Assembly (NCBI RefSeq): GCF_000621705.1
Contig: NZ_JHXO01000007.1
Span: forward strand, 310,001 to 374,000
Reading direction: 5' to 3'
Origin: Prolixibacter bellariivorans ATCC BAA-1284
GTDB lineage: Bacteria > Bacteroidota > Bacteroidia > Bacteroidales > Prolixibacteraceae
DNA: 64,000 nt
Part shown: positions 1-64,000 of the stretch, in pieces
Numbering within the stretch: the stretch's first letter is position 1
Layout of the letters: every line of letters begins with the position of its first letter
Position numbers and translations under genes: made by a program
The notes under the pieces: generated by a model
What the model was told of the DNA's origin: nothing
The model's input: only the letters and a program-made list of their open reading frames with translations
Databases searched by the model: none

Positions 1-1
1 T

Positions 2-79
2 AATACCGCTGCAGAAAAACAAAAAGTAGACGAATTGCTGGAAGGCTTAGCTGACGGATTCGTCTGCGGCTGCATCTGA
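2..79 (+). CDS. C-terminal fragment of an unidentified protein
   Basis: An open frame enters from the left edge and ends at a TGA at 77-79, 13 bases before the next start. It gives 25 residues ending in EGLADGFVCGCI. The charged helix-like start (EKQKVDELLEGL) and the close spacing to the following gene suggest a real gene end, but the fragment is too short to assign to a family, and an open frame of this length could occur by chance. Confidence 0.4.
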   Translation, partial: NTAAEKQKVDELLEGLADGFVCGCI

Positions 80-92
80 TATAAACTTCACC

Positions 93-713
93 ATGATTAA
101 TTTCCTTGATTTAGCTGGTACCTTTGTATTTGCCGTCAGTGGTACACATACCGCCATGCAAAAAAGATTTGATCTGTTCGGAGCGCTCTTCATTGGCTTT
201 GTAACAGCAGTTGGTGGTGGGACTCTCCGTGATATTTTAATTGGAAGCACTCCAGTATCCTGGATGAAAGATATCCACTACTTCTATATCATTGTGGCGG
301 CTGTTATTTTCACTATTGTTTTCAGAAAGTTTGTCCAAAAGCTGCGAACAACCCTTTTTCTTTTCGATACGATTGGAATCGGTGTCTTTACCGTTATTGG
401 CCTCGAAAAAGCACTACAAATTGGAATTCCCATACCAATGGCCATTATGATGGGAGTAGCTTCTGCTGTGGCCGGTGGTATTCTCCGTGATGTTTTCAGC
501 AACGAAATTCCACTGATTTTTCACAAAGAAATATATGCTACCGCTTGTTTTGCCGGTGGAGTACTGTTCGTAATCCTATATAAGTTTACCCCACTTTCCG
601 AATCATTTAATGTATTATCAACAATAGTCGTCATTATCACAATCCGACTTTTAAGCGTCCGCCTGAATTGGTCATTACCCCGACTATCTAAATATGAAAA
701 TCATGGAGATTAA
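93..713 (+). CDS. Trimeric intracellular cation (TRIC) channel-like membrane protein, UPF0126/YadS family
   Basis: A 206-residue integral membrane protein with about seven hydrophobic segments. Two internally repeated halves each carry the Gly-rich signature of the family: GGGTLRDILIG near residues 48-58 and AGGILRDVFSNEIPL near 128-142. Bacterial members of this family form trimeric cation channels in the inner membrane; the physiological ion and role are not settled. Length and repeat layout are normal for the family. It overlaps the following DUF3820 gene by about 10-20 bases, so the two are probably translated together. Confidence 0.9.
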   Translation: MINFLDLAGTFVFAVSGTHTAMQKRFDLFGALFIGFVTAVGGGTLRDILIGSTPVSWMKDIHYFYIIVAAVIFTIVFRKFVQKLRTTLFLFDTIGIGVFTVIGLEKALQIGIPIPMAIMMGVASAVAGGILRDVFSNEIPLIFHKEIYATACFAGGVLFVILYKFTPLSESFNVLSTIVVIITIRLLSVRLNWSLPRLSKYENHGD

Positions 714-936
714 TGCCGAACAACAACGGAAAGAACTGCTTGATCTGTCCAAAACACGTATGCCTTTTGGGAAATATAAAGATCGGCTACTGGTTGACTT
801 ACCCGAACCTTACTTGGTATGGTTTAAACAAAAAGGCTTTCCAAAAGGAAGTTTGGGGAAAATGCTTGAACAGATGCTCGAAATTAAAATCAATGGTTTA
901 GAATACATAATAAGAAAAATAAATAAGCAATTTTAA
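694..936 (+). CDS. DUF3820 family small protein
   Basis: An 80-residue soluble protein with the DUF3820 core: MPFGKYKDRLLVDLPEPYL near residues 23-41, followed by a W-F-x-x-K-G-F-P motif and a short helical tail. The family is annotated as putative quorum-sensing-regulated virulence factor from a Pseudomonas member, but its biochemical function is unknown. The start overlaps the end of the TRIC-like gene; a second in-frame ATG at 703 is equally possible. Co-transcription with the upstream channel is likely from the overlap. Confidence 0.8.
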   Translation: MKIMEINAEQQRKELLDLSKTRMPFGKYKDRLLVDLPEPYLVWFKQKGFPKGSLGKMLEQMLEIKINGLEYIIRKINKQF

Positions 937-1062
937 TGCTGACAGTCAGTATTGTATGTGTTTTTGTTTAATTATTTTGATGTTTTCTTAAACATTATTG
1001 TATTCTCATGCGTATTACATGCAGAATGAAAATGATTTACGTCTAATCAAACACTGCATGTT

Positions 1063-2421
1063 ATGAAAACAATTAAAATTTCCAGACTTTTAGTCACGAT
1101 GTTGCTTATGGGTTTTGTCTTTATGTCCTGTAAAGACGATGACGATAATACCACCACGGTAGAGCAACCAAAAATGGAACAGACCATTGCTGAAAAAGCA
1201 ATCGGAACTGAAAACCTGAGTACACTTGTTGCAGCTCTTCAGGCTGCCGATTTAGTTGACCCATTCACCAAATCAGGTGACTACACCGTATTTGCGCCAA
1301 CCAACGAAGCGTTTGCACAATTTCTGACGGACAATAATTTCAGCTCACTAAGTGAAGTTCCCAAAGAAGTTCTTGCCAATGTTTTACTCTACCATGTAAT
1401 TAATGCACGCGTCATGTCATCTGACATTTCAGCCGGCTACGCAGCATCATTGTTGCCTGCATCAGAAGATAATTACGTGAGTATTTATTTCCCGGAAGGA
1501 AATGAGACTCGGATTAATGGATATTCCAATGTAACAACGGCTGATATTGAGGCCAGTAATGGTGTGATTCACATCGTCGATAAAGTGCTGGCACCACCGA
1601 CAATCGTCGACCATGCGGTCATGAACTCTTCTTTTTCATCATTGGTTGATGCAGTCACCAAAGCCAACCTGGTGAGTGCGCTGAATGATGGGGATAACCT
1701 TACGGTATTCGCGCCTGTGGACGATGCGTTTGCTTTGCTCCTTTCGGACCTTGGGTTATCGAGCCTTGATGATTTAACTGCGGAGGACCTTACTCCCATT
1801 CTGCTTTATCATGTTCTTGGAACAAGCGTTCCTGCCGCTAGTGTAGCTGAAGGATACGTTCCTACCCTATCAGTGGCCAATGAAAATAATCTGAGTTTGT
1901 ACATTCAGTTAATGGATGGTAGTGTGAAGTTGAATGGCCAATCGAACGTAGTTGCGACCGACGTATTTGGAACTAACGGTGTCATACACGTTATCGACAA
2001 AGTGCTTTTGCCTCAGACAATTGCTGATTTCGCTGTTTCCAATCCGGCATTCTCACAGTTGGTTGCAGCGCTTTCACAGGCTAATCTTGTTGCTGCCTTT
2101 GACGGTTCCGATGTTTATACCGTCTTCGCCCCTGTAGATGCTGCATTTGATGCGCTCTATTCTCAGTTGGGTATTTCCGGCACAACCGATTTGACAGCGG
2201 AAGACCTGACGCCGATACTTACAGCTCATGCTGTAAATGGCAATGTACTCTCCAGCACGCTTACATCAGGCTCAGTGCCAACTCTTAATTCGAACAAATC
2301 GCTGGATATTGCTGTCGCAGAAAGTGGAGTAACTATCGATGGAGATATCAATGTGGTGGCTACCGATGTACAGGCAACAAACGGAGTTATTCACGTCATC
2401 GATAAAGTTATCGTTCCCTAA
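1063..2421 (+). CDS. Lipoprotein with three fasciclin (FAS1) domains
   Basis: A 452-residue secreted lipoprotein. Residues 1-23 form a lipoprotein signal ending in FMSC, followed by an acidic stretch (KDDDDN) typical of surface-exposed Bacteroidota lipoproteins. Three FAS1 repeats follow, roughly residues 40-175, 178-318 and 320-452. Each has the YTVFAPTNEAF-type box and ends in NGVIH(I/V)IDKV. FAS1 domains mediate adhesion and matrix contact; the ligand cannot be read from the sequence. The gene stands alone, with its own rho-independent terminator 28 bases downstream. Confidence 0.92.
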   Translation: MKTIKISRLLVTMLLMGFVFMSCKDDDDNTTTVEQPKMEQTIAEKAIGTENLSTLVAALQAADLVDPFTKSGDYTVFAPTNEAFAQFLTDNNFSSLSEVPKEVLANVLLYHVINARVMSSDISAGYAASLLPASEDNYVSIYFPEGNETRINGYSNVTTADIEASNGVIHIVDKVLAPPTIVDHAVMNSSFSSLVDAVTKANLVSALNDGDNLTVFAPVDDAFALLLSDLGLSSLDDLTAEDLTPILLYHVLGTSVPAASVAEGYVPTLSVANENNLSLYIQLMDGSVKLNGQSNVVATDVFGTNGVIHVIDKVLLPQTIADFAVSNPAFSQLVAALSQANLVAAFDGSDVYTVFAPVDAAFDALYSQLGISGTTDLTAEDLTPILTAHAVNGNVLSSTLTSGSVPTLNSNKSLDIAVAESGVTIDGDINVVATDVQATNGVIHVIDKVIVP

Positions 2422-2448
2422 ATATATACGTTTGGTTGATCAATGGAG

Positions 2449-2473
2449 GGCCGGAATTGATTTCCGGCCTTTT
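2449..2473 (+). terminator. Rho-independent terminator of the fasciclin gene
   Basis: A perfect 8-bp stem (GGCCGGAA at 2449-2456, TTCCGGCC at 2462-2469) with a 5-base loop is followed by a T run. It lies 28 bases after the stop of the fasciclin gene. Confidence 0.9.
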
Positions 2474-2515
2474 ATTCAAAATGCTTATCTTTAGCCTAAC
2501 CTCATTTTGAAAGCA

Positions 2516-3415
2516 ATGTCAGCATCATATACAATAAAGGATTTAGAAAATCTCTCGGGAATAAAAGCACATACCATTCGCATTTGGGAGAAAAGATATG
2601 GTTTGTTGGTTCCCCAACGCACGGATACGAATATTCGTCGTTATTCCGATGATGATTTGAAGAAAATCATCAATATCTCCTTACTGGTGAACCGCGGCTT
2701 TAAAATCTCCAAAATTGCGGCTCTCTCCGAAGAAGAATTGTATCATCACGCACTGAAGGTTAATTCCAAACCTGAAGACACCAACGACCGCATAGAGAAA
2801 CTGATTTTTTATATGCTTTCGCTAGACGTCAATAGCTTAGAGTTGGAAGTAGAATCGTTGATACAGGAAGCTGGTGTTGAGAAAGCCATCTATCAGTATA
2901 TCTTCCCTTTAATGGAGAAAATAGGCACATTGTGGCAGGCAAACAGTATCGTTCCCGCGCAAGAGCATTTCGTGTTTAATTTTTTGCGTCAGAAACTAAT
3001 TATTGAAACCGATAAGCTACCGAAGACTGATGGGAACGAGCAACTTTCAGGGCTTTTCTTCCTGCCAGAAGGCGAAAACCATGAATTCAGTTTGCTTTTC
3101 TACAATTACCTCGCTCGAAAAAACGGCCATCACACGCTCTACCTGGGCCAATCAGTTCCACTTTCCGATATTCTCACCATCGCTGAATCGTTTCATTTCG
3201 ATTATTATTTTACAGCGATTATTACCTCGTCGCCAAAGGATGACTTTGAGCAATTTCTTTCTGATTTCTCAAGCAAGGTAAGTGCTTCAATGTTGTATGT
3301 GACCGGGAAAGAAGCACAAAACTACAAACGCAAACATCCGAGAAATACCCGGATAGTGAGCCAACCAGAGAAATTTGCTGTCGAAATCAAAAGCCTGGAT
3401 ACAAAGAAAAAATAG
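2516..3415 (+). CDS. MerR-family regulator with CarH/LitR-like cobalamin-binding domain
   Basis: About 299 residues. The N-terminal MerR helix-turn-helix (YTIKDLENLSGIKAHTIRIW) includes the family's R-I-W-E-K-R-Y-G-L recognition segment. A helical domain and a Rossmann-like cobalamin-binding domain follow. The CarH-type W-x9-EH motif is intact (LWQANSIVPAQEH), and a candidate lower-ligand His sits in GENHEF, although the usual Gly after D-x-H-x-x is Ser. An upstream in-frame TTG at 2507 exists; the ATG at 2516 gives a normal MerR N-terminus and is preferred. Related proteins are light- or B12-dependent repressors, often of carotenoid genes, but none are in this window. It converges on metA with only 7 bases between stops and no terminator seen. 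Confidence 0.85.
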   Translation: MSASYTIKDLENLSGIKAHTIRIWEKRYGLLVPQRTDTNIRRYSDDDLKKIINISLLVNRGFKISKIAALSEEELYHHALKVNSKPEDTNDRIEKLIFYMLSLDVNSLELEVESLIQEAGVEKAIYQYIFPLMEKIGTLWQANSIVPAQEHFVFNFLRQKLIIETDKLPKTDGNEQLSGLFFLPEGENHEFSLLFYNYLARKNGHHTLYLGQSVPLSDILTIAESFHFDYYFTAIITSSPKDDFEQFLSDFSSKVSASMLYVTGKEAQNYKRKHPRNTRIVSQPEKFAVEIKSLDTKKK

Positions 3416-3422
3416 CAGATTA

Positions 3423-4340
3423 CTACTTTATATCTTTCAAATTAAAAGGCGTTTCCTGATAAACGTAATAGTTCAGCCAATTCGAAAACAACAGATTAGA
3501 ATGAGCACGCCACAGCATTAGCGGCTTTTGAGAACTATCGTTATTGGGATAGTAATTTCTGGGAACTTCAATGGGCAAGTTTTTCGCTACATCACGTTTG
3601 TATTCTGAATCGAGATTAATACGTGCGTATTCAGAGTGACCGGTAACAAAAATTTGCTTTCCTTTTCGTGCCATTACCATGTACACACCAGCTTCTGCCG
3701 AAGAAGAAACAATTTTCAGTTCAGGAACTTTTTCGATGTCCTCCCTGCGTGTTTCGGTATGTCGTGAATGCGGGACATAAAATATGTCGTCAAAACCTCT
3801 GAATATCGGCAATTTATTATCGGTAACCGAATGCTCAAATACACCGAACATTTTCTTGTCCAATGGATGTTTCGGCACACCGTAAAAATGATAAAGTCCT
3901 GCCTGAGCTCCCCAGCATATGAACAAGGTAGAGGTCACGTGATGAACCGACCAATCCATTACAGCCTTTAATTCATTCCAATAATCAACGTCTTCAAAGG
4001 GCAGTAATTCCACCGGCGCTCCAGTGACTATCATTCCGTCATAGTTGTTCTGTGAAACCGAATCAAATCGCTGATAAAATGCCTGCATGTGTTCAGCCGG
4101 TGTATGCTTGGGGGTATGCCCGCCAAGTTGCAGCAAGTCGATCTCTACCTGGAGAGGCGTATTCGACAACAGCCGGATTAAATCCGTCTCCGTGTTCACC
4201 TTCAGCGGCATCAGATTCACAATGGCAATTCTCAGCGGCCTGATATCCTGGTGCGCAGCCCTGCTCTTGCTCATGACAAAGATGTTCTCTTTCTTGAGCA
4301 TTTTAATGGCAGGCAGTTTATCGGGCAAGTTTAAAGGCAT
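3423..4340 (-). CDS. metA: Homoserine O-acyltransferase (MetA family), probably acetyl-CoA-specific
   Basis: A 305-residue cytoplasmic enzyme for the first committed step of methionine synthesis, acylation of homoserine. Catalytic Cys142 lies in FICWGAQAG; His235 and Glu237 lie in GHSEY, the same positions as in studied MetA enzymes. Residue 111 is Glu ([10 protein letters not shown]). In characterised homologues Gly111 goes with succinyl-CoA and Glu111 with acetyl-CoA, so despite the usual 'succinyltransferase' label this is probably an acetyltransferase (inference). That fits the upstream gene, an O-acetylhomoserine sulfhydrylase. It is the last gene of the aspartate kinase - metY - metA operon. 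Confidence 0.93.
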
Positions 4341-4364
4341 TTTACTCTGTTTTTGAAGTTAAAA

Positions 4365-4395
4365 TTGCAGGATTCGAAAATAACGAATCCTGCAA
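4365..4395 (-). terminator. Intercistronic hairpin between metY and metA (partial terminator or processing site)
   Basis: A perfect 12-bp stem (4365-4376 with 4384-4395) with a 7-base A/T loop. On the minus strand it is followed by TTTTAAC. It sits in the 81-base gap between the metY stop and the metA start. It could reduce metA expression by partial termination or protect the upstream transcript; only the structure is seen. Confidence 0.6.
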
Positions 4396-4421
4396 ACTAT
4401 TCCTATTCGGCCATTTATCAA

Positions 4422-5735
<1,314 letters not shown>

Positions 5736-5748
5736 TTACTGTTTTATG

Positions 5749-5773
5749 TGACACAGAACACCGCTCTGTGTCA
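5749..5773. other. Hairpin between aspartate kinase and metY
   Basis: A perfect 9-bp inverted repeat (TGACACAGA at 5749-5757, TCTGTGTCA at 5765-5773) with a 7-base loop in the 81-base gap. No T run follows on the minus strand, so it looks more like an mRNA-processing or stabilising element than a terminator of the operon. Confidence 0.55.
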
Positions 5774-5795
5774 TTTTCCCCGCCTGGGAATGATT

Positions 5796-7184
5796 TTATA
5801 CCTGAATAGATTTTGGTTCAAAAAACTCCTGGTGAACTGCTCTTACAGCTTTGGAACGGTCGTCGCAGTTGACGAGAAAATAGCTGACGACCGGTGACGC
5901 CCCCGAACAACTCATCACTACGTTAATTCCTTTGCTCGCCATCGATGAAAAAATCCGCGCAGCGATTCCGTAGTTGTCGATCAAACCATCGCCTACTGCC
6001 GCGATGACCGAAATTTTTTCGATCACCAACAACTCGCTGACAGCGGGTAGCTCTTCGGCACTGACCACCGCATAAGCGTTGCGCAAATCCTTTTTGGCTA
6101 AAAGTATGTTGATGGAAATTTGAGATGTAATAACAGAGCTAATATTGATTCCGGCCAAATGCAGTGCTGTTGTTACACGGGCCAGAATTCCTGGTTTTAG
6201 CCCTACACCGGGACCTTTCAGTTTCAGCACACCAAAATCATCGCTGTAGGTAACACTCTTCACCACACCCTCGCGAATGGTTTGGTCAGAATTCACGATG
6301 GATAGCGGCTTTTCTACATCCATGTCGCCATAAATGTTGAATACCCGAATGGGGATGTGTGGGTCGACCAATGGTTCAACCGTGCGAGGGTGCAGTATTT
6401 TTGCACCAAAATAGGCCAACTCTGCTGCTTCTGCATATGCCAGTCGCTCAATCCGTACGGGCCCATCAACAAGCTTCGGATCGGCGCTTAAAAAGCCATC
6501 TACATCTTTCCAGATATCCAACGACGAGGCTCCGATGCAACGGGCAAGAGCTGCAGCAGAATAATCACTTCCTCCGCGGCCCAGTAAGGTTACTTTTCCC
6601 TCATCTGATACTCCGTAAAACCCCGGAACAACATAAATTCGATTCCCCGAAAGAGCTTCTCTCACCGGAGTTGTTGCTTTCTGAAAATCAATGGATGCAC
6701 TACCGAATTCGCCATCGGTAACCAACCCAATTTCCTCGGGTGAGGCATATTGAGCATCCAAACCGTACCCCTCGAGCACGCCTTGCAGGAATACGGCCGA
6801 CAAACGCTCCCCAAATGCCAGGATTAAATCCTCTAATGCGGGGGATGCATCACCTGTCAGGGCGATTCCCTGCAGGTAATTCTCCAATTCATCAAGCAGG
6901 TTCCGGATGTCGGTTTCTACCCGCTCCAGCAATTCGCTTGCGATTGGATGCTCTTCCAGCGCCTCTTTCTTCAGTTGATAAAGATAACGGCCTACTTCAC
7001 CGGCCACTTTTTCATTTTGGCGGGCTTTCTCCAGCGATTCAATCAGGTAGTTGGTAACTCCATAGAAGGCGGACACAACAACCACAAGAGGTTCATCATA
7101 GTTCTTGATAACGTTTACCACGCGGCGCACGTCACTCTTGCTTTTTAGGTTCGAGCCGCCGAATTTTACGACAATCTTCGGCAT
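5796..7184 (-). CDS. lysC: Aspartate kinase, monofunctional, with C-terminal ACT domains
   Basis: A 462-residue aspartokinase catalysing ATP-dependent phosphorylation of aspartate, the entry to the Lys/Thr/Met pathways. The N-terminal VKFGGSNLKS is the nucleotide-binding motif (a variant of KFGGTS). A kinase domain runs to about residue 290. Two ACT domains follow (from about GVLKLKGPGVGLKPG and VIEKISVIAAVGDG), which normally bind inhibitory amino acids. No homoserine dehydrogenase domain is fused. It is the first enzyme gene of the methionine operon and starts about 100 bases after the Met-rich leader peptide, so this isozyme is probably committed to methionine supply (inference). Confidence 0.93.
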   Translation of the reverse strand: MPKIVVKFGGSNLKSKSDVRRVVNVIKNYDEPLVVVVSAFYGVTNYLIESLEKARQNEKVAGEVGRYLYQLKKEALEEHPIASELLERVETDIRNLLDELENYLQGIALTGDASPALEDLILAFGERLSAVFLQGVLEGYGLDAQYASPEEIGLVTDGEFGSASIDFQKATTPVREALSGNRIYVVPGFYGVSDEGKVTLLGRGGSDYSAAALARCIGASSLDIWKDVDGFLSADPKLVDGPVRIERLAYAEAAELAYFGAKILHPRTVEPLVDPHIPIRVFNIYGDMDVEKPLSIVNSDQTIREGVVKSVTYSDDFGVLKLKGPGVGLKPGILARVTTALHLAGINISSVITSQISINILLAKKDLRNAYAVVSAEELPAVSELLVIEKISVIAAVGDGLIDNYGIAARIFSSMASKGINVVMSCSGASPVVSYFLVNCDDRSKAVRAVHQEFFEPKSIQV

Positions 7185-7233
7185 AATAATCCCTAATAAG
7201 ATGTAAGAAAATAAGTTGTTTCAGATGATGGGT

Positions 7234-7248
7234 GGTCCGGAACGGACC
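7234..7248 (-). other. GC-rich hairpin just upstream of aspartate kinase
   Basis: A perfect 6-bp stem (GGTCCG/CGGACC) around a 3-base loop, 50 bases upstream of the aspartate kinase start and 38 bases after the leader-peptide stop. It lacks a clear T run, so it is not a simple terminator. It could alternate with structures formed within the leader-peptide region. Confidence 0.45.
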
Positions 7249-7285
7249 GGTCGGAAATGCCTCCAAGCACGGATATGCCTGAAGG

Positions 7286-7399
7286 CTATCGCATGGACAT
7301 AGTCATGGTGGGCATCATAGAAGAAGCAGTCATCAATCCCGAGGTGTAAATGGTTACCTCGGCAGTAAATTTTGGTGTAATGATTTGTTCTTTTTTCAT
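7286..7399 (-). CDS. Met/Thr-rich leader peptide of the methionine operon
   Basis: A 37-codon frame starts with an ATG 13 bases downstream of the S-box aptamer and ends at TAG, 101 bases before the aspartate kinase start. It contains 7 Met (including the start) and 7 Thr. Six Met fall in the last 15 residues, LMTASSMMPTMTMSMR. A 7-bp hairpin (7339-7362) lies within the frame and a GC-rich hairpin (7234-7248) after it. The clustering of Met codons next to the stop is what a translation-coupled attenuator sensing charged tRNA-Met would look like. Expression and function are inferred; the alternative is a chance frame in a structured leader. Confidence 0.6.
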   Translation of the reverse strand: MKKEQIITPKFTAEVTIYTSGLMTASSMMPTMTMSMR

Positions 7400-7411
7400 T
7401 GTTTTGCTGTT

Positions 7412-7495
7412 TATTATGATTAGGTTTTGGCACCATGGATGTTTCCGGTTGCCAGAGCTTCACAGAGCCTAATCTCTCCACTCTTCTTCATAATA
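7412..7495 (-). ncRNA. S-box (SAM-I) riboswitch controlling the aspartate kinase - metY - metA operon
   Basis: On the minus strand the segment carries the SAM-I core in order: AGAGTGGAGAG, then TGTGAAGCTCTGGCAACC, then GGTGCCAAAACC. These correspond to the conserved GAGGGA, ATGA-rCC-GGCAACC and GGTGC-AAttCC blocks. It is closed by a perfect 8-bp P1 helix, TATTATGA (7495-7488) with TCATAATA (7419-7412). The aptamer is compact because P3 is short. S-box RNAs bind S-adenosylmethionine and repress methionine genes. No canonical terminator follows, so the expression platform may be translational or act through the adjacent leader peptide (inference). Confidence 0.85.
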
Positions 7496-7536
7496 TCAAA
7501 CATCTTCTTTGCCCAAGAATATGCATGATGTGTTGA

Positions 7537-7568
7537 CAAACATATGGACATGATTTCAAAAATGCAAA
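7537..7568 (-). promoter_or_regulatory. Bacteroidota-type promoter of the methionine operon
   Basis: On the minus strand TTTG (7568-7565), a 20-base spacer and TATGTTTG (7544-7537) match the -33 TTTG and -7 TAnnTTTG elements exactly. Transcription would begin about 35 bases before the S-box aptamer. Confidence 0.75.
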
Positions 7569-7816
7569 CATCTCAACATAAAAATCGGACAAATTCCTAT
7601 TTTTTAAAATCAGGTTAATATTACTTCCAATATTTTAGAGAAACCAGCCGTTCACATTATGACATAAAAGATCTTCTTTGTAGTTTTAACTCGCCGCTAA
7701 CTCAAAACCTGACAACCATGAAATGCTCGCTTTGCATTCTTCCGAAATACCTACCTTGTATTAATTTCCGAATGATATCCCACTTTATTTAAAACTGGAA
7801 ACTAAACAACAAACAC

Positions 7817-9439
7817 ATGAAACTTAAAAAAGGATTCTTTATGCTGGTTATTCTAGCTGCAGTTGTTGGATGCTCAAACAAGCAATACACGCGGCCTGAA
7901 GTGAAAATTGTTCCGGAACCGGCCAAAGTTGTGAACACAGATGGCGTGTTTGTCCTGAATAAAAAAACACCCGTTCTGGTAAACGAAGATAACCCGGAAC
8001 TGAAACAAATTGCTGGTTTTCTTACGGCTCACTTGTCTGATTTTTATGGTCTGAATGCTTCTGTCGATGTAGCTGACTCACCACAAAAAAAGGCCATATT
8101 TATCGGTCTCGACAAAAGTCTCAACCTTGGGAAAGAAGCTTACAATCTATCTGTAACGCCAAAACAAATTGTACTGAAAGCCTCTGCACCAAATGGTTTG
8201 TTTTACGGTGTTCAAACCTTGATTCAGCTACTGCCCCCGTCTCGTCAACAACTATCGGAAGCTGTATTTCCCGCCGTTGAAATCGAAGATACTCCCCGAT
8301 TCGGCTGGCGTGGTATGCACCTCGACGTGGGACGTCATTTTATGCCGGTCGATTTCGTAAAAAAGTACATCGATTACATTGCCATGAACAAAATGAACGT
8401 GTTCCATTGGCACCTCACCGAGGATCAGGGTTGGCGTATTGAAATCAAGAAATACCCAAAACTGACCGAAATAGGTTCTAAAAGGAAAGAGACAATCATA
8501 GGGCATGCTCATGAGTCAAAAGAATACGATGGAAAACCTTACGGTGGATTTTATACGCAGGACGAGATCAAAGATGTTGTTGCATACGCCAAAGCCCGTT
8601 ATGTAACAGTCGTTCCGGAAATCGAACTTCCCGGACATGCTTTAGCAGCGTTGGCATCATATCCCGAATTGGGATGTACCGGTGGTCCTTATGAAGTAGC
8701 AACAACTTGGGGCGTTTTCGACGATGTTTATTGTGCGGGTAAAGAAGAAACGTTCCAATTCCTTGAAGATGTTATTTCCGAGGTGATGCCGCTGTTTCCG
8801 GGCGAATATTTTCACATTGGAGGCGATGAATGTCCGAAAACCCAGTGGGAAAAATGCCCTTACTGCCAGGCCCGCATGAAAAAAGAAGGATTGAAAAACG
8901 AACATGAACTACAAAGTTATTTCGTGCAACGGATCGAAAAATTCCTGAATGCACATGGCAAGAAAATGATTGGCTGGGACGAAATTCTAGAAGGTGGATT
9001 GGCTCCTAATGCGACTGTCATGTCATGGCGCGGCGAAGAAGGCGGTATCGCGGCTGCACAGGCACATCACGATGCTGTGATGACACCAGGCAATTATTGT
9101 TATTTCGACCATTACCAAGCCGATCCCAAGACACAACCTCTGGCGATAGGCGGGTTTACTCCGCTCAAAGAGGTTTACGGATACGAACCGATTCCCAAAG
9201 AGTTGTCTGCAGAAGAGGGGAAATATATTCTGGGCGCTCAGGGAAATGTTTGGACCGAATACATGGCAACTCCCGAACGTGTCGAATACATGGTATTCCC
9301 GCGCATTGCGGCATTAGCTGAGGTAGTTTGGTCGCCCAAGGGAAGCCGCAATTACGACGATTTTATGAATCGGATGCAGGATGAAGTGAAACGCTACGAT
9401 GCCTATGGTATCAATTACTGTAAAGTGGAATTTCAATAG
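7817..9439 (+). CDS. Beta-N-acetylhexosaminidase, glycoside hydrolase family 20, lipoprotein
   Basis: A 540-residue exported enzyme that removes terminal N-acetylglucosamine/galactosamine from glycans. It has a lipoprotein signal ending at residue ~19 (AAVVGC) and a GH20b N-terminal domain at about 30-155. The GH20 TIM barrel begins at RFGWRGMHLDVGRHF and contains MNVFHWHLTEDQGWR. The catalytic Asp-Glu pair is in FHIGGDECPK. Length and domain order are normal. It is monocistronic, with a terminator 21 bases downstream. Likely substrates are chitin oligomers, glycoproteins or peptidoglycan fragments; which one cannot be told. Confidence 0.95.
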   Translation: MKLKKGFFMLVILAAVVGCSNKQYTRPEVKIVPEPAKVVNTDGVFVLNKKTPVLVNEDNPELKQIAGFLTAHLSDFYGLNASVDVADSPQKKAIFIGLDKSLNLGKEAYNLSVTPKQIVLKASAPNGLFYGVQTLIQLLPPSRQQLSEAVFPAVEIEDTPRFGWRGMHLDVGRHFMPVDFVKKYIDYIAMNKMNVFHWHLTEDQGWRIEIKKYPKLTEIGSKRKETIIGHAHESKEYDGKPYGGFYTQDEIKDVVAYAKARYVTVVPEIELPGHALAALASYPELGCTGGPYEVATTWGVFDDVYCAGKEETFQFLEDVISEVMPLFPGEYFHIGGDECPKTQWEKCPYCQARMKKEGLKNEHELQSYFVQRIEKFLNAHGKKMIGWDEILEGGLAPNATVMSWRGEEGGIAAAQAHHDAVMTPGNYCYFDHYQADPKTQPLAIGGFTPLKEVYGYEPIPKELSAEEGKYILGAQGNVWTEYMATPERVEYMVFPRIAALAEVVWSPKGSRNYDDFMNRMQDEVKRYDAYGINYCKVEFQ

Positions 9440-9460
9440 AAATTGAATTATCATAAAAGA

Positions 9461-9489
9461 AAAGGATGGCAATATTGTCATCCTTTTTT
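9461..9489 (+). terminator. Terminator of the GH20 gene
   Basis: An 8-bp stem (AAAGGATG at 9461-9468, CATCCTTT at 9479-9486) and a following T run. Confidence 0.85.
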
Positions 9490-9536
9490 CATTTATCCGT
9501 ATTTTCCCGTGTTCAATACAAAACTTAACCGCGACC

Positions 9537-10220
9537 ATGCATCTGATGCTCCTGGCAATTGCCCCGGTAATTATCATCCTCTTTTATATTTATTCGCGAG
9601 ATAAATATGAAAAAGAGCCTTTCTATTTGTTGGCAAAGGGACTTATGTTCGGTATTATCAGCGTACTACCGGTAACATTGGTAGAGGGAGTACTCATGAT
9701 GTTTGGGCCTCTCTTCACCGGCTACTGGAACACATTTTACCAGGCATTTGTCGTAGCCGGAGCTACGGAAGAAGGCTTCAAGTTTCTTGCCTCTTTCATA
9801 TTGGTTTGGCACAGCCGTGAGTTCAATCAGCGGTTCGATGGAATTGTTTATGCCGTATTCGTCTCCATGGGTTTTGCGCTGGTCGAAAACCTGTTGTACG
9901 TATTCACCAGCACGAATGGTCTGTCGGTCGGATTAACCAGAGCACTTACCGCCGTTCCGGCACATGCCATGTTTGGTGCATTAATGGGATTTCATCTCAG
10001 TATGGCTAAATTTTATCCCGAAGCCCGGAAAATATTTCTGGGATATGCTTTCCTGATTCCCTTTATTTTTCACGGAATGTATGACTTCATTCTGATGTCA
10101 GGTAATCAGATTCTTCTGGCTCTTTTCATTCCGTTTATTTTCTACATGGTATTCCGGGTACATCGCCGGATGAAATTGCTGGCAGATGCCGATAACATAG
10201 TACAACATGAACCAGAATAG
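9537..10220 (+). CDS. PrsW family intramembrane glutamic/metalloprotease
   Basis: A 227-residue polytopic membrane protein. The PrsW motifs are in order: EEGFK near residue 81 (E-E-x-x-K), ENLLY near residue 119, HAMFGALMG near residue 142, and FHGMYDF near residue 180. In Bacillus PrsW cleaves the anti-sigma factor RsiW; the substrate here is unknown and no anti-sigma gene is adjacent. About eight hydrophobic segments are visible. The following nitroreductase begins 56 bases later on the same strand. Confidence 0.88.
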   Translation: MHLMLLAIAPVIIILFYIYSRDKYEKEPFYLLAKGLMFGIISVLPVTLVEGVLMMFGPLFTGYWNTFYQAFVVAGATEEGFKFLASFILVWHSREFNQRFDGIVYAVFVSMGFALVENLLYVFTSTNGLSVGLTRALTAVPAHAMFGALMGFHLSMAKFYPEARKIFLGYAFLIPFIFHGMYDFILMSGNQILLALFIPFIFYMVFRVHRRMKLLADADNIVQHEPE

Positions 10221-10276
10221 CCGACGGAAAGTTTTCTTTGTATATTTGTTCACATCACGCCTAAAATCCATTCGAT

Positions 10277-10792
10277 ATGCAATTTATAGACCTTGTACAA
10301 CAACGTCACTCTGTACGAAATTTTTCTGCTAAACCTGTTGAACACGAGAAACTGGAATCGATTCTGGAAGCTGCCCGCTTGGCTCCATCAGCTGTTAACT
10401 TTCAACCCTGGCATTTTATCGTATTAACGGAGAAAGATGTTTTGGAGGAGTTTTATCCGGTTTACCACCGAGATTGGTTTCGCACCGCGCCGGCAGTAAT
10501 TGTCGTATTAGGCGACCATCATCAGGGCTGGCACCGCAAAGAAGACGGGAAAGATCATACCGATATTGATGTGGCTATTGCGGTTGACCACATTACATTG
10601 GCTGCGACAGAATTGGGACTGGGAACCTGCTGGGTTTGCAATTTCCACGTATCGCAATGTGCTGAGTTTTTTAAACTACCTAGTCATTTAGAGCCCATTG
10701 CTTTAATCCCGTTAGGATACCCGGAAGAACAAGCTATTCCTGCAAAAAAGCGGAAAAAAGCTTCCGAAATCATCCACTGGAACAAATTTTAG
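10277..10792 (+). CDS. Nitroreductase family FMN-dependent oxidoreductase
   Basis: A 171-residue protein of the nitroreductase fold. The N-terminal RHSVRNFSAKPV is the FMN phosphate-binding segment, followed by LEAARLAPSAVNFQPWHFIV. The C-terminal LGLGTCWVCNF and IPLGYPEE are the usual second FMN-binding parts. Such enzymes reduce quinones, nitro compounds or flavins with NAD(P)H as cytoplasmic homodimers; the substrate is not determinable. Length is normal for the small subgroup. Confidence 0.9.
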   Translation: MQFIDLVQQRHSVRNFSAKPVEHEKLESILEAARLAPSAVNFQPWHFIVLTEKDVLEEFYPVYHRDWFRTAPAVIVVLGDHHQGWHRKEDGKDHTDIDVAIAVDHITLAATELGLGTCWVCNFHVSQCAEFFKLPSHLEPIALIPLGYPEEQAIPAKKRKKASEIIHWNKF

Positions 10793-10882
10793 TTCTTTTC
10801 ACTGAAAAGAAAATACGGTCAGCTTGCACTGACAACAATTGGGTTGTAACTTGAATATAGGAAACCAACCCATAGAACTAAC

Positions 10883-11416
10883 ATGTGGCTGCGTCAAACC
10901 ATTAAACGGATTTTCAGCTTCTGTTTTATGCTTACACTCACGTTAGCTGCCAATGCTCAGTTTGTGCCAAAGCTATCAGTAGTCGGCGGTTTGGGTGTCC
11001 CAGAATTGTATCACGCGGGACTGAAATTACAGACCTCTCCCCGCTCAGAGTTCGGCGTCTATTATGGTTTTATCCATTCCTCTTCTCACAATTCTTCCGG
11101 ATGGTTTCGCGACTTCGAACTAAATATGCGTTCGCTAACGCTGGACCATAATTATTCCTTTGGAGCCATTAGCAGGTTAAGTTTACGACACGCCTGGTTC
11201 ACCCGGCAAGGGCTTAATTATTACCATGAAGTTGGAGGCAGTGACGACACCTTTTCCGGCTTAATTACCATTGGACGGATATTTCCTTTTAGCAATTCGG
11301 CTGGCTTAACGCTGGATATCGGTACAGCCGTTCCTTTTTCAGCGGGGAAAAACATCATACCGGCTGCGCGACTACAAGTTTATATTCTGTTGAGCAAGCC
11401 TCCGCAAAGGAACTAA
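10883..11416 (+). CDS. Secreted beta-rich protein of unknown function
   Basis: 177 residues beginning with a Sec signal peptide (residues 1-26, cleavage after AANA-Q likely). The mature part alternates polar and hydrophobic residues with many aromatics and Gly, as in small outer-membrane beta-barrels (for example SEFGVYYGFIHSS and LTLDIGTAVPFSAG). I recognise no family. It stands between a nitroreductase and a small membrane protein on the same strand. Confidence 0.7.
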   Translation: MWLRQTIKRIFSFCFMLTLTLAANAQFVPKLSVVGGLGVPELYHAGLKLQTSPRSEFGVYYGFIHSSSHNSSGWFRDFELNMRSLTLDHNYSFGAISRLSLRHAWFTRQGLNYYHEVGGSDDTFSGLITIGRIFPFSNSAGLTLDIGTAVPFSAGKNIIPAARLQVYILLSKPPQRN

Positions 11417-11532
11417 TATTCGGTTTAATAAGACTGAAAACAAATAACATAGACGAGCAGATAATGCGCCCGAAAAAGCAAACCTTACCTAGTGTTGCTT
11501 GTTATGGCTACAGTTAAAGTTAATGGGATGAA

Positions 11533-11721
11533 ATGACTACGACTGTTACCATATTACTCCTTCTGTTCTTCCTGACTTTAACCATTTCAGCCATCCGTGA
11601 TTTGCTTTCCCGAACGTCCCGCTACAACACCCGTGTATTTTGGGCCATCGTCATTCTCTTTCTTTTCCCGATAGGCACGTTTATCTATTTCCTTTTCAGG
11701 AAGAATGATTCTATGTATTGA
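11533..11721 (+). CDS. Small membrane protein with PLDc_N-like (phospholipase D/nuclease N-terminal) domain
   Basis: 62 residues with two transmembrane helices (about 4-20 and 36-55). The central segment RYNTRVFWAIVILFLFPIGTFIYFLF matches, in short pieces such as RVFWAIVIL and PIGTFIYFL, the PLDc_N domain that precedes catalytic domains in cardiolipin synthases but is also common as a stand-alone protein. No catalytic domain is attached. Function unknown. Confidence 0.75.
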   Translation: MTTTVTILLLLFFLTLTISAIRDLLSRTSRYNTRVFWAIVILFLFPIGTFIYFLFRKNDSMY

Positions 11722-11730
11722 ATGTGTAGC

Positions 11731-12825
11731 CTAATTGCTAGCCCCTTGAAGCAAACTATTGTCGACCGACATGGAAATGAGGTTTAGCACCAATTGAACT
11801 GTCAATGGATCATATTGTAATCCATCTTTTTTTGTCGGTGTTTTCCCGTCTGGCTTGAGTAAACGTCCGTCGGTTAGTAATTGCGAAAGAATAACCTTAC
11901 CACGCCCTTTCCCGATAGAAATTGAGACAACCGGAAACCGGTATGGATTTTTCCCGGCTTGAACAATGTTCTTTTTTGAGCCACCTTTTACCTTCACATT
12001 CATCCGGACAGGAGGAACTGTAACTGCATCAAAACCATTCCAGTTCCCGCTCTCCATATTTTGTAAATGATAATTCAGTTCCTGATCTTTTGATACTATC
12101 GAAAATGCTTTTTCCGGATTTGCCTTGCCGGAAAAATAGGTGGAAATCCGGAAGGGAAGATCTATTTCAGTCTGATCGATATCCGGCATCTTTGCCGGTC
12201 CAAAATCAAGAAAAATAACCGACATATTGCGACGCAGAGCCCGCTCAACTTCAGCGCGGACATCGGTATCTCCGTTTTGAAGGCGCTGCCAGGTACGGTA
12301 CGAACAAAGCATACATTGCCCCCAGCTAAATGATGGCGCATTGATCTTCCACTCCTCTACAAACTTTTTTAACGCGGGTTCGTAATCGGGAACATAGACC
12401 ATGATTTTCGACAACTTCTTCGACTTCTCCGGTTGAAAAACATCAAACGGAATGTCATCGCTCAATTTAGCTCCGTTTTCATCTGCACTTGCCCGTAAAA
12501 TATATTTCCCGTCTACTTCAGGAGCTTTTACCATCATCGGGATACGGAAGGACTGATTGGCTTTCAATGGTATCCTGAGTAACGTACTCCAACTTTCCAG
12601 CCCCCCCTGATTCACAACCTGCAACCTTGTCCGGCTCTTTATCAATCGCGATGTGTGATTATTCAATTGTACATCCACCTTGATAACTTGTCCCGGAAGG
12701 AAATGACGTGCACTCACATCAAGTAGCGCATTAACTTCATCAGATGATTGAGCGGCACTACTAAAAGGACAAAGAATCAATAATAAACCAAGAATGGCTA
12801 ATGAAAAAAAACGTTGCTGTTTCAT
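11731..12825 (-). CDS. Secreted protein of unknown function with Ig-like and alpha/beta domains
   Basis: 364 residues with a Sec signal peptide (1-25, SSAAQ). Residues about 28-130 look like an Ig/beta-sandwich (FLPGQVIKVDVQLNN, IPMMVKAPEVDGKY). From about 135 an alpha/beta domain (SKIMVYVPDYEPALKKF) resembles the ThuA/glutamine-amidotransferase-like or GH2-accessory folds seen in Bacteroidota polysaccharide-processing proteins, but I cannot name a family. It begins 10 bases after the terminator of the upstream propeller lipoprotein, so it probably has separate or read-through expression. Confidence 0.65.
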   Translation of the reverse strand: MKQQRFFSLAILGLLLILCPFSSAAQSSDEVNALLDVSARHFLPGQVIKVDVQLNNHTSRLIKSRTRLQVVNQGGLESWSTLLRIPLKANQSFRIPMMVKAPEVDGKYILRASADENGAKLSDDIPFDVFQPEKSKKLSKIMVYVPDYEPALKKFVEEWKINAPSFSWGQCMLCSYRTWQRLQNGDTDVRAEVERALRRNMSVIFLDFGPAKMPDIDQTEIDLPFRISTYFSGKANPEKAFSIVSKDQELNYHLQNMESGNWNGFDAVTVPPVRMNVKVKGGSKKNIVQAGKNPYRFPVVSISIGKGRGKVILSQLLTDGRLLKPDGKTPTKKDGLQYDPLTVQLVLNLISMSVDNSLLQGASN

Positions 12826-12836
12826 GGGCTTCTTAC

Positions 12837-12874
12837 AAAAAATACCCTGTCCGGGTTAATTCACAGACAGGGTA
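12837..12874 (-). terminator. Terminator of the TolB-like lipoprotein gene
   Basis: A 9-bp stem (TACCCTGTC with GACAGGGTA) and, on the minus strand, a run of six T. It lies 25 bases after the propeller gene's stop. Confidence 0.85.
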
Positions 12875-12898
12875 CTTTATTTAACGATATCGCTAAGG

Positions 12899-14416
12899 CT
12901 ATTCTTCCGGATCGCCGTAAGTAAATGAAACAAAAGCGACCTGTTTTCCGTCAGGGCTCCACGAAGGAACATTCATCGTACCTTGTCCGCCATAAAGGTA
13001 AGCAATCACTTTCGATTCCTTGCTATCCGTGTCCTGCATCTGAATCATGACCCGTTTGTTGTGTGGATGATTACCCGGTGCAACGGTAGGTGGATAGGAA
13101 ACATATACCATTCGTTTGCCATTAGGCGAAATGTGTGCAAACCAATCGTTATATGGTCCAAAACTCACTTGCTCCTGGTCGCTTCCATCGGGTTTCATGC
13201 GCCAAATTTTCATCAAACCCGAGCGAACCGAATTGAAGTAAATATACTTACCATCCGGTGAATATTCTGGTCCGTCATCCAGTCCTTCCGCGGTTGTCAA
13301 ACGGATTTCTTTTCCGCCAGTTGCCGGAATACTGTATACGTCGTAATTGCCATTTCGTTCGGCGCAATACACCAACGTTTTTCCATCAGGCGACCAGCCA
13401 TGCCAGTACGAAGGTGCATTATCGGTTACCCGGAAAGCGTCTCCGCCTTCAATCGGGATGGTATAAACGATAGACCCCGACTTACCGTCGCCTAAATTGG
13501 TTTGACTGGAAACGGCCAGCATAGTTCCATCGAATGAAATACCATGGTCGTTATTGCAACTCTGCGCCACTCCGGTATTCACGACCTGTGGATTAATCGT
13601 ATCCAACGGAAATTTGATGATTTTGCCATCTGAGTTATAAAGAAGGAATTTGCCATCAGGCGACCAGTTAGGTGCTTCGATATGCGTATTGGTTGCATAA
13701 ATCACTTTCCGGTGGCCGGTCTCTACGTCCAGTAATTCCAACCGGCTTGGCGACGGGTTCTGATAACCGCTTACTCCCTCCGGTGCCGGAACATCGATAC
13801 GGAAATTCTCAAAAACAGCAGTTTCCGATACGTCCGGATTGTGTGAACCGACAAATAAACCGGCATATACCGTATCGGGCAATTGCAAAGTAATACGGCC
13901 GGTTTCCTGCAATGGATCACCGAATTTGGCTGCCCGCATAATGATGGTATCCCCCTGACGCTCCAACTGAATTACATCCGGAGCTGACAGTTCCGCTTTT
14001 ACTTCTTTCGTTTCTGCTCCAGCTTCCGGGCGATATTGCAAAGAGGTCAGTCCGTCACCGTGAATGGCTGCGTCGGCATATACCGAACCGCCGGTCAAAT
14101 CGCTACGAAACATCAACCCCATTTTGCGATGGGGATCAACACCCTCACCTTCGAAATGAGCCATGCAGGTCATGATAAAATCACCACCCAGTTTTTTGCG
14201 GGCAAACTGAAATTCATCGCTGGTTCCCCAAATATTGGTACCACTTCCTGTTAAGGTATAGGTCTGCGTTTCCGGATGATAAACCGTGCTCCCTTTTATT
14301 TTTACCTGACCAATGTCAGTGGCTTCGTTAAACACACCAATATCGGCTACATTCGCCGGAGGTGTTGAACAGGAAAAAAGAGCAATGATGGGAATCAAAA
14401 ACATAAATAGTTTCAT
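12899..14416 (-). CDS. TolB-like beta-propeller lipoprotein with N-terminal LamG/DUF1080-like domain
   Basis: 505 residues. A lipoprotein signal ends at ALFSC (residue 16). Residues about 20-205 form a beta-sandwich like DUF1349/3-keto-disaccharide hydrolase domains (KLGGDFIMTCMAHFEG, KMGLMFRSD). From about 225 to the end there are five or six PD40 (WD40-like) repeats with W-S-P-D-G-K signatures (APNWSPDGKFLLY, EYSPDGKYIYFNS, VPSWSPDGKQVAFVS). These proteins are often annotated 'biopolymer transporter TolR' or 'TolB', but the layout suggests a surface glycan- or protein-binding role; no catalytic residues can be named. Confidence 0.8.
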   Translation of the reverse strand: MKLFMFLIPIIALFSCSTPPANVADIGVFNEATDIGQVKIKGSTVYHPETQTYTLTGSGTNIWGTSDEFQFARKKLGGDFIMTCMAHFEGEGVDPHRKMGLMFRSDLTGGSVYADAAIHGDGLTSLQYRPEAGAETKEVKAELSAPDVIQLERQGDTIIMRAAKFGDPLQETGRITLQLPDTVYAGLFVGSHNPDVSETAVFENFRIDVPAPEGVSGYQNPSPSRLELLDVETGHRKVIYATNTHIEAPNWSPDGKFLLYNSDGKIIKFPLDTINPQVVNTGVAQSCNNDHGISFDGTMLAVSSQTNLGDGKSGSIVYTIPIEGGDAFRVTDNAPSYWHGWSPDGKTLVYCAERNGNYDVYSIPATGGKEIRLTTAEGLDDGPEYSPDGKYIYFNSVRSGLMKIWRMKPDGSDQEQVSFGPYNDWFAHISPNGKRMVYVSYPPTVAPGNHPHNKRVMIQMQDTDSKESKVIAYLYGGQGTMNVPSWSPDGKQVAFVSFTYGDPEE

Positions 14417-14634
14417 CAGTTTGTTATTTTAGATTTATTAGTCATTTAGCCAGAATCTTCAATTACCATTTAGCAAGTAATATGAAAAATTGCCTGTTGG
14501 AGGTCTTCCAATATTAAGCATAATTCCACTAATTCCGAAAGGATGCGCACAATAAATGTCCTCGATACAGTATAGCTCTGTTTGCCGGATTTTAATTAAT
14601 TTACTGCACCAGTTCGAAGCCACTAAAATATGCA

Positions 14635-15276
14635 ATGGAAAGAATAACCCGACATTTATACCTTGATAAGTATCCCGTTTCCCTAAAAGCCGAGAAATTG
14701 ATTGTGGGCACCATCCACCCTCACGATGCTTCGCAATTTAAGTTGCCTTTCTTTTATGGAAACCGCCTTAGTTTATGGAAAATTCTTCAGCAGGCCTTTC
14801 CGGAAGAGTTTGGACAGGAATTAACGCTCGATTCCATCCTTCACTTTTTGAGGAAACACCGGATTGGAGTAAGTGATACCATTCGGGAATGTATCAGAAC
14901 AAATAACTCCGCTTCAGACCAGGATTTGATTCCTACTCGTTTGAACCACGAATTACTGGAGCAAATTCGCCAATCCAACATTCGTGAAATCTTTTTCACC
15001 AGTGGTTTCCAGAAGAACAATTCATTTAAGTTGTTTTATGTCAATATACTTGGACGGCAAATTACCCCTGAAATCCGACGAAACAGGGAATTAGTGCTTG
15101 AACCTAAAGTTTTTGGAAGACCTGTGAAACTAACTATCCTCTACTCTCCTTCCGGAGCAGCCAATCGCGCCTGGGCGCAAACCAAAATATGGAAGGACAA
15201 TCAACACAAGTATGCCGGCTCTCCCACTCCTCTACAGGATTTCAAAGTAAATTACTACCGCGAAAAGTTTAGTTGA
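14635..15276 (+). CDS. Uracil-DNA glycosylase superfamily-like protein
   Basis: 213 residues. The N-terminal LIVGTIHP and downstream FFYGNRLSLWKIL correspond in position to the UDG-superfamily motif 1 (G-x-x-P) and the Y-Y-x-N-x-x-N-x-F-W segment of family 6/Mug-like enzymes. IGVSDTIRECIRTNNSASDQDL matches the usual 'G-L-W-D-V-I-x-x-C-x-R-x-x-S-x-D' stretch, and TILYSPSGAA fits motif 2. The motif-1 sequence is divergent, so base-excision activity is likely but unproven. It stands alone between a divergent lipoprotein gene and the tRNA. Confidence 0.65.
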   Translation: MERITRHLYLDKYPVSLKAEKLIVGTIHPHDASQFKLPFFYGNRLSLWKILQQAFPEEFGQELTLDSILHFLRKHRIGVSDTIRECIRTNNSASDQDLIPTRLNHELLEQIRQSNIREIFFTSGFQKNNSFKLFYVNILGRQITPEIRRNRELVLEPKVFGRPVKLTILYSPSGAANRAWAQTKIWKDNQHKYAGSPTPLQDFKVNYYREKFS

Positions 15277-15472
15277 AGCTTTTAAGTTTCCCTTTACAAT
15301 CGATTTCTTCAGCACCAAATATTGGGAAGAAAAAATTTTATGTTTCCTATTTCTTCCATTATCAATGTAGTGCGATAGAACGCGCATTTTTTTCAGGAAA
15401 AGCTATTGCTAAAAACCGAAAATCCCTTACATTTGCAGCCGTCAAACGATATGAGTCGCCTGACAAAAAGTT

Positions 15473-15546
15473 CGGGGTGTAGCGCAGCCCGGTAGCGCGC
15501 GTCGTTCGGGACGACGAGGTCGTCGGTTCAAATCCGGCCACCCCGA
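15473..15546 (+). tRNA. tRNA-Pro (CGG)
   Basis: A 74-nt cloverleaf. The acceptor stem CGGGGTG/CACCCCG is perfect with discriminator A. The anticodon stem is CGTCG/CGACG and the loop TTCGGGA places CGG at the anticodon. The T arm has GTCGG-TTCAAAT-CCGGC. The 3' CCA is not encoded. A terminator follows within 7 bases. Confidence 0.95.
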
Positions 15547-15552
15547 CAAGAT

Positions 15553-15591
15553 AAGACGATTTGGATTTTTTCCATTTCGTCTTTTTCTTTT
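15553..15591 (+). terminator. Terminator of the tRNA-Pro gene
   Basis: A stem AAGACGA/TCGTCTT extended by partial TTTGGA/TCCATT pairing, followed by a T-rich run. Confidence 0.75.
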
Positions 15592-15644
15592 ATTACCGGT
15601 TTCTCTTCGCACATTTTCCGATAAATTCATCATTGCAGCACTTG

Positions 15645-16847
15645 CTATTTTGAAAGCGCGGCAATTGCTGCTCCGATAAGGTTCGCATTTGACACCTTTG
15701 AAAAAACTACTTCTTTTGTTCCTAGTTCAATTTCGCTTAATAATTCATCTAAACAACCAGCAACTATTTTCGAATACCCCGCCTGTCCTTCATTGAGTTC
15801 GCTCCAGAATAAACTTCCTTCAGCAAGTATCTGGATACGTTTTATCGACGGATTTACTTCATGAAGCGATTCGATAAGTCCTGCTAGCGAAGCAGCAACT
15901 AATTTGGCTGATCGTTCATAAATGCGGTATGCAAGTTCAATATGCTCTTTTTTATGATCAGCCGGGTTTTTGATCATATTTGTCAACCCGGCAGCGTCCA
16001 GGTTTCTGTAAGAATTTTTATCAGAAACAGCTTCCCTGAAAACACTTCCGAGGTACATTCCGGAAACAGCTTTTTCAAATCGTTGCGCTCCCAGGCTGTT
16101 TGAATTTTGATCTACTACAGCATCAAATTTTGATAAATGTGGGGGAAAGAAATTACCGGATTCCAGGTTCACCGGCGTTTCACCGATCCATTTTTTTAGT
16201 TCATTCAGTTTGGGGATATTTTCCGAAGGATAGAATGTGGACATGTTTGTACCGGTTCCGACAATTAAACCAACATATGCATCAAAACCGGTATTCATCA
16301 ATCCTGAGAAAAGACTGGCAATCGTATCATTTACTACCGTGATTTCCCTGAAATCAAAATCACTGTTTTCATTCAAATAATCAATCAAAGGTTTGCCAAC
16401 TGCATGACCTTCCATATCTTCAATACTCACTCCTTTTACCCATTTAATTAGTTCAGCATCTCCATTAAAGAGCGATTTAGCCGGGTAAGAAAAGCAATAG
16501 CCTACCGGAAGGCCTTTAGGAATATTCAGTTTACGAATGATCTCTAATTGCGACTGATACAAATCGGTTTGAGAATACCCTGAAATTTTCATTTCTGTAA
16601 TATCCTTTTCGACCATCTCCTTAATTACAATATCATTCCCTACCGAAACGACTGCGGCTCTGAAATTTGTTCCTCCAAGGTCAAATACAACCGCTTCCCC
16701 TTTTAATTCGTTCTTCTTTGGATGAATATAGGTAGGCAGTGCCTTTATTTCGGTACTGTCGGTCTTTAAACCGGTTTTTATTTTTTCCTTAAAGTCATTG
16801 GCAATGCTTAGCAGTTGACTGTTTGACAAATTAATTTCCTCAATCAT
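15645..16847 (-). CDS. Hexokinase, eukaryotic-type (hexokinase_1/2 family)
   Basis: A 400-residue sugar kinase of the hexokinase, not ROK or glucokinase, lineage. VVFDLGGTNFRAAVV is the phosphate-1 motif. YCFSYPAKS matches the sugar-binding segment. The catalytic Asp lies in ITVVNDTIASL. GLIVGTGTNMS is phosphate-2. It phosphorylates hexoses at C6 with ATP in the cytoplasm; the preferred sugar is not readable. It is slightly shorter than a single animal hexokinase domain, as usual for Bacteroidota forms. It lies downstream of gntR, the GH9-like gene and deoC, though the 160-base gap after deoC may hold its own promoter. Confidence 0.9.
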   Translation of the reverse strand: MIEEINLSNSQLLSIANDFKEKIKTGLKTDSTEIKALPTYIHPKKNELKGEAVVFDLGGTNFRAAVVSVGNDIVIKEMVEKDITEMKISGYSQTDLYQSQLEIIRKLNIPKGLPVGYCFSYPAKSLFNGDAELIKWVKGVSIEDMEGHAVGKPLIDYLNENSDFDFREITVVNDTIASLFSGLMNTGFDAYVGLIVGTGTNMSTFYPSENIPKLNELKKWIGETPVNLESGNFFPPHLSKFDAVVDQNSNSLGAQRFEKAVSGMYLGSVFREAVSDKNSYRNLDAAGLTNMIKNPADHKKEHIELAYRIYERSAKLVAASLAGLIESLHEVNPSIKRIQILAEGSLFWSELNEGQAGYSKIVAGCLDELLSEIELGTKEVVFSKVSNANLIGAAIAALSK

Positions 16848-17007
16848 GGTTTGCTGATTTATAAAGTTCCAATTTTAAATGGTGTTTTATTTCACATACT
16901 GGTATCTGCAAAAATTATATTTAAAGTTCTCCAGAACTAAGACGCATTGCTCTGGGTACGGATTGTAAACGCCTTTTTTAAGCTTTCTTCCGGGATGTCA
17001 GTTTTAA

Positions 17008-17727
17008 TTAGCCGTGATCCCCGAATCTCTCAATCGCTTCTTCAATAATGGTTTTGGTTGCTGTAGCACCGCAGCGGGTGCATCCTGCCTTTTTAACAGC
17101 CAGCAGACCATCTAGCGTACGAACTCCTCCAGCAGCTTTCACTTTTACGTGGGGACCTACGTTCTTTTTCATTAGTTCAAGATTTGGAATGGTCGCTCCT
17201 TCATAGGAATATTTCCCATCATCGCCTTTAGCAAAGCCAAACCCTGTTGAAGTCTTCACATAGTCAGCACCAACTTTTGTACAGATCTCGCATAATTTAA
17301 TGAGATCAGCCTCTTTGGCTACGTAGTCTGTTTCAAAAATTACTTTTACAATAGCGCCGTTTTTATGACAGGCCTTTGTAACAGCACCAACTTCTTCTTC
17401 GATGTATTCCCAGTCGCCCTGCAATGCTTTTCCAATATTGATTACCATATCAATTTCTACTGCTCCGTCGTGGCAAGCTGTTTCTGCTTCAAAAACTTTC
17501 ACCGCTATTTTTGAGTTTCCTGCGGGAAAGCCAATAACGCAGCCCACCAACACGTTTGTATCTTTCAGCAGTGCTACCGCCGATGAAACCATATACGGCT
17601 TTACGCATACCGAAGCAACATCATACTTTTTGGCTACTTCACATTCTCTTTTCAAATCTTCATCAGTCAGTGTGGGATGAAGAATGGAATGGTCGATCAT
17701 TTTTGCTAATTCGTGTACTTTGCTCAT
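17008..17727 (-). CDS. deoC: Deoxyribose-phosphate aldolase
   Basis: A 239-residue class I aldolase that splits 2-deoxyribose-5-phosphate to glyceraldehyde-3-phosphate and acetaldehyde. The Schiff-base Lys is about residue 158 in ADYVKTSTGFG, and the second conserved Lys lies in VKVKAAGGVRT. The N-terminal KMIDHSILHPTLTDEDL is typical. It starts 30 bases after the stop of the GH9-like gene, so these are co-transcribed. In this setting it may serve a sugar-degradation route rather than nucleoside salvage, since no nucleoside phosphorylase or phosphopentomutase is near (inference). Confidence 0.93.
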   Translation of the reverse strand: MSKVHELAKMIDHSILHPTLTDEDLKRECEVAKKYDVASVCVKPYMVSSAVALLKDTNVLVGCVIGFPAGNSKIAVKVFEAETACHDGAVEIDMVINIGKALQGDWEYIEEEVGAVTKACHKNGAIVKVIFETDYVAKEADLIKLCEICTKVGADYVKTSTGFGFAKGDDGKYSYEGATIPNLELMKKNVGPHVKVKAAGGVRTLDGLLAVKKAGCTRCGATATKTIIEEAIERFGDHG

Positions 17728-17757
17728 TTTTATTGCTTTTATGTTTTTAATTATTTC

Positions 17758-19593
17758 CTAAAGTCTCATTAATCCGGTTAACCAGCCGGCACTGTGTGGA
17801 ATCCAGTCCTCATCGGTGAGGGAGAAAGGACCGTCATTTGCTCTTTTAGGTTCGGTATCGTAAATAAATTGTTTCCCGGTTGAGAACCCATTGCAAATTA
17901 TTCCTCTGGTTTGAAACCACGTGCCTGCCCACCTGCTTCCAACTCCACACATCATACTTGCAGGCAACGCAATATTTTCAGGCACATCAGTGCTAAAGAT
18001 TACACACCCCTCGCGGAGGTTTTCCCGTGTTATTCCTCCATTCAGCCCGACGAGCCATTGCAGGTTTCCATAGGCAATATTTTTAAGTTTGGGCTCATTA
18101 AACAGCCGCGATAATTCAAGAGCCAAAGCTGCCGTGTAGCCATAAATAGCGTTGGTGCCATGAAAAGTCCCGCAAAACCAAACCGGGCCTTCCTTTCCGA
18201 AAATTCCCTGGGGCACAAGTAAAAAAGGATTGTTTTCACATGATGGTATCAGGTATCCATAGCTAAATTGCTGCAGACAATTTTTCCATTTCGGCGCGTC
18301 AGCTTCATCCGGCCATAGTTTGAGCATTTCGATTATCGGCATCAGATAGTTCGGGTAAAATCCACCGATATCAGCACCAAACTGCCCGAGAACAATACCC
18401 TGGATAAACGACTTTTCGCTATATGAGACACTATTAAACTCTTTAAAGTGCCCAAAATATCCATCTTCACTTTGTTCTTTTGGAATTTGCCGGGCCATAA
18501 TTTTATTTGCCAAATCGATGGCCATTTCTTTCGCTTTCTCATTTGAGTTCTTCCAATGCTCAATACTCGCCCAGCACAACATCACTAAATCGCGGGTTTG
18601 CCACTCATCGTTTGGTACCGGATCTGTTTCAGACAATCCTCTGAGAAATCGGCTAAATCCATAATCACCCATTGGTTTCGCTTTTGTGTTCAGCCACTTA
18701 AATGTTTTTTGTGATGTTATCTTATAGGTTGTCCTTTTTCCCTGATACTCATCCGGTAGAAGTCGTATTGCCTTTTCAAGGGCCACTACTGCTTTTGTTG
18801 CGTCATTGGGCAAAACATCCTTTTCGTGTCCCAGCAGGTCGTGTGACATCGCTCCTTCAGGAAAGCCGAGTTCGTATGCCTTTTCCTGTGTCATCACCAA
18901 ATAGTCGCATCCCACCATAATTTGCTTATGTATCCTTTGCAAAAAGGCTTTATCAAACCGTCCGGAGGTATGTTCCAGCAATTCAGCAAGAGCTATGATC
19001 ATTGCACTTTGAGCAGGACTTTCAACCCATAACGTACCAGCATCCTGCCAACCGGCGCCCACTTTTGTGAAATGAGTCCGTCGCTCAAGCATATCTACCG
19101 ACGACAACTCGATGGTGCTGTCCCAAAATATATCTTTGCCAACCCGTAACCCCTTGTCCCTAAAAATCCGTTCATTATCTGCTGAAACCTCAATATCCCA
19201 CTCACCTGTTTCCTCAATTGCCTGGAAATCCGCGATCCACCAATGACTTCCCCATTTTTCGCCCCAATAGTTGAATCCCATTTGATACTTTTTTTCATCA
19301 GATACCGGATTCAGCTTACAAATTGCTTTTTCGTGAAACAGATCTTTTTTAGGAAGTCGGGCAATAATCCGGACAGGATATCCGATTTCGTATCCGATTT
19401 GAGAAAAGAGTATACCGGCAACACCTGCCTGGTGAAATTCCGGGTCCGCAAATCCCAAAGCCCGATCATCTGAGTCTCTCTGGGCATCTGGCTCAGAACA
19501 TGCTGTAACTAGAGGCGCTCCCAATACAGCTCCTGATGCAAGTGTTGCTGTTTTGAAGAAAGTTCTGCGTGAAAGAGAAGCATTTTTTTTCAT
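17758..19593 (-). CDS. Tat-exported GH9-like (cellulase N-terminal Ig plus alpha-toroid) protein
   Basis: 611 residues. The twin-arginine signal (LSRRTFFKTA at 8-17) is followed by a Cys in VTAC, so it may be lipid-anchored. Residues about 58-150 match the Ig-like domain preceding GH9 catalytic domains (ILFSQIGYEIGYPVRIIARLP split around GYE). The rest is an alpha/alpha barrel with GWQDAGTLWVESPAQSA aligning to the GH9 DAGD motif. The second Asp, the catalytic base in GH9, is Thr here. The C-terminal TDEDWIPHSAGWLTGL resembles the GH9 acid-Glu region. It is therefore a divergent family member whose activity is uncertain. It lies 33 bases downstream of gntR. Confidence 0.75.
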   Translation of the reverse strand: MKKNASLSRRTFFKTATLASGAVLGAPLVTACSEPDAQRDSDDRALGFADPEFHQAGVAGILFSQIGYEIGYPVRIIARLPKKDLFHEKAICKLNPVSDEKKYQMGFNYWGEKWGSHWWIADFQAIEETGEWDIEVSADNERIFRDKGLRVGKDIFWDSTIELSSVDMLERRTHFTKVGAGWQDAGTLWVESPAQSAMIIALAELLEHTSGRFDKAFLQRIHKQIMVGCDYLVMTQEKAYELGFPEGAMSHDLLGHEKDVLPNDATKAVVALEKAIRLLPDEYQGKRTTYKITSQKTFKWLNTKAKPMGDYGFSRFLRGLSETDPVPNDEWQTRDLVMLCWASIEHWKNSNEKAKEMAIDLANKIMARQIPKEQSEDGYFGHFKEFNSVSYSEKSFIQGIVLGQFGADIGGFYPNYLMPIIEMLKLWPDEADAPKWKNCLQQFSYGYLIPSCENNPFLLVPQGIFGKEGPVWFCGTFHGTNAIYGYTAALALELSRLFNEPKLKNIAYGNLQWLVGLNGGITRENLREGCVIFSTDVPENIALPASMMCGVGSRWAGTWFQTRGIICNGFSTGKQFIYDTEPKRANDGPFSLTDEDWIPHSAGWLTGLMRL

Positions 19594-19626
19594 AGTCTGG
19601 TTGGTTTTTATGTCGAAAAAGACCGG

Positions 19627-20334
19627 TTACAGGTAATAACTATTTCCAACAGGGTAGTTATTCGTGTTACAATACAATTCACTGTATATATTAAAGTTAC
19701 TGTTACTGGTGTGAAATTTTACCGATATGTGTAGAATGGGCGAACCGAGTGGTACTTTTAATAAATCGGCCGAATCTTTATGGGCATTCTCCGCTCGAAG
19801 TTCTTGCTCTGAACCCACAATCTCGATATGGTAATGTTGGCTAAGCGTTTTAAAAAACGAACCGTTGACAAAATCGATATCTGAGAACTCTTTAAGACAT
19901 GTGCCGTTCATCCAGTTGTGTTCGATCATTACCGGAACTTCGCCTACACATCTTAAACGGGAAAAATGAATACACGGCTGACTGAGTTCTTTTTCACTGA
20001 TTTTAAAATGTATTTCAGGACTCCAAAAATCAGAGTGGGGACCCTGTAAAAAAATCGTGCTGACATCTTCACCTACAGCTTCCGAGAAACCTTTCACATT
20101 TAATAATCCAAGCGATTTCCTCCTTTCACGAACGATACTCCCCTTTCCATGATGACGCTCAATAAATCCTTCCCTGGTAAGCTCATCCAAAGCCTTTCTG
20201 ACAGTTGTTCGGGTAATACTGAAGGTAGAGCAAAGCTCATTTTCCGATGGTAAATAATCGCCAACATCATAATATCCTTTCTGAATCTGAAGCTTGAGGA
20301 AATCCTGAACTTGCTTGTATCTCTTTTCTTTCAT
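19627..20334 (-). CDS. GntR family transcriptional regulator, HutC/UTRA type
   Basis: 235 residues. An N-terminal winged helix (YDVGDYLPSENELCSTFSITRTTVRKALDELTREG in part) is followed by a UTRA effector domain from about residue 85 (ending VKFHTSNSNFNIYSELY). HutC-type GntR proteins bind small sugars, sugar phosphates or amino acids and repress the adjacent operon. It is the first gene of the run gntR - GH9-like - deoC - hexokinase, and a perfect 26-bp palindrome lies 29 bases upstream of its start, so autoregulation is likely. Confidence 0.9.
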   Translation of the reverse strand: MKEKRYKQVQDFLKLQIQKGYYDVGDYLPSENELCSTFSITRTTVRKALDELTREGFIERHHGKGSIVRERRKSLGLLNVKGFSEAVGEDVSTIFLQGPHSDFWSPEIHFKISEKELSQPCIHFSRLRCVGEVPVMIEHNWMNGTCLKEFSDIDFVNGSFFKTLSQHYHIEIVGSEQELRAENAHKDSADLLKVPLGSPILHISVKFHTSNSNFNIYSELYCNTNNYPVGNSYYL

Positions 20335-20362
20335 TGAAATGAAATTTTTATAAAACTAAGGC

Positions 20363-20388
20363 TTTTGACTTGTACGTACAAGTCAAAA
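20363..20388. promoter_or_regulatory. Perfect 26-bp palindromic operator of the GntR operon
   Basis: The 26 bases form an exact palindrome centred on TTGTACGTACAA. This core equals the GT-(N)-AC type operator of GntR-family regulators such as Bacillus AraR. A -7-like TAGTTTTA (20358-20351, minus strand) lies next to it toward the gene, so the palindrome would cover the -33 region of the gntR promoter. Confidence 0.85.
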
Positions 20389-20821
20389 AGGAACAATCTT
20401 TTCACATAGCTTTGTAACTATTCGGTTCATTGGGGGCAATCCGATGGCTCATTATCCAATATCACGGTAGTTAATAGTGTATCACCCACTCTTAATGAAA
20501 AGGTTGTCTATGCATTAAAATCTATTAAATACATATGATAACCAGGAAGTAACAACGAAACAATCGTCCAGTGGGAAAATAATTTAGTATGGTTTCCAAA
20601 AGAAGCTGCATGGAAGGACTGAACCTAAGTTTAAAAGGCAAGAGGAAATAAAGCTAATGGCTGGCTTGACAACTACTGTGAAATGAAAGGCTACGCAGAA
20701 ATGATGGAGATAATAAAAAACAAAATATTTGCAGCATGTGCAATTTGTACAGGAAATGCATGCAAAGACGAGTCGTCAGTTTTATCGATTCCTCCTTTTT
20801 ACCTAATCCGCCCCTAATCTA
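20389..20821. other. Intergenic region without a recognised gene
   Basis: 433 bases between the GntR operator and the DtxR/MntR stop. A short plus-strand open stretch (about 20630-20800, containing GWLDNYCEMKGYAEMMEIIK) ends at a stop near 20817. It begins after a stop, has no good start and resembles no family I know. It may be a gene remnant or chance. Confidence 0.4.
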
Positions 20822-21484
20822 TCAATGTTCCAAAAGTTCTACCCGTAACCTTTCACAAACCGGATGAGTTAGGGTCTCTGACGAATGATTTGAATAACTG
20901 ACCACCATACTCCCGTCAAATGGCTCAACTGAAATAACTTTCATCTCAACGCCGAGTTGGAGATCCCGGTTATTTAGATACTTTAAAAAATCGGCCGCTG
21001 AATGAGCCAGCGCTATTAACCGGACTTTGTCACCGACCTTACAACTACTCAACTGCTCATAAACTTCTTCAGCAATCCGGCCGTCTTTATCAGGAATAGG
21101 TGAACCATGCGGATCAATCGTTGGATGTCCCATCAATTCATCCATCCGCTCAAAAAATATTGACGAGTCGATATGCTCTATTTGTTCGGCAATCTCGTGA
21201 ACGACTTCCCAACCAAATCCCATTTGGGTAACCAAAAACATTTCGGTAAGACGATGTTTGCGCAAAACCAATGCAGCTTCTCTCTTTCCCTTTTCGGTTA
21301 ATGAAAGTGGCTTGTATTTCTCGTAATTGACCAAATCCTGCTTTTTCAGGTTTTTGATCATACTGTTCGCGGTGGGAAGGCTTACTTTTAGTAAACTACT
21401 CAGGTCAGAGATCGTTGCCATTCCTCGTTCCGAAACGAGTATGAATAGTGCTTTCAGATAATTTTCTTCAGTTACTGAGGCCAT
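20822..21484 (-). CDS. mntR: DtxR/MntR-family metal-dependent repressor
   Basis: 220 residues. The N-terminal helix-turn-helix is ISDLSSLLKVSLPTANSMIK. A dimerisation/metal-binding domain follows, with EHIDSSIFFERMDELMGHPTIDPHG split over the conserved H-x-x-E and D-x-H-G elements. A C-terminal FeoA/SH3-like domain spans about 145-220. It is divergently transcribed from an Nramp transporter, so Mn(II)- or Fe(II)-dependent repression of that transporter is the likely job. The gene name is by context; Fe-type IdeR function is the alternative. A -7-like TACTTTTG (21512-21505, minus strand) precedes it. Confidence 0.88.
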   Translation of the reverse strand: MASVTEENYLKALFILVSERGMATISDLSSLLKVSLPTANSMIKNLKKQDLVNYEKYKPLSLTEKGKREAALVLRKHRLTEMFLVTQMGFGWEVVHEIAEQIEHIDSSIFFERMDELMGHPTIDPHGSPIPDKDGRIAEEVYEQLSSCKVGDKVRLIALAHSAADFLKYLNNRDLQLGVEMKVISVEPFDGSMVVSYSNHSSETLTHPVCERLRVELLEH

Positions 21485-21530
21485 AGTTCTTCAGTGATTG
21501 ACAACAAAAGTAAGAAAAAGATCAAAATAA

Positions 21531-21562
21531 TTTTGTTAGAATACTCTAACTCCATACTTTTG
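21531..21562 (+). promoter_or_regulatory. Nramp gene promoter with embedded metal-repressor operator
   Basis: A -33 TTTTG (21531-21535), a 19-base spacer and a -7 TACTTTTG (21555-21562) match the Bacteroidota promoter. Between them lies an inverted repeat GTTAGA-ATAC-TCTAAC (21535-21550), placed where a bound DtxR/MntR repressor would block polymerase. Confidence 0.75.
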
Positions 21563-21597
21563 TCTCTCGAATTATTGAGAATATAACGACATAATAT

Positions 21598-23460
21598 ATG
21601 AAGACAGAATCGTTAAGTGAAGTACATTCAACTGTCAAAACCGACAAGAAAGGTTGGAGAAAAATATTAGCGTTTATCGGGCCTGCTTACCTGGTTAGCG
21701 TGGGATATATGGACCCGGGAAACTGGGCTACCGATATTGCCGGAGGTTCGGAATTTGGCTACAAACTGATTTGGGTGCTGCTGATGTCGAACTTAATAGC
21801 CCTCCTTTTGCAATCGCTTAGCGCCCGGCTGGGAATTGTCAGGGGAATGGATTTGGCACAGGCTTCGAAAAATGCGTACCCAAAATGGGCCAACATTCCG
21901 CTGTATATATTGGCCGAAATTGCCATTGCAGCCTGCGACCTGGCTGAGATTATCGGGATGGCCATTGGTCTTAATCTGCTCTTTGGACTGCCACTTATCT
22001 GGGGCGTCAGTCTGACAGCCCTGGATACCGTGCTATTGCTCTTTCTGATGAATAAGGGTATGCGAACCATGGAAGCTTTCATTGTATCGCTCGTTTTCAT
22101 TATCGGGCTTTCATTTTTCGCTGAAATGGTTATCGTCTCGCCCGTGTACGGTGATGTGATAAAAGGTTTTGTTCCTTCCAATCTGAGTGGCAACGCTCTA
22201 TACATCGCTATTGGTATTATCGGAGCAACCGTGATGCCGCACAATCTGTATTTGCACTCATCATTGGTACAAACCCGAAAAATCGACCGTTCCTCCAAAG
22301 GGCTGAAAGCGGCGATTAGGTTCAATTTCTTCGATTCAACCATCGCCTTGAACCTAGCCTTTCTGGTAAATGCCACTATTCTGATTTTGGCAGCTGCTGC
22401 CTTTTATGTCAACGGTTATTTCCATGTGGCTGAAATACAAGACGCCTCCAAACTCCTTGAAAAATTGTTCGGAAAAGCGGCTCCAACATTTTTTGCTATC
22501 GCATTAATCGCTGCCGGACAGAGTTCTACGATTACCGGTACTTTGGCTGGTCAGATCGTAATGGAAGGACACCTCAATCTTCGAATTCAGCCCTGGTTGA
22601 GAAGGTTAATCACCCGGTTGCTCGCCATTATTCCGGCACTTTTCACTATCATATATTTTGGCGACGGTGCTTTGGGAAGCCTTTTGGTATTGAGTCAGGT
22701 GGTGTTGAGTCTTCAATTGGGATTTGCCGTCATTCCGCTCATTCATTTCAATTCCGACAGGAAAGTGATGAAAGAATTCACGATTAAGTTGTGGGTGAAA
22801 ATTCTGGCCTGGCTAAGTGCAGCTGTGATTGTTTACCTGAACATTAAGTTGGTTGTCGATGAAATCACGTCCTGGGTTAAATCAGCCGGCGACAACCGGA
22901 TTTACATTTATACCCTGGTTGTGCCGATAGCCATAGCAGCTCTTGTGTTGTTGGCATTCATTTTTGTGTATCCGTTCTTCACTTCTTCCAAGAAAAAGAA
23001 AAAACAATGGCCACACGGTAAAGCCGAAGCCTTCCAATTGAATGAACCTGTAAAATACAAACACATCGGCATTGCCATCGATTTCTCCGGCAACGAGCAG
23101 AAAATTATTCAAAATGCATTGTCGCAGGGAGGCAAATCAGCTTCGTACACGCTCATTCACGTAGTAGAAAGTGCTGCGGCCCGTTACCATGGCGATAAGT
23201 CGATGGATTATGAAACGCAGCTGGATGCCGCCAACCTGGAAGCCTACCAGAAGAGCCTGGAAGAACTTGGTTACAGCGCCGATTCACAAATCGGGTTTGG
23301 TGACCCGGCGTCGGAAATCAGTAAATTAATAGCCAAAAATGACATCGATTTTCTGGTGGTAGGTTCACATGGCCACAAGAGAGTCAAAGACATGGTGTAT
23401 GGTACCACCGTTGATTCTCTACGACATAGTATTCAGATTCCGTTACTAATCGTTACCTAA
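21598..23460 (+). CDS. mntH: Nramp divalent metal transporter fused to a universal stress protein domain
   Basis: 620 residues. Residues 1-460 form an Nramp/MntH proton-coupled Mn2+/Fe2+ importer with about 11-12 transmembrane helices. TM1 has the metal-binding DPGN (GYMDPGNWATDIAGGS) and TM6 has MPHNLYLHSSL. After a Lys-rich linker (SSKKKKKQWPHGK) residues about 480-620 form a universal stress protein domain (KHIGIAIDFSGNEQ) with the nucleotide-loop-like VVGSHGHKRVKDMVYGTT. Stand-alone MntH is about 410-450 residues, so the cytoplasmic domain is an addition, known in some other bacteria; a nucleotide-responsive control of transport is inferred. Divergent from its putative repressor. Confidence 0.92.
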   Translation: MKTESLSEVHSTVKTDKKGWRKILAFIGPAYLVSVGYMDPGNWATDIAGGSEFGYKLIWVLLMSNLIALLLQSLSARLGIVRGMDLAQASKNAYPKWANIPLYILAEIAIAACDLAEIIGMAIGLNLLFGLPLIWGVSLTALDTVLLLFLMNKGMRTMEAFIVSLVFIIGLSFFAEMVIVSPVYGDVIKGFVPSNLSGNALYIAIGIIGATVMPHNLYLHSSLVQTRKIDRSSKGLKAAIRFNFFDSTIALNLAFLVNATILILAAAAFYVNGYFHVAEIQDASKLLEKLFGKAAPTFFAIALIAAGQSSTITGTLAGQIVMEGHLNLRIQPWLRRLITRLLAIIPALFTIIYFGDGALGSLLVLSQVVLSLQLGFAVIPLIHFNSDRKVMKEFTIKLWVKILAWLSAAVIVYLNIKLVVDEITSWVKSAGDNRIYIYTLVVPIAIAALVLLAFIFVYPFFTSSKKKKKQWPHGKAEAFQLNEPVKYKHIGIAIDFSGNEQKIIQNALSQGGKSASYTLIHVVESAAARYHGDKSMDYETQLDAANLEAYQKSLEELGYSADSQIGFGDPASEISKLIAKNDIDFLVVGSHGHKRVKDMVYGTTVDSLRHSIQIPLLIVT

Positions 23461-23566
23461 GCCGACTTTAAAATATATTTGCCAAACTTCCCATCGCCCC
23501 TGACTGACAAACGATTTGGTCGCAGTGTATATGGTTGGTTAGCATACGTATTAACGTTGGGCTTCT

Positions 23567-24127
23567 TTACGCCATGGCATTCTCTTTCGACAGAACTGTC
23601 GTTTGTTGTACTATTTCGGCTATAGCTTCATTCTGCCTCTTTCCGGCACTCCCCTGCTTCATTGTTCGGCTCGACATGGGATAACTGGCCACCACGATTT
23701 TACTCTGCTCCTTATCGTAATGAAGATAAGTACAGGCTCCCCACGAAGAAAGGGTAAAGCGATCGCGAAGTTTAATAATCTGCTGCTCTTCATTCATATA
23801 GATTACTTCATATCGCCGGGCCAGTTCGTCATGAAGTTTTTGAAAAGAGAGAGCTTGATAAGGAACCTCCAGCTCTTTAGTAACCGTTACTTTAAAGCCC
23901 GGTGGTTCCGAACCGGGCTTCTGAATGTAATCCAACCGCGGCTTAAATTCCCGGATAAGGACTCCCCAGTAAATCAAACTGAACAGGATAATCCAAACAA
24001 TCCCGGTGACCAGCACAGGTGCGTCCATTGGCCGGTTGAGCAGCCAGATGGCCAGCAGGCGCAGCAGGAGAAACATCCCCAGCAGCAGGAAGAAATAGAT
24101 AACAATCAGTTTTACGTACGGTTTCAT
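23567..24127 (-). CDS. Two-helix membrane protein of unknown function, paralogue A
   Basis: 186 residues with two transmembrane helices (about 7-29 and 40-60), then a cytoplasmic alpha/beta domain. It shares with the next upstream gene the segment EFKPRLDYIQ (TFKPKIRYIE there), VIYMNEEQQIIKLRDR (VTYMDEEAGVMKFRTP) and a C-terminal QNEAIAEIV (QNEAVAQLI). I recognise no family. The two genes are tandem paralogues 115 bases apart on the same strand, separated by a dispersed repeat copy. Confidence 0.75.
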   Translation of the reverse strand: MKPYVKLIVIYFFLLLGMFLLLRLLAIWLLNRPMDAPVLVTGIVWIILFSLIYWGVLIREFKPRLDYIQKPGSEPPGFKVTVTKELEVPYQALSFQKLHDELARRYEVIYMNEEQQIIKLRDRFTLSSWGACTYLHYDKEQSKIVVASYPMSSRTMKQGSAGKRQNEAIAEIVQQTTVLSKENAMA

Positions 24128-24156
24128 TTGGTTCGTTAGCTCTGCTTAGTTATTGG

Positions 24157-24229
24157 TCATCCCCTACGGGGAATATTTCATTTCCTTGAACATTTCCTTC
24201 TACAATACGGCAACCACTACGCGGTATTT
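24157..24229. repeat. Dispersed repeat, copy 1
   Basis: About 73 bases starting CATCCCCTACGGGGAA and ending ACCACTACGCGGTATT. A clearly related copy lies at 29146-29218. It fills the gap between the paralogous membrane-protein genes. It has internal partial dyads (CCCCTACGGGG) but no coding sense. Confidence 0.7.
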
Positions 24230-24242
24230 TCCACCAGAGGCA

Positions 24243-24785
24243 TTACACATCTTCGCCCAGGGCATGAATCAATTGTGCCACGGCCTCGTTTTGCTCCTTC
24301 GCTTTCCGCGTGGCAGTCTTTGTGTATACCGACAAAGGAAAACTCGACAACATAACCGTTCCACTCTCCTGCTGCCAGGCTATATGGGTCAGGATTCCCC
24401 AGGCCTTACGGTTATAAGGTGTCCGGAACTTCATTACTCCCGCTTCTTCGTCCATATACGTCACATGCACGTGTGGCGGTAAAATTTCGCGCAAACGCGT
24501 TACACTGAACTCAACATCCGGCACCGAAACCTCCTGTGTTTGGGTATCCCGAAACTCCGGTTCTGCATCGGACTCCGCCTCAATGTACCTGATTTTAGGC
24601 TTGAAGGTGTACCAAAGCAAGCCCCAGTAAATCACCTCGAAAAAAACAGCCGATATAAACCCAACCCAGACCGTTGATTCATTGAATGTTTTATGTCCAA
24701 ACAGGCTGAAAAGATACATTACACCGATGTACCCGCCCCAGTATATAAAAAAGGTAATGATGATGATTTTGCGGAAAGATTTCAT
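24243..24785 (-). CDS. Two-helix membrane protein of unknown function, paralogue B
   Basis: 180 residues from the ATG at 24785; an in-frame TTG four codons earlier is less likely. Two transmembrane helices (about 6-25 and 36-58) are followed by a cytoplasmic domain homologous to that of the gene downstream. Shared features are listed there. Function unknown. It is followed by the repeat copy and paralogue A. Confidence 0.75.
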   Translation of the reverse strand: MKSFRKIIIITFFIYWGGYIGVMYLFSLFGHKTFNESTVWVGFISAVFFEVIYWGLLWYTFKPKIRYIEAESDAEPEFRDTQTQEVSVPDVEFSVTRLREILPPHVHVTYMDEEAGVMKFRTPYNRKAWGILTHIAWQQESGTVMLSSFPLSVYTKTATRKAKEQNEAVAQLIHALGEDV

Positions 24786-24847
24786 CGTGCTAATCAATTT
24801 ACTATATCATACTATATTCTCGGACAACCGACCTTAAATACTAAAAT

Positions 24848-25558
24848 CTATCGGTTACTCCTGTTTTTATCAATGCGTTCCATAATATCGTTCATCATCT
24901 CAATCTGAACTTTTTGAATTTCCAGCAACTCCTGTTGCTGATGAATCATTAAGTGGTCCATTTTTTCATGCAGCGTTCTGATTTCCAATTCCGATTTCAG
25001 ATTAATCATATAATCCTTCCTGGCCCTGTCACGGTCTTTTTCCTCCTGCCGGTTCTGACTCATCATGATAACCGGAGCCTGCAGAGCAGCCAAACAGGAT
25101 AAGATTAAATTCAATAAGATAAAGGGATACGGATCAAAGCCCTTATTTCCGAGCCAATAAACGTTTAGGAGAATCCAAAAAAACAAAATAACACCAAACG
25201 TGATGATAAAGGTCCAACTGCCGCCAAAGGTGGCTACCTTGTCGGCAATTCGTTGTCCAAACGTATAAACTTGCTCCTCATCATCATCAATTTTATCCGA
25301 CAGCGTTGTCCTGTCTGTCAGCGAAGTCATGACCGTTTTCTCCAGTTCGGTCAGTTCGCCAACCTGCTTTACCAAATATTCCGAAATGTATTTTTCACGG
25401 TAGGTGTTCAGTTCGCTAACGGATAAACTTTTATCCGGTGTAAATTCCGGATGATCCATTTGTATGAGGTTCATCAACGATAGCCTGATTGAATTACCTG
25501 TAATCCTTTCGGCAACCGGAAATTCTTTTCCTGATATATCACTATGAAATGTCTTCAT
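24848..25558 (-). CDS. DUF1003 family membrane protein
   Basis: 236 residues from the ATG at 25558 (an adjacent upstream TTG is not preferred). The DUF1003 core contains two transmembrane helices (FGGSWTFIITFGVILFFWIL and PYPFILLNLILSCLAAL), then the diagnostic QAPVIMMSQNRQEEKDRDRA. A C-terminal coiled coil follows (EIRTLHEKMDHLMIHQQQEL). The N-terminal ~80 residues are variable. Family function is unknown. Confidence 0.88.
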   Translation of the reverse strand: MKTFHSDISGKEFPVAERITGNSIRLSLMNLIQMDHPEFTPDKSLSVSELNTYREKYISEYLVKQVGELTELEKTVMTSLTDRTTLSDKIDDDEEQVYTFGQRIADKVATFGGSWTFIITFGVILFFWILLNVYWLGNKGFDPYPFILLNLILSCLAALQAPVIMMSQNRQEEKDRDRARKDYMINLKSELEIRTLHEKMDHLMIHQQQELLEIQKVQIEMMNDIMERIDKNRSNR

Positions 25559-25673
25559 CAAATTGAATGTATTAAGTTAATCATAATCGTTCCAGCCCCC
25601 CCGGGTGCAGATTAATTGAAGGAGAAGATAATGATACTATACTTTGACCGAATAGTTTCATCATACCACTTTG

Positions 25674-28600
25674 TTATTCGATTTTAATCGCATCGATGGC
25701 TTTCATTAAGCGATCCGTTTCCATCAGCGCCACAATGATTTTCTGGTAATGGTGGATATCTTCCAAACTCAACATCCGGCCGTTGCGGTCTTTCAGCCAT
25801 TTTTGCGCCGGCTGATAACCGCCAATGTAAAACTCCCAGGCAACTAACGGCACACTGTCGAAATATTGCCGGTCGTTGATCCAAACCCTGCCCAATTGGT
25901 TTTCTTCGTCAGTTAACTCGAAGCCCGGACTGGTTTTGGTAATTTTCCGTGTAACGACATTATCGCCGGCTTCCGGGTAGCTGGTGATGTATTCGTTCAC
26001 CCGTGGCGATTCCATTAAATGAATCTGCCGTAACTCGCCGCCCAGTTCCACCAATTGCCAAAAGGTTTCGGCATCTTTGGGATACGGCACCCGCGGAAAA
26101 TCAATCTTCAAAAATTCCTTGTACTTTGCTCGGTAGGTAGGTGAATGCAATACGGCGTAGATGTAATCGAGCAAATCGATGGGTGCAAACGTGGTTCTGT
26201 AATCATTCCGTACCTCCGGGCTGTTCGCCATGCAAACATTGCCTTCCGGTTCTTTTTCGAAAGTAAAATCTAAATCAATTTTTTTACAGATAGAATTGAT
26301 AATATTGATATCAAAGTTTGGTTTTCGCTGCTCCTTATCAATTGTTTTTTGTGATATATTATTATAAATATATAGAGGGAAAGTACTACCAGAACCAAAA
26401 CGACCAGCAGTTCCGGTTAGATTAAAGTCGTTTATATATTTTGTACAATAAATATACTTCCATTCATCAGTGCATTGTCGTGATGCAACCAGTGCTACAT
26501 TTTCCTTATTTAAAAGATGTTGCATAATATCAAATCTACTCCTTTCAATAAACACAGGGTCGTAATATATGTATCTATTATCAAAAGGTTTATAGGTAAT
26601 TCTTGATATTAAATTTTGATTTAATCGAGATATCTTTCTCTTAACTTCATTAATTTTCCAATTGCTATTCTCTTTCAATCCATATTTACTCTTAATCTCC
26701 TCTTTTGACAGCACCAAAAATTCATTAATTCTGTTTGATAAAGTCATCGTATCAGCATCTATTATAAATGAGTCTCTGGATGTTACAATACCAACATTAT
26801 TTGTAATAAAAAGCTCGTTAATTTTGAAACCTTTCTGGTAAAGACCTTCTATATCAAAGTCTTTTTGCACCATGTAAAACATCTTTTCTCTAATTGGTAG
26901 TTCTTCGAAAGCAACAGTCTTTATGCTATTGGTCTGAAGAAAATTATACTTTAATTCTCTACTTCCAAAGACATCGCGATGAAAGACCCGACCGAGTTCA
27001 TTTAATTTTTTATTGCCTGTCTTAACAAATAAATTGACAGAAACACCTTGCTTAATATCAAATACATTGACATCTGGAGAACCGTCGGGACAAGTCTCTT
27101 TTTTGTTACTATTGCCATGCAAATCGATGGTATAAATCTTATCGAAAGTCTTTAACAGGTTCCATCGCATTCCCCTAAAGGTGGGATTATCCAAAAAACC
27201 GTGCGGATTGATGTAAGCTAATACTCCTTCCCCATTTTTCTCAATGAAATGCTGCCCGTACCGAATAAACTTCACATAATCGTCGTTCAACCATTTGGGG
27301 TTGCGCTCCTGCAGCTTTTGCTTACCCCCCGGCTCCTTCTTGTAATCCTCCATGAGCCTCATGATCCATTTCCCTTTGTTGGCACTTTCGCCACTATAGG
27401 GAGGATTCCCCATGACCACCATCACCGGGGTATCGCGTTTGATGTGGTTGGCTTCGTTGGCCTCCGAACTGAGCCAGCTGGCAAACAGGGTGCCGGTATC
27501 GGGATGGTGTTCTTCCAGCGAGTTGGTGAGGTACACGTTAAAGCGCTGCTCTTTTTGCGGTTCGTAACCGGTTTCACGTAACAGCATATCCAGTTTCAGG
27601 TGGGCCATGGAATACGATGCCATCAGCAATTCGAACCCATTGAGGCGCGGCACCAAATCATTTTCCACGTACTGGCTCCAGGCTCCCTGCACATGCTCAA
27701 AATATTGGCTATGGATGTGTTTCACCACTTCAGCCAAAAAGGTTCCGGTTCCCGTAGCCGGGTCGAGTATCTGTACTTTGTGTACTTCCACTTCCCGCTC
27801 AATTTGTTTCACCTTGGAACGCCGGTCGGCGGTTGCCTTGGCCACATCCTTTATCTTAATCCTGGTTTTCGAGGTGTCAGCCAGCCCTTCGGGTAAACCA
27901 AATTCCGTTTTTAAAATATCGTCGACCGCCCGCACGATGAAGTTGACCACCGGCTGCGGGGTATACCAAACGCCCCGCGATTTGCGCAACTTCGGGTCGT
28001 ATTCAGCCAGAAAGGTTTCGTAAAAATGGATAATGGGATCGTGCGTTTGGGTGGCTTTCCCAAAGTTTGCCTTTAACCGTTCCACTTTGGTGGCCCGGAA
28101 TACCTCGGCGAGGTTGTCCACCGTGCGACGAATGCGCTCATCGATATCGGGGCCTGCCACGTGGTTGAACAATTTCCGCAGGAACGGATTGGTTTTGGGA
28201 ATTAGTTCCGCTGCCTCCTGCCGGCTGAAATTTTCCTCTGTGGGGTCGTGTAAGCGGGCGGCAAACATCCCGTAAGCCAGCGTTTGCGAATAGATATCGG
28301 CAAAGGCTTTGGGCGTGAGGTCGTGAATCAGAATTTGTTTGAATGCCTCGTATTGCTCTTTTAAAGCGGTATTTTCATGCGTCTCTTCATCCGAAGTGAG
28401 CGCCCGTTCCAAAATATTTTCCAGCAGCCGGGCCTTGGCGGCCATCAATCCGGCCAGCTTCTTGGGTGACCAGATGGATTGCCCAATGTACGTGCAAAAA
28501 TCAGCTACGAGCGATTCAAATTCACGAAAATTACCGGACAATGGCTGTACAACACCATCGCTTATCTCTCCTATCCTGATTTCATGCACCAATTCACCGT

Positions 28601-28925
28601 GCCGGAAAAACCGGAACCACAAATAGTCGGTAATAATCAGGTTATCGAGTGCCTTTCTATATCGGGTAAACTGCTCTTTATACGATTTACTGTTCAGGTC
28701 CTTTCCCAGGTCCTTCGCTTCGATGTAACCTACTGGTATCTTGCCCCGGGTAATCACATAATCGGGGTTACCACAATCGGTCACCCGCGATGGTTCGTTG
28801 GTAATCTCCACTTCGGAGGTTAAACTGCGAATCAGATTTTCGAGGTCGCCCCGATAGCTATGTTCACTGGATATACCCGACTGGTATCGTTTACTAACGG
28901 TATCAATATATTGCTCGATGGTCAT
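25674..28925 (-). CDS. Type ISP/IIG-like restriction-modification enzyme (single polypeptide, no helicase)
   Basis: 1083 residues. The N-terminal nuclease-like domain has a PD...ExK signature (PDYVITRGKIPVGYIEAKD, about 53-70). A helical linker follows. The N6-adenine methyltransferase has motif I DPATGTGTF (about 390) and motif IV NPPY (about 507). A C-terminal target-recognition region follows. The middle of this region (about 26240-27130) is much richer in A/T than the flanking parts. Type ISP enzymes such as LlaGI carry a helicase between nuclease and methyltransferase, absent here, so this resembles the shorter IIG form. No separate specificity or R gene is adjacent. It methylates and cuts unmethylated DNA at an unknown site. 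Confidence 0.88.
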   Translation of the reverse strand: MTIEQYIDTVSKRYQSGISSEHSYRGDLENLIRSLTSEVEITNEPSRVTDCGNPDYVITRGKIPVGYIEAKDLGKDLNSKSYKEQFTRYRKALDNLIITDYLWFRFFRHGELVHEIRIGEISDGVVQPLSGNFREFESLVADFCTYIGQSIWSPKKLAGLMAAKARLLENILERALTSDEETHENTALKEQYEAFKQILIHDLTPKAFADIYSQTLAYGMFAARLHDPTEENFSRQEAAELIPKTNPFLRKLFNHVAGPDIDERIRRTVDNLAEVFRATKVERLKANFGKATQTHDPIIHFYETFLAEYDPKLRKSRGVWYTPQPVVNFIVRAVDDILKTEFGLPEGLADTSKTRIKIKDVAKATADRRSKVKQIEREVEVHKVQILDPATGTGTFLAEVVKHIHSQYFEHVQGAWSQYVENDLVPRLNGFELLMASYSMAHLKLDMLLRETGYEPQKEQRFNVYLTNSLEEHHPDTGTLFASWLSSEANEANHIKRDTPVMVVMGNPPYSGESANKGKWIMRLMEDYKKEPGGKQKLQERNPKWLNDDYVKFIRYGQHFIEKNGEGVLAYINPHGFLDNPTFRGMRWNLLKTFDKIYTIDLHGNSNKKETCPDGSPDVNVFDIKQGVSVNLFVKTGNKKLNELGRVFHRDVFGSRELKYNFLQTNSIKTVAFEELPIREKMFYMVQKDFDIEGLYQKGFKINELFITNNVGIVTSRDSFIIDADTMTLSNRINEFLVLSKEEIKSKYGLKENSNWKINEVKRKISRLNQNLISRITYKPFDNRYIYYDPVFIERSRFDIMQHLLNKENVALVASRQCTDEWKYIYCTKYINDFNLTGTAGRFGSGSTFPLYIYNNISQKTIDKEQRKPNFDINIINSICKKIDLDFTFEKEPEGNVCMANSPEVRNDYRTTFAPIDLLDYIYAVLHSPTYRAKYKEFLKIDFPRVPYPKDAETFWQLVELGGELRQIHLMESPRVNEYITSYPEAGDNVVTRKITKTSPGFELTDEENQLGRVWINDRQYFDSVPLVAWEFYIGGYQPAQKWLKDRNGRMLSLEDIHHYQKIIVALMETDRLMKAIDAIKIE

Positions 28926-29145
28926 TTAATGAATCTTTTTGGCTTTCGTTGGATCATCATAATTCAGTTCAATCAATAGTTCAGTGTAGCTGTTTGCCTC
29001 TGTTTTTTAACCATCACCGAAAATAGCTAATTCATTTTACAATATATTCCACTCCCCTACACTTTTTATCCATCATCGGTGGGAATAACCTATCCGGTTG
29101 GCCTGTTTTCCTCTTTTCGATGGTAGCCCTGGCAGTAAATATCGT

Positions 29146-29218
29146 CCATCCCCTACGAGGAAGATTCATCCATTTCCGGGCTGTTTTCTACCATACTGGA
29201 ACCGCTACGCGGTATTCG
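29146..29218. repeat. Dispersed repeat, copy 2
   Basis: A relative of 24157-24229: CATCCCCTACGAGGAA at the start and ACCGCTACGCGGTATT at the end match copy 1 at most positions, with a more diverged middle. It directly abuts the 42-bp tandem repeat. Confidence 0.7.
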
Positions 29219-29225
29219 GGTGCTA

Positions 29226-29425
29226 AAAAACCGTGTGCGTTTTCACGTGCCCTTACACGTGGGCAGCAAAAACCGTGTGCGTTCTCTCATGTCCTGGCTC
29301 CAGGGGACGAAAAACAGCGGGCGTTTTCTCATGCCCTGACTCCGGGGGACCAAAAACCGTACGCGTTCTCCCATGCCATGGCTCCGGGGCACTAAAATAC
29401 GTAGGCTTTTTTTCATGCCTCCCAT
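29226..29425. repeat. 42-bp degenerate tandem repeat, about five copies
   Basis: Copies begin at 29226, 29268, 29310, 29352 and 29394 (the last partial), each starting with AAAAACCG or a variant and continuing with a GCGTT-T-TCATGCCCTGGCTCC-like body. The period is exactly 42 throughout although the copies differ at many positions. Because 42 is a multiple of three, both strands show 14-residue repeats (such as KPCAFSHVLAPGDE), which need not be translated. Confidence 0.85.
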
Positions 29426-29647
29426 GCGTGAAGCCGGATTGCTCACGGACGTCCTTATTCGAGGATGATAGCTCCGCTTAATCTGATATTATTTAGATTA
29501 TGTATAAATTAACACCATGAAATTGCTATTCGGTTTCTGTTTGCTCTTTTATTACTGATTTTATGATCATAAACATGTTTTTTCCTGTTGCCTTATAAAA
29601 CGGATAGCCGTAACTTCTATCTTATTTTATCACCAAGACCAAAAATT

Positions 29648-30382
29648 ATGGAACAAATTATTGATTTTACGTTGCGCCCCCTGCGTAACAACGAACACTA
29701 CCAGTTCATGTCTGACTTTAGCAAGATGATTACGGCGACCACTCCCGAAACCTTAGGCGTGGTTAACCAGTTTCCCGCTTTTACTGTAGTGCTAAGTAAC
29801 GAGGCTATAGCCATCGGGGTTGAAGATGGCAGCAGCCTATCGAAAAAAATGAGTCTGCTGGATATTCGCCGCGATAATACCTGGAGCGCCATTAACTTCC
29901 GCATCAAATCGACCTTGACAAGCCCAATCGATGAGGAAGCGGAAAGTGCTGCCTTACTGGAACGGCTGATGAACCAGCACGGAAACGTGCGCGAACTTCC
30001 CTACAACGAGGAAACCGCCGCCGTGAAAAGTCTGGTGAAGGATTTGCAGGGTGAAACGTACGCGCCCCATGTAGCCCAAACCGGGCTGACAAGTTGGGTG
30101 GAGGCATTGAAGACTCAAAATGATGAATTTGCCACGACTTTCGATCTGCGTAATAGTGAAATGGCCGGCCGGCCCAACGGTAATGTCAAATCAGTACGTC
30201 AACAACTGGACCCGCTGTACGACAAAATCGTCGACCGCATTAACGCAGCTATCACGCTGGAAATAGCTGCCGATGGCGTGGAAACGTTTGTAAACGAGTT
30301 GAACGAGAAAATCAAATACTATCAGAATACCCTGGCCATTCGCAGCGGTCGCAGTCAAAAAGACGAAACCGTAGTAGAATAG
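29648..30382 (+). CDS. DUF6261 family protein
   Basis: 244 residues from the ATG at 29648; an in-frame TTG 20 codons upstream gives an implausible N-terminus. The sequence (LRPLRNNEHYQFMSDF near the start, QLDPLYDKIVDRINA near residue 195) matches the DUF6261 pattern of helical proteins found in Bacteroidota. No motif suggests catalysis; function unknown. It ends before a strong bidirectional terminator shared with the convergent aldo/keto reductase. Confidence 0.75.
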   Translation: MEQIIDFTLRPLRNNEHYQFMSDFSKMITATTPETLGVVNQFPAFTVVLSNEAIAIGVEDGSSLSKKMSLLDIRRDNTWSAINFRIKSTLTSPIDEEAESAALLERLMNQHGNVRELPYNEETAAVKSLVKDLQGETYAPHVAQTGLTSWVEALKTQNDEFATTFDLRNSEMAGRPNGNVKSVRQQLDPLYDKIVDRINAAITLEIAADGVETFVNELNEKIKYYQNTLAIRSGRSQKDETVVE

Positions 30383-30442
30383 GTTCATTCAGTTGAATTG
30401 TTTTGTCCATCATTAGCCATAAGTTTGATTTTAGGGTAGACA

Positions 30443-30473
30443 AAAGCCGCAGCGAGGATTTCGCTGCGGCTTT
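30443..30473. terminator. Bidirectional terminator between DUF6261 and aldo/keto reductase genes
   Basis: A perfect 13-bp stem (AAAGCCGCAGCGA with TCGCTGCGGCTTT) and 5-base loop, between two convergent genes, with A/T-rich flanks on both sides. Confidence 0.9.
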
Positions 30474-30495
30474 CTTCCTATTATGAGGTTATACG

Positions 30496-31497
30496 TTACT
30501 TCGACGCCTGATCGGCCATCTTTTTGCTGTACCGCTCGCCAATATCGGGATATTGTTTCAGCAGGACTTCGATGGCTTTCAAATCGGCAGCAGAGAGTTC
30601 TACGTCGGCAGCGCCAACATTCTCTTCGAGGTATTTCATGCGTTTCGTTCCCGGAATAGGAATCACATCGTCGCCCTGAGCCAATACCCATGCGAGCGCC
30701 AGTTGAGCGGGTGTGCAACCTTTCTCACCGGCAAATTCAGCGAAAGCTGACGCCAATTTCAGGTTGTTGTCCCAGTGCTTTCCGCTATAGCGCGGTAACG
30801 ATTTCCGGAAATCGGTATCGGTCAGGCCGGAAACATCCAGCTTGTTGGTCATCAATCCACGTGCCAGCGGCGAGAACGGAATCAGCGAGATGCCCAATTC
30901 CCGGATAACGGGTAATATTTCCTTTTCCACATCGCGGGTGAGCAGCGAATACTCGCTTTGCAACGCCTGGATAGGATGCACTGCATTGGCCCGACGAATG
31001 GACTCGGCCGAGGCCTCACTGAGTCCGAGGTAACGTACTTTCCCTTCTTTCACCAAATCGGCCATAGCCCCTACTGTGTCTTCAACAGGAATACTCGGAT
31101 CGATCCGATGGGCATAATACAAATCGATGGCGTCGATACCCAGTCGCTTCAGGCTTTTCTCTACTGCCTGTTTGATCCATTTCGGCGAGCAATCGATGTA
31201 CGCTCCGTTGGCATTCGGCACGTGCCCGGTTCCTTCCGGGAAACGGAAACCAAATTTGGTCGCCAGAAAGATTTTGTCCCGATTCTGTTTTAAGATTTTG
31301 GATAGAAGTTCCTCGTTGGCTCCATTTCCGTATACATCGGCTGTATCGAGGAAATTGACGCCCAGTTCCAGGGCTTTCTCCAATGTAGCCATACTCTCTT
31401 GTTCGTTAGCAGGCCCGTAAGCAAAGCTCATGCCCATACAGCCCAATCCGACGGCTGAGAGTTCCTCTTCTGTTTTTCCTAATTTCCGGTATTTCAT
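30496..31497 (-). CDS. Aldo/keto reductase
   Basis: 333 residues from the ATG at 31497 (MKYRKLG); an upstream in-frame extension of 17 codons lacks support. NAD(P)H-dependent TIM-barrel reductase. The tetrad is visible: Asp and Tyr in FLDTADVYG, Lys in IFLATKFG, His in [10 protein letters not shown]-terminal [15 protein letters not shown] binds the cofactor. It resembles the YakC/AKR13 group acting on aldehydes. It is the last gene of the marR - yciI - MFS - AKR run, though 118 bases separate it from the transporter. Confidence 0.93.
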
Positions 31498-31615
31498 GTA
31501 TATATATTTTTGTGGACAATCATTTGGTCGATAGCTGCCTTTTAGCAAGCATTCATCATTAAAACAGCCCGTGAGACTTTTTGGTTTTGCTCAGGAGATG
31601 AAGTCCGGAAGAGAG

Positions 31616-32812
31616 TCAGCTTCGCTTGAAAACCAGATAGAACAGGTTGGCCAGCACAGACAAGCTAAACATGACTACTCCTATCGGGACAAGCGTACCC
31701 GTTTGAAACAGGGCTGGAATGGTACCTGCGATAAAGCTGAGAATAAACCGCGAAACACCGATGGTAGCATTGGCCGAACCGCTGATTTCCGGCATCAGAT
31801 TGAGGATAACAGCCGTCCCGTTGCCAAATATCAATCCCAGACTCCCCACAAACAACACGATGGCGCCAAATATGATGGCAAAGGGTGGCGTAGGAAGTAA
31901 TACACCAACGAACATAAAAATACCGCCAATCAGCTGAAGGAGCAGCCCAAGCTTCATCATTTGCTCGGGCTCCTTATTTTTTAGCAGCCAGTTATTCAGT
32001 AACGAAAGTGCAATGTAAAGAATCACATTGGCGCCAAAAAGCAAAGGGAAAACACGATGGGTAAAACCAAAGTATTCGATGTAAATAAATGACGAACTGG
32101 TGATGAAGGTAAACATGCCGGCTGTGGCAAAACTGATGGTCAGCAACATCATCACCGCCTTGCGATGTTGAAAAAATATCCGGTACTTCCCAATCAACTG
32201 CTCCTTTGTTACCCTGTGTGTGAGATGCGCATGATGACGAGATTCGGGCATCAACGCAAGAAAGATGAAAAACAACACTACGGCGTAGGTGGCCAGGAAG
32301 AAAAATATGGCATGCCAACCGCCCCAGTCAAGTAAGAAAGCTCCAATAACCGGGGCAAACAAAGGGGCCAGCATCATTATCATCCCGATAAGGGTTGCCA
32401 GTTTTGCCACTTGCTTTCCCTCAAACCAATCGCGGACAAATACCATAGCCGTTACCGAAGCAAATCCGCCGCCAAAAGCCTGTGTAACCCTCAGTGCCCA
32501 GACCATCTCTACATTGGGTGAAAAAGGAATACCAGCAGAAGATAATCCGTAAAGCAAAACGCCGGTTAAGGCTACTTTTTTGCGACCGAAAGAATCAGAA
32601 AGCGGTCCGCCAAATACATTCCCCATGGCAAAACCCAGGAAATATAATGTCAGGGTAATTTCAATCAGATGGATATTAACACCGAATGACTTAGCCATAA
32701 CCGGCATGGCCGACAAATAGGTATCAATGCCAAATGGCGACAAAGCTGTCAGGAAAGCCAACAGCACTGAAGTAACGACGATAAAGTATTTGCTCGTTTT
32801 TTGAATGGTCAT
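31616..32812 (-). CDS. MFS transporter, Bcr/CflA drug-resistance family
   Basis: 398 residues from the ATG at 32812; an upstream TTG is in frame but not preferred. Twelve transmembrane helices. The N-terminal SPFGIDTYLSAMPVMAKSF is the Bcr/CflA signature, and GGPLSDSFGRKKVALTG is the MFS loop 2-3 motif. It exports antibiotics or small metabolites by proton antiport. Together with an upstream MarR repressor and YciI-like protein it forms a likely inducible efflux unit. Confidence 0.92.
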   Translation of the reverse strand: MTIQKTSKYFIVVTSVLLAFLTALSPFGIDTYLSAMPVMAKSFGVNIHLIEITLTLYFLGFAMGNVFGGPLSDSFGRKKVALTGVLLYGLSSAGIPFSPNVEMVWALRVTQAFGGGFASVTAMVFVRDWFEGKQVAKLATLIGMIMMLAPLFAPVIGAFLLDWGGWHAIFFFLATYAVVLFFIFLALMPESRHHAHLTHRVTKEQLIGKYRIFFQHRKAVMMLLTISFATAGMFTFITSSSFIYIEYFGFTHRVFPLLFGANVILYIALSLLNNWLLKNKEPEQMMKLGLLLQLIGGIFMFVGVLLPTPPFAIIFGAIVLFVGSLGLIFGNGTAVILNLMPEISGSANATIGVSRFILSFIAGTIPALFQTGTLVPIGVVMFSLSVLANLFYLVFKRS

Positions 32813-32849
32813 ATATCTGCCTGGGGTGTTAAAATGCAAATAGAAAAGA

Positions 32850-33155
32850 TTAACTAAACCACGATTTCACTTCCGGTTGACCGTCGTGAAAACGGAACTC
32901 CACTACATGGTATTCCTGCACACCGGATTTTTTCAGCGGATCATCTGCCAGAAATTGTTCCACTTCTTCCATCGAACCAGCCTTCATCAGGATAATTCCG
33001 CCACCAGTTTGTGCCTTTGGCCCTGAAAAAAGCATCCAACCTTCATTGAAACCTCGTTGCAGGTAAGCAATGTGTTCCTTAATAACATTCTCCAATTCTT
33101 CCGGACTAACCGGAACCGGGCCGTAAAACGTCCCTTCAATCATGAAATAATGCAT
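32850..33155 (-). CDS. YciI-like (YCII-related) protein
   Basis: 101 residues with the YCII ferredoxin-like fold: HIAYLQRGFNEGWMLFSGP and the D-D-P-L-x-x-x-G-V motif (ADDPLKKSGVQEYHV). The His and Asp of the presumed active site are present. Family function is poorly known. It lies between marR and the MFS gene, 37 bases before the latter. Confidence 0.85.
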   Translation of the reverse strand: MHYFMIEGTFYGPVPVSPEELENVIKEHIAYLQRGFNEGWMLFSGPKAQTGGGIILMKAGSMEEVEQFLADDPLKKSGVQEYHVVEFRFHDGQPEVKSWFS

Positions 33156-33200
33156 ATTATTCGTTTTTTATTTCTGAAATGAGTTCAGCTAATCCAATTT

Positions 33201-33623
33201 TCAGTCTTTTACATTGGCCATCATCCGTCCCATGTAATCAAACAGCGTTTCTTTCTCTTTATCAGAAAATCCAGCCAATAGCTGACACGTCCATTCTTTA
33301 AAAACTTTATTGATGGCAGGAAGTTGCTTTCGCGCTTTCGCTGTCAAGTAAATCTTTACAGCACGTTTATCCAGCTCGTCCGACTTCCGCACGATGAATC
33401 CATTTTTTTCCAATCCTTTCACCAGGCTGGAAACACTTCCCTTGTCGAGTTCAAAGTGGGTCTGAATTTGACTTTGTGGCAAGCCTTCATTTTCAGCTAT
33501 AAAATGAAGTGCCTGAAACTGGCCATGTGGCAATCCCAAGGGCAGTGACTCTCGCTGAAAATACATTTGCGATGCGCGGTGAAGAATACTGATAAGTCGC
33601 CCAACTGAACGGTGCTTTCCCAT
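33201..33623 (-). CDS. MarR family transcriptional regulator
   Basis: 140 residues with a winged helix (LPQSQIQTHFELDKGSVSSLVKGLEKNGFI in part) and the wing R-K-S-D-E-L-D-K-R-A. MarR proteins repress adjacent genes and release DNA on binding phenolics or on oxidation. It heads a minus-strand run with yciI, MFS and AKR genes; a palindrome overlapping its promoter suggests autoregulation. Confidence 0.9.
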   Translation of the reverse strand: MGKHRSVGRLISILHRASQMYFQRESLPLGLPHGQFQALHFIAENEGLPQSQIQTHFELDKGSVSSLVKGLEKNGFIVRKSDELDKRAVKIYLTAKARKQLPAINKVFKEWTCQLLAGFSDKEKETLFDYMGRMMANVKD

Positions 33624-33645
33624 TACAAACGATTTAGTTCGAAAA

Positions 33646-33677
33646 CAAAATTAATGATTATAGTTGGAACTCCAACT
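33646..33677 (-). promoter_or_regulatory. marR promoter with overlapping palindromic operator
   Basis: On the minus strand a -7 TAATTTTG (33653-33646) lies 19 bases from GTTG at the -33 position. The inverted repeat AGTTGGA-AC-TCCAACT (33662-33677) covers the -33 element, as expected for a MarR operator. Confidence 0.65.
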
Positions 33678-33719
33678 TTAATAAAAATTGAACCGTTTCG
33701 GAGTGGTTGGTGAGCTTAC

Positions 33720-34955
33720 TTACTTTTTACAATGAATTTTAAATACGAAAAAGAGCGATAACAGAACGATCCCCATAAACAAACCAAAAAAAGCATGAAA
33801 TCCGAACGAATGGATGATCCAGCCACCCGCAATGGGAAACAACGCAGGAATGATGTTGCCAGCTCCGGCAAAGCCTGCATACAATGCCCGGTTATCATTA
33901 CCCGAAACTTCCAGCAACACGCCGTTCATGGCTATGGAATACATGGCATACACTACCCCACCGACAATAAATACCGGAAAGAATGATGGTCTTCCGCCAG
34001 GTAGCATAATGAGCAAGGGCATGACCAGGGCCAAAACAACGTTGGAATAGAGCAGATACCGGTAACGAACGCGTTTCCGAAAGCCGAAAACCAGCATAGA
34101 AACAGCTACACTGCCCAGTACTTTGCTAATAAGGAAAAAGCCAGTATCGCTGCTTTCTGTACCGTAGAACTCCTTGGCATAGAGAATTACAAATGGCAAA
34201 AAACTGATGGCAATTCCCTGTGTATTAATAAAGCCCAGAAAGTATTTTAACCGTGGATTGGCCTTCAACTCCTGTTTCATCACCTCCATAAAGTGACGTA
34301 TACCGGCAATTCGCGTGCGCGACGGAACAGTCTCCTTTATCGACCAAAATCCTAATGAGGCGATAAACAGGGCCGCAAATCCAATAAAAAACATAAAAGC
34401 ATAGTTTACCGGGTATGGTCTGGAAACCAGCACCTGACGAGCCGCTAAAACCGACAACAACACAATGGTGCCATTGATAATTTGTTTGGCAGAGAAGAAT
34501 GACTTTCTGGCCTCTGTTCGAATCGATTTTCCGATAATATCGGTGTAGCTGATATTGGCAAAAGCTCCTCCCAGCGCAAATAAAGTAATGAAAAGAAAAA
34601 TCATCCAAAGGATGGGAAAACTACCGTTCGATTTCCAGAAATAAAGGATTAGTCCAAGTCCTAACAGTGACAATATCCGGGAATTGATTCCCAGTAACAG
34701 GAATTTCTTTTTATGTGACTGGTTACTCAGGTAAGGCGCGAAAATGATTTGCGTAAAACTGGAACCTCCCAGCAAGATGGCAGACATGATACCGACATGC
34801 ACCGAATTTCCGCCGGCCTCAATCAACATCGCTGGAATGACCGTATCGATATCCATAAAGTTTTGGGCAAATGCCAGGAAGCCGGCATGCCAGAGAAAAG
34901 CAATAAAATTATGCTGAGAAATGCCTGGCTCTAGTGTATTGAAATTCTTTTTCAT
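33720..34955 (-). CDS. MFS transporter of unknown substrate
   Basis: 411 residues with about 12 transmembrane helices. The first half begins FNTLEPGISQHNFIAFLWHAG. SYTDIIGKSIRTEARKSFFS and the even hydrophobic pattern fit the major facilitator superfamily, in a group without an assigned substrate. It ends 97 bases upstream of marR on the same strand; the palindrome and promoter lie in that gap, so it belongs to a separate transcript. Confidence 0.85.
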   Translation of the reverse strand: MKKNFNTLEPGISQHNFIAFLWHAGFLAFAQNFMDIDTVIPAMLIEAGGNSVHVGIMSAILLGGSSFTQIIFAPYLSNQSHKKKFLLLGINSRILSLLGLGLILYFWKSNGSFPILWMIFLFITLFALGGAFANISYTDIIGKSIRTEARKSFFSAKQIINGTIVLLSVLAARQVLVSRPYPVNYAFMFFIGFAALFIASLGFWSIKETVPSRTRIAGIRHFMEVMKQELKANPRLKYFLGFINTQGIAISFLPFVILYAKEFYGTESSDTGFFLISKVLGSVAVSMLVFGFRKRVRYRYLLYSNVVLALVMPLLIMLPGGRPSFFPVFIVGGVVYAMYSIAMNGVLLEVSGNDNRALYAGFAGAGNIIPALFPIAGGWIIHSFGFHAFFGLFMGIVLLSLFFVFKIHCKK

Positions 34956-35387
34956 CGATGTTCACTAAAAGGTTAGATTAGGCTTTAGTGTATTTATGAA
35001 TATACCAACGGCAAAAATAGCAGAATGTTGGCTTCGAATAGACATATTTAGATTTTTCAATACTGTCCCTCCCAAATATTTAAAGACATGGATTTAGTCA
35101 GAACAAAAAGAAAGCCTTGCGTCATCTGCAAGGCTTTAAATATAAATTGATTTTAAATTTATGCTAGTCTTTGTGTTTGTCACCGTCTCATTCGTTTTTA
35201 CGGGAATTAAACCTCACAAGTTTTAGATAGGAGTTCGGAGTTTTATTTTCCGAACGGTTAACCGGTGTTTTATTAAGCCTCGCCGGGCCTACTCCGCAAC
35301 AACCAGTTAGCGGTGGGGAATTTGGGAGCTTTGGGGAGAGCAATGACTTTTCTGAAGTCATTCACTATTTGAGCATTGGCAATCCAA
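34956..35387. other. Intergenic region with terminator and small hairpin
   Basis: 432 bases without a gene. A strong terminator lies at 35105-35137. A second dyad, AATGACTT-TTCTG-AAGTCATT (35342-35362), lies near the peroxiredoxin stop. The GC-richer stretch between them (35220-35340) has no frame I can support. Confidence 0.5.
35105..35137 (-). terminator. Minus-strand terminator downstream of the peroxiredoxin gene
   Basis: A perfect 10-bp stem (AAAGCCTTGC with GCAAGGCTTT), 7-base loop, then TTTCTTTTTG on the minus strand. It lies 250 bases after the peroxiredoxin stop, so the mRNA would have a long 3' untranslated part. Confidence 0.8.
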
Positions 35388-36119
35388 TTACTTGGACTTT
35401 CTAAAATGCATTAGGTGTCCAACGTTGTAGAAATTGTCCGCTACCTTAGGATCATCTTTCAATTCTTTATCTGTATAAGGAAAATAAGGAACCAGCACAT
35501 CATCTCCCGGCATCCAGTTGGCTGGCGTATAAACCAGTTCCTTATCAGTTGTCTGGAGAGCAATGACCGTACGCTTTATTTCTTCCATATTACGACCAAC
35601 ACTGTGAGGATAAAAGAAAACAGCCCGGACGATATTTTTACCGTCAATAACAAATACACCGCGCACATATTCCGATGTACTGACTGGCCTGTGCATCATA
35701 CCATACTTTTTGGCAACTACATAATTCTTATCATCAATTAAAGCAAAATCAATTTTAACAGGTTGCCTGTCCTTGTATCTTAATTCATTGATGGTTTTCA
35801 CCCAAGCTTTATGCTGAGACAGTGTATCGGAAGACACGACCGCCAATTTAACACCCAACTCTTTGAAACCTTCTTGCATTTGGGATAATTCGATAATTTC
35901 AGATGAACAAACCGGCGTGAAATCACGTGGATGGCTAAAAAGAATCTTCCAATTCCGTCCGTAATCACGCGGAAAATTTAGTGTACCCTGTGTTGTTTCA
36001 GCAGTGAAACTTGGAGCTTTCTCCCCAATTAATGGGATTCGGGAATCGTCCTGTGCCTGTGCCCAGAAAGGTGCAATCATTAGACACAAAACTGCGAAAA
36101 TGAACATTGTCTTTTTCAT
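35388..36119 (-). CDS. Exported 1-Cys (Prx6-type) peroxiredoxin
   Basis: 243 residues. A Sec signal peptide (1-22, APFWAQAQ) is followed by an AhpC/TSA thioredoxin fold. The peroxidatic Cys is in SHPRDFTPVCSSEI, with the upstream Arg in the later VSTSEYVRGVFVID. No resolving-Cys motif is seen. The C-terminal domain (NWMPGDDVLVP) is the Prx6 type. It reduces peroxides; the exported location, probably periplasmic, is unusual for this subfamily, and the reductant there is unknown. Confidence 0.9.
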   Translation of the reverse strand: MKKTMFIFAVLCLMIAPFWAQAQDDSRIPLIGEKAPSFTAETTQGTLNFPRDYGRNWKILFSHPRDFTPVCSSEIIELSQMQEGFKELGVKLAVVSSDTLSQHKAWVKTINELRYKDRQPVKIDFALIDDKNYVVAKKYGMMHRPVSTSEYVRGVFVIDGKNIVRAVFFYPHSVGRNMEEIKRTVIALQTTDKELVYTPANWMPGDDVLVPYFPYTDKELKDDPKVADNFYNVGHLMHFRKSK

Positions 36120-36525
36120 AGCTATTTTTATTTGGTTTAAATAACAATTAAATGTATGCCTTTCTCAACTCAAAAGAAATGTTGACGATCCAAATTCGCA
36201 TCTTTTGTGAAAACTTTAACATATTGACTTTCTTTAATTTATACAATAATATCTAAATTGTTTAATGCACTAACTCCCCTGTCCGCTGTTGAAATAATCT
36301 TAATTTAAGATGTTTTACTCCTATTTATGCGCTAATACAAACAAACCAATGATTAGCACCTGATAATCAGTTATTAAAATAAATACTTTCATAATCTTAA
36401 TTATTGTTCACACACTCAATATTTATGTTATCTGATATTCTTTAGATATCAACTCACGCATCTAGTTCACAGGCATATAATACTGATTTTATGTCAATCA
36501 GTCAATGAATGAATTTTTAACAAGA
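36120..36525. other. AT-rich intergenic region
   Basis: 406 bases, strongly A/T-rich, between the peroxiredoxin start and the permease stop. It should hold the peroxiredoxin promoter, but I see no clear TTTG/TAnnTTTG pair, and no gene. Confidence 0.4.
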
Positions 36526-37866
36526 CTAAGCATTACTATTCTTGAAAAGTAGAAAGGCAGGAATCCCAACTAAAATCACAGCGATGGCAATTAATGATTC
36601 TGCAGGACGTTCGATGGCAGTTAAAACCAGCATTGTTACTGCTGTAACCACATAGATGACCGGAACATAAGGATAACCGGGATGCCGGTAGGTTGTTCTT
36701 TTTAATTTGCGCAACCGGAACACTCCTAGTACAGCAATGATGGGAAAGATACCCAAAGCGAATCCCATGAAAGTTAGTATCTGGTCAAACGTACCTGTCA
36801 TGACCATTAAAGCGGATACACTACTTTGCAGGATAATGGAACGAACCGGAATGCGGTATCGTGAACTTACTTTGGCAGCAAAACGAAAGAAGAATCCGTC
36901 TTTTGCCATTGCATAGTAAACACGAGGTCCTAACACGATAAAGGCGCTGATGGAGGACAAAAGGGCAAATGCAATCAGAAATGATAAAATGTATTTCGCA
37001 TTCTCGCCAAAAAGATGGACTACCGCCGTAGCACCGACCGTTATTTCTCCCTGGAATTTTTCAGGAGGTATGGCATAAATAAAAAGAAAGTTCAAAGCAA
37101 GGTAAAGAGAAATAACAACGAGGGTTCCGAAAAGCAGCGAACGTGGAATGTTTTTCTGCGGGCAAACAGCTTCGCCACCCAGATAGGTAGCAGCATTCCA
37201 TCCACTATAAGCGAACATGACCCAGATAAGGGAAAGTCCGATACTTCGCCAACCCGGACCTTTTATGGTATAGGCTTCGGAAACAAAATGCTCCCAACTA
37301 CCCTTTCCCCATATAAAGCCGGAAATGATCAGCCCGGTAATCAAAACTACTTTTAAAACTGTCAAAATATTCTGCCACCTGGCACTGGTCTCAATTCCCC
37401 GGACATGAATAACGGTAAACAGAGCAATCACCAGTACAGCCAACACTCTTATGGCAAATAGATTAGAGAGATGATATTCCATTACCCAATCAGATGGAAC
37501 ACCCTGTATGATATATTCGCTGAAACCTATGGCCGATGCAGCTATCGGTGCTGAAAAACCAACTACAAAGGAAATCCAGCCACTGAGAAATCCCAATAAC
37601 GGATGGTAAAGACGAGAAAGAAAAACATACTCCCCGCCTGCCTCGGGCATTGCAGCGCCCAGTTCGCTGTACACTAAGGCTCCGCAAAATGCGATAAAAC
37701 CTCCGAACGCCCATAATAATAACAAAAGGAAAGGGTTTCGCAGTTGCGCCATGATAAGACCGGAAGTCGTAAAAATCCCGGCGCCAATCATGTTAGCAAC
37801 CACCATACTTAGCAATGCCAGTAGACCCAGTTTACGCTGTAATTGATGATTTTCGCTGGAAAGCAC
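36526..37866 (-). CDS. APC superfamily amino acid permease
   Basis: 446 residues with 12 predicted transmembrane helices. The first helix has the substrate-binding GAGIFTTSG (MIGAGIFTTSG), and GGFIAFCGALVYSELGAAMPEAGGEY is the conserved TM2-3 region (quoted in part). It is nearest the LAT/SLC7-like exchangers. The start is a GTG at 37866; no ATG lies before the first helix. It begins 6 bases after the stop of the O-methyltransferase, so translation is probably coupled. Confidence 0.9.
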   Translation of the reverse strand: MLSSENHQLQRKLGLLALLSMVVANMIGAGIFTTSGLIMAQLRNPFLLLLLWAFGGFIAFCGALVYSELGAAMPEAGGEYVFLSRLYHPLLGFLSGWISFVVGFSAPIAASAIGFSEYIIQGVPSDWVMEYHLSNLFAIRVLAVLVIALFTVIHVRGIETSARWQNILTVLKVVLITGLIISGFIWGKGSWEHFVSEAYTIKGPGWRSIGLSLIWVMFAYSGWNAATYLGGEAVCPQKNIPRSLLFGTLVVISLYLALNFLFIYAIPPEKFQGEITVGATAVVHLFGENAKYILSFLIAFALLSSISAFIVLGPRVYYAMAKDGFFFRFAAKVSSRYRIPVRSIILQSSVSALMVMTGTFDQILTFMGFALGIFPIIAVLGVFRLRKLKRTTYRHPGYPYVPVIYVVTAVTMLVLTAIERPAESLIAIAVILVGIPAFLLFKNSNA

Positions 37867-37872
37867 AATCGA

Positions 37873-38541
37873 TTAAGGCTTAGCAATTTTATAACTAATG
37901 GAAACTCCGCCACCATTTTCGTCTACCGTCGTTTTAAAATTCGGAAGACTTTCAACATATCGAAGAAACTCACCCGTCCCGTAATAGCCTCCACCTTTTC
38001 GAATATTGTGTGCCGTAAAACAGCCGCCCACTTTCAATTTCGGTGCCATTGCCTTAAAATAGTTAGTGTACCAGTTTTTATCGGCATCGCTAAACACAAA
38101 ATCATATTTACCTTCCAGTTTAGGAACCAATTCCCGGGCATTTCCCAGCCGGGCGTCAATGTAATCCGATAAACCTGCCTCTCTGAAGTGTTCGAGTGCT
38201 TCCTGGTATCTGCGCTCATTTATCTCGAAAGTAATGAGTTTTCCTCCTGTCTTACTCAATGCCCAGGCAATCCAAATTCCGGAGTGTCCGGTGGAGGTAC
38301 CTATTTCTACTGCACTTTTATAGTTATTGTCGACAATGATTTTGTAGAGAAGCTTACCATCAGCCCTTGGAATATTCATATCGTGCCAGCTTTGCTTGTG
38401 TGCAATGAGAAACTGCTGAACTTTACGATCTAAATCGTTTTTCGGCTCAACGTATAATCCCTGGCCGCGAGAGAAATTTGGCACCACAAAACCAATGGCT
38501 ACCAGTGTAAAGGCGATTAGAAGTTTGAGTGGATGTTTCAT
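37873..38541 (-). CDS. O-methyltransferase (class I, COG4122-like) with a signal peptide
   Basis: 222 residues from the ATG at 38541 (an upstream TTG-type extension is not supported). Residues 1-26 form a clear Sec signal ending SRGQG. The rest is a catechol-type O-methyltransferase fold. SAM motif I is VEIGTSTGHSGIWIAWAL. The acidic residue is in LITFEINERR, and FVFSDADKNWY holds the metal-binding Asp. Exported methyltransferases are odd because SAM is cytoplasmic; the signal may instead act as a membrane anchor. It is coupled to the amino-acid permease downstream. Confidence 0.82.
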   Translation of the reverse strand: MKHPLKLLIAFTLVAIGFVVPNFSRGQGLYVEPKNDLDRKVQQFLIAHKQSWHDMNIPRADGKLLYKIIVDNNYKSAVEIGTSTGHSGIWIAWALSKTGGKLITFEINERRYQEALEHFREAGLSDYIDARLGNARELVPKLEGKYDFVFSDADKNWYTNYFKAMAPKLKVGGCFTAHNIRKGGGYYGTGEFLRYVESLPNFKTTVDENGGGVSISYKIAKP

Positions 38542-38670
38542 ATTCGGTATCTTTAGTTTTTCACACAAACCGAACCACAACAATCAATACACATACTCCA
38601 ATCTATCTAAATTACTTCATTTCCATGAAGATGAAAAGCTACCTTAATGATACAACAGAATACTTTGAAC

Positions 38671-38700
38671 AAAAAAAAGAGGAGATATTCTCTCCTCTTT
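38671..38700 (-). terminator. Terminator of the diflavin reductase gene
   Basis: A 10-bp perfect stem (AAAGAGGAGA/TCTCCTCTTT), 5-base loop and a run of eight T on the minus strand, 38 bases after the stop. Confidence 0.9.
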
Positions 38701-38738
38701 CCATTCAGTCCGGAATAATTCCGGTAGCAAAATATCAA

Positions 38739-40535
38739 TCAATAAACATCAATTTGGTATCTCTTTTGCTTTTTTAGCTCTTTCAGAAAATCTTCAGCTT
38801 TTTCCGGTTCAAGACCGCCTTCAGCTGCGACTATATTTTTTAGCGTTTCGTGAACATCGCGGGCCATGTGCGTTTTATCTCCACAAACATAAAGATAGGC
38901 GCCCTTCTGAAGCCAGTTATATAGTTCTTTGCTCTTCTCCAGCATTCGATGCTGAACGTATACTTTTTGTTCCTGATCGCGCGAGAAAGCCAGTGACAAC
39001 TCTGTCAAAACACCTTCCTGTCTGAACTTTTCCCAGTCTTCGCGATAGAGGAAATCTGATTTTTTGTGCTGATCGCCAAAGAACAACCAGGATTCTCCAT
39101 TAATGTGATCACCATTTCGTTGCTGAATAAAGCTGCGATAAGGTGCTACGCCGGTTCCCGCTCCTACCATAATCATCGGAGCATCCAATTCTTCCGGCAT
39201 CTTAAATCCAAGGTTGCGATCGATAAATACCGGAATCCAGCTCCCCTCTTCAATTCGGTCGGTAAGGAAAGTAGAACAAGTTCCTTTGCGGTCACGATCG
39301 CGATTTCGGTACCGAACAGCGACGACCGTGATGTGAACTTCGTCGGGATATACTTTCTGACTGGAGGCAATGGAATAAAGACGAGGAGACAATTCGGGCA
39401 ACACACTTACCAACTGGCTGGCTGTTATTTTTGCCGGGAAATCCGTCAACATATCCAGCGCATCGTGTCCATATAAATATGCATCCAGTTTTTTCTCATC
39501 AGCGAGCAAATTTCCTAATGCTTCAATATTGGTCAGTTCGTAATAACTGGCTAATATATGGCTGGTCAGAATATTTATTTCCAACCGGTTACGCAGTGCT
39601 GTTTCAAGCGGAAGCGACCATTCTTTCAACGCCACTTCCGTTTGACCATCGATGCCGGTATAATCCAGAATGCCTTTGACTAATTCAACCGGATTGTTAC
39701 CAAACACTCCAACATTATCGCCGGGTTCATAAGTAAATCCCGAATCGGCAATGTCTAGTTCAACATGGTAAACATCTTTCAACGAATCCTCGCCGGTTAA
39801 ACGTACTTTCCGTTTAACGCGTGCGAAATAGGGATTTTTCCTCGAATAGCTGGTATCTTTTGAGTCACTGCTCTCGGTCACCCCGGCCATAGGCTCATTG
39901 CCTGCACCTCCATTTACTTCCTGAACAACCTGTAATACAGTCGTGATCCAATTGGATGCATCTTCTTCATAATCCACATCACACTTGACAATGGGCAGAA
40001 TATTATTGGCACCGCGCTCCTTCATCACCTCATCAAAGTCAACACCTGCCTTACAGAAGCTCTTGTAAATCTTGTCTCCAAGCGCCAAAACGGCATAATT
40101 CACATCGGTAAGCGAAGGACACTCATCGCTCCGTAAATAAGCCAGCATGTCAACCGAATTGACTGGCGGGTCGCCTTCACCATGTGTGGGAAGAATCATC
40201 AGAACATTTTTGGCATTGGCGACCTCTGAATAGCTGTATTCTTCCATCAGGAAGATTTTTGCTTCAAAACCTGAGGCTTCTGCCACGTCAAAAATTCGGT
40301 ACGCAATATCCTCGCTATGACCAGTATGCGTTCCATATAAAATGGTCAAGGGAATATTACCATCTCCGGAATTTCCATTTTCCTGTTCGGCGTGTACGAA
40401 ATATTTCCCGGGGATAAAACTTTCCCCTTTCAAGTGGTTGTTTATCCAGTCCAGCTGTTTCTTTTGCTGCGCAACACTTTCACTATTCACAGCCCGAAAC
40501 TCATTTTTCATTTCCGAACCAAATGTATTACTCAT
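38739..40535 (-). CDS. CysJ-like NADPH diflavin reductase (sulfite reductase flavoprotein type)
   Basis: 598 residues, the same length as E. coli CysJ. The flavodoxin domain (about 60-205) has LYGTHTGHSEDIA for FMN phosphate and PTHGEGDPP. The linker/FAD domain has LSPRLYSIASSQK and GTCSTFL. The NADPH domain has MIMVGAGTGVAPYRSF and ends YQIDVY, like CysJ/cytochrome P450 reductases. Electrons pass NADPH-FAD-FMN to an acceptor. No cysI-type hemoprotein is in the window, so the partner is unknown. Monocistronic, with its own terminator. Confidence 0.92.
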   Translation of the reverse strand: MSNTFGSEMKNEFRAVNSESVAQQKKQLDWINNHLKGESFIPGKYFVHAEQENGNSGDGNIPLTILYGTHTGHSEDIAYRIFDVAEASGFEAKIFLMEEYSYSEVANAKNVLMILPTHGEGDPPVNSVDMLAYLRSDECPSLTDVNYAVLALGDKIYKSFCKAGVDFDEVMKERGANNILPIVKCDVDYEEDASNWITTVLQVVQEVNGGAGNEPMAGVTESSDSKDTSYSRKNPYFARVKRKVRLTGEDSLKDVYHVELDIADSGFTYEPGDNVGVFGNNPVELVKGILDYTGIDGQTEVALKEWSLPLETALRNRLEINILTSHILASYYELTNIEALGNLLADEKKLDAYLYGHDALDMLTDFPAKITASQLVSVLPELSPRLYSIASSQKVYPDEVHITVVAVRYRNRDRDRKGTCSTFLTDRIEEGSWIPVFIDRNLGFKMPEELDAPMIMVGAGTGVAPYRSFIQQRNGDHINGESWLFFGDQHKKSDFLYREDWEKFRQEGVLTELSLAFSRDQEQKVYVQHRMLEKSKELYNWLQKGAYLYVCGDKTHMARDVHETLKNIVAAEGGLEPEKAEDFLKELKKQKRYQIDVY

Positions 40536-40856
40536 AATATCTAAAACTTGTCAATTAAGGCATTGCACGCAATCGCCTTTTCAATTCAACGCAAACTTCC
40601 TAAACCCGAAATGCTGTTTAATTAAGCCCCTCTAATACTTGAAGACTCAAATATTAAACAGCTAAACAAGTGCTCGGAACTGCTTATTAATAATGCTTCA
40701 AAATTAGTGTAATATTTGTTAGAAGCATGTTTATTTAGAAAGAATTTAATCAACTGATAACAAACAACTCAAATCCCGGACTATTTACCAACATGAAATT
40801 GATACGATGAATCATAATTCAGCATGACTACACCACTAATACACACTTTATCGCAA

Positions 40857-40884
40857 AAAAAATCCGGCGTTAACCGGATTTTTT
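40857..40884. terminator. Terminator downstream of the unknown lipoprotein gene
   Basis: An 11-bp stem (AAAAAATCCGG with CCGGATTTTTT) around 6 bases; T runs on both strands. It lies 20 bases after the stop of the minus-strand lipoprotein gene. The remaining sequence 40536-40856 has no gene. Confidence 0.85.
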
Positions 40885-40904
40885 AATTCTATTGAATGTG
40901 ATGA

Positions 40905-42059
40905 TTAATTATCGTTCAATTTCATCTTATCACGGTAGTATACATTCCATGCAATGTAGTTGACCAAATGTGTAGCAAACTTCATCTCATGCATCGAGGT
41001 GAACAACTGACTCAACGTGTCTCTTGTCGGTCCGAGTAGATCAGACAGTAATACCGTGGTACTGTCATCGAAGGTAATCTCGTAGTCACGATACTTGTTG
41101 CAGAAAGTGGTGTATTCTGCGTCACTGTCATTCTGACTACTATTGTCAACAACAGTTACAGTAGCATTTTGCTGGAGTTCTCCACCCTTATATACTTCCA
41201 GTGAATCGGAGTCTGCTGTATGGGTATGTACGATCTTCACGTCGCCAATAGTCAGAGAGTGTACTTTGGTATAGACACCAGTACCAGTATCTTTACTCCA
41301 TTGAACCATCTCGTCGTAAAGCGTTTGATCGCCATCAGAGAGATTGTAGTCGTAAAGCTTGGTAGTATCTGTCCTCTCAGCCTGCATACCAACTGCGTAA
41401 CCGCTGGCAAAAGTAAATGTTGATGCATAACTGTACGGTTTTTCAGGACTGCCCATCATCCACTCAATATCCAGATTACCAACTGCCGTGTCAGAAACAG
41501 CAATATCACTTCCCAGGCTATAGGACAAACCACCGGGGAAAGCATATTTATACCGGTATTTTGATGTAGTGATGACAAAATTATTCACCAGGGTATCCGT
41601 ATCCTGTTGTGGTTTGTAGAAACAATACTCCGGATGATGTACGGCCAATTTTTCAGGAAGCTTAATAATAAACAACGAAGTATCTGCCGTCATTTTGAAG
41701 TGATTGTACATGTAAGAACTGTATCCCCAATGCATTTCATTAAGTACCGAATCCTGGTATTCATAAACTCCGCTAACATCGGCCAGGGTAATACTGTCGG
41801 AAAACATTTCATCTCCGGTCGCAGAGACATCTGCCGACTTCAGATTACTGTTTCCAGAGGTTATTACCTTGTAACCATCAGAACTACTAATGTCACTCAT
41901 CGCCGTGCTTACCTGATCTGCACTATTCGTGATGGCTTCCTTCAATGTTTGATTACTAACATCGGTAACTCCTCCGTCAGAGTTCTGTGAACAACTCCAC
42001 ATTCCAACAGCTGCCATTGCAACAATTACGGACAAAAACATCCTATTTTTCATAACCAT
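40905..42059 (-). CDS. Lipoprotein of unknown function
   Basis: 384 residues. The lipoprotein signal (1-23) ends at MWSC. The mature part is Ser/Thr/Asp-rich, beta-strand-rich and lacks any family motif I recognise. Features are an N-terminal region with SNSDQ-type low complexity, and a C-terminal helix (HLVNYIAWNVYYRDK). An in-frame ATG at 42053 is an alternative start. The gene is monocistronic, flanked by a terminator and a 618-base gap. Probably an extracytoplasmic surface protein. Confidence 0.75.
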   Translation of the reverse strand: MVMKNRMFLSVIVAMAAVGMWSCSQNSDGGVTDVSNQTLKEAITNSADQVSTAMSDISSSDGYKVITSGNSNLKSADVSATGDEMFSDSITLADVSGVYEYQDSVLNEMHWGYSSYMYNHFKMTADTSLFIIKLPEKLAVHHPEYCFYKPQQDTDTLVNNFVITTSKYRYKYAFPGGLSYSLGSDIAVSDTAVGNLDIEWMMGSPEKPYSYASTFTFASGYAVGMQAERTDTTKLYDYNLSDGDQTLYDEMVQWSKDTGTGVYTKVHSLTIGDVKIVHTHTADSDSLEVYKGGELQQNATVTVVDNSSQNDSDAEYTTFCNKYRDYEITFDDSTTVLLSDLLGPTRDTLSQLFTSMHEMKFATHLVNYIAWNVYYRDKMKLNDN

Positions 42060-42551
42060 AAGATTTTGTTTACAAGTGATTACTTTTTAATACAAAGGGG
42101 AATTTGTTATTAAAAACACAAACAAATGCTCCATCGAAAAACGGACTTACGAACAGTTGGGATGATGGTGGGGGTTCCCAAATGATCTCAGTCTGCTAAT
42201 CAATAAGCTCCGTCAATAATTCTTAAGGTTTTGAGAAGTGCTTTTCAGAAAGCAAAAATGCAAATTCCTCGTTAACTACAACGAAGAAAGTGTCAATTTT
42301 CTTATTAATCGTCTTCAATTTAACGTTTTTTAACCAACACTACAAACATCTACACGTGATAATAAGTGTTTATATCAAAAAATACTCATAACCACTACAT
42401 TAAATTGTATTACATAATATTTATTTGAGGAAGTGAAAAAAAGGATTGTATATTCAAAGATATTTTGTTAATTTTATAATGGTTATTTCAGTTTGCCAGA
42501 ATTGAATAACCGGACCAGGACGTAATCAAGTAAAATATTATATATAAAGAC
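42060..42551. other. Gene-free, AT-rich stretch upstream of two plus-strand terminators
   Basis: No supportable coding frame. Possible promoter-like TTTTG (42463-42467) and TATTTCAG (42484-42491) lie on the plus strand with a 16-base spacing, shorter than the norm. Any plus transcript from here would end at the tandem terminators at 42552-42650. Confidence 0.4.
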
Positions 42552-42585
42552 ATTGGATCATGCTCCTAAATTCGATCCAATTTTT
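42552..42585 (+). terminator. First of two tandem plus-strand terminators with no gene upstream
   Basis: An 8-bp stem (ATTGGATC at 42552-42559, GATCCAAT at 42574-42581), 14-base loop, then a T run and TTTTTATT. The orientation is plus, opposite to both flanking genes. Confidence 0.7.
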
Positions 42586-42618
42586 GCCTTTTTATTCCTT
42601 AATCCAATACGGATTGCC

Positions 42619-42650
42619 GGCAGCCTGTTTATCAGGCTGCCTTTTTTTTT
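42619..42650 (+). terminator. Second tandem plus-strand terminator
   Basis: A perfect 8-bp stem (GGCAGCCT/AGGCTGCC), 7-base loop and a run of nine T on the plus strand. On the minus strand no T run follows, so it cannot serve the flanking genes. It suggests a plus-strand transcript ending here. Confidence 0.85.
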
Positions 42651-42677
42651 ACCAAGCTATGAGATTATAACTGCTTA

Positions 42678-43394
42678 TTAACTGAAAGGATGAATGATTA
42701 TGGTAATCATCACAATTAATGCTGCCACAAATAAAGAGCGTTGCCAATGACGACGTTTGCTCGTTGATATTCTGCCAAAATAATGACGAATAACCGGAGC
42801 CAGAAAACGTATGGTAAAGTATGCACCAATAAAGCCCAATAGATTTCCGGCCAATACATCACCAGGGAAATGGGCACCCAGATAAATCCGGGTATAGGAT
42901 ACAACAACCGTCAACAAGCCCAACACAACAGGCATTATTTTTCTCTTTCTGATATGCCAGGCAATAACGGTAAATGCAGCAGCTGTTGTTGTACTGTGAC
43001 CTGATGGAAAACTATATTTATGCAAGATATAATCACCAACATAGTGCACCATATCTTTTCCGGCAAATACCGTTAACGGTCGGTTCCATTCAAAAAATAC
43101 CCAATGCTTGAGGAATTGTGCGAGCAAACCAGTGATAGCCACGCTCATTATGGCTACTATTACCATATTCATATCCTTGCGCATAAATAAAAGTAACATC
43201 AATGCTGACAGAAAGAATGAATCGCCCAGCCATGTTAAAATCAGCATAGGGTAATCGAGCCAGTTAAAGTGAATGCTGTTCATGACCAGAAAGCTGTCAT
43301 GATAACCATAAGCGAGTAATAAAAACGCCAATACAGTCCAGAACATCAATAATGGAAGGAGGAAATATTTATTATCCCAAATGAATTTTTTCAT
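42678..43394 (-). CDS. PAP2 family membrane phosphatase
   Basis: 238 residues, five or six transmembrane helices. The three phosphatase motifs are KHWVFFEWNRP (K-x6-RP type), SFPSGHSTT and YTRIYLGAHFPGDVLAG with the catalytic His residues. It dephosphorylates lipid phosphates (phosphatidic acid, undecaprenyl- or LPS-linked phosphate) at the periplasmic face. It starts 69 bases after the phospholipase A-like gene on the same strand, so the two are probably one transcript handling phospholipid products. Confidence 0.92.
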   Translation of the reverse strand: MKKFIWDNKYFLLPLLMFWTVLAFLLLAYGYHDSFLVMNSIHFNWLDYPMLILTWLGDSFFLSALMLLLFMRKDMNMVIVAIMSVAITGLLAQFLKHWVFFEWNRPLTVFAGKDMVHYVGDYILHKYSFPSGHSTTTAAAFTVIAWHIRKRKIMPVVLGLLTVVVSYTRIYLGAHFPGDVLAGNLLGFIGAYFTIRFLAPVIRHYFGRISTSKRRHWQRSLFVAALIVMITIIIHPFS

Positions 43395-43462
43395 ACAATG
43401 TGAATACTTTATAATCTGTGTTGATTTTTGAAATAAACTCTTTTATAACGGCTACTTACAAT

Positions 43463-44428
43463 CTATCTGACACGAAAATTGGAAGCCATCAGACCAATCC
43501 GAAAGACTGATAGTTCGTTATTGAAGTAGATATTGTAATAATCCTGTCCATAGTAATATTCTGCGAACAAGGATATATCATTCAGCAGTTTAGGATGATA
43601 AGCCACCCGAAATGAAAAATCGAATTGTCTCGATAAATCATATTTCCTTTCCGGCGAGCGATTATCAATCATCCAGGTAAAATGCATGTGATATCTCAAC
43701 TGACTTTTGTTGAAATAACTGTCTGGTTCTTTTTCCCGATAATCGTTACCAGAAATCAGGCTTCTTACTGCTCCCAGATAATTCTTCAATTCCGAGTCGA
43801 AATTGAGTCTGAAAAGACCATAATCATTCACTAAGCCTCTCGAATTCAGTAAATGTGTTTCAAAACCGAATTTAAAATACTCCGGAATAAGCTGATTTCC
43901 TTTTGACTGATCGTCTATGAGCATCCATCCAACCTTAATAAAATTGGTGGCAAAATTTCCGTCTTCGGTATTGTATGTACCGTCCGAATTATATACCGGT
44001 CCGCTTTGTCCGTTGGAATGATGCCCCAATGTTAAAAAGGAAAGCAATTCTCCTTTGTAAATATCCCGATCACCAAAATTCCGGTACACCGTAAGACTGG
44101 GCATGTAACTCGGCGTAGTAATCGGATAGGAACGCTGATCTCTCATCCGGATGATTCCCTTAAAGGAAATGTCCATTGCCCACTCGCCATTATGCGACAG
44201 ATTCACCAGATAATAGGGTGCCACTACCGCTTCGAACAAAAGCGGATTTAGATTTCCAATCCCCTGTTTGAATGTTATATAACTGGGAGAATGCACCATT
44301 CCAATGTATTCTGACATTAATTTTTGTGACTCCGATGTTTCCTGAGCCAATAGCTTTGTCGTAGTTAACAGGAGTATAATTCCCAAAAAACCATACTTCG
44401 TCAACGAGCCTTTAAACAGACTTTTCAT
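43463..44428 (-). CDS. Outer-membrane phospholipase A1-like protein (OMPLA family)
   Basis: 321 residues from the ATG at 44428 (a TTG seven codons upstream is less likely). A Sec signal peptide (ending KLLAQE) is followed by a beta-barrel. LTLGHHSNGQSG matches the OMPLA active-site pattern H-x-S-N-G with catalytic His and Ser. The C-terminal FAEYYYGQDYYNIYFN fits the family's Y-G-x-x-x-x-Y-N motif. OMPLA hydrolyses phospholipids misplaced in the outer leaflet and works as a Ca-dependent dimer. It is upstream of a PAP2 gene, and a palindrome shared with the tetR promoter lies in front of it. Confidence 0.82.
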   Translation of the reverse strand: MKSLFKGSLTKYGFLGIILLLTTTKLLAQETSESQKLMSEYIGMVHSPSYITFKQGIGNLNPLLFEAVVAPYYLVNLSHNGEWAMDISFKGIIRMRDQRSYPITTPSYMPSLTVYRNFGDRDIYKGELLSFLTLGHHSNGQSGPVYNSDGTYNTEDGNFATNFIKVGWMLIDDQSKGNQLIPEYFKFGFETHLLNSRGLVNDYGLFRLNFDSELKNYLGAVRSLISGNDYREKEPDSYFNKSQLRYHMHFTWMIDNRSPERKYDLSRQFDFSFRVAYHPKLLNDISLFAEYYYGQDYYNIYFNNELSVFRIGLMASNFRVR

Positions 44429-44483
44429 CACACAATTCTCTTCGTCCAATTACGTCTGAACCTTTATACTTATTAAGTTATTT

Positions 44484-44507
44484 TAGTATTAGTTAATACT
44501 AACTAAC
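44484..44507. promoter_or_regulatory. Operator-like element upstream of the phospholipase/PAP2 pair
   Basis: It contains a perfect dyad TAGTATTA-GT-TAATACTA (44484-44501) and the 17-base AGTTAATACTAACTAAC (44491-44507), which is 16 of 17 identical to a sequence in the tetR promoter at 45519-45535. It begins right after the cupin stop and 56 bases before the phospholipase start. Confidence 0.75.
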
Positions 44508-44867
44508 CTACATACCATAAAAAAAATGATTCCGGAATTGATCTGTCTTTTCGCCCGCAGGCACTTTGATTCCAAGCACTTGAATGGTATCGCCTACATT
44601 ACTGCTAAAACTATGCACCAGATGTGCAGGACACTCTACCAATGTACCTTTCGACCCAATCATCTTGTCTTCAGCAACGCGGATGGTAGGATTTCCTTCC
44701 ACGATATAGTAAATCATGTCGCATGGCAAAATTTTTGGTCCCATGCTTTCTCCGGGTAACAAATCAAACTGAAGAATTTGCAGTGATTTATTCTCGTATA
44801 AATATTGCAAGTCCACTTCTCTTCCACTGATGGACTGCATCCACGGATTTCGATGCACTATTTTCAT
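44508..44867 (-). CDS. Cupin domain protein
   Basis: 119 residues from the ATG at 44867 (a TTG three codons upstream is in frame). A single beta-barrel cupin: LQILQFDLLPGESMGPKIL contains the motif-1 region, though the usual metal-binding His pair is replaced (ESMGPKI). Motif 2 (CPAHLVHSFSSN) retains His. Likely binds or senses a small molecule; activity unknown. It lies 55 bases downstream of tetR, same strand. Confidence 0.8.
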   Translation of the reverse strand: MKIVHRNPWMQSISGREVDLQYLYENKSLQILQFDLLPGESMGPKILPCDMIYYIVEGNPTIRVAEDKMIGSKGTLVECPAHLVHSFSSNVGDTIQVLGIKVPAGEKTDQFRNHFFYGM

Positions 44868-44922
44868 CCTTGTCAATTTTAATCCAATCCATAATACTTG
44901 TTAACTCATTCCAGCTATGATG

Positions 44923-45510
44923 CTAACATTCCTTCTTCGAGATGAGCATTAATACGTTTTCCAGAATTTTGACACCTTCTTCCACCAGGTTTATTTTCTG
45001 ATCAAATAACTGCCATTTCATCATCATCATGCGCATCGCGCCCATAATGATGATTGTTATCTGGGATGAAGGAAGATCGTCCCTGATTTCATTCTTCGCC
45101 TGCCCCTCTTTCACGATAGCCTCTAGTTGTCCTGCGACCAAAAGCGTTATATCTCTAATTTTCTCTTTCAGGTAATCTTCCCCATGGTAAATCTCCTCGG
45201 AGGAAATGACAGAGATTAGCGCAGGATTTTTTTGTAGCCGACTAAACTGAAACTCAAAAGCCAATCTTAGTTTATCGAAGCTTGGTGAATCACTTTTGGC
45301 AATCTCGGTTATCTTTAATTCAGTAGATTTTGAAAAGAAGTCGATGATGTTCACCAGGATCTCTTTCTTATTTTTGTAATGCCGATAAATGGCCGGTTCT
45401 GATATACCAATGGCATTCGACAGATTTTTAATCGTCAATCCCTGCAGGCCTTTTTCAGCAATTAGCTTGATTCCCGTGTGAATAATCTCCAGCTGTCTTT
45501 CGGTATACAT
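44923..45510 (-). CDS. TetR/AcrR family transcriptional regulator
   Basis: 195 residues. The N-terminal helix-turn-helix (LTIKNLSNAIGISEPAIYRHYKNK) is classic TetR/AcrR. The C-terminal ligand domain is unclassified, with Met-rich IMGAMRMMMMKW near residue 162. It probably represses itself and the genes behind it (cupin, phospholipase, PAP2) through the shared operator motif. Confidence 0.9.
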   Translation of the reverse strand: MYTERQLEIIHTGIKLIAEKGLQGLTIKNLSNAIGISEPAIYRHYKNKKEILVNIIDFFSKSTELKITEIAKSDSPSFDKLRLAFEFQFSRLQKNPALISVISSEEIYHGEDYLKEKIRDITLLVAGQLEAIVKEGQAKNEIRDDLPSSQITIIIMGAMRMMMMKWQLFDQKINLVEEGVKILENVLMLISKKEC

Positions 45511-45515
45511 GATGC

Positions 45516-45542
45516 GTTAGTTAATACTCACTAACAAAAGTA
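45516..45542 (-). promoter_or_regulatory. tetR promoter -7 element and operator
   Basis: An imperfect 20-bp palindrome GTTAGTTAATACTCACTAAC (45516-45535) abuts a -7 TACTTTTG (45542-45535, minus strand). It includes the 17-base motif AGTTAATACTCACTAAC shared with 44491-44507. No -33 TTTG at the usual distance is evident. Confidence 0.75.
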
Positions 45543-45614
45543 CAACACTTTTTGAAATCGAGCATACTCGTTTAGATATTTTTATATAAAATTTACGTTA
45601 ATACACTTAACATC

Positions 45615-45640
45615 ATAAAAAAAGGAGGCCGACGGCCTCC
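45615..45640 (-). terminator. Terminator of the YncE/phosphoesterase gene
   Basis: A GGAGGCC/GGCCTCC stem with a 3-base loop and a run of seven T on the minus strand, 25 bases after the stop. Confidence 0.9.
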
Positions 45641-45664
45641 CTTACTCATCTATCATTCTGAACG

Positions 45665-48301
45665 TTAATCATCGTCATCGTCTTTTCCTGCCAGTTTCGC
45701 AGGGTAAGGGATTTTTCCCTTTGCGCTGAACCAAAGTATCTTGTTCAACATGTCATCGTCTCCCCCATCGATATGGTCATATTGCGGCTCCAGACTAATG
45801 TTGGCATAATGCAATGCTTTTCCTTTCAAGGATGAAAGTGCTGCATTCATTTCGTCTAGCGGAACCTCGTTCTTAACTCCGTTATATGGAGTATAATCGG
45901 GTGTTTGCCCGAAACAGGCATCCATGGTTGGCGCAATAGCATCCTGAATATTCATCGGAGGAAGCCCCAGAATTTGTTCTATGGTTCGAACCATGGCCGG
46001 TTGATTATAGGCAGCATGTACCGCTTTATCCTTATGGGAATACGGGCTAATTACAGTTCCAACCGTACGATAGGCTGAAACATGATCCCATCCTGTCTGG
46101 CTGTCATCTTCGGTAACAAAAATAACCGTGTTGGACCAAAAACGACTATGACTAAGGGCGTCCACAATCTGACCGAGCGCAACATCATTATCGGCAACCA
46201 TTGCTCTTGGAGTTGGGTAGCCGGGACGAGTTCCTGCCGTATGATCGGCGGGAAGTGCCATAACCATTAGCTGAGGAAGTGAGTCTCCTTCCATATTTTC
46301 GTATTTCTTCAAATCCTTAACGAATGCAGCTGCCCGCATGACATCAGGTATGGCATGGTGGTCATAACCAGGGTAGGTTTGACTCAAGATTGGTTTTACC
46401 GGTCCTACCGTTGTTTTATTGGTAAAATGAAATGGTTCACCATTAACAAATTTCTGATAAATGTCTTTCCACCCCAATGATTTATCAAATTCAGGAACAG
46501 CCGCTTCGCCGTAAATTTTTACCGATTTCCCATGCTTCAAAGCGTTGTCCCAGATAAATCCGGTTGGAGCATAAACCAATGCATCGTACTGTACGTGCGG
46601 ATAACTTCTGAACCAGGCACGCACGTTCTTCTCCACATAATCAGTTACAATGGAAGCATCGGTCCATTGATGTCCTTCGGCTGAACATTTACCGGAAGCC
46701 ATGTAATTGTCCATCAAAACAAAATCGTTGACCAGCCGGTGCATGTTCGGAGTTATCTTTCGTCCGTAAATGCATAAGGTAGAGTCGCCATTGCCTTTCG
46801 GAACATCACCTAATACCTGGTCATACGTCCGGTTTTCTTTAATGATATACAGCACATGTTTAAATACCGATGGTTCACCAATTCTATCAGGAACAGGCTT
46901 TGGTTCAACACCTACACGTGCCGGTAACTCTGCCAGCTTAACTCTTGCTAAATCGTTGACGGCGATTACCGTATTGGTATGTTTTTCCAGTTCCTTTTTA
47001 TCCGGCATGGGAATTACCGAAACCGAAGCCAACATATGGTGAGTGTTGTATGCCAGTGTTTTTTCCGGCCCCTGATGTAATCCTACGTGTGCACCAGTCG
47101 CCTCGATATTGGTAACATACATTTTCTTATTATCAGCAATGGTAACCGAGGATGGATATGCACCGGTAGGAATGAATCCAATGACTTCGCTTTTTTGCTT
47201 CAATCCCCGTGCTGAGGCATGTTTTCCGAGACGTACAACCGCTACAGCATTATCAATACCATTGGCAACATACAGGAATTTCCCGTTCTTCGACACGGTT
47301 ATTCCATCGGGTGAATCGCCCCAGTACTTATTCAAGCCGGGCTGCAATCGGACCATGATGTTCTCGGTAATTTTATCCGAAACAGGATCAATAACCGACA
47401 CATTATCGCTGTTGGAGTTGGTTACGTATACATATTTTCCTCGCGGAGATGAGACTATTTCGTTGGGATGAAGCCCGGTAATAATTTCACTGATTAACTG
47501 ACCACTATTCGGATCAAATACAGAAATGCTTCCTTCGCGTGTCGCCCCGGTAGTTAACGAAACCTTTGCTTCACCCCACGGAACACCTGCCACTACATCG
47601 TCATCACCAAGCGGCAATCGCCCTCCCCAGTTGGTTACGAAAAGTTTCCCTTTCGCTTCGGTAATCCCATAAGGAGCAACTCCGGTATCTTGTCTCCATA
47701 CCACATTTCCGGTTACTAAATCCTGTTTTACCAGTTCATTGTTACCGTTCAGTACTACATAGAGGTAATCCCGGTTGTTTTCTTTCCGAATCAGCAATTC
47801 ATTAGGCAGAGCTGTTTTTGACGGTGGCAACGGGTCATATGAGAAATAGTCTGTAATTCCTGCTTTTCTATTTTTCCAGCTTGCACGAATAACAAATGAT
47901 TTTCCACCGCTCGTTGCGGCACTCCACAATACTTCCATCCCATTATTTGTTTTGTGCCAAATAATTCCGGAATAGGTACTCATGGCTCCGGCCAGTTCCG
48001 ACCTCGATTTTATCGGCAGGGTAAAAACAATGGAATCGGCCTCGGTATCGATAAAAACTACGCTGTACCGCTCTTCAACCGCCAGCCATTTACCATCAGG
48101 TGATAAGGCTGCATCCAGCGCATGATTCTCCAGGCTTTTATCGCCAAAGTAAATCTGTTTACCGGCGGGCCGGAGCAACCTGTTCCAGGGAAGTACATCG
48201 TTACCCGATTCATCTACTTTCTTACTCTGCGCTACATTCTGGCTTCTAGCCGGAACAACCAGGAAGCACAACAGGAGTAGCGTTAATTGTATTAGTTTCA
48301 T
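45665..48301 (-). CDS. Secreted YncE-like beta-propeller fused to a phosphoesterase (phospholipase C/alkaline-phosphatase superfamily)
   Basis: 878 residues. Signal peptide 1-20. Residues about 50-430 are a seven-bladed YVTN/YncE propeller with blades such as SPRGKYVYVTNSNSDNVSVI and SKNGKFLYVANGID. Residues about 480-830 are a PF04185-type phosphoesterase: YIIKENRTYDQVLGDVPKG is the signature E-N-R-(T/S)-(Y/F)-D, then SAEGHQWTDASI and TVIFVTEDDSQTGWDHVSAYRT for metal binding. Family relatives hydrolyse phosphodiesters/phospholipids. The C-terminus ends in a run of Asp. Exported. It is monocistronic beside the phospholipase/PAP2 group. Confidence 0.9.
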   Translation of the reverse strand: MKLIQLTLLLLCFLVVPARSQNVAQSKKVDESGNDVLPWNRLLRPAGKQIYFGDKSLENHALDAALSPDGKWLAVEERYSVVFIDTEADSIVFTLPIKSRSELAGAMSTYSGIIWHKTNNGMEVLWSAATSGGKSFVIRASWKNRKAGITDYFSYDPLPPSKTALPNELLIRKENNRDYLYVVLNGNNELVKQDLVTGNVVWRQDTGVAPYGITEAKGKLFVTNWGGRLPLGDDDVVAGVPWGEAKVSLTTGATREGSISVFDPNSGQLISEIITGLHPNEIVSSPRGKYVYVTNSNSDNVSVIDPVSDKITENIMVRLQPGLNKYWGDSPDGITVSKNGKFLYVANGIDNAVAVVRLGKHASARGLKQKSEVIGFIPTGAYPSSVTIADNKKMYVTNIEATGAHVGLHQGPEKTLAYNTHHMLASVSVIPMPDKKELEKHTNTVIAVNDLARVKLAELPARVGVEPKPVPDRIGEPSVFKHVLYIIKENRTYDQVLGDVPKGNGDSTLCIYGRKITPNMHRLVNDFVLMDNYMASGKCSAEGHQWTDASIVTDYVEKNVRAWFRSYPHVQYDALVYAPTGFIWDNALKHGKSVKIYGEAAVPEFDKSLGWKDIYQKFVNGEPFHFTNKTTVGPVKPILSQTYPGYDHHAIPDVMRAAAFVKDLKKYENMEGDSLPQLMVMALPADHTAGTRPGYPTPRAMVADNDVALGQIVDALSHSRFWSNTVIFVTEDDSQTGWDHVSAYRTVGTVISPYSHKDKAVHAAYNQPAMVRTIEQILGLPPMNIQDAIAPTMDACFGQTPDYTPYNGVKNEVPLDEMNAALSSLKGKALHYANISLEPQYDHIDGGDDDMLNKILWFSAKGKIPYPAKLAGKDDDDD

Positions 48302-48396
48302 GACAGGAATTTTGATTAATTAGGAAACTGAAATGTTGCCACTTTGTTCAGGAATTCTTGATTTTATTTACAACTTCAATGCATATACGGCAAAGC

Positions 48397-48439
48397 AAAA
48401 AGAAAAAATCCCCACCAGAAAGATCTGGACAGGGATTTT
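48397..48439 (-). terminator. Terminator of the DUF4412 gene
   Basis: A stem AAAATCCC/GGGATTTT extended by CCAGA/TCTGG, and a T-rich run on the minus strand, 31 bases after the stop. Confidence 0.8.
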
Positions 48440-48469
48440 ATTATAAAAAAAGTTAAAATTATTACAATA

Positions 48470-49456
48470 CTATTTCTGATCGGACTGCGGCATTTTAAAT
48501 GAGCCCATATTGGTAACCTGGTATTGTGATAAATCAAATTTCATATCACGATTCTTATTCACTTCGGTTACTGTTAAAACCGAACGTTCACCGGTTTCTT
48601 TATCAAGCGATTCACTTTCCATTAAAAAACCCCAGGGCATACCATTGGAGTACATAGCTGACTTAAAAACAGCAGACATCAAATCCCTGGTTTGCAATTT
48701 TACATCCCGGGTAATCCAAATATCAGCTCTCTCTTTTTCATCATCGTAAACATACTCCTCACATTTATAGCCGGCAATGGTCTTTGTACGGCCGGTTTTC
48801 TTCAAATTCGGATTTAGGGTCGACATATCGGTGGCATTGTCCGGCATCTCCTCACCCGCATCAAACAATGAATCTGCATTCATCATCAAATCCAGGCCAT
48901 AAACAAGTCCCGTGCGCTTTCCGTCCTGATCGGAGAGAATAATTGTGGCCTTATTTTTATAATCGAATATGTAAATCCCTTTCCCTTTCGAGCCCTCGTT
49001 CGTACTTCTTCCTTCAAACTCATAGGCAAAATTATGTTTTCCCGGATTCATAAATGTGACCATTGTTCCGTCACTTTCAAGCGTACCATCTTTTTTATAG
49101 GACTTTACAACCATCTTTGTGGAATACTTAAAATCATATTCCTTTTCAATAGGGACTGGCTCTCCCGACATTCCCATACTTTTCATCATCCGTTGCATTC
49201 GCTGCTGCTGTCTGACCTCCTTCGAAACTTCACCGTCACTATTGCTTACACTGTCTCTTGCAAGCGAATCTTCCAGTTTATCCAACCCCTTATCAATTTG
49301 CTGATCCATTTTATCTTCAGCTCGCTGCTCCGCTCTTTCCTCGGTCTTTTTCAAAGCTTTATTAGCCATCTTTTTTAAAAAGCCCTGGGCTTGTACCGGT
49401 TGCGTAAAACATAAGGCACCGGCAAGAATTAAAAGTAACATCCATGTTTTTTTCAT
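48470..49456 (-). CDS. Secreted DUF4412-like protein
   Basis: 328 residues from the ATG at 49456, which puts a signal peptide (WMLLLILAGALCF, cleaved after VQAQG) at the N-terminus; an ATG nine codons upstream is an alternative. A long charged coiled coil (about 28-85: KALKKTEERAEQRAEDKM) precedes a beta-rich domain of the DUF4412 type (TKTIAGYKCEEYVYDDEKERADIW). Function unknown; likely periplasmic or surface-associated. Confidence 0.78.
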   Translation of the reverse strand: MKKTWMLLLILAGALCFTQPVQAQGFLKKMANKALKKTEERAEQRAEDKMDQQIDKGLDKLEDSLARDSVSNSDGEVSKEVRQQQRMQRMMKSMGMSGEPVPIEKEYDFKYSTKMVVKSYKKDGTLESDGTMVTFMNPGKHNFAYEFEGRSTNEGSKGKGIYIFDYKNKATIILSDQDGKRTGLVYGLDLMMNADSLFDAGEEMPDNATDMSTLNPNLKKTGRTKTIAGYKCEEYVYDDEKERADIWITRDVKLQTRDLMSAVFKSAMYSNGMPWGFLMESESLDKETGERSVLTVTEVNKNRDMKFDLSQYQVTNMGSFKMPQSDQK

Positions 49457-49730
49457 CACTGAAACTCGATTAAATTGGTTCATTTTTCTGGTTGAATGCT
49501 ATTCAATTTAGCACTTGTTCATCTGAAAACCAATTATAAAGAATATTATCTAGCGAAGATTTGTCCTTCCGGATCTCGACAAAATATTAAACTACCAGAC
49601 CTATTGTCGTGGTAAAATCGGCCTAATCAACATGCTTACTGGCATTTAGTCCTGAATCACATTTTTATTCATTGAAGCATACCGCCTGATGAATTGAAAA
49701 AGTTACATTTGTTGGGTAAAATATGATTAT

Positions 49731-50291
49731 ATGAATACGTGGTTCGAGTGTAAAGCAAAGTATGTAAAGATTGATGAAAACGGACGGGAGAAAAAGGTAA
49801 ATGAAGCTTACCTTCTGGATGCCGTGTCGTTTAGCGAAGCAGAAAGCCGCATTTATAAAGAGCTGGAAACAATGGTGAGTGGTGAATTCACCGTTACCAA
49901 AATTGCCAAAACCAATGTTGCCGAAATTATTCCTTCGGAAGATGGTGATCGGTGGTTTAAAGCAAAAGTGTCGTTCATTACCATTGATGAGGAAAAGGGC
50001 AAAGAGAAAAGAACTGCACAATATGTTTTGGTTTTAGCAAAAACCGTGAGAGATGCCTATGAAAAGGTAGTGGAAAACATGCAGGGGATGATGGCCGATT
50101 TTGAAATAAATGCCGTCAACGAAAGCCTGATTATGGATGTATTTCCCTATTTTGGTCAGGATGATGACATTCCGGATAATCTTCGTCCGTTGAATGATGA
50201 CGAATTGCTGGCTGACAATAGCGCTACCGATGACGATGATTCCGATGATTTGGAGCCGATTGATGAAGAATCAGAATCGGAAGAAGAATAA
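49731..50291 (+). CDS. DUF4494 family protein
   Basis: 186 residues. The N-terminal NTWFECKAKYVKIDENGREKKVNE and the repeat-like second half (RWFKAKVSFITIDEE) are typical of DUF4494, a small Bacteroidota-restricted family. The C-terminus (from about 150) is a strongly acidic D/E/S tail. Cytoplasmic, no signal peptide. Function unknown. A terminator lies 26 bases downstream. Confidence 0.88.
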   Translation: MNTWFECKAKYVKIDENGREKKVNEAYLLDAVSFSEAESRIYKELETMVSGEFTVTKIAKTNVAEIIPSEDGDRWFKAKVSFITIDEEKGKEKRTAQYVLVLAKTVRDAYEKVVENMQGMMADFEINAVNESLIMDVFPYFGQDDDIPDNLRPLNDDELLADNSATDDDDSDDLEPIDEESESEEE

Positions 50292-50316
50292 AGATTCAGA
50301 TGCAATACAAATATGA

Positions 50317-50346
50317 GACTGTTCTTTCCGGACAGTCTTTTTTTTA
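50317..50346 (+). terminator. Terminator of the DUF4494 gene
   Basis: An AGACTGT/ACAGTCT stem with 9-base loop and a run of eight T. Its T run reaches the stop region of the convergent PAP2 gene. Confidence 0.85.
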
Positions 50347-50964
50347 CGCCCAAATGGGATGGCCAACTTTTGACGATTGCTTTTTGAAAAGCCAATATAC
50401 AACCAGGGAACATCCTACACCTACGATAGCTCCAGCTAACACATCACTCGGATAATGTACACCGAGGTCCATTCTGGAATATCCAACCAACCCGGCCCAA
50501 AAGAACGAGAGAATAATAACATACCAGCGGGGATACATCAAACTCAGCGCCATAGCCATTGCCATGGCATCGGAAGTATGGCCCGATGGAAATGACGGAC
50601 TTCCTCCGGCCGACAGTTTTTCAATAAACGGGTAGCTGATAAAAGGTCGCGGGCGTTCAAAAGTATACTTGAGAATATTGACCACAATGGCAGACATTAT
50701 CATACTTCCGGCCATGTACCAACCTTTACGTTTCAAACTCTTCTTCTTCCTACGGAAACCGGTCATCAAAATCATCAAAGGAATTCCATAAGATACTGGG
50801 AAAGCCGCCGCTGAAATAAATTTAAATGGCCAATCTAGCGCGGAATTCCGGTTAAGATTGACAACTTTCAGTATATCAATGTCTGGATTCTGTCCTAAAG
50901 CTGTGGTATATACAAAAGCCAAAGCAACCGTAAATAGTATGGTTACGGTGTTTTTATTCATCAT
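50344..50964 (-). CDS. PAP2 family membrane phosphatase (second copy)
   Basis: 206 residues with about six hydrophobic segments. Motifs: KYTFERPRPF, SFPSGHTSDAMA and YSRMDLGVHYPSDVLAGAI. It is shorter at the C-terminus than the PAP2 at 42.7 kb and only distantly similar to it, so they are probably not recent duplicates. It may act on undecaprenyl pyrophosphate or a lipid phosphate. Start at either of two adjacent ATGs. Confidence 0.9.
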   Translation of the reverse strand: MMNKNTVTILFTVALAFVYTTALGQNPDIDILKVVNLNRNSALDWPFKFISAAAFPVSYGIPLMILMTGFRRKKKSLKRKGWYMAGSMIMSAIVVNILKYTFERPRPFISYPFIEKLSAGGSPSFPSGHTSDAMAMAMALSLMYPRWYVIILSFFWAGLVGYSRMDLGVHYPSDVLAGAIVGVGCSLVVYWLFKKQSSKVGHPIWA

Positions 50965-51259
50965 CTAGTTCGTTGTAAAGGTGGCACACACTTTCTGTCA
51001 TAAGCTGTTAATTCGTCTGCCAGGTTCAATAAAGTAAAATTATGCAGTCAACAATCACATTGCAAATTTATGATACTTAAAGTTCTCAAATGTTATATGA
51101 CTTTTAAGCTTCACAACCTTTTTATGAGTTGTATTAAATATTACAGACGATTCTCTTTACCATTAAGTCATTTTGTCAATGAACTATCTGCCAAAATAGT
51201 TTTACATCGTTAATTCTGAAATCTTTATATTTATTGAACTAAACTAACAACACTACAAA

Positions 51260-52741
51260 ATGAAAAAATCCAATCAGCTTACCAGAAGACGATTTATCAG
51301 AACAACAGCCGGCTCTGCAGCTGCATTTACAATTATCCCTAGCTATGCTGTTTCCGGCTTAGGGCATATAGCTCCAAGCGACAAACTGAATATTGCCGGT
51401 ATTGGCATTGGAGGAAAAGGGAAAGTGAACTTGAAAAACATGGTCGGGCAAAATATTGTAGCATTATGCGATGTTGATTGGGATTATTCTACTCCGGTTT
51501 TTCAACAGTATCCTAAAGCTAAAAAATACAAGGACTTCAGGGAAATGCTGGAAAAGCAAAAGGACATAGATGCAGTGGTTGTTGCCACGCCCGATCATAC
51601 ACACGCAATAGCCGCGGTTGCATCCATGAAAGCCGGGAAACATGTATACGTGCAAAAACCGCTGACTCATTCGGTTGGTGAAGCTCGTTTGTTAACAGAA
51701 TCGGCAAGACAAACAGGAGTTGTAACGCAAATGGGAAACGAAGGCCACTCCGACGACACCGTTTACGAAGTTGCTGAGATTATACAAAGCGGAATACTGG
51801 GAGATATTAAAGAGGCACACGCCTGGACCAACCGTCCAATCTGGCCGCAGGGCCTGGAACGGCCTAAACAGGCGGAAAAAATTCCGGAAACCCTCGACTG
51901 GGAATTATTTCTGGGTCCGGCAGCCTATCGTCCTTATCATTCGGCGTATACTCCATGGAGCTGGCGCGCCTGGTGGGATTTTGGAACAGGTGCATTAGGC
52001 GATATGGGATGCCATATTCTGGATGTGCCTTTTTATGCGCTTAAACTCAAATATCCCGTTCAGGTCGAAGCCAGTTCAACCATTTGCAATACCGAAAGTG
52101 CACCGGAAGCTTCGCGGATTGAGTACACGTTCCCGGCAAGGACAAATCTGGAGCATTGTAATTTTCCGGAAGTAAAGGTAACCTGGCACGATGGCGGTTT
52201 GTTGCCTCCCCGTCCGAAAGAATTGCCCGATGGCGAGCCCATGGGTGGCTGGGGCGGTGGTAATTTATTCATCGGTTCCAAAGGAAAACTGGTGTGTGAT
52301 TACTACGGTCGCGACTGGAAATTATTGCTTCCTGGTCATGACAACCCAGTAACAAAGGTTAAACTGCCCCGATATGCTGATGACCCGCTGGGAGGTGGAA
52401 GACATGAAATGCAATGGGTACGCGCCTGCATGAAAGGAAAAGAGGGCGTTGCATTAACTTCCTCGAATTTTGATTATGCTGGTCCACTTTCCGAAATGGT
52501 TTTGATGGGCAATCTGGCCATTCGGCTACAAGGGCTCAACAGACCACTTCAATGGGATGGTGAAAATATGAAGTTTACCAACATTTCGACTGACGACAAA
52601 TTCAAAATCATTAGGTCGCATCAATACAAAAAGATTGATGGTCAGCCACAATTTCATACCAGCTGGACGGAGGAATTGTCTGCAGCCAAAATGGCAAATG
52701 AATGGATCAATCACACCTACCGTGAAGGATGGAAAATTTGA
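51260..52741 (+). CDS. Tat-exported Gfo/Idh/MocA family oxidoreductase
   Basis: 493 residues. A twin-arginine signal (TRRRFIRTTAGSAAAF at 8-23). NAD(P)-binding fold GIGIGGKG at about 51-58, with ALCDVDW after strand 2. VQKPLTHSV replaces the usual E-K-P by Q-K-P, a known variant of this subgroup. A long C-terminal substrate domain follows. The exported location means the cofactor must be prefolded in, as for glucose-fructose oxidoreductase. Likely acts on a sugar or sugar derivative; the substrate is unknown. Confidence 0.88.
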   Translation: MKKSNQLTRRRFIRTTAGSAAAFTIIPSYAVSGLGHIAPSDKLNIAGIGIGGKGKVNLKNMVGQNIVALCDVDWDYSTPVFQQYPKAKKYKDFREMLEKQKDIDAVVVATPDHTHAIAAVASMKAGKHVYVQKPLTHSVGEARLLTESARQTGVVTQMGNEGHSDDTVYEVAEIIQSGILGDIKEAHAWTNRPIWPQGLERPKQAEKIPETLDWELFLGPAAYRPYHSAYTPWSWRAWWDFGTGALGDMGCHILDVPFYALKLKYPVQVEASSTICNTESAPEASRIEYTFPARTNLEHCNFPEVKVTWHDGGLLPPRPKELPDGEPMGGWGGGNLFIGSKGKLVCDYYGRDWKLLLPGHDNPVTKVKLPRYADDPLGGGRHEMQWVRACMKGKEGVALTSSNFDYAGPLSEMVLMGNLAIRLQGLNRPLQWDGENMKFTNISTDDKFKIIRSHQYKKIDGQPQFHTSWTEELSAAKMANEWINHTYREGWKI

Positions 52742-52961
52742 ATGAAAAAAAATATTTCTATCAAACTCCACACATTAACAGGTAGTTTGGTGTCGAATCA
52801 ATTCATTTTGTTAATAAAAAAGCACATAAGAAAACGATTAGAGACAATATTGAGGGATAGGTACACGTTTTACCTATGCTTCTACAAATAATTCTACCAT
52901 TTTTTTGGGGTGCTGCTTCTTCGGGAGTTGCACCCTTTTTTGCTTCCTGCCCGATAATTTA

Positions 52962-53894
52962 TTAAGAATGAAATGCCTCCCGAAGCAGGTAGATACTTTT
53001 TGAAACGCCTTCGTTAGCAGGCTCCTTTCCTTCGAACTCAAGTGATACATAACCCTGATAACCGACATTTTCCAATATTTCGGCGATTCGCTTATAGTTC
53101 AAATCAAGAGAATACCACTCCCCTCCTCCAAAGTAAGTTTTGGCCTGCACAAAAATGGTGTAAGGAGCTATCATTTCCAGTTTATGATAGGGGTCTTCCA
53201 TGAAATTTCCCGTGTCCATTAACAAGCCCAGCCATGGCGAATCGATCGCTTTTTTTATTCGTAGCATGCCTTCGGGAGTGGAAGTTAATCCCCAATGATT
53301 TTCAAGAGCCATCACGACACCCAATTCTTCAGCTCGCGGAAGACACTTTTCTATGCTGTCAATAGCCCATCGGAATGCATCATCTTCATCATACCCGGAA
53401 ATAGGCTCTTCGTGTCCACGGTGAGCCATCAAATCGTCAAATGATTTGCGGGTACCCCACCTTCCGGAATTTAACCGAATGCAGGGAATCCCCATTTCGG
53501 ATGCAATTTCCAAACAACGAAGAGTGTGTTGAATATTCTTTTCCCGCTCTTCTTCATCAGGTGATACAAAATCCTGATGAATAGAGAGGCAGACTAAATC
53601 GATACCGTTGACAAATGCATGTCGTTTTAACCGATTGAGATAGGATTTGGACTCGTTATCCAATTGTCGGTGCAGCACATCTACCCCTTCAATTCCCAGC
53701 CCGGCTGCCTTGTCAATAACGGTATTAACTGAAACTTTGGGTTCTTTGAAATGCCAGTATGAATAGGTTGAGACAGCCAGTTTAACACGGGTTTTCTGTG
53801 GAATAGAAGGTACACCTGCCTTCATGGATGGTAACAGGAACGCTCCCGATGCCAGACCGGCAGCAGATAAAAAGGTTCGTCGATTCGTTTTCAT
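52962..53894 (-). CDS. Exported xylose isomerase-like TIM-barrel (sugar phosphate isomerase/epimerase family)
   Basis: 310 residues with a Tat-type signal (TNRRTFLSAAGLASGAF). Xylose-isomerase-like barrel: LGIEGVDVLHRQLD, ALENHWGLTS with a metal-binding Glu-Asn-His, LLMDTGNFMEDPY with Asp-Thr-Gly-Asn, and FVQAKTYF. The C-terminal YVSLEFEGKE provides a Glu. Probably an epimerase or isomerase of a sugar derivative in the periplasm. It lies 41 bases after the beta-helix gene's stop on the same strand, so the two form an operon. Confidence 0.85.
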   Translation of the reverse strand: MKTNRRTFLSAAGLASGAFLLPSMKAGVPSIPQKTRVKLAVSTYSYWHFKEPKVSVNTVIDKAAGLGIEGVDVLHRQLDNESKSYLNRLKRHAFVNGIDLVCLSIHQDFVSPDEEEREKNIQHTLRCLEIASEMGIPCIRLNSGRWGTRKSFDDLMAHRGHEEPISGYDEDDAFRWAIDSIEKCLPRAEELGVVMALENHWGLTSTPEGMLRIKKAIDSPWLGLLMDTGNFMEDPYHKLEMIAPYTIFVQAKTYFGGGEWYSLDLNYKRIAEILENVGYQGYVSLEFEGKEPANEGVSKSIYLLREAFHS

Positions 53895-53935
53895 GGTTTG
53901 GTTTGTTAGTTAGTGTTTTAAATCGAAACAGAAAC

Positions 53936-55750
53936 TTATGGAGCTTTAATCCCTTCGTTATCAAAAAACAACAGGTCGCTCACCTGCTCTACCTGCAAAC
54001 GGGCCTCCTGCTTATCCAAGTATCGGTTCCCTACAATCCCAACCTTTTTACAACGTTGCAAGCGAATCAACGAATTCGTCATTTTGGCGGAAGCCGGATT
54101 GAATACTGTATTTTGACGAACAACCAACCCGCTGGTAGCAACCGCAGCCAGAATGCTCTTGCCTTCATTATAAAACGTATTCCCCTCAATGGTTACATCT
54201 TTATGAAAATAAGTTGTATCGGCCGGGGTGTCCGAAATGATCGGACCAATCATAATAAGAGCGTCATTCGCTTTACCGGTACTACAACGTCGAAATGTGT
54301 TGTTTTTGATAAATACCTGATCCAACATAATTGGTTGGAATGCCGAAGCGAATTCGCCACCCAAATTAATGTCGTGCCTACCGGAACGAATGATGTTTCC
54401 CTCCACAATTATTTTTCCTGATGTTTGCAAGTTGATTCCGTTGCCAATAATATTGCTGAATCGATTGCCTCGCAAAACAACTTCCGGCTGCCGCGAAATA
54501 TTAGACAGTAAAGTTCCTTCCCGAACGGTTTCAGGAAAAGCCCTGTCAAACCAAAATTCCTGGTATTGCTCATTCAAATCGCGAATGCGCGTTACGACTC
54601 TTTCACAACAAAGGCTGGATTTCTTCGTATCAATGAAACGGATGGTATCTCCTACTTGCGCGAACTGACTTCCCCACTGTTTTTCATTCACCGGCCTAAC
54701 GCCAACTACATTGTTAGTAATTCGTTTAATGATCTTCAGAGTCAGTCCGGACACCGAAACGGCGTCTCCCATTATGCCGGAAAACTTACAGTTGGAAATC
54801 ACTATCTTCTTTTGACATCCGATAAAATGAACGCCATCGGTCAACACCGATAATTTGCGCCCAACCACGCTGTCAGGTAGCACATTCAATCTATCCAACA
54901 TTACATTCCCAGATTGTTCCGCAACAATGACTTTACCGGGAGCATGAGCGATGGAGATATTGGACAACCTGACTCCATCGGAACCCGATAAATGAAATGC
55001 TGGTGAAATTTTTCCTTCCAACCTTTCACTATCTGACTCCCAAACTAGTTTCCATCCTTTGCGCGGTAATTTATTGCCGCGAACTTCAATCCAAAAATTA
55101 CCATGACTTAGTGGTTTAACCGATATAATACCAGAACTCTCGATACTCGAGGGTGAAAATGAACAATTACCGGACGTACCCGGGCGCAGCCAACCCACTA
55201 TCTCAACCGGTAGGTTTTCTCCTCCGTTCTTAATCGAAAGAGCCCCATTTGACACCTCCAGACTATCGCCCCGGTTTGTCTCAATAGTAAAGAAGCTACC
55301 ATCTTTATTTACTTCCGTGACTGTTCCTTCACCCCACACCGATGAAACAAACCGGATATTGATATTTCGGATGCTGATATTTTTGCATTCCTGAACTTCA
55401 AATGGCAACATCATACCATGCATAATAAAGGTGGACCCCGAACCGTCGATAACCAGGTCTTCAAAATTGATTAAAGGGAAAGCGATTCTTCTTAGTCCAT
55501 TAGAAGCCCCGGTCAATGTTAAATATTCTTCCAAGGCATAATCTGGGTAGAAATGATATGTCCCTTTTGGGATAATTAATCGCGACGCACCTGATTCATA
55601 GCAGGCATCCAGCGCTTTTAAAATAGCGGGTGTGGCATCTTTCTGCTCGCGCAACCCAAACTGCGCTGCGTTAATACCATCGTGGACTTGTTGGCCGTAT
55701 GCCTGAATGGTCGCTATAAAGAGGATGAAAAAGAGTACATTTTTTTTCAT
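53936..55750 (-). CDS. Secreted right-handed parallel beta-helix protein
   Basis: 604 residues from the ATG at 55750 (an upstream TTG is in frame but not preferred). Signal peptide to about residue 20 (IQAYGQ). Residues 25-110 contain the pectate-lyase/rhamnogalacturonase-type start (GINAAQFGLREQKDATPAIL). The rest is beta-helix coils with repeating N-I-x-I-R-N and V-I-E-G-N-x-F patterns (VVLRGNRFSNIIGNGI, DVTIEGNTFYNE). Likely a polysaccharide lyase or hydrolase, but no catalytic residues can be assigned. It forms an operon with the isomerase-like gene. Confidence 0.85.
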   Translation of the reverse strand: MKKNVLFFILFIATIQAYGQQVHDGINAAQFGLREQKDATPAILKALDACYESGASRLIIPKGTYHFYPDYALEEYLTLTGASNGLRRIAFPLINFEDLVIDGSGSTFIMHGMMLPFEVQECKNISIRNINIRFVSSVWGEGTVTEVNKDGSFFTIETNRGDSLEVSNGALSIKNGGENLPVEIVGWLRPGTSGNCSFSPSSIESSGIISVKPLSHGNFWIEVRGNKLPRKGWKLVWESDSERLEGKISPAFHLSGSDGVRLSNISIAHAPGKVIVAEQSGNVMLDRLNVLPDSVVGRKLSVLTDGVHFIGCQKKIVISNCKFSGIMGDAVSVSGLTLKIIKRITNNVVGVRPVNEKQWGSQFAQVGDTIRFIDTKKSSLCCERVVTRIRDLNEQYQEFWFDRAFPETVREGTLLSNISRQPEVVLRGNRFSNIIGNGINLQTSGKIIVEGNIIRSGRHDINLGGEFASAFQPIMLDQVFIKNNTFRRCSTGKANDALIMIGPIISDTPADTTYFHKDVTIEGNTFYNEGKSILAAVATSGLVVRQNTVFNPASAKMTNSLIRLQRCKKVGIVGNRYLDKQEARLQVEQVSDLLFFDNEGIKAP

Positions 55751-55876
55751 AAACGGGTTGATGGACAAACTGAATTCTAATTCAATATATAAAATTCGAA
55801 CGACCCGGAGGCTTTGATGTTTGGTTTATTCTGAAAAGTAATAAGTTAATAACTTAAATTTTAAGAAACGGAACTT

Positions 55877-56974
55877 TCAGACTTCCGAATCGCTATTTGC
55901 TTCATTTCTTTCCTTCGCAGCGACAGGCAATGAAAAGGAAAAAGAAGTTCCGTGCCCGGGACGACTTGAACCAATCAATTTTCCGCCATTTTTCTCAACA
56001 AATTCGGCAATCAGACTTATTCCCAGACCCGTTCCCGATTCATTATCTGTTCCTTTTGTTGTATAACCAATACGTTGTCGGAGCATTAAATCAAGCTTGT
56101 TTTGCTCCATGCCAACGCCATTATCGCTAACCGTTATCACATACTCATCTTTAATAGCCCGGCTGCTAATCAGCACACTCCCTCCCCCGGTGGTAAATTT
56201 AATGGAGTTGCTGACTAAATTCCGCAAAACGGAACTAATTTGGTTGTAATCACAGTGTACGCGGGCCTCATCATCAATATCTAACTGAATTTGTATCTCC
56301 TTCGAACCGGCAACTTGTTGCATTAAGCTGATCGCATCCTCGCCCATTCGGCGCAACGAATAGTTACCGGGAAATGATTCGATACCATCATGCTGGTTTT
56401 TCGCCCAAAAAAGTAAATTTTCCGCCAGAAAGTATATCGATCCCGTTTGCTGGTAACACTCCTTCATAAAAATATCCAACTCCTCTTCTTGAATTTTCAT
56501 ATCACCGGCAGCATAGGCGCGAAAAATTTCATACATACTCGACAGCGGACCACGCAAATCATGACCGACAATGGAAAGGATACGATTTTGAACATGATTC
56601 AAATGACTCACTTCACGTTCCTTCTTCCGCATTTCATCCAACAACAATTCCTGCTCAGCTCTTTGTTCCGAAAGGACAATATTCATAGCTCTTAGCTTGC
56701 GCCTTTGTGTGTGTAACCAGAATGTAAGAAGGATAAATATCAGGAGTAGAAAAATGATAATGAGCAAGGTATCATACAACTCCTGTTTGTCGAAATCTGC
56801 TATACCAAAATAGTCGACCGGAGAATCACCTGCAGTCGCAAGCTCGACATGACTTTCGTTTGATATGGGTAACATACCATAACTTTTACCATACCCGAGA
56901 CTGAATTCCAGAGTCAGCAGCAGGAAAAGCAATGCAACATACTTGCGGATATGATGATGCCTGAAAATATTCAT
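55877..56974 (-). CDS. Orphan membrane sensor histidine kinase
   Basis: 365 residues from the ATG at 56974. A signal/anchor helix (about 11-26), a short periplasmic part of about 40 residues and a second helix (LYDTLLIIIFLLLIFILLTF in part) are followed by a coiled coil and a HisKA dimerisation domain with H-box SIVGHDLRGPLSS. The ATPase domain has N-box NLVSNSIKF, G1 VSDNGVGM and G2 GTGLGISLI. With so small a sensor domain it probably senses within or near the membrane. No response regulator is adjacent. Confidence 0.9.
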   Translation of the reverse strand: MNIFRHHHIRKYVALLFLLLTLEFSLGYGKSYGMLPISNESHVELATAGDSPVDYFGIADFDKQELYDTLLIIIFLLLIFILLTFWLHTQRRKLRAMNIVLSEQRAEQELLLDEMRKKEREVSHLNHVQNRILSIVGHDLRGPLSSMYEIFRAYAAGDMKIQEEELDIFMKECYQQTGSIYFLAENLLFWAKNQHDGIESFPGNYSLRRMGEDAISLMQQVAGSKEIQIQLDIDDEARVHCDYNQISSVLRNLVSNSIKFTTGGGSVLISSRAIKDEYVITVSDNGVGMEQNKLDLMLRQRIGYTTKGTDNESGTGLGISLIAEFVEKNGGKLIGSSRPGHGTSFSFSLPVAAKERNEANSDSEV

Positions 56975-57323
56975 TCGGGCCAATATTACTTCAACAAATT
57001 GATTTACTAAAAGAAACCGCTTCTACCACTTAAAACAGTCTTGAAAATAACAGGTTTTATGGTCACAACCAACAAATCTTTCGATTTCCTGAAATCTACA
57101 ATGAATTTTCGATACAAAATATTTATTAAGGACAATTGTTTTTAATTCATGTTAAATGAAAAAATACTTCATTTTCAACCGCCCTGCTTATTGAAATGAG
57201 TTTTTTCAGATTAAAATCAGGGACCTTATTCCCCTTCCGGTGTATCTAAAACACATTGTGGGTCTGAGGGTATTTTGCTATTTTGCGAACAAATTACCAG
57301 TATTAACAATTAACCTAACTAAC
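56975..57323. other. Intergenic region upstream of the M3 peptidase
   Basis: 349 bases between divergent genes. AT-rich, with no supportable gene. It should hold both promoters, but no clean TTTG-N19/20-TAnnTTTG pair stands out. Confidence 0.4.
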
Positions 57324-59444
57324 GTGAAACGCAAATCTCTAATTCTGCTTATGACAGCAGTATTTTTGTTGTCATGCTCAGCAAACAAACAACCAAAACA
57401 GCGAGTGAATCCATTTTTCGAAACGTTCGATACGCCATTCCAGGTTCCTCCCTTTGAGCAGATTACCAATGCCGATTACCTGCCTGCTTTCAAAAAGGGT
57501 ATGGAGGAGCAGAATGCCGAAATTGACCTGATAGTCAATAATTCAGAAGCACCGACCTTCACTAATACCATCGATGCTCTGGAATACAGCGGACAGCTAC
57601 TTAACAAGGTCAGTAATGTGTTTTTCAATCTTCAGGGAGCCAATACAAACGATTCCATTCAGGTTATTGCCAAGGAAGTAGCTCCGCTCTTGTCACAACA
57701 CAGCGATGCCATTAATCTGAATGCAAAGCTTTTTGCCCGCATCAAAAGTGTTTATGACAAAAAAGATGAGCTCGACTTATCGGCTGAGCAAAAGAGACTT
57801 CTCGAAGAAACGTATAAAGGTTTTGTCAGAGGCGGCGCCAACCTGGAACCGGAACAGAAGGAACAACTGAAGAAAATTAATGAGGAGTTATCGCTTCTCT
57901 CCCTTCAGTTCGGCGAAAATCTTCTTGAAGAAACCAATAATTTCAAGCTGGTCGTCGATAACCAGGATGATCTGGCCGGATTGCCGGAATCTACCATTTC
58001 CGCAGCTGCAGAAGAAGCTAGTGCAGCTGGTATGGATGGAAAGTGGGTTTTTACATTGCAGAAGCCCAGCTGGATTCCTTTCCTCACCTACTCCCAACGT
58101 CGTGACCTGCGTGAAAAGTTATACAAAGCCATGTATAACCGTGGAAATAACGACAACGAATACGACAATAAAGCCATCATCAATAAAATGGTTAATCTGC
58201 GTTTGCAGAAAGCTAACCTCATGGGTTATGACAACTGGTCGGCCTTTTTGCTGGACAACCGTATGGCAAAAAAGCCGGAGAATGTTTATGCCTTACTCGA
58301 AAAGGTTTGGACTCCTGCCCTGAAGCGCGCCGAAGAGGAACGTGCCGATATGCAGGCCATGATTGATGTCGAAGGTGGTAATTTCAAGCTGCAAAGCTGG
58401 GATTGGTGGTATTATTCCGAAAAAGTCCGCAAGGCTAAATACAATCTGGATGAAGAACAATTGCGTCCCTATTTCGAATTGAATAATGTTCGGGAAGGCG
58501 CATTCGCGGTAGCCAATAAACTCTATGGTCTGTCGTTTACACAACTTGATAACATGCCGCTGTATCATCCCGATTGTAAGGTATTTGAAGTAAAGGACCG
58601 GGATGGTTCTGAAATCGGGGTACTCTATATGGATTTCTATCCACGTGCTTCCAAACGCGGAGGTGCCTGGATGACCAGCTACCGGAAACAACACTTTAAC
58701 CAGGATGGGAAAGACGTCCGTCCGGTGATTTCTGTTGTTACCAATTTCTCAAAACCGACCGGCGACCAACCCGCATTGCTGACCTACGATGAAGTTGAAA
58801 CCCTGTTTCACGAATTTGGTCACGCCTTGCACGGACTGTTATCACATTCGCATTACAATTCACTTTCGGGAACTGCTGTTGCCCGCGATTTTGTTGAGCT
58901 TCCGTCACAAATTATGGAGCACTGGGCACCACAACCTGAAGTGCTAAAAATGTATGCGCGTCATTACAAAACCGGAGAAGTAATTCCACAGGAATTGGTC
59001 GATAAACTGGTGAAAGCCGGTAAATTCAATCAGGGATTTGCTACGGTTGAGTACCTGGCAGCTTCATTCCTCGATATGGATTACCACACTATTACAAAAG
59101 CTCAGGATATTGATGTCAACAGCTTTCAAACTGAATCGATGAATAAAATCGGGCTGATGGGCGAAATCATTCCGCGCTACAAATCGACTTACTTTGCGCA
59201 TATCTTCTCGGGAGGATATTCCAGTGGTTATTACAGCTACATCTGGGCCGAAGTACTCGATGCCGATGCTTTTGAAGCCTACCGGGAAGCTGGTAACATT
59301 TTCGATCAAACCGTGGCTACAGCCTTCCGCACGCAAATTCTGGAACGTGGTGGCACCGATGAAGCCATGAAGCTATATGTCAACTTCCGCGGAAAAGAAC
59401 CTGGAATTGAACCGTTACTGAAAAACAGAGGATTACTCGATTGA
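57324..59444 (+). CDS. M3 family oligopeptidase / dipeptidyl carboxypeptidase, lipoprotein
   Basis: 706 residues from a GTG at 57324. This start gives a clean lipoprotein signal (KRKSLILLMTAVFLLSC). An ATG 28 codons upstream is in frame, but it would place uncharged, unlikely sequence before the signal. The thermolysin-like zinc motif H-E-x-x-H is in LFHEFGHALHG (about residue 498), with the downstream Glu in FVELPSQIMEHW. The length matches Dcp-type enzymes, which remove dipeptides from peptide C-termini. Membrane-anchored in the periplasm, it probably feeds peptide use. Confidence 0.93.
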   Translation: MKRKSLILLMTAVFLLSCSANKQPKQRVNPFFETFDTPFQVPPFEQITNADYLPAFKKGMEEQNAEIDLIVNNSEAPTFTNTIDALEYSGQLLNKVSNVFFNLQGANTNDSIQVIAKEVAPLLSQHSDAINLNAKLFARIKSVYDKKDELDLSAEQKRLLEETYKGFVRGGANLEPEQKEQLKKINEELSLLSLQFGENLLEETNNFKLVVDNQDDLAGLPESTISAAAEEASAAGMDGKWVFTLQKPSWIPFLTYSQRRDLREKLYKAMYNRGNNDNEYDNKAIINKMVNLRLQKANLMGYDNWSAFLLDNRMAKKPENVYALLEKVWTPALKRAEEERADMQAMIDVEGGNFKLQSWDWWYYSEKVRKAKYNLDEEQLRPYFELNNVREGAFAVANKLYGLSFTQLDNMPLYHPDCKVFEVKDRDGSEIGVLYMDFYPRASKRGGAWMTSYRKQHFNQDGKDVRPVISVVTNFSKPTGDQPALLTYDEVETLFHEFGHALHGLLSHSHYNSLSGTAVARDFVELPSQIMEHWAPQPEVLKMYARHYKTGEVIPQELVDKLVKAGKFNQGFATVEYLAASFLDMDYHTITKAQDIDVNSFQTESMNKIGLMGEIIPRYKSTYFAHIFSGGYSSGYYSYIWAEVLDADAFEAYREAGNIFDQTVATAFRTQILERGGTDEAMKLYVNFRGKEPGIEPLLKNRGLLD

Positions 59445-59466
59445 TCTATCATCATAACTGAAGTGA

Positions 59467-59493
59467 AACCCGGTTCAGTAGAGCCGGGTTTTC
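59467..59493 (+). terminator. Terminator of the M3 peptidase gene
   Basis: An AACCCGG/CCGGGTT stem with a 10-base loop and T run. Confidence 0.8.
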
Positions 59494-59663
59494 TATTTCA
59501 TTAGCATCGCATTTAATAATTTATCGGATAATTATTATTTCATTTTTTAATTCTCACCCGCTTTCATTATATTAATCGATACAATTTCCGATAGTAATAC
59601 TCCTCCGATGCAACCGTCGGAAATGTTATTGATGAGGATAGGTTAAAACCAAAACATTCGGTC

Positions 59664-60032
59664 ATGTCTGAGATTGAAAAAATCAATTTGAAAGAGAAAT
59701 TCTCCAAATTCACCGATCACTGGAGTCCAAAAGTTATTGGACAACTCAATCAACAGTTGGTGAAAGTGGTAAAATTCCGGGGCGATTTTGTGTGGCATAG
59801 CCATGAAAACGAAGATGAGTTGTTCATGGTCATTGATGGTTCATTTACTATGGAGCTTCGGGACAAAAGCATTGAAGTAAACGAGGGCGAATTAGTTATT
59901 ATCCCAAAGGGAACGGAGCATCGTCCGGTTGCTAAAAAGGAGGTCAGTATCCTGCTATTCGAACCGAATACCATCATCAATACCGGTGAAGTGCTAAACC
60001 AATTAACCGTAAAGAATCCAGAGAATATTTAA
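59664..60032 (+). CDS. Cupin domain protein
   Basis: 122 residues, a single RmlC-like cupin. Motif 1 is WHSHENEDELFMVIDGSF with the metal-binding H-x-H-x4-E, and motif 2 is IPKGTEHRPVAKKE with the second His. Probably a mononuclear metal (Fe/Mn/Zn) protein; small stand-alone cupins of this type have diverse or unknown roles. Expressed independently, with the VOC-family gene 121 bases downstream. Confidence 0.88.
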   Translation: MSEIEKINLKEKFSKFTDHWSPKVIGQLNQQLVKVVKFRGDFVWHSHENEDELFMVIDGSFTMELRDKSIEVNEGELVIIPKGTEHRPVAKKEVSILLFEPNTIINTGEVLNQLTVKNPENI

Positions 60033-60153
60033 CGAGGGTTACCATACAAATTCCCTGACGTATGAATGAATAAAGCTCACCAAACTGCTTCGTAAATTCA
60101 TGAATATCGAAACTATATAAAACCAATAATTACGCTAAATCATAACACAAACC

Positions 60154-60573
60154 ATGGAACAAAGAATCTCGTACTTAACGCTTGGCGTCAGAAATCTGAA
60201 AGAATCAGAAAATTTTTACAGCAATCTGTTGGGTTGGGAAAAAACAGAGGAAAGTACCGGCAATATCATTTTCTACAAATTAAATGGTATCATTCTCGCT
60301 TTGTACCCTGTTGCGGCTTTGGCCAGTGATGCCGAAACCGTTCCCGGTGCCCGATGTTTCAGTAATTTCACGATTTCTTACAACACACGCACCAAGGATG
60401 AGGTGGACAAATTGATTAAGAAGCTCGAAAAGAAAAAAGTGAAAGTTGTTCGGGAACCCGAGACTGTTTTTTGGGGCGGCTACCGCGGATACATTAGCGA
60501 CCCAAATGGTTTTATGATTGAAATTGTATACAATCCCAAAGCCGAACTCGACGAACGCGGGAATATTCTCTAG
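60154..60573 (+). CDS. VOC (glyoxalase/bleomycin-resistance) superfamily protein
   Basis: 139 residues, two beta-alpha-beta-beta-beta modules. The first carries LTLGVRNLKESENFYSNLLGW; the second YRGYISDPNGFMIEIVYNP with the metal-site Glu. A Zn or other divalent metal protein of unassigned reaction. It is often called a glyoxalase relative, but true glyoxalase I activity cannot be claimed. Its own terminator follows. Confidence 0.9.
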   Translation: MEQRISYLTLGVRNLKESENFYSNLLGWEKTEESTGNIIFYKLNGIILALYPVAALASDAETVPGARCFSNFTISYNTRTKDEVDKLIKKLEKKKVKVVREPETVFWGGYRGYISDPNGFMIEIVYNPKAELDERGNIL

Positions 60574-60608
60574 TATTTCTGAATATCCATTCCGTTTCAA
60601 TGGAATAA

Positions 60609-60643
60609 AAAGCAGGCAGGGGAAGTTCTCCGCCTGCTTTTTC
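60609..60643 (+). terminator. Terminator of the VOC-family gene
   Basis: An AAAGCAGGC/GCCTGCTTT stem and T-rich run. Confidence 0.85.
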
Positions 60644-60744
60644 TCTCTTGTGTTCTTATCCTTCACGTTTTTTAACCAAAACGAGTCAACCTTTTGAAGA
60701 ATTTCAGGTTGAGATAATATTGCATTCTGATTAATAACTGTGAG

Positions 60745-61341
60745 ATGAGTAGAACGATGTGGGATGAGCGGTACGCCGCCGAAGAATATGTTTACGGAAC
60801 AAGTCCAAATCAGTTTTTTCGGGAGGAATTGGCAAAGTTAGCCCCCGGAAGACTTTTGTTGCCAGCAGAAGGCGAGGGTCGAAATTCGGTTTATGCCGCA
60901 TCGAGGGGATGGAAAGTCGTTGCCTTTGATACCAGTGCCGAAGGGCAAAAAAAGGCATTGCGTCTTGCCGGGCAAAAAGGGGTTCACATTCAATATCAAG
61001 TTGCCGGATACAGCCAGGTTCTCCTTCCTGAAGAGCATTTCGATTGTGTTGCGATGATATATACTCACGCTTCGGCATCCGACAGAACAAAACGGCATAG
61101 AAGAATGCTGAGTTCGCTGAAAGAGGGAGGCACATTTATTCTGGAAGGATTCTCAAAAGAACAAATTCATAATCAAACCGGTGGTCCGAGAGATGTGGCC
61201 ATGCTTTTTTCGGAAGAAGAATTGAAATTTGATTTCCAGGAATTGAGCGAACTGAAGATTTGGAAAGAGGAAATCGAGTTACAGGAAGGCCCTTTTCACA
61301 ATGGTAAAGCCAGTGTTATACGCTTAATTGGTATAAAATAA
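60745..61341 (+). CDS. Class I SAM-dependent methyltransferase (TehB/thiopurine-like)
   Basis: 198 residues. MWDERYAAEEYVYGTSPNQFF is the N-terminal signature of the TehB/COG0500-like group (quoted in part). Motif I is divergent, LLPAEGEGRNSVYAASRGW, with the G-E-G-x-x-x-S core. FDTSAEGQKKA carries the acidic ribose-binding residue. VAMIYTHASASDRTK holds the next conserved loop. It methylates a small substrate; tellurite/selenite detoxification is one known role but is not shown here. Confidence 0.88.
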   Translation: MSRTMWDERYAAEEYVYGTSPNQFFREELAKLAPGRLLLPAEGEGRNSVYAASRGWKVVAFDTSAEGQKKALRLAGQKGVHIQYQVAGYSQVLLPEEHFDCVAMIYTHASASDRTKRHRRMLSSLKEGGTFILEGFSKEQIHNQTGGPRDVAMLFSEEELKFDFQELSELKIWKEEIELQEGPFHNGKASVIRLIGIK

Positions 61342-61391
61342 TCTGAAATTCAATTTTCAGAAATTACGTTGCTACCCCATTTTTATATTAT

Positions 61392-61430
61392 AACCCTCTG
61401 TAAGATAACATGGACTTACAGAGGGTTTCT
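61392..61430. terminator. Bidirectional terminator between the methyltransferase and symporter genes
   Basis: A perfect 13-bp stem (AACCCTCTGTAAG/CTTACAGAGGGTT), 10-base loop, T run on the plus strand. It separates two convergent genes. Confidence 0.85.
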
Positions 61431-61453
61431 TATTGTATAGATTCAAAAAACAT

Positions 61454-63151
61454 CTACCGGAACCAAAAGACTATGGCTGCGGTAAGCAACAGTAATATAA
61501 TTGACAGGTAACGGTAATTTTTATACCAGGGTAATCCCTTCAATTCAATTGTTTCCTCCCGGAATATCTTTGTTGACCAGGTCATATTTTCAACCTTGTC
61601 AACTGATGGCTTCGCGGTAGCGAGACTCACTCCCACGTGCACTGCCATACAGATAACTAGCAGTAATGGAGCTTTATTCAGGAAGTGAATGTTGTTAATG
61701 GTATCTGACCAACCATACATTTCCGAAAGGAATACAAATATGGCAATCACTAATCCGGTTATCAGACTGACAAAGGCACCATTCGCATTGCCTCTTTTCC
61801 AGAATAGCCCCAAAAGGAAAACGGCCACGACAGGAGGAGCAATCAGTCCCAATACCATTTGAAGGTATTGAAATAGGGAACCAAACCGGTCAATTTGTGG
61901 AGCCCACAAAGCGGCAATGACCACCAGAATAACCGTAGCAATTTGTCCAACGCGAACCAACTGTTTACTGGTTAGTCCCGGCTTCATCTTGTGCACAAAG
62001 TCCATTGTAATCAGTGTCGACGCAGAATTCAGGGTCGCACTCACACTCGAAGACATAGCAGCCAGCAAACCGGCAATGACCAGTCCGAGAACTCCTTTTG
62101 GCAACAAACTGTAAATCAACACCGGATAGGTCAAGTTGGGACATTGTGACAGGTTGGTACACAACATTCTGGCTCCGGTGGCATCGTTCACGGTATAATA
62201 GTGCAAACTACTAATATCCATTTTGGAATACAGTACAATCGCTATCACGCCAGGAAGTACCATAATAAAGATTACCGGAAGCTTCAGTAAACCAGCGAAT
62301 AATGCCCCCCAGCGACCATGGTTCAGGTTTTTGGCACTCAATACGCGCTGAACCATGAATTGGTTGTTGGCCCAGAAGTAGAATCCCAACAGCGGAACAC
62401 CAAATACCAAACCGGTCCAGGGCATTAACGGATCTTTGCTTGATTTCACCAGACTGAAAATTTCTTTAGTGGTCGTATGCAGTTTTCCGGCATCAATCTG
62501 CGCGTGCAGGCCATTCATTAAACCGGACCAGCCTCCTACTGCCGAAAAAGCATAGTAAGTAAGTATGGTAGAGCCAACGACCAGAATCATGGCCTGGATA
62601 ACCTCGGTGTGAACCACCGATGATAAACCACCCGGAATAGTATAGGCAGCAGCTGCCAGCGCCAGAACAATGATGATTACCGTGGAATTGACTTCCGGGA
62701 AAATGAGTTTCAGAATCAGGTTACCGGCATAAAGTCCGGCTGCTGTATCGATAATGACATTCCCGACGACGGTAATAAACGAAAAATAATACCGCGAGCG
62801 GCTATCGTAACGGCGTTCGAGAAACTCCGGCATGGTGTAAACTCGCGATTTCAGATAAAATGGCAGAAAGAAGACGGCGAAGAAAACCAGAACTACAGCG
62901 GCCATCCATTCGTAATTATAAACAGCCACATTGGTTTTAAATGCATCCGAAGCCAGGCCGATTAATGTACTACTCCCAATATTCGCGGCAAAAAGCGAAA
63001 TACCGACAATCGGCCAGGTCATGTTTCTTCCCGCCAGGAAATATTCTTCCGAGTCCTTTCTCTTAGCTTTTTTGAGACCATAAATGATGATACCAACAAT
63101 ATAAACGATGATGATACCAATATCAAGCGGGCTCAGACTTAAGTCTTTCAT
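61454..63151 (-). CDS. Sodium/solute symporter (SSS family), SGLT-like sugar transporter
   Basis: 565 residues with about 14 transmembrane helices. The N-terminal DSEEYFLAGRNMTWPIVGISL is the SSS signature, and later MPEFLERRYDSRSRYYFS and PGGLSSVVHTEVIQAMIL fit sodium-sugar symporters. It takes up sugars or similar solutes with Na+. It lies 9 bases downstream of a sucrose-phosphorylase-type gene on the same strand, so it probably imports that enzyme's substrate. Confidence 0.92.
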   Translation of the reverse strand: MKDLSLSPLDIGIIIVYIVGIIIYGLKKAKRKDSEEYFLAGRNMTWPIVGISLFAANIGSSTLIGLASDAFKTNVAVYNYEWMAAVVLVFFAVFFLPFYLKSRVYTMPEFLERRYDSRSRYYFSFITVVGNVIIDTAAGLYAGNLILKLIFPEVNSTVIIIVLALAAAAYTIPGGLSSVVHTEVIQAMILVVGSTILTYYAFSAVGGWSGLMNGLHAQIDAGKLHTTTKEIFSLVKSSKDPLMPWTGLVFGVPLLGFYFWANNQFMVQRVLSAKNLNHGRWGALFAGLLKLPVIFIMVLPGVIAIVLYSKMDISSLHYYTVNDATGARMLCTNLSQCPNLTYPVLIYSLLPKGVLGLVIAGLLAAMSSSVSATLNSASTLITMDFVHKMKPGLTSKQLVRVGQIATVILVVIAALWAPQIDRFGSLFQYLQMVLGLIAPPVVAVFLLGLFWKRGNANGAFVSLITGLVIAIFVFLSEMYGWSDTINNIHFLNKAPLLLVICMAVHVGVSLATAKPSVDKVENMTWSTKIFREETIELKGLPWYKNYRYLSIILLLLTAAIVFWFR

Positions 63152-63160
63152 TACTTAGTT

Positions 63161-64000
63161 TTATATAAGGTCCAGATTTTGTTCTCCGTTGGGAGAAGAA
63201 TAGTTGATTGACATTTGCATATTGTTTAGGTCGACAAATAATTGCGTGAATTCGTCCCCTTTACTCCAGTTCAATTTCAATTCATCGTTTTCCCCGTCCA
63301 CAATTTCAAATTCTCCATTGAAAGCTGGATGGGAATTGCGGAATTCAATCAACTTTCTCAGATTTCTTACAATAGGTTTTCGCAACGACTCGTCCACTTC
63401 ATTCGCTGTGTAATAATGCCGGTTGATATCCCTACCAACATTTGTTTTTTCAAGAAGTTTCATGTCGTTGCTTCCCGCAAATAATCCCATATAATAAACT
63501 TGCGGGATTCCGGGTGAAAAGAATTGAATGGCGCGGGCGATGAGGTAACTGTTTTCATCGCGTCCCAACGCATCAAAGTAGGTACAGTTAACCTGATAAA
63601 GATCGAGATTGGAAGCAGCAGCGCCCGTGGCTTTTTTGCTTTCTTCTCCGGAATTCTCATGAATTTTCCGGACAATATGGTCAATGTCTTTGTCGTCAAT
63701 CAGACCTGCCTCTCCCTGCTCCGAGGCTACATCCACAATACCAATTCCGTCATGTGTATCCAGCACGGTAAAAGCATTCCGCGGACTCATACGCAACCAT
63801 TTTTTCAGATTGGTTGCATTTTTATGAAACAGTGTATCGAGCACCAGCACCGGTAGGGCAAAGTCATAGATATAATCGACCTTCTCAGCTATACTGATTT
63901 GTGTTTTGTAATGGGAATGAATTTCCACGAGCACATTCATATCTCGCTCGCGGGCTTTTTGTGTCAAAGCTTCGATGAACGAAAACGTTTGATCGATCAT
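63161..64000 (-). CDS. GH13 sucrose-phosphorylase-type enzyme, C-terminal part (cut by window edge)
   Basis: 279 residues of the 3' end; the reading frame reaches the window edge, so the N-terminal barrel half lies outside. VEIHSHY contains the catalytic Glu region and TVLDTHDGIGIVD the transition-state Asp of subfamily GH13_18, and QVYYMGLFAGSNDMKLLE is typical. Such enzymes split sucrose, glucosylglycerate or glucosylglycerol with phosphate to give glucose-1-phosphate. Which substrate is used cannot be told from this part. The symporter gene follows by 9 bases. Confidence 0.9.
   Translation of the reverse strand: MIDQTFSFIEALTQKARERDMNVLVEIHSHYKTQISIAEKVDYIYDFALPVLVLDTLFHKNATNLKKWLRMSPRNAFTVLDTHDGIGIVDVASEQGEAGLIDDKDIDHIVRKIHENSGEESKKATGAAASNLDLYQVNCTYFDALGRDENSYLIARAIQFFSPGIPQVYYMGLFAGSNDMKLLEKTNVGRDINRHYYTANEVDESLRKPIVRNLRKLIEFRNSHPAFNGEFEIVDGENDELKLNWSKGDEFTQLFVDLNNMQMSINYSSPNGEQNLDLI

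Follow-up and report, generated by a model that had tools for sequence, protein, structure and literature searches.

A predicted two-layer leader, a SAM-I riboswitch followed by a methionine-rich uORF, upstream of the ask-metY-metA operon in Prolixibacter and related Bacteroidales

The window, by which we mean the whole 64 kb stretch of Prolixibacter bellariivorans DNA that was analysed, carries on its minus strand a promoter, a SAM-I (S-box) aptamer, an upstream ORF (uORF) of 37 codons with 7 Met, hairpins and the genes ask-metY-metA, in that order. The first gene of the operon is the aspartate kinase ask (5796-7184; TIGR00657, 341.9 bits against a cutoff of 208.7), followed by the O-acetylhomoserine sulfhydrylase metY (4422-5714; TIGR01326, 687.3 bits, cutoff 495.1) and the homoserine O-acetyltransferase metA (3423-4340; NF047918, 489.8 bits, cutoff 460.5). 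The original prediction had placed a promoter of the form TTTG-N20-TATGTTTG at the head of this leader and such a Bacteroidota-type promoter is present at 7568-7537 of the minus strand. It is the sole match to TTTG-N20-TAnnTTTG in the window where 0.49 would be expected by chance, so that the match by itself is weak and it is the position that is decisive. A divergent gene on the plus strand (7817-9439), with a weak NCBIfam match to beta-N-acetylglucosaminidase (36.1 bits, cutoff 1000), starts 249 bases from the promoter.

The uORF (7399-7286, minus strand) begins with an ATG 11 nt after the P1 helix of the aptamer and ends with a TAG at 7288-7286. As in leader-peptide attenuators the codons for the end product lie near the end of the ORF, six of the seven Met falling within the final 15 (7333-7289), and the frame is in this respect exactly as originally described. 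Folding predicts three hairpins on the same strand, namely hairpin A within the uORF (7339-7362; CCGAGGU / ACCUCGG), hairpin B (7259-7286), which starts on the final nucleotide of the uORF stop codon and is also found in an alignment of 24 sequences, and hairpin C (7234-7248; GGUCCG-UUC-CGGACC), which lies outside the consensus structure of that alignment. Hairpins B and C, located between the uORF stop and ask, account for the two hairpins that had been noted ahead of the aspartate kinase gene. The fold of 7186-7330 has a z of -3.4 and none of 200 shuffled sequences was equally stable. A simple scan of the window leader found no terminator-like site or intrinsic terminator, in agreement with the earlier statement that no standard S-box terminator follows.

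The aptamer itself (7411-7496, minus strand) scores 65.6 bits with the RF00162 covariance model, above the curated cutoff of 44.4 bits. The S-box core of the original prediction therefore stands, and its description of P1 as perfect was slightly generous, since in the Rfam register the outermost position is an A.A mismatch and the helix is made up of eight standard pairs. In the alignment the P4 helix of the RF00162 consensus is missing, and the element is a P4-less variant of the family with its core kept, which is predicted to bind SAM. The P4 hairpin is missing from the SAM-I elements of Prolixibacter and of genus g11 (7411-7496 (-) in the window; L012, L015, L024, L025). At the gathering cutoff an Rfam scan of the window returned only SAM-I and a tRNA gene, with no T-box and no other element, and a search of the source genome gave a single SAM-I match. 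More widely, 25 of 61 relatives had a SAM-I match, as did 64 of 140 genomes of the family, 115 of 393 of the order and 314 of 395 of the phylum. SAM-II leaders were also considered; RF00521 exceeded its cutoff in none of 198 own-order genomes, with 2 weak matches.

We compared the leaders of 366 SAM-I loci, of which 38 without a located P1 (including L324, with a 10-base stretch) and 34 duplicates were left out, so that P1 was located by script in 294 different leaders forming 230 clusters. Locus numbers decided the group, each cluster being counted with its lowest-numbered member. In the own-order group, in which the family of the source genome is oversampled, an ATG lies 9-15 nt after P1 in 86 of 127 clusters, compared with a mean of 19.1 and a maximum of 35 in other 7-nt windows. 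The named group, taken from the 101 named loci of a pattern scan and dependent in its composition on the search pattern, has the ATG in 41 of 60 clusters (mean 7.5 in other windows), and the phylum group, made up of the 30 best-scoring loci of the phylum scan and 43 chosen places, has it in 5 of 43 clusters (mean 3.9). The uORF is therefore a feature of the order of the source genome and of some named relatives and not one of the sampled phylum group. Tails in which the final 12 codons include at least two Met were present in 57/127 own-order, 26/60 named and 0/43 phylum-group clusters.

The methionine codons are concentrated in the frame and at the end of these ORFs. In 79 own-order uORF clusters the last 12 codons contain 168 in-frame Met as against 20.3 in shuffled sequences (maximum 36 in 200 shuffle sets). 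Among all 131 uORF clusters interior ATGs fall in frames 0, 1 and 2 in the ratio 267:36:12, or 245:16:7 for the last 12 codons only, and the remaining short ORFs of these leaders contain 45 Met among 2364 codons. Throughout the order, SAM-I leaders show such a Met tail on otherwise unrelated peptides. The start codons also resemble those of genes, with A at -3, -6 and -12 in 69, 60 and 75% of 110 uORF starts and in 64, 48 and 69% of 89 downstream gene starts, compared with 24, 42 and 27% of 458 other ATGs. The uORF starts thus have an A-rich context like that of real gene starts and unlike that of other ATGs, and in Flavobacterium johnsoniae these positions have been measured as determinants of initiation (PMC6847099). 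As a control we utilized TPP riboswitch leaders (30 of the 63 matches listed), where an ATG at +9 to +15 was found in 3 of 30 and the short ORFs have 1 Met in 211 codons.

An origin of the ORF by chance is ruled out by the frame bias, the counts of the Met tail and the conservation, described below, in genera where no S-box was detected. A related reading, in which the S-box acts alone and the ORF is a by-product of its expression platform, draws on the 79 of 230 clusters that have no ATG at the uORF place, because of which the uORF cannot be needed everywhere; yet it is scarcely credible given the same frame bias and conservation, the start context and the lack of such ORFs in the 30 TPP loci. 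Within the own-order group 35 of 127 clusters have no ATG at +7 to +18, which counts against a two-layer reading, as do the limitation of a tail with at least two Met to 57 of these 127 clusters, its absence from the 43 of the phylum group and the missing P4 of the aptamer. Translation of the uORF as a leader peptide is nevertheless predicted, and well supported, from these patterns.

The original prediction also held that a leader peptide would be indicated if the Met codons, frame and hairpins were conserved in related genomes and the remaining peptide was not, and this is the pattern observed. Among four Prolixibacter genomes there is variation at other codons of the uORF but none at the seven Met codons, and hairpin B of one of them (G003) carries two changes with its pairs kept. 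An ask orthologue with 64-71% identity is present in 20 genomes of genera g7 and g15, neither of which is among the genera with SAM-I matches in the family scan, and an Rfam rescan of six of their loci found no SAM-I. A uORF whose final 15 codons include two or more Met lies upstream of ask in all 20 loci. Taken together with the four Prolixibacter sequences, 24/24 have Met at -4 and -2 relative to the stop and 23/24 can be read from an in-frame ATG as 37 codons (35 in L415), while the rest of the peptide differs. The stretch AUAGCCUUC of the 24-sequence alignment covers the stop codon and hairpin B, the six outer pairs of which are kept in 24/24 and, being nearly invariant, give little or no covariation. 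A small hairpin inside the uORF, at a place like that of hairpin A, includes four pairs in which both partners vary in this alignment. It was further proposed originally that the operon senses both SAM and charged tRNA-Met, and this two-input idea is well supported at the level of sequence because the Met codons, frame and hairpin are conserved and the rest of the peptide is not.

In 19 of the 20 g7/g15 loci the TAnnTTTG starts 24-46 nt before the uORF, versus 145 nt in three of the four Prolixibacter, and this difference in length is taken up by the S-box. A tree of Ask (without L425 and L426) places one change, a gain or loss of the S-box, with a support of 69/31, long branches and an arbitrary root. 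The riboswitch and the Met-uORF are thus, as judged from these alignments, separable layers, with g7 and g15 keeping the uORF and its stop-abutting hairpin in leaders where no riboswitch was detected. The comparison as a whole establishes a SAM-I aptamer and, at a fixed distance from it, a short ORF that appears to evolve as a translated leader peptide, ending in Met codons and with a conserved hairpin at its stop.

The distance between the two is informative as to how they may be connected. The last nucleotide of P1 lies at -11 to -16 from the ATG of a uORF or gene in 106 of 124 leaders, and in 14 clusters a structural gene itself starts at the uORF place, 12 of these 11-14 nt after P1. From their N-terminal motifs and families we take these 14 to be seven metH, two metX and, for most of the others, DUF39-type genes. 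P1 ends at or near the -12/-13 positions, where adenines promote initiation (PMC6847099), with the same spacing as the metH or metX starts in some leaders. As structural genes start at the same spacing from P1, the simplest output of the S-box would be initiation on the next ORF, which is here the leader peptide. The two layers could instead be independent, the S-box acting on the leader fold or on transcription alone and the Met leader attenuating separately, with no gating of the uORF by P1. This is consistent with the conservation of the Met leader without an S-box in two genera and with tandem SAM-I/T-box(Met) leaders, in which each part is reported to have its own function (PMC9481103), but the fixed distance from P1 to the ATG, which directly controlled genes also have, speaks against it, as does a gap of only 11 nt in the window between P1 and the start of the uORF, with no terminator-like site; we regard it as unlikely.

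We therefore favour, as a probable reading, a two-layer leader in which SAM-I gates a Met-codon leader peptide and a stalled ribosome turns the operon on. With SAM bound P1 would be closed and the A-rich initiation region of the uORF hidden, leaving the leader unread and the operon off. Without SAM and with charged tRNA-Met plentiful the uORF would be read, the ribosome would reach the UAG and leave and the operon would again be off. Stalling at control codons is the classical readout of tRNA charging, and if SAM were absent and tRNA-Met uncharged, the ribosome would be held at the Met codons next to hairpin B and the operon would be on. The logic of such a leader would be NOT SAM AND Met-starved.

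The weakest part of this proposal is its last step, which is most likely transcriptional, by a Rho-dependent or non-canonical terminator, because the leader does not visibly lock the start region of ask. Our tests of the output step were mostly negative for pairing of the Met tail, for terminators and for release of the start region. In 106 of the 131 uORF clusters the Met tail paired with sequence further downstream little more strongly than a control stretch did (mean z -0.59 versus -0.28), and a terminator-like hairpin was top-ranked in 20 of the 106 leaders, about twice what chance ranks would give. A C-over-G bias 3' of the uORF, considered as a Rho-like hint, was set aside, being slight (0.188 versus 0.154 in 88 leaders) and equally strong within the uORF body. 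A general freeing of the gene start by a ribosome on the Met codons was likewise not supported (97 of 109 leaders used; mean 0.26 kcal/mol, p = 0.18, and p = 0.86 against a control mask), and in the window leader such a ribosome mask changes the opening cost of the gene start from 12.2 to 12.1 kcal/mol. Pairing of the 3' strand of P1 with the ask start, seen by eye, was dropped as G002 and G001 differ there.

A different use of the uORF would be as a coupling device, with ribosomes that end at its stop re-initiating at the gene and the riboswitch acting by translational coupling. There is a precedent in a riboswitch-controlled translated leader with termination-reinitiation (PMC11260477), but the distance from the uORF stop to the gene has a median of 108 nt (88 leaders), many of these stretches have stable folds (mean z -1.26 in 106 leaders) and the Met tail would be left unexplained, making this highly improbable. 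One exception to the general lack of start release is the leader L057, where the Met codons pair in one long helix with sequence just upstream of the ask ATG. Opening the gene start there costs 12.8 kcal/mol without and 4.6 kcal/mol with a modelled ribosome on these codons, and by this model the leader is a ready-made translational attenuator.

Riboswitches and leader-peptide attenuators are usually regarded as alternatives. Here both controls are found in one leader and the switch is probably placed to act via the uORF. The closest known system in terms of inputs is the SAM-I/T-box(Met) tandem, which likewise takes SAM and uncharged tRNA-Met in one leader with a predicted NOT A AND B logic; its second sensor is a T-box RNA, whereas here it would be a ribosome translating a uORF with the S-box at the uORF start, and the available parts of that report make no mention of uORFs or Bacteroidota (PMC9481103). 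In Mycobacterium tuberculosis B12 riboswitches control, or are combined with, uORF translation that modulates the gene, as proposed here, although the ligand differs and the accessible text names no control codons that would read a second input (PMC11260477). The amino-acid leaders of Rfam (His, Trp, Thr, Leu) similarly consist of a short ORF with end-product codons followed by hairpins, in contrast to the present case where the codons are Met, no canonical terminator was found and a riboswitch stands in front; the parts of that source available do not describe a SAM riboswitch with a Met leader peptide (PMC3766115). The metA leader of Sinorhizobium meliloti also has a SAM riboswitch beside an upstream start codon of a met gene leader, but there it is SAM-II, translation proceeds from a second in-frame AUG and no Met-codon leader peptide is described in the text available (PMC9373788). 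In Bacteroides thetaiotaomicron sORFs like leader peptides are mentioned in general terms (PMC7366714). The leader would thus share its inputs with SAM-I/T-box(Met) tandems and its type of sensor with leader-peptide attenuators, and a riboswitch-linked uORF has its precedent in the B12 systems. The combination of a SAM riboswitch with a Met-codon leader was not found in the open-access literature searched. Bacteroidota are described as a phylum without Shine-Dalgarno sequences (PMC6847099), and gating via a uORF would, if true, explain how an S-box can function without these and without a canonical terminator. The locus points to a Met-codon attenuator, a kind absent from the Rfam amino-acid leaders named in the source above (PMC3766115), and to a natural two-input gate that is testable by codon swaps.

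Other control codons occupy the same slot in some lineages. Behind SAM-I in L140, L169, L183, L192 and L164 the ORF at the uORF place ends in runs of Cys instead of Met, with CCCCCCC in L140 and CCCFCCC in L169 and L183. L140 and L183 come from one MAG and L164 from Pontibacter populi. A polycysteine attenuator has reportedly been the subject of a paper on mycobacteria. The poly-Cys variants behind SAM-I are comparable to the uORFC-8-2 leader motif, which also relies on control codons for a sulfur amino acid and presumed ribosome stalling, although that motif is from Alphaproteobacteria and lies upstream of cysS (PMC8632094). In genus g11 the ask leaders behind SAM-I have a Thr/Ile-rich uORF, with the stretches MITIYYITRTNTSML (L409), MITMTTITRTSISML (L410) and MITNNNTIRTNTSML (L230), and in all three a hairpin begins at the uORF stop codon.

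That the control codons are exchanged while their place and the architecture stay the same speaks for codon reading and against a fixed arrest peptide. A nascent peptide that binds SAM or Met and thereby arrests the ribosome, in place of an arrest at empty Met codons, might be suspected from the MxMR or MCMR tails that are frequent within a lineage; the tails however differ widely between lineages with only the Met codons in common, and their replacement in some lineages by Cys runs or Thr/Ile codons makes such a sensor very unlikely. Returning to the gated Met-codon leader, we see an even chance that it represents a hierarchical RNA-ribosome gate in wide use among Bacteroidales, in which the SAM riboswitch would license translation of a sensor uORF and not a gene or terminator and the Met codons of the uORF (Cys runs in some lineages and Thr/Ile in one ask lineage) would decide expression, the modules being separable with the uORF alone in some genera. 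Thr/Ile-rich short ORFs such as HITTTTTTTPAGV also precede other aspartate kinase genes, most of which have the length of bifunctional ones (L433, L439, L441, L446, L447), and this suggests that putative threonine attenuators occur in the same order.
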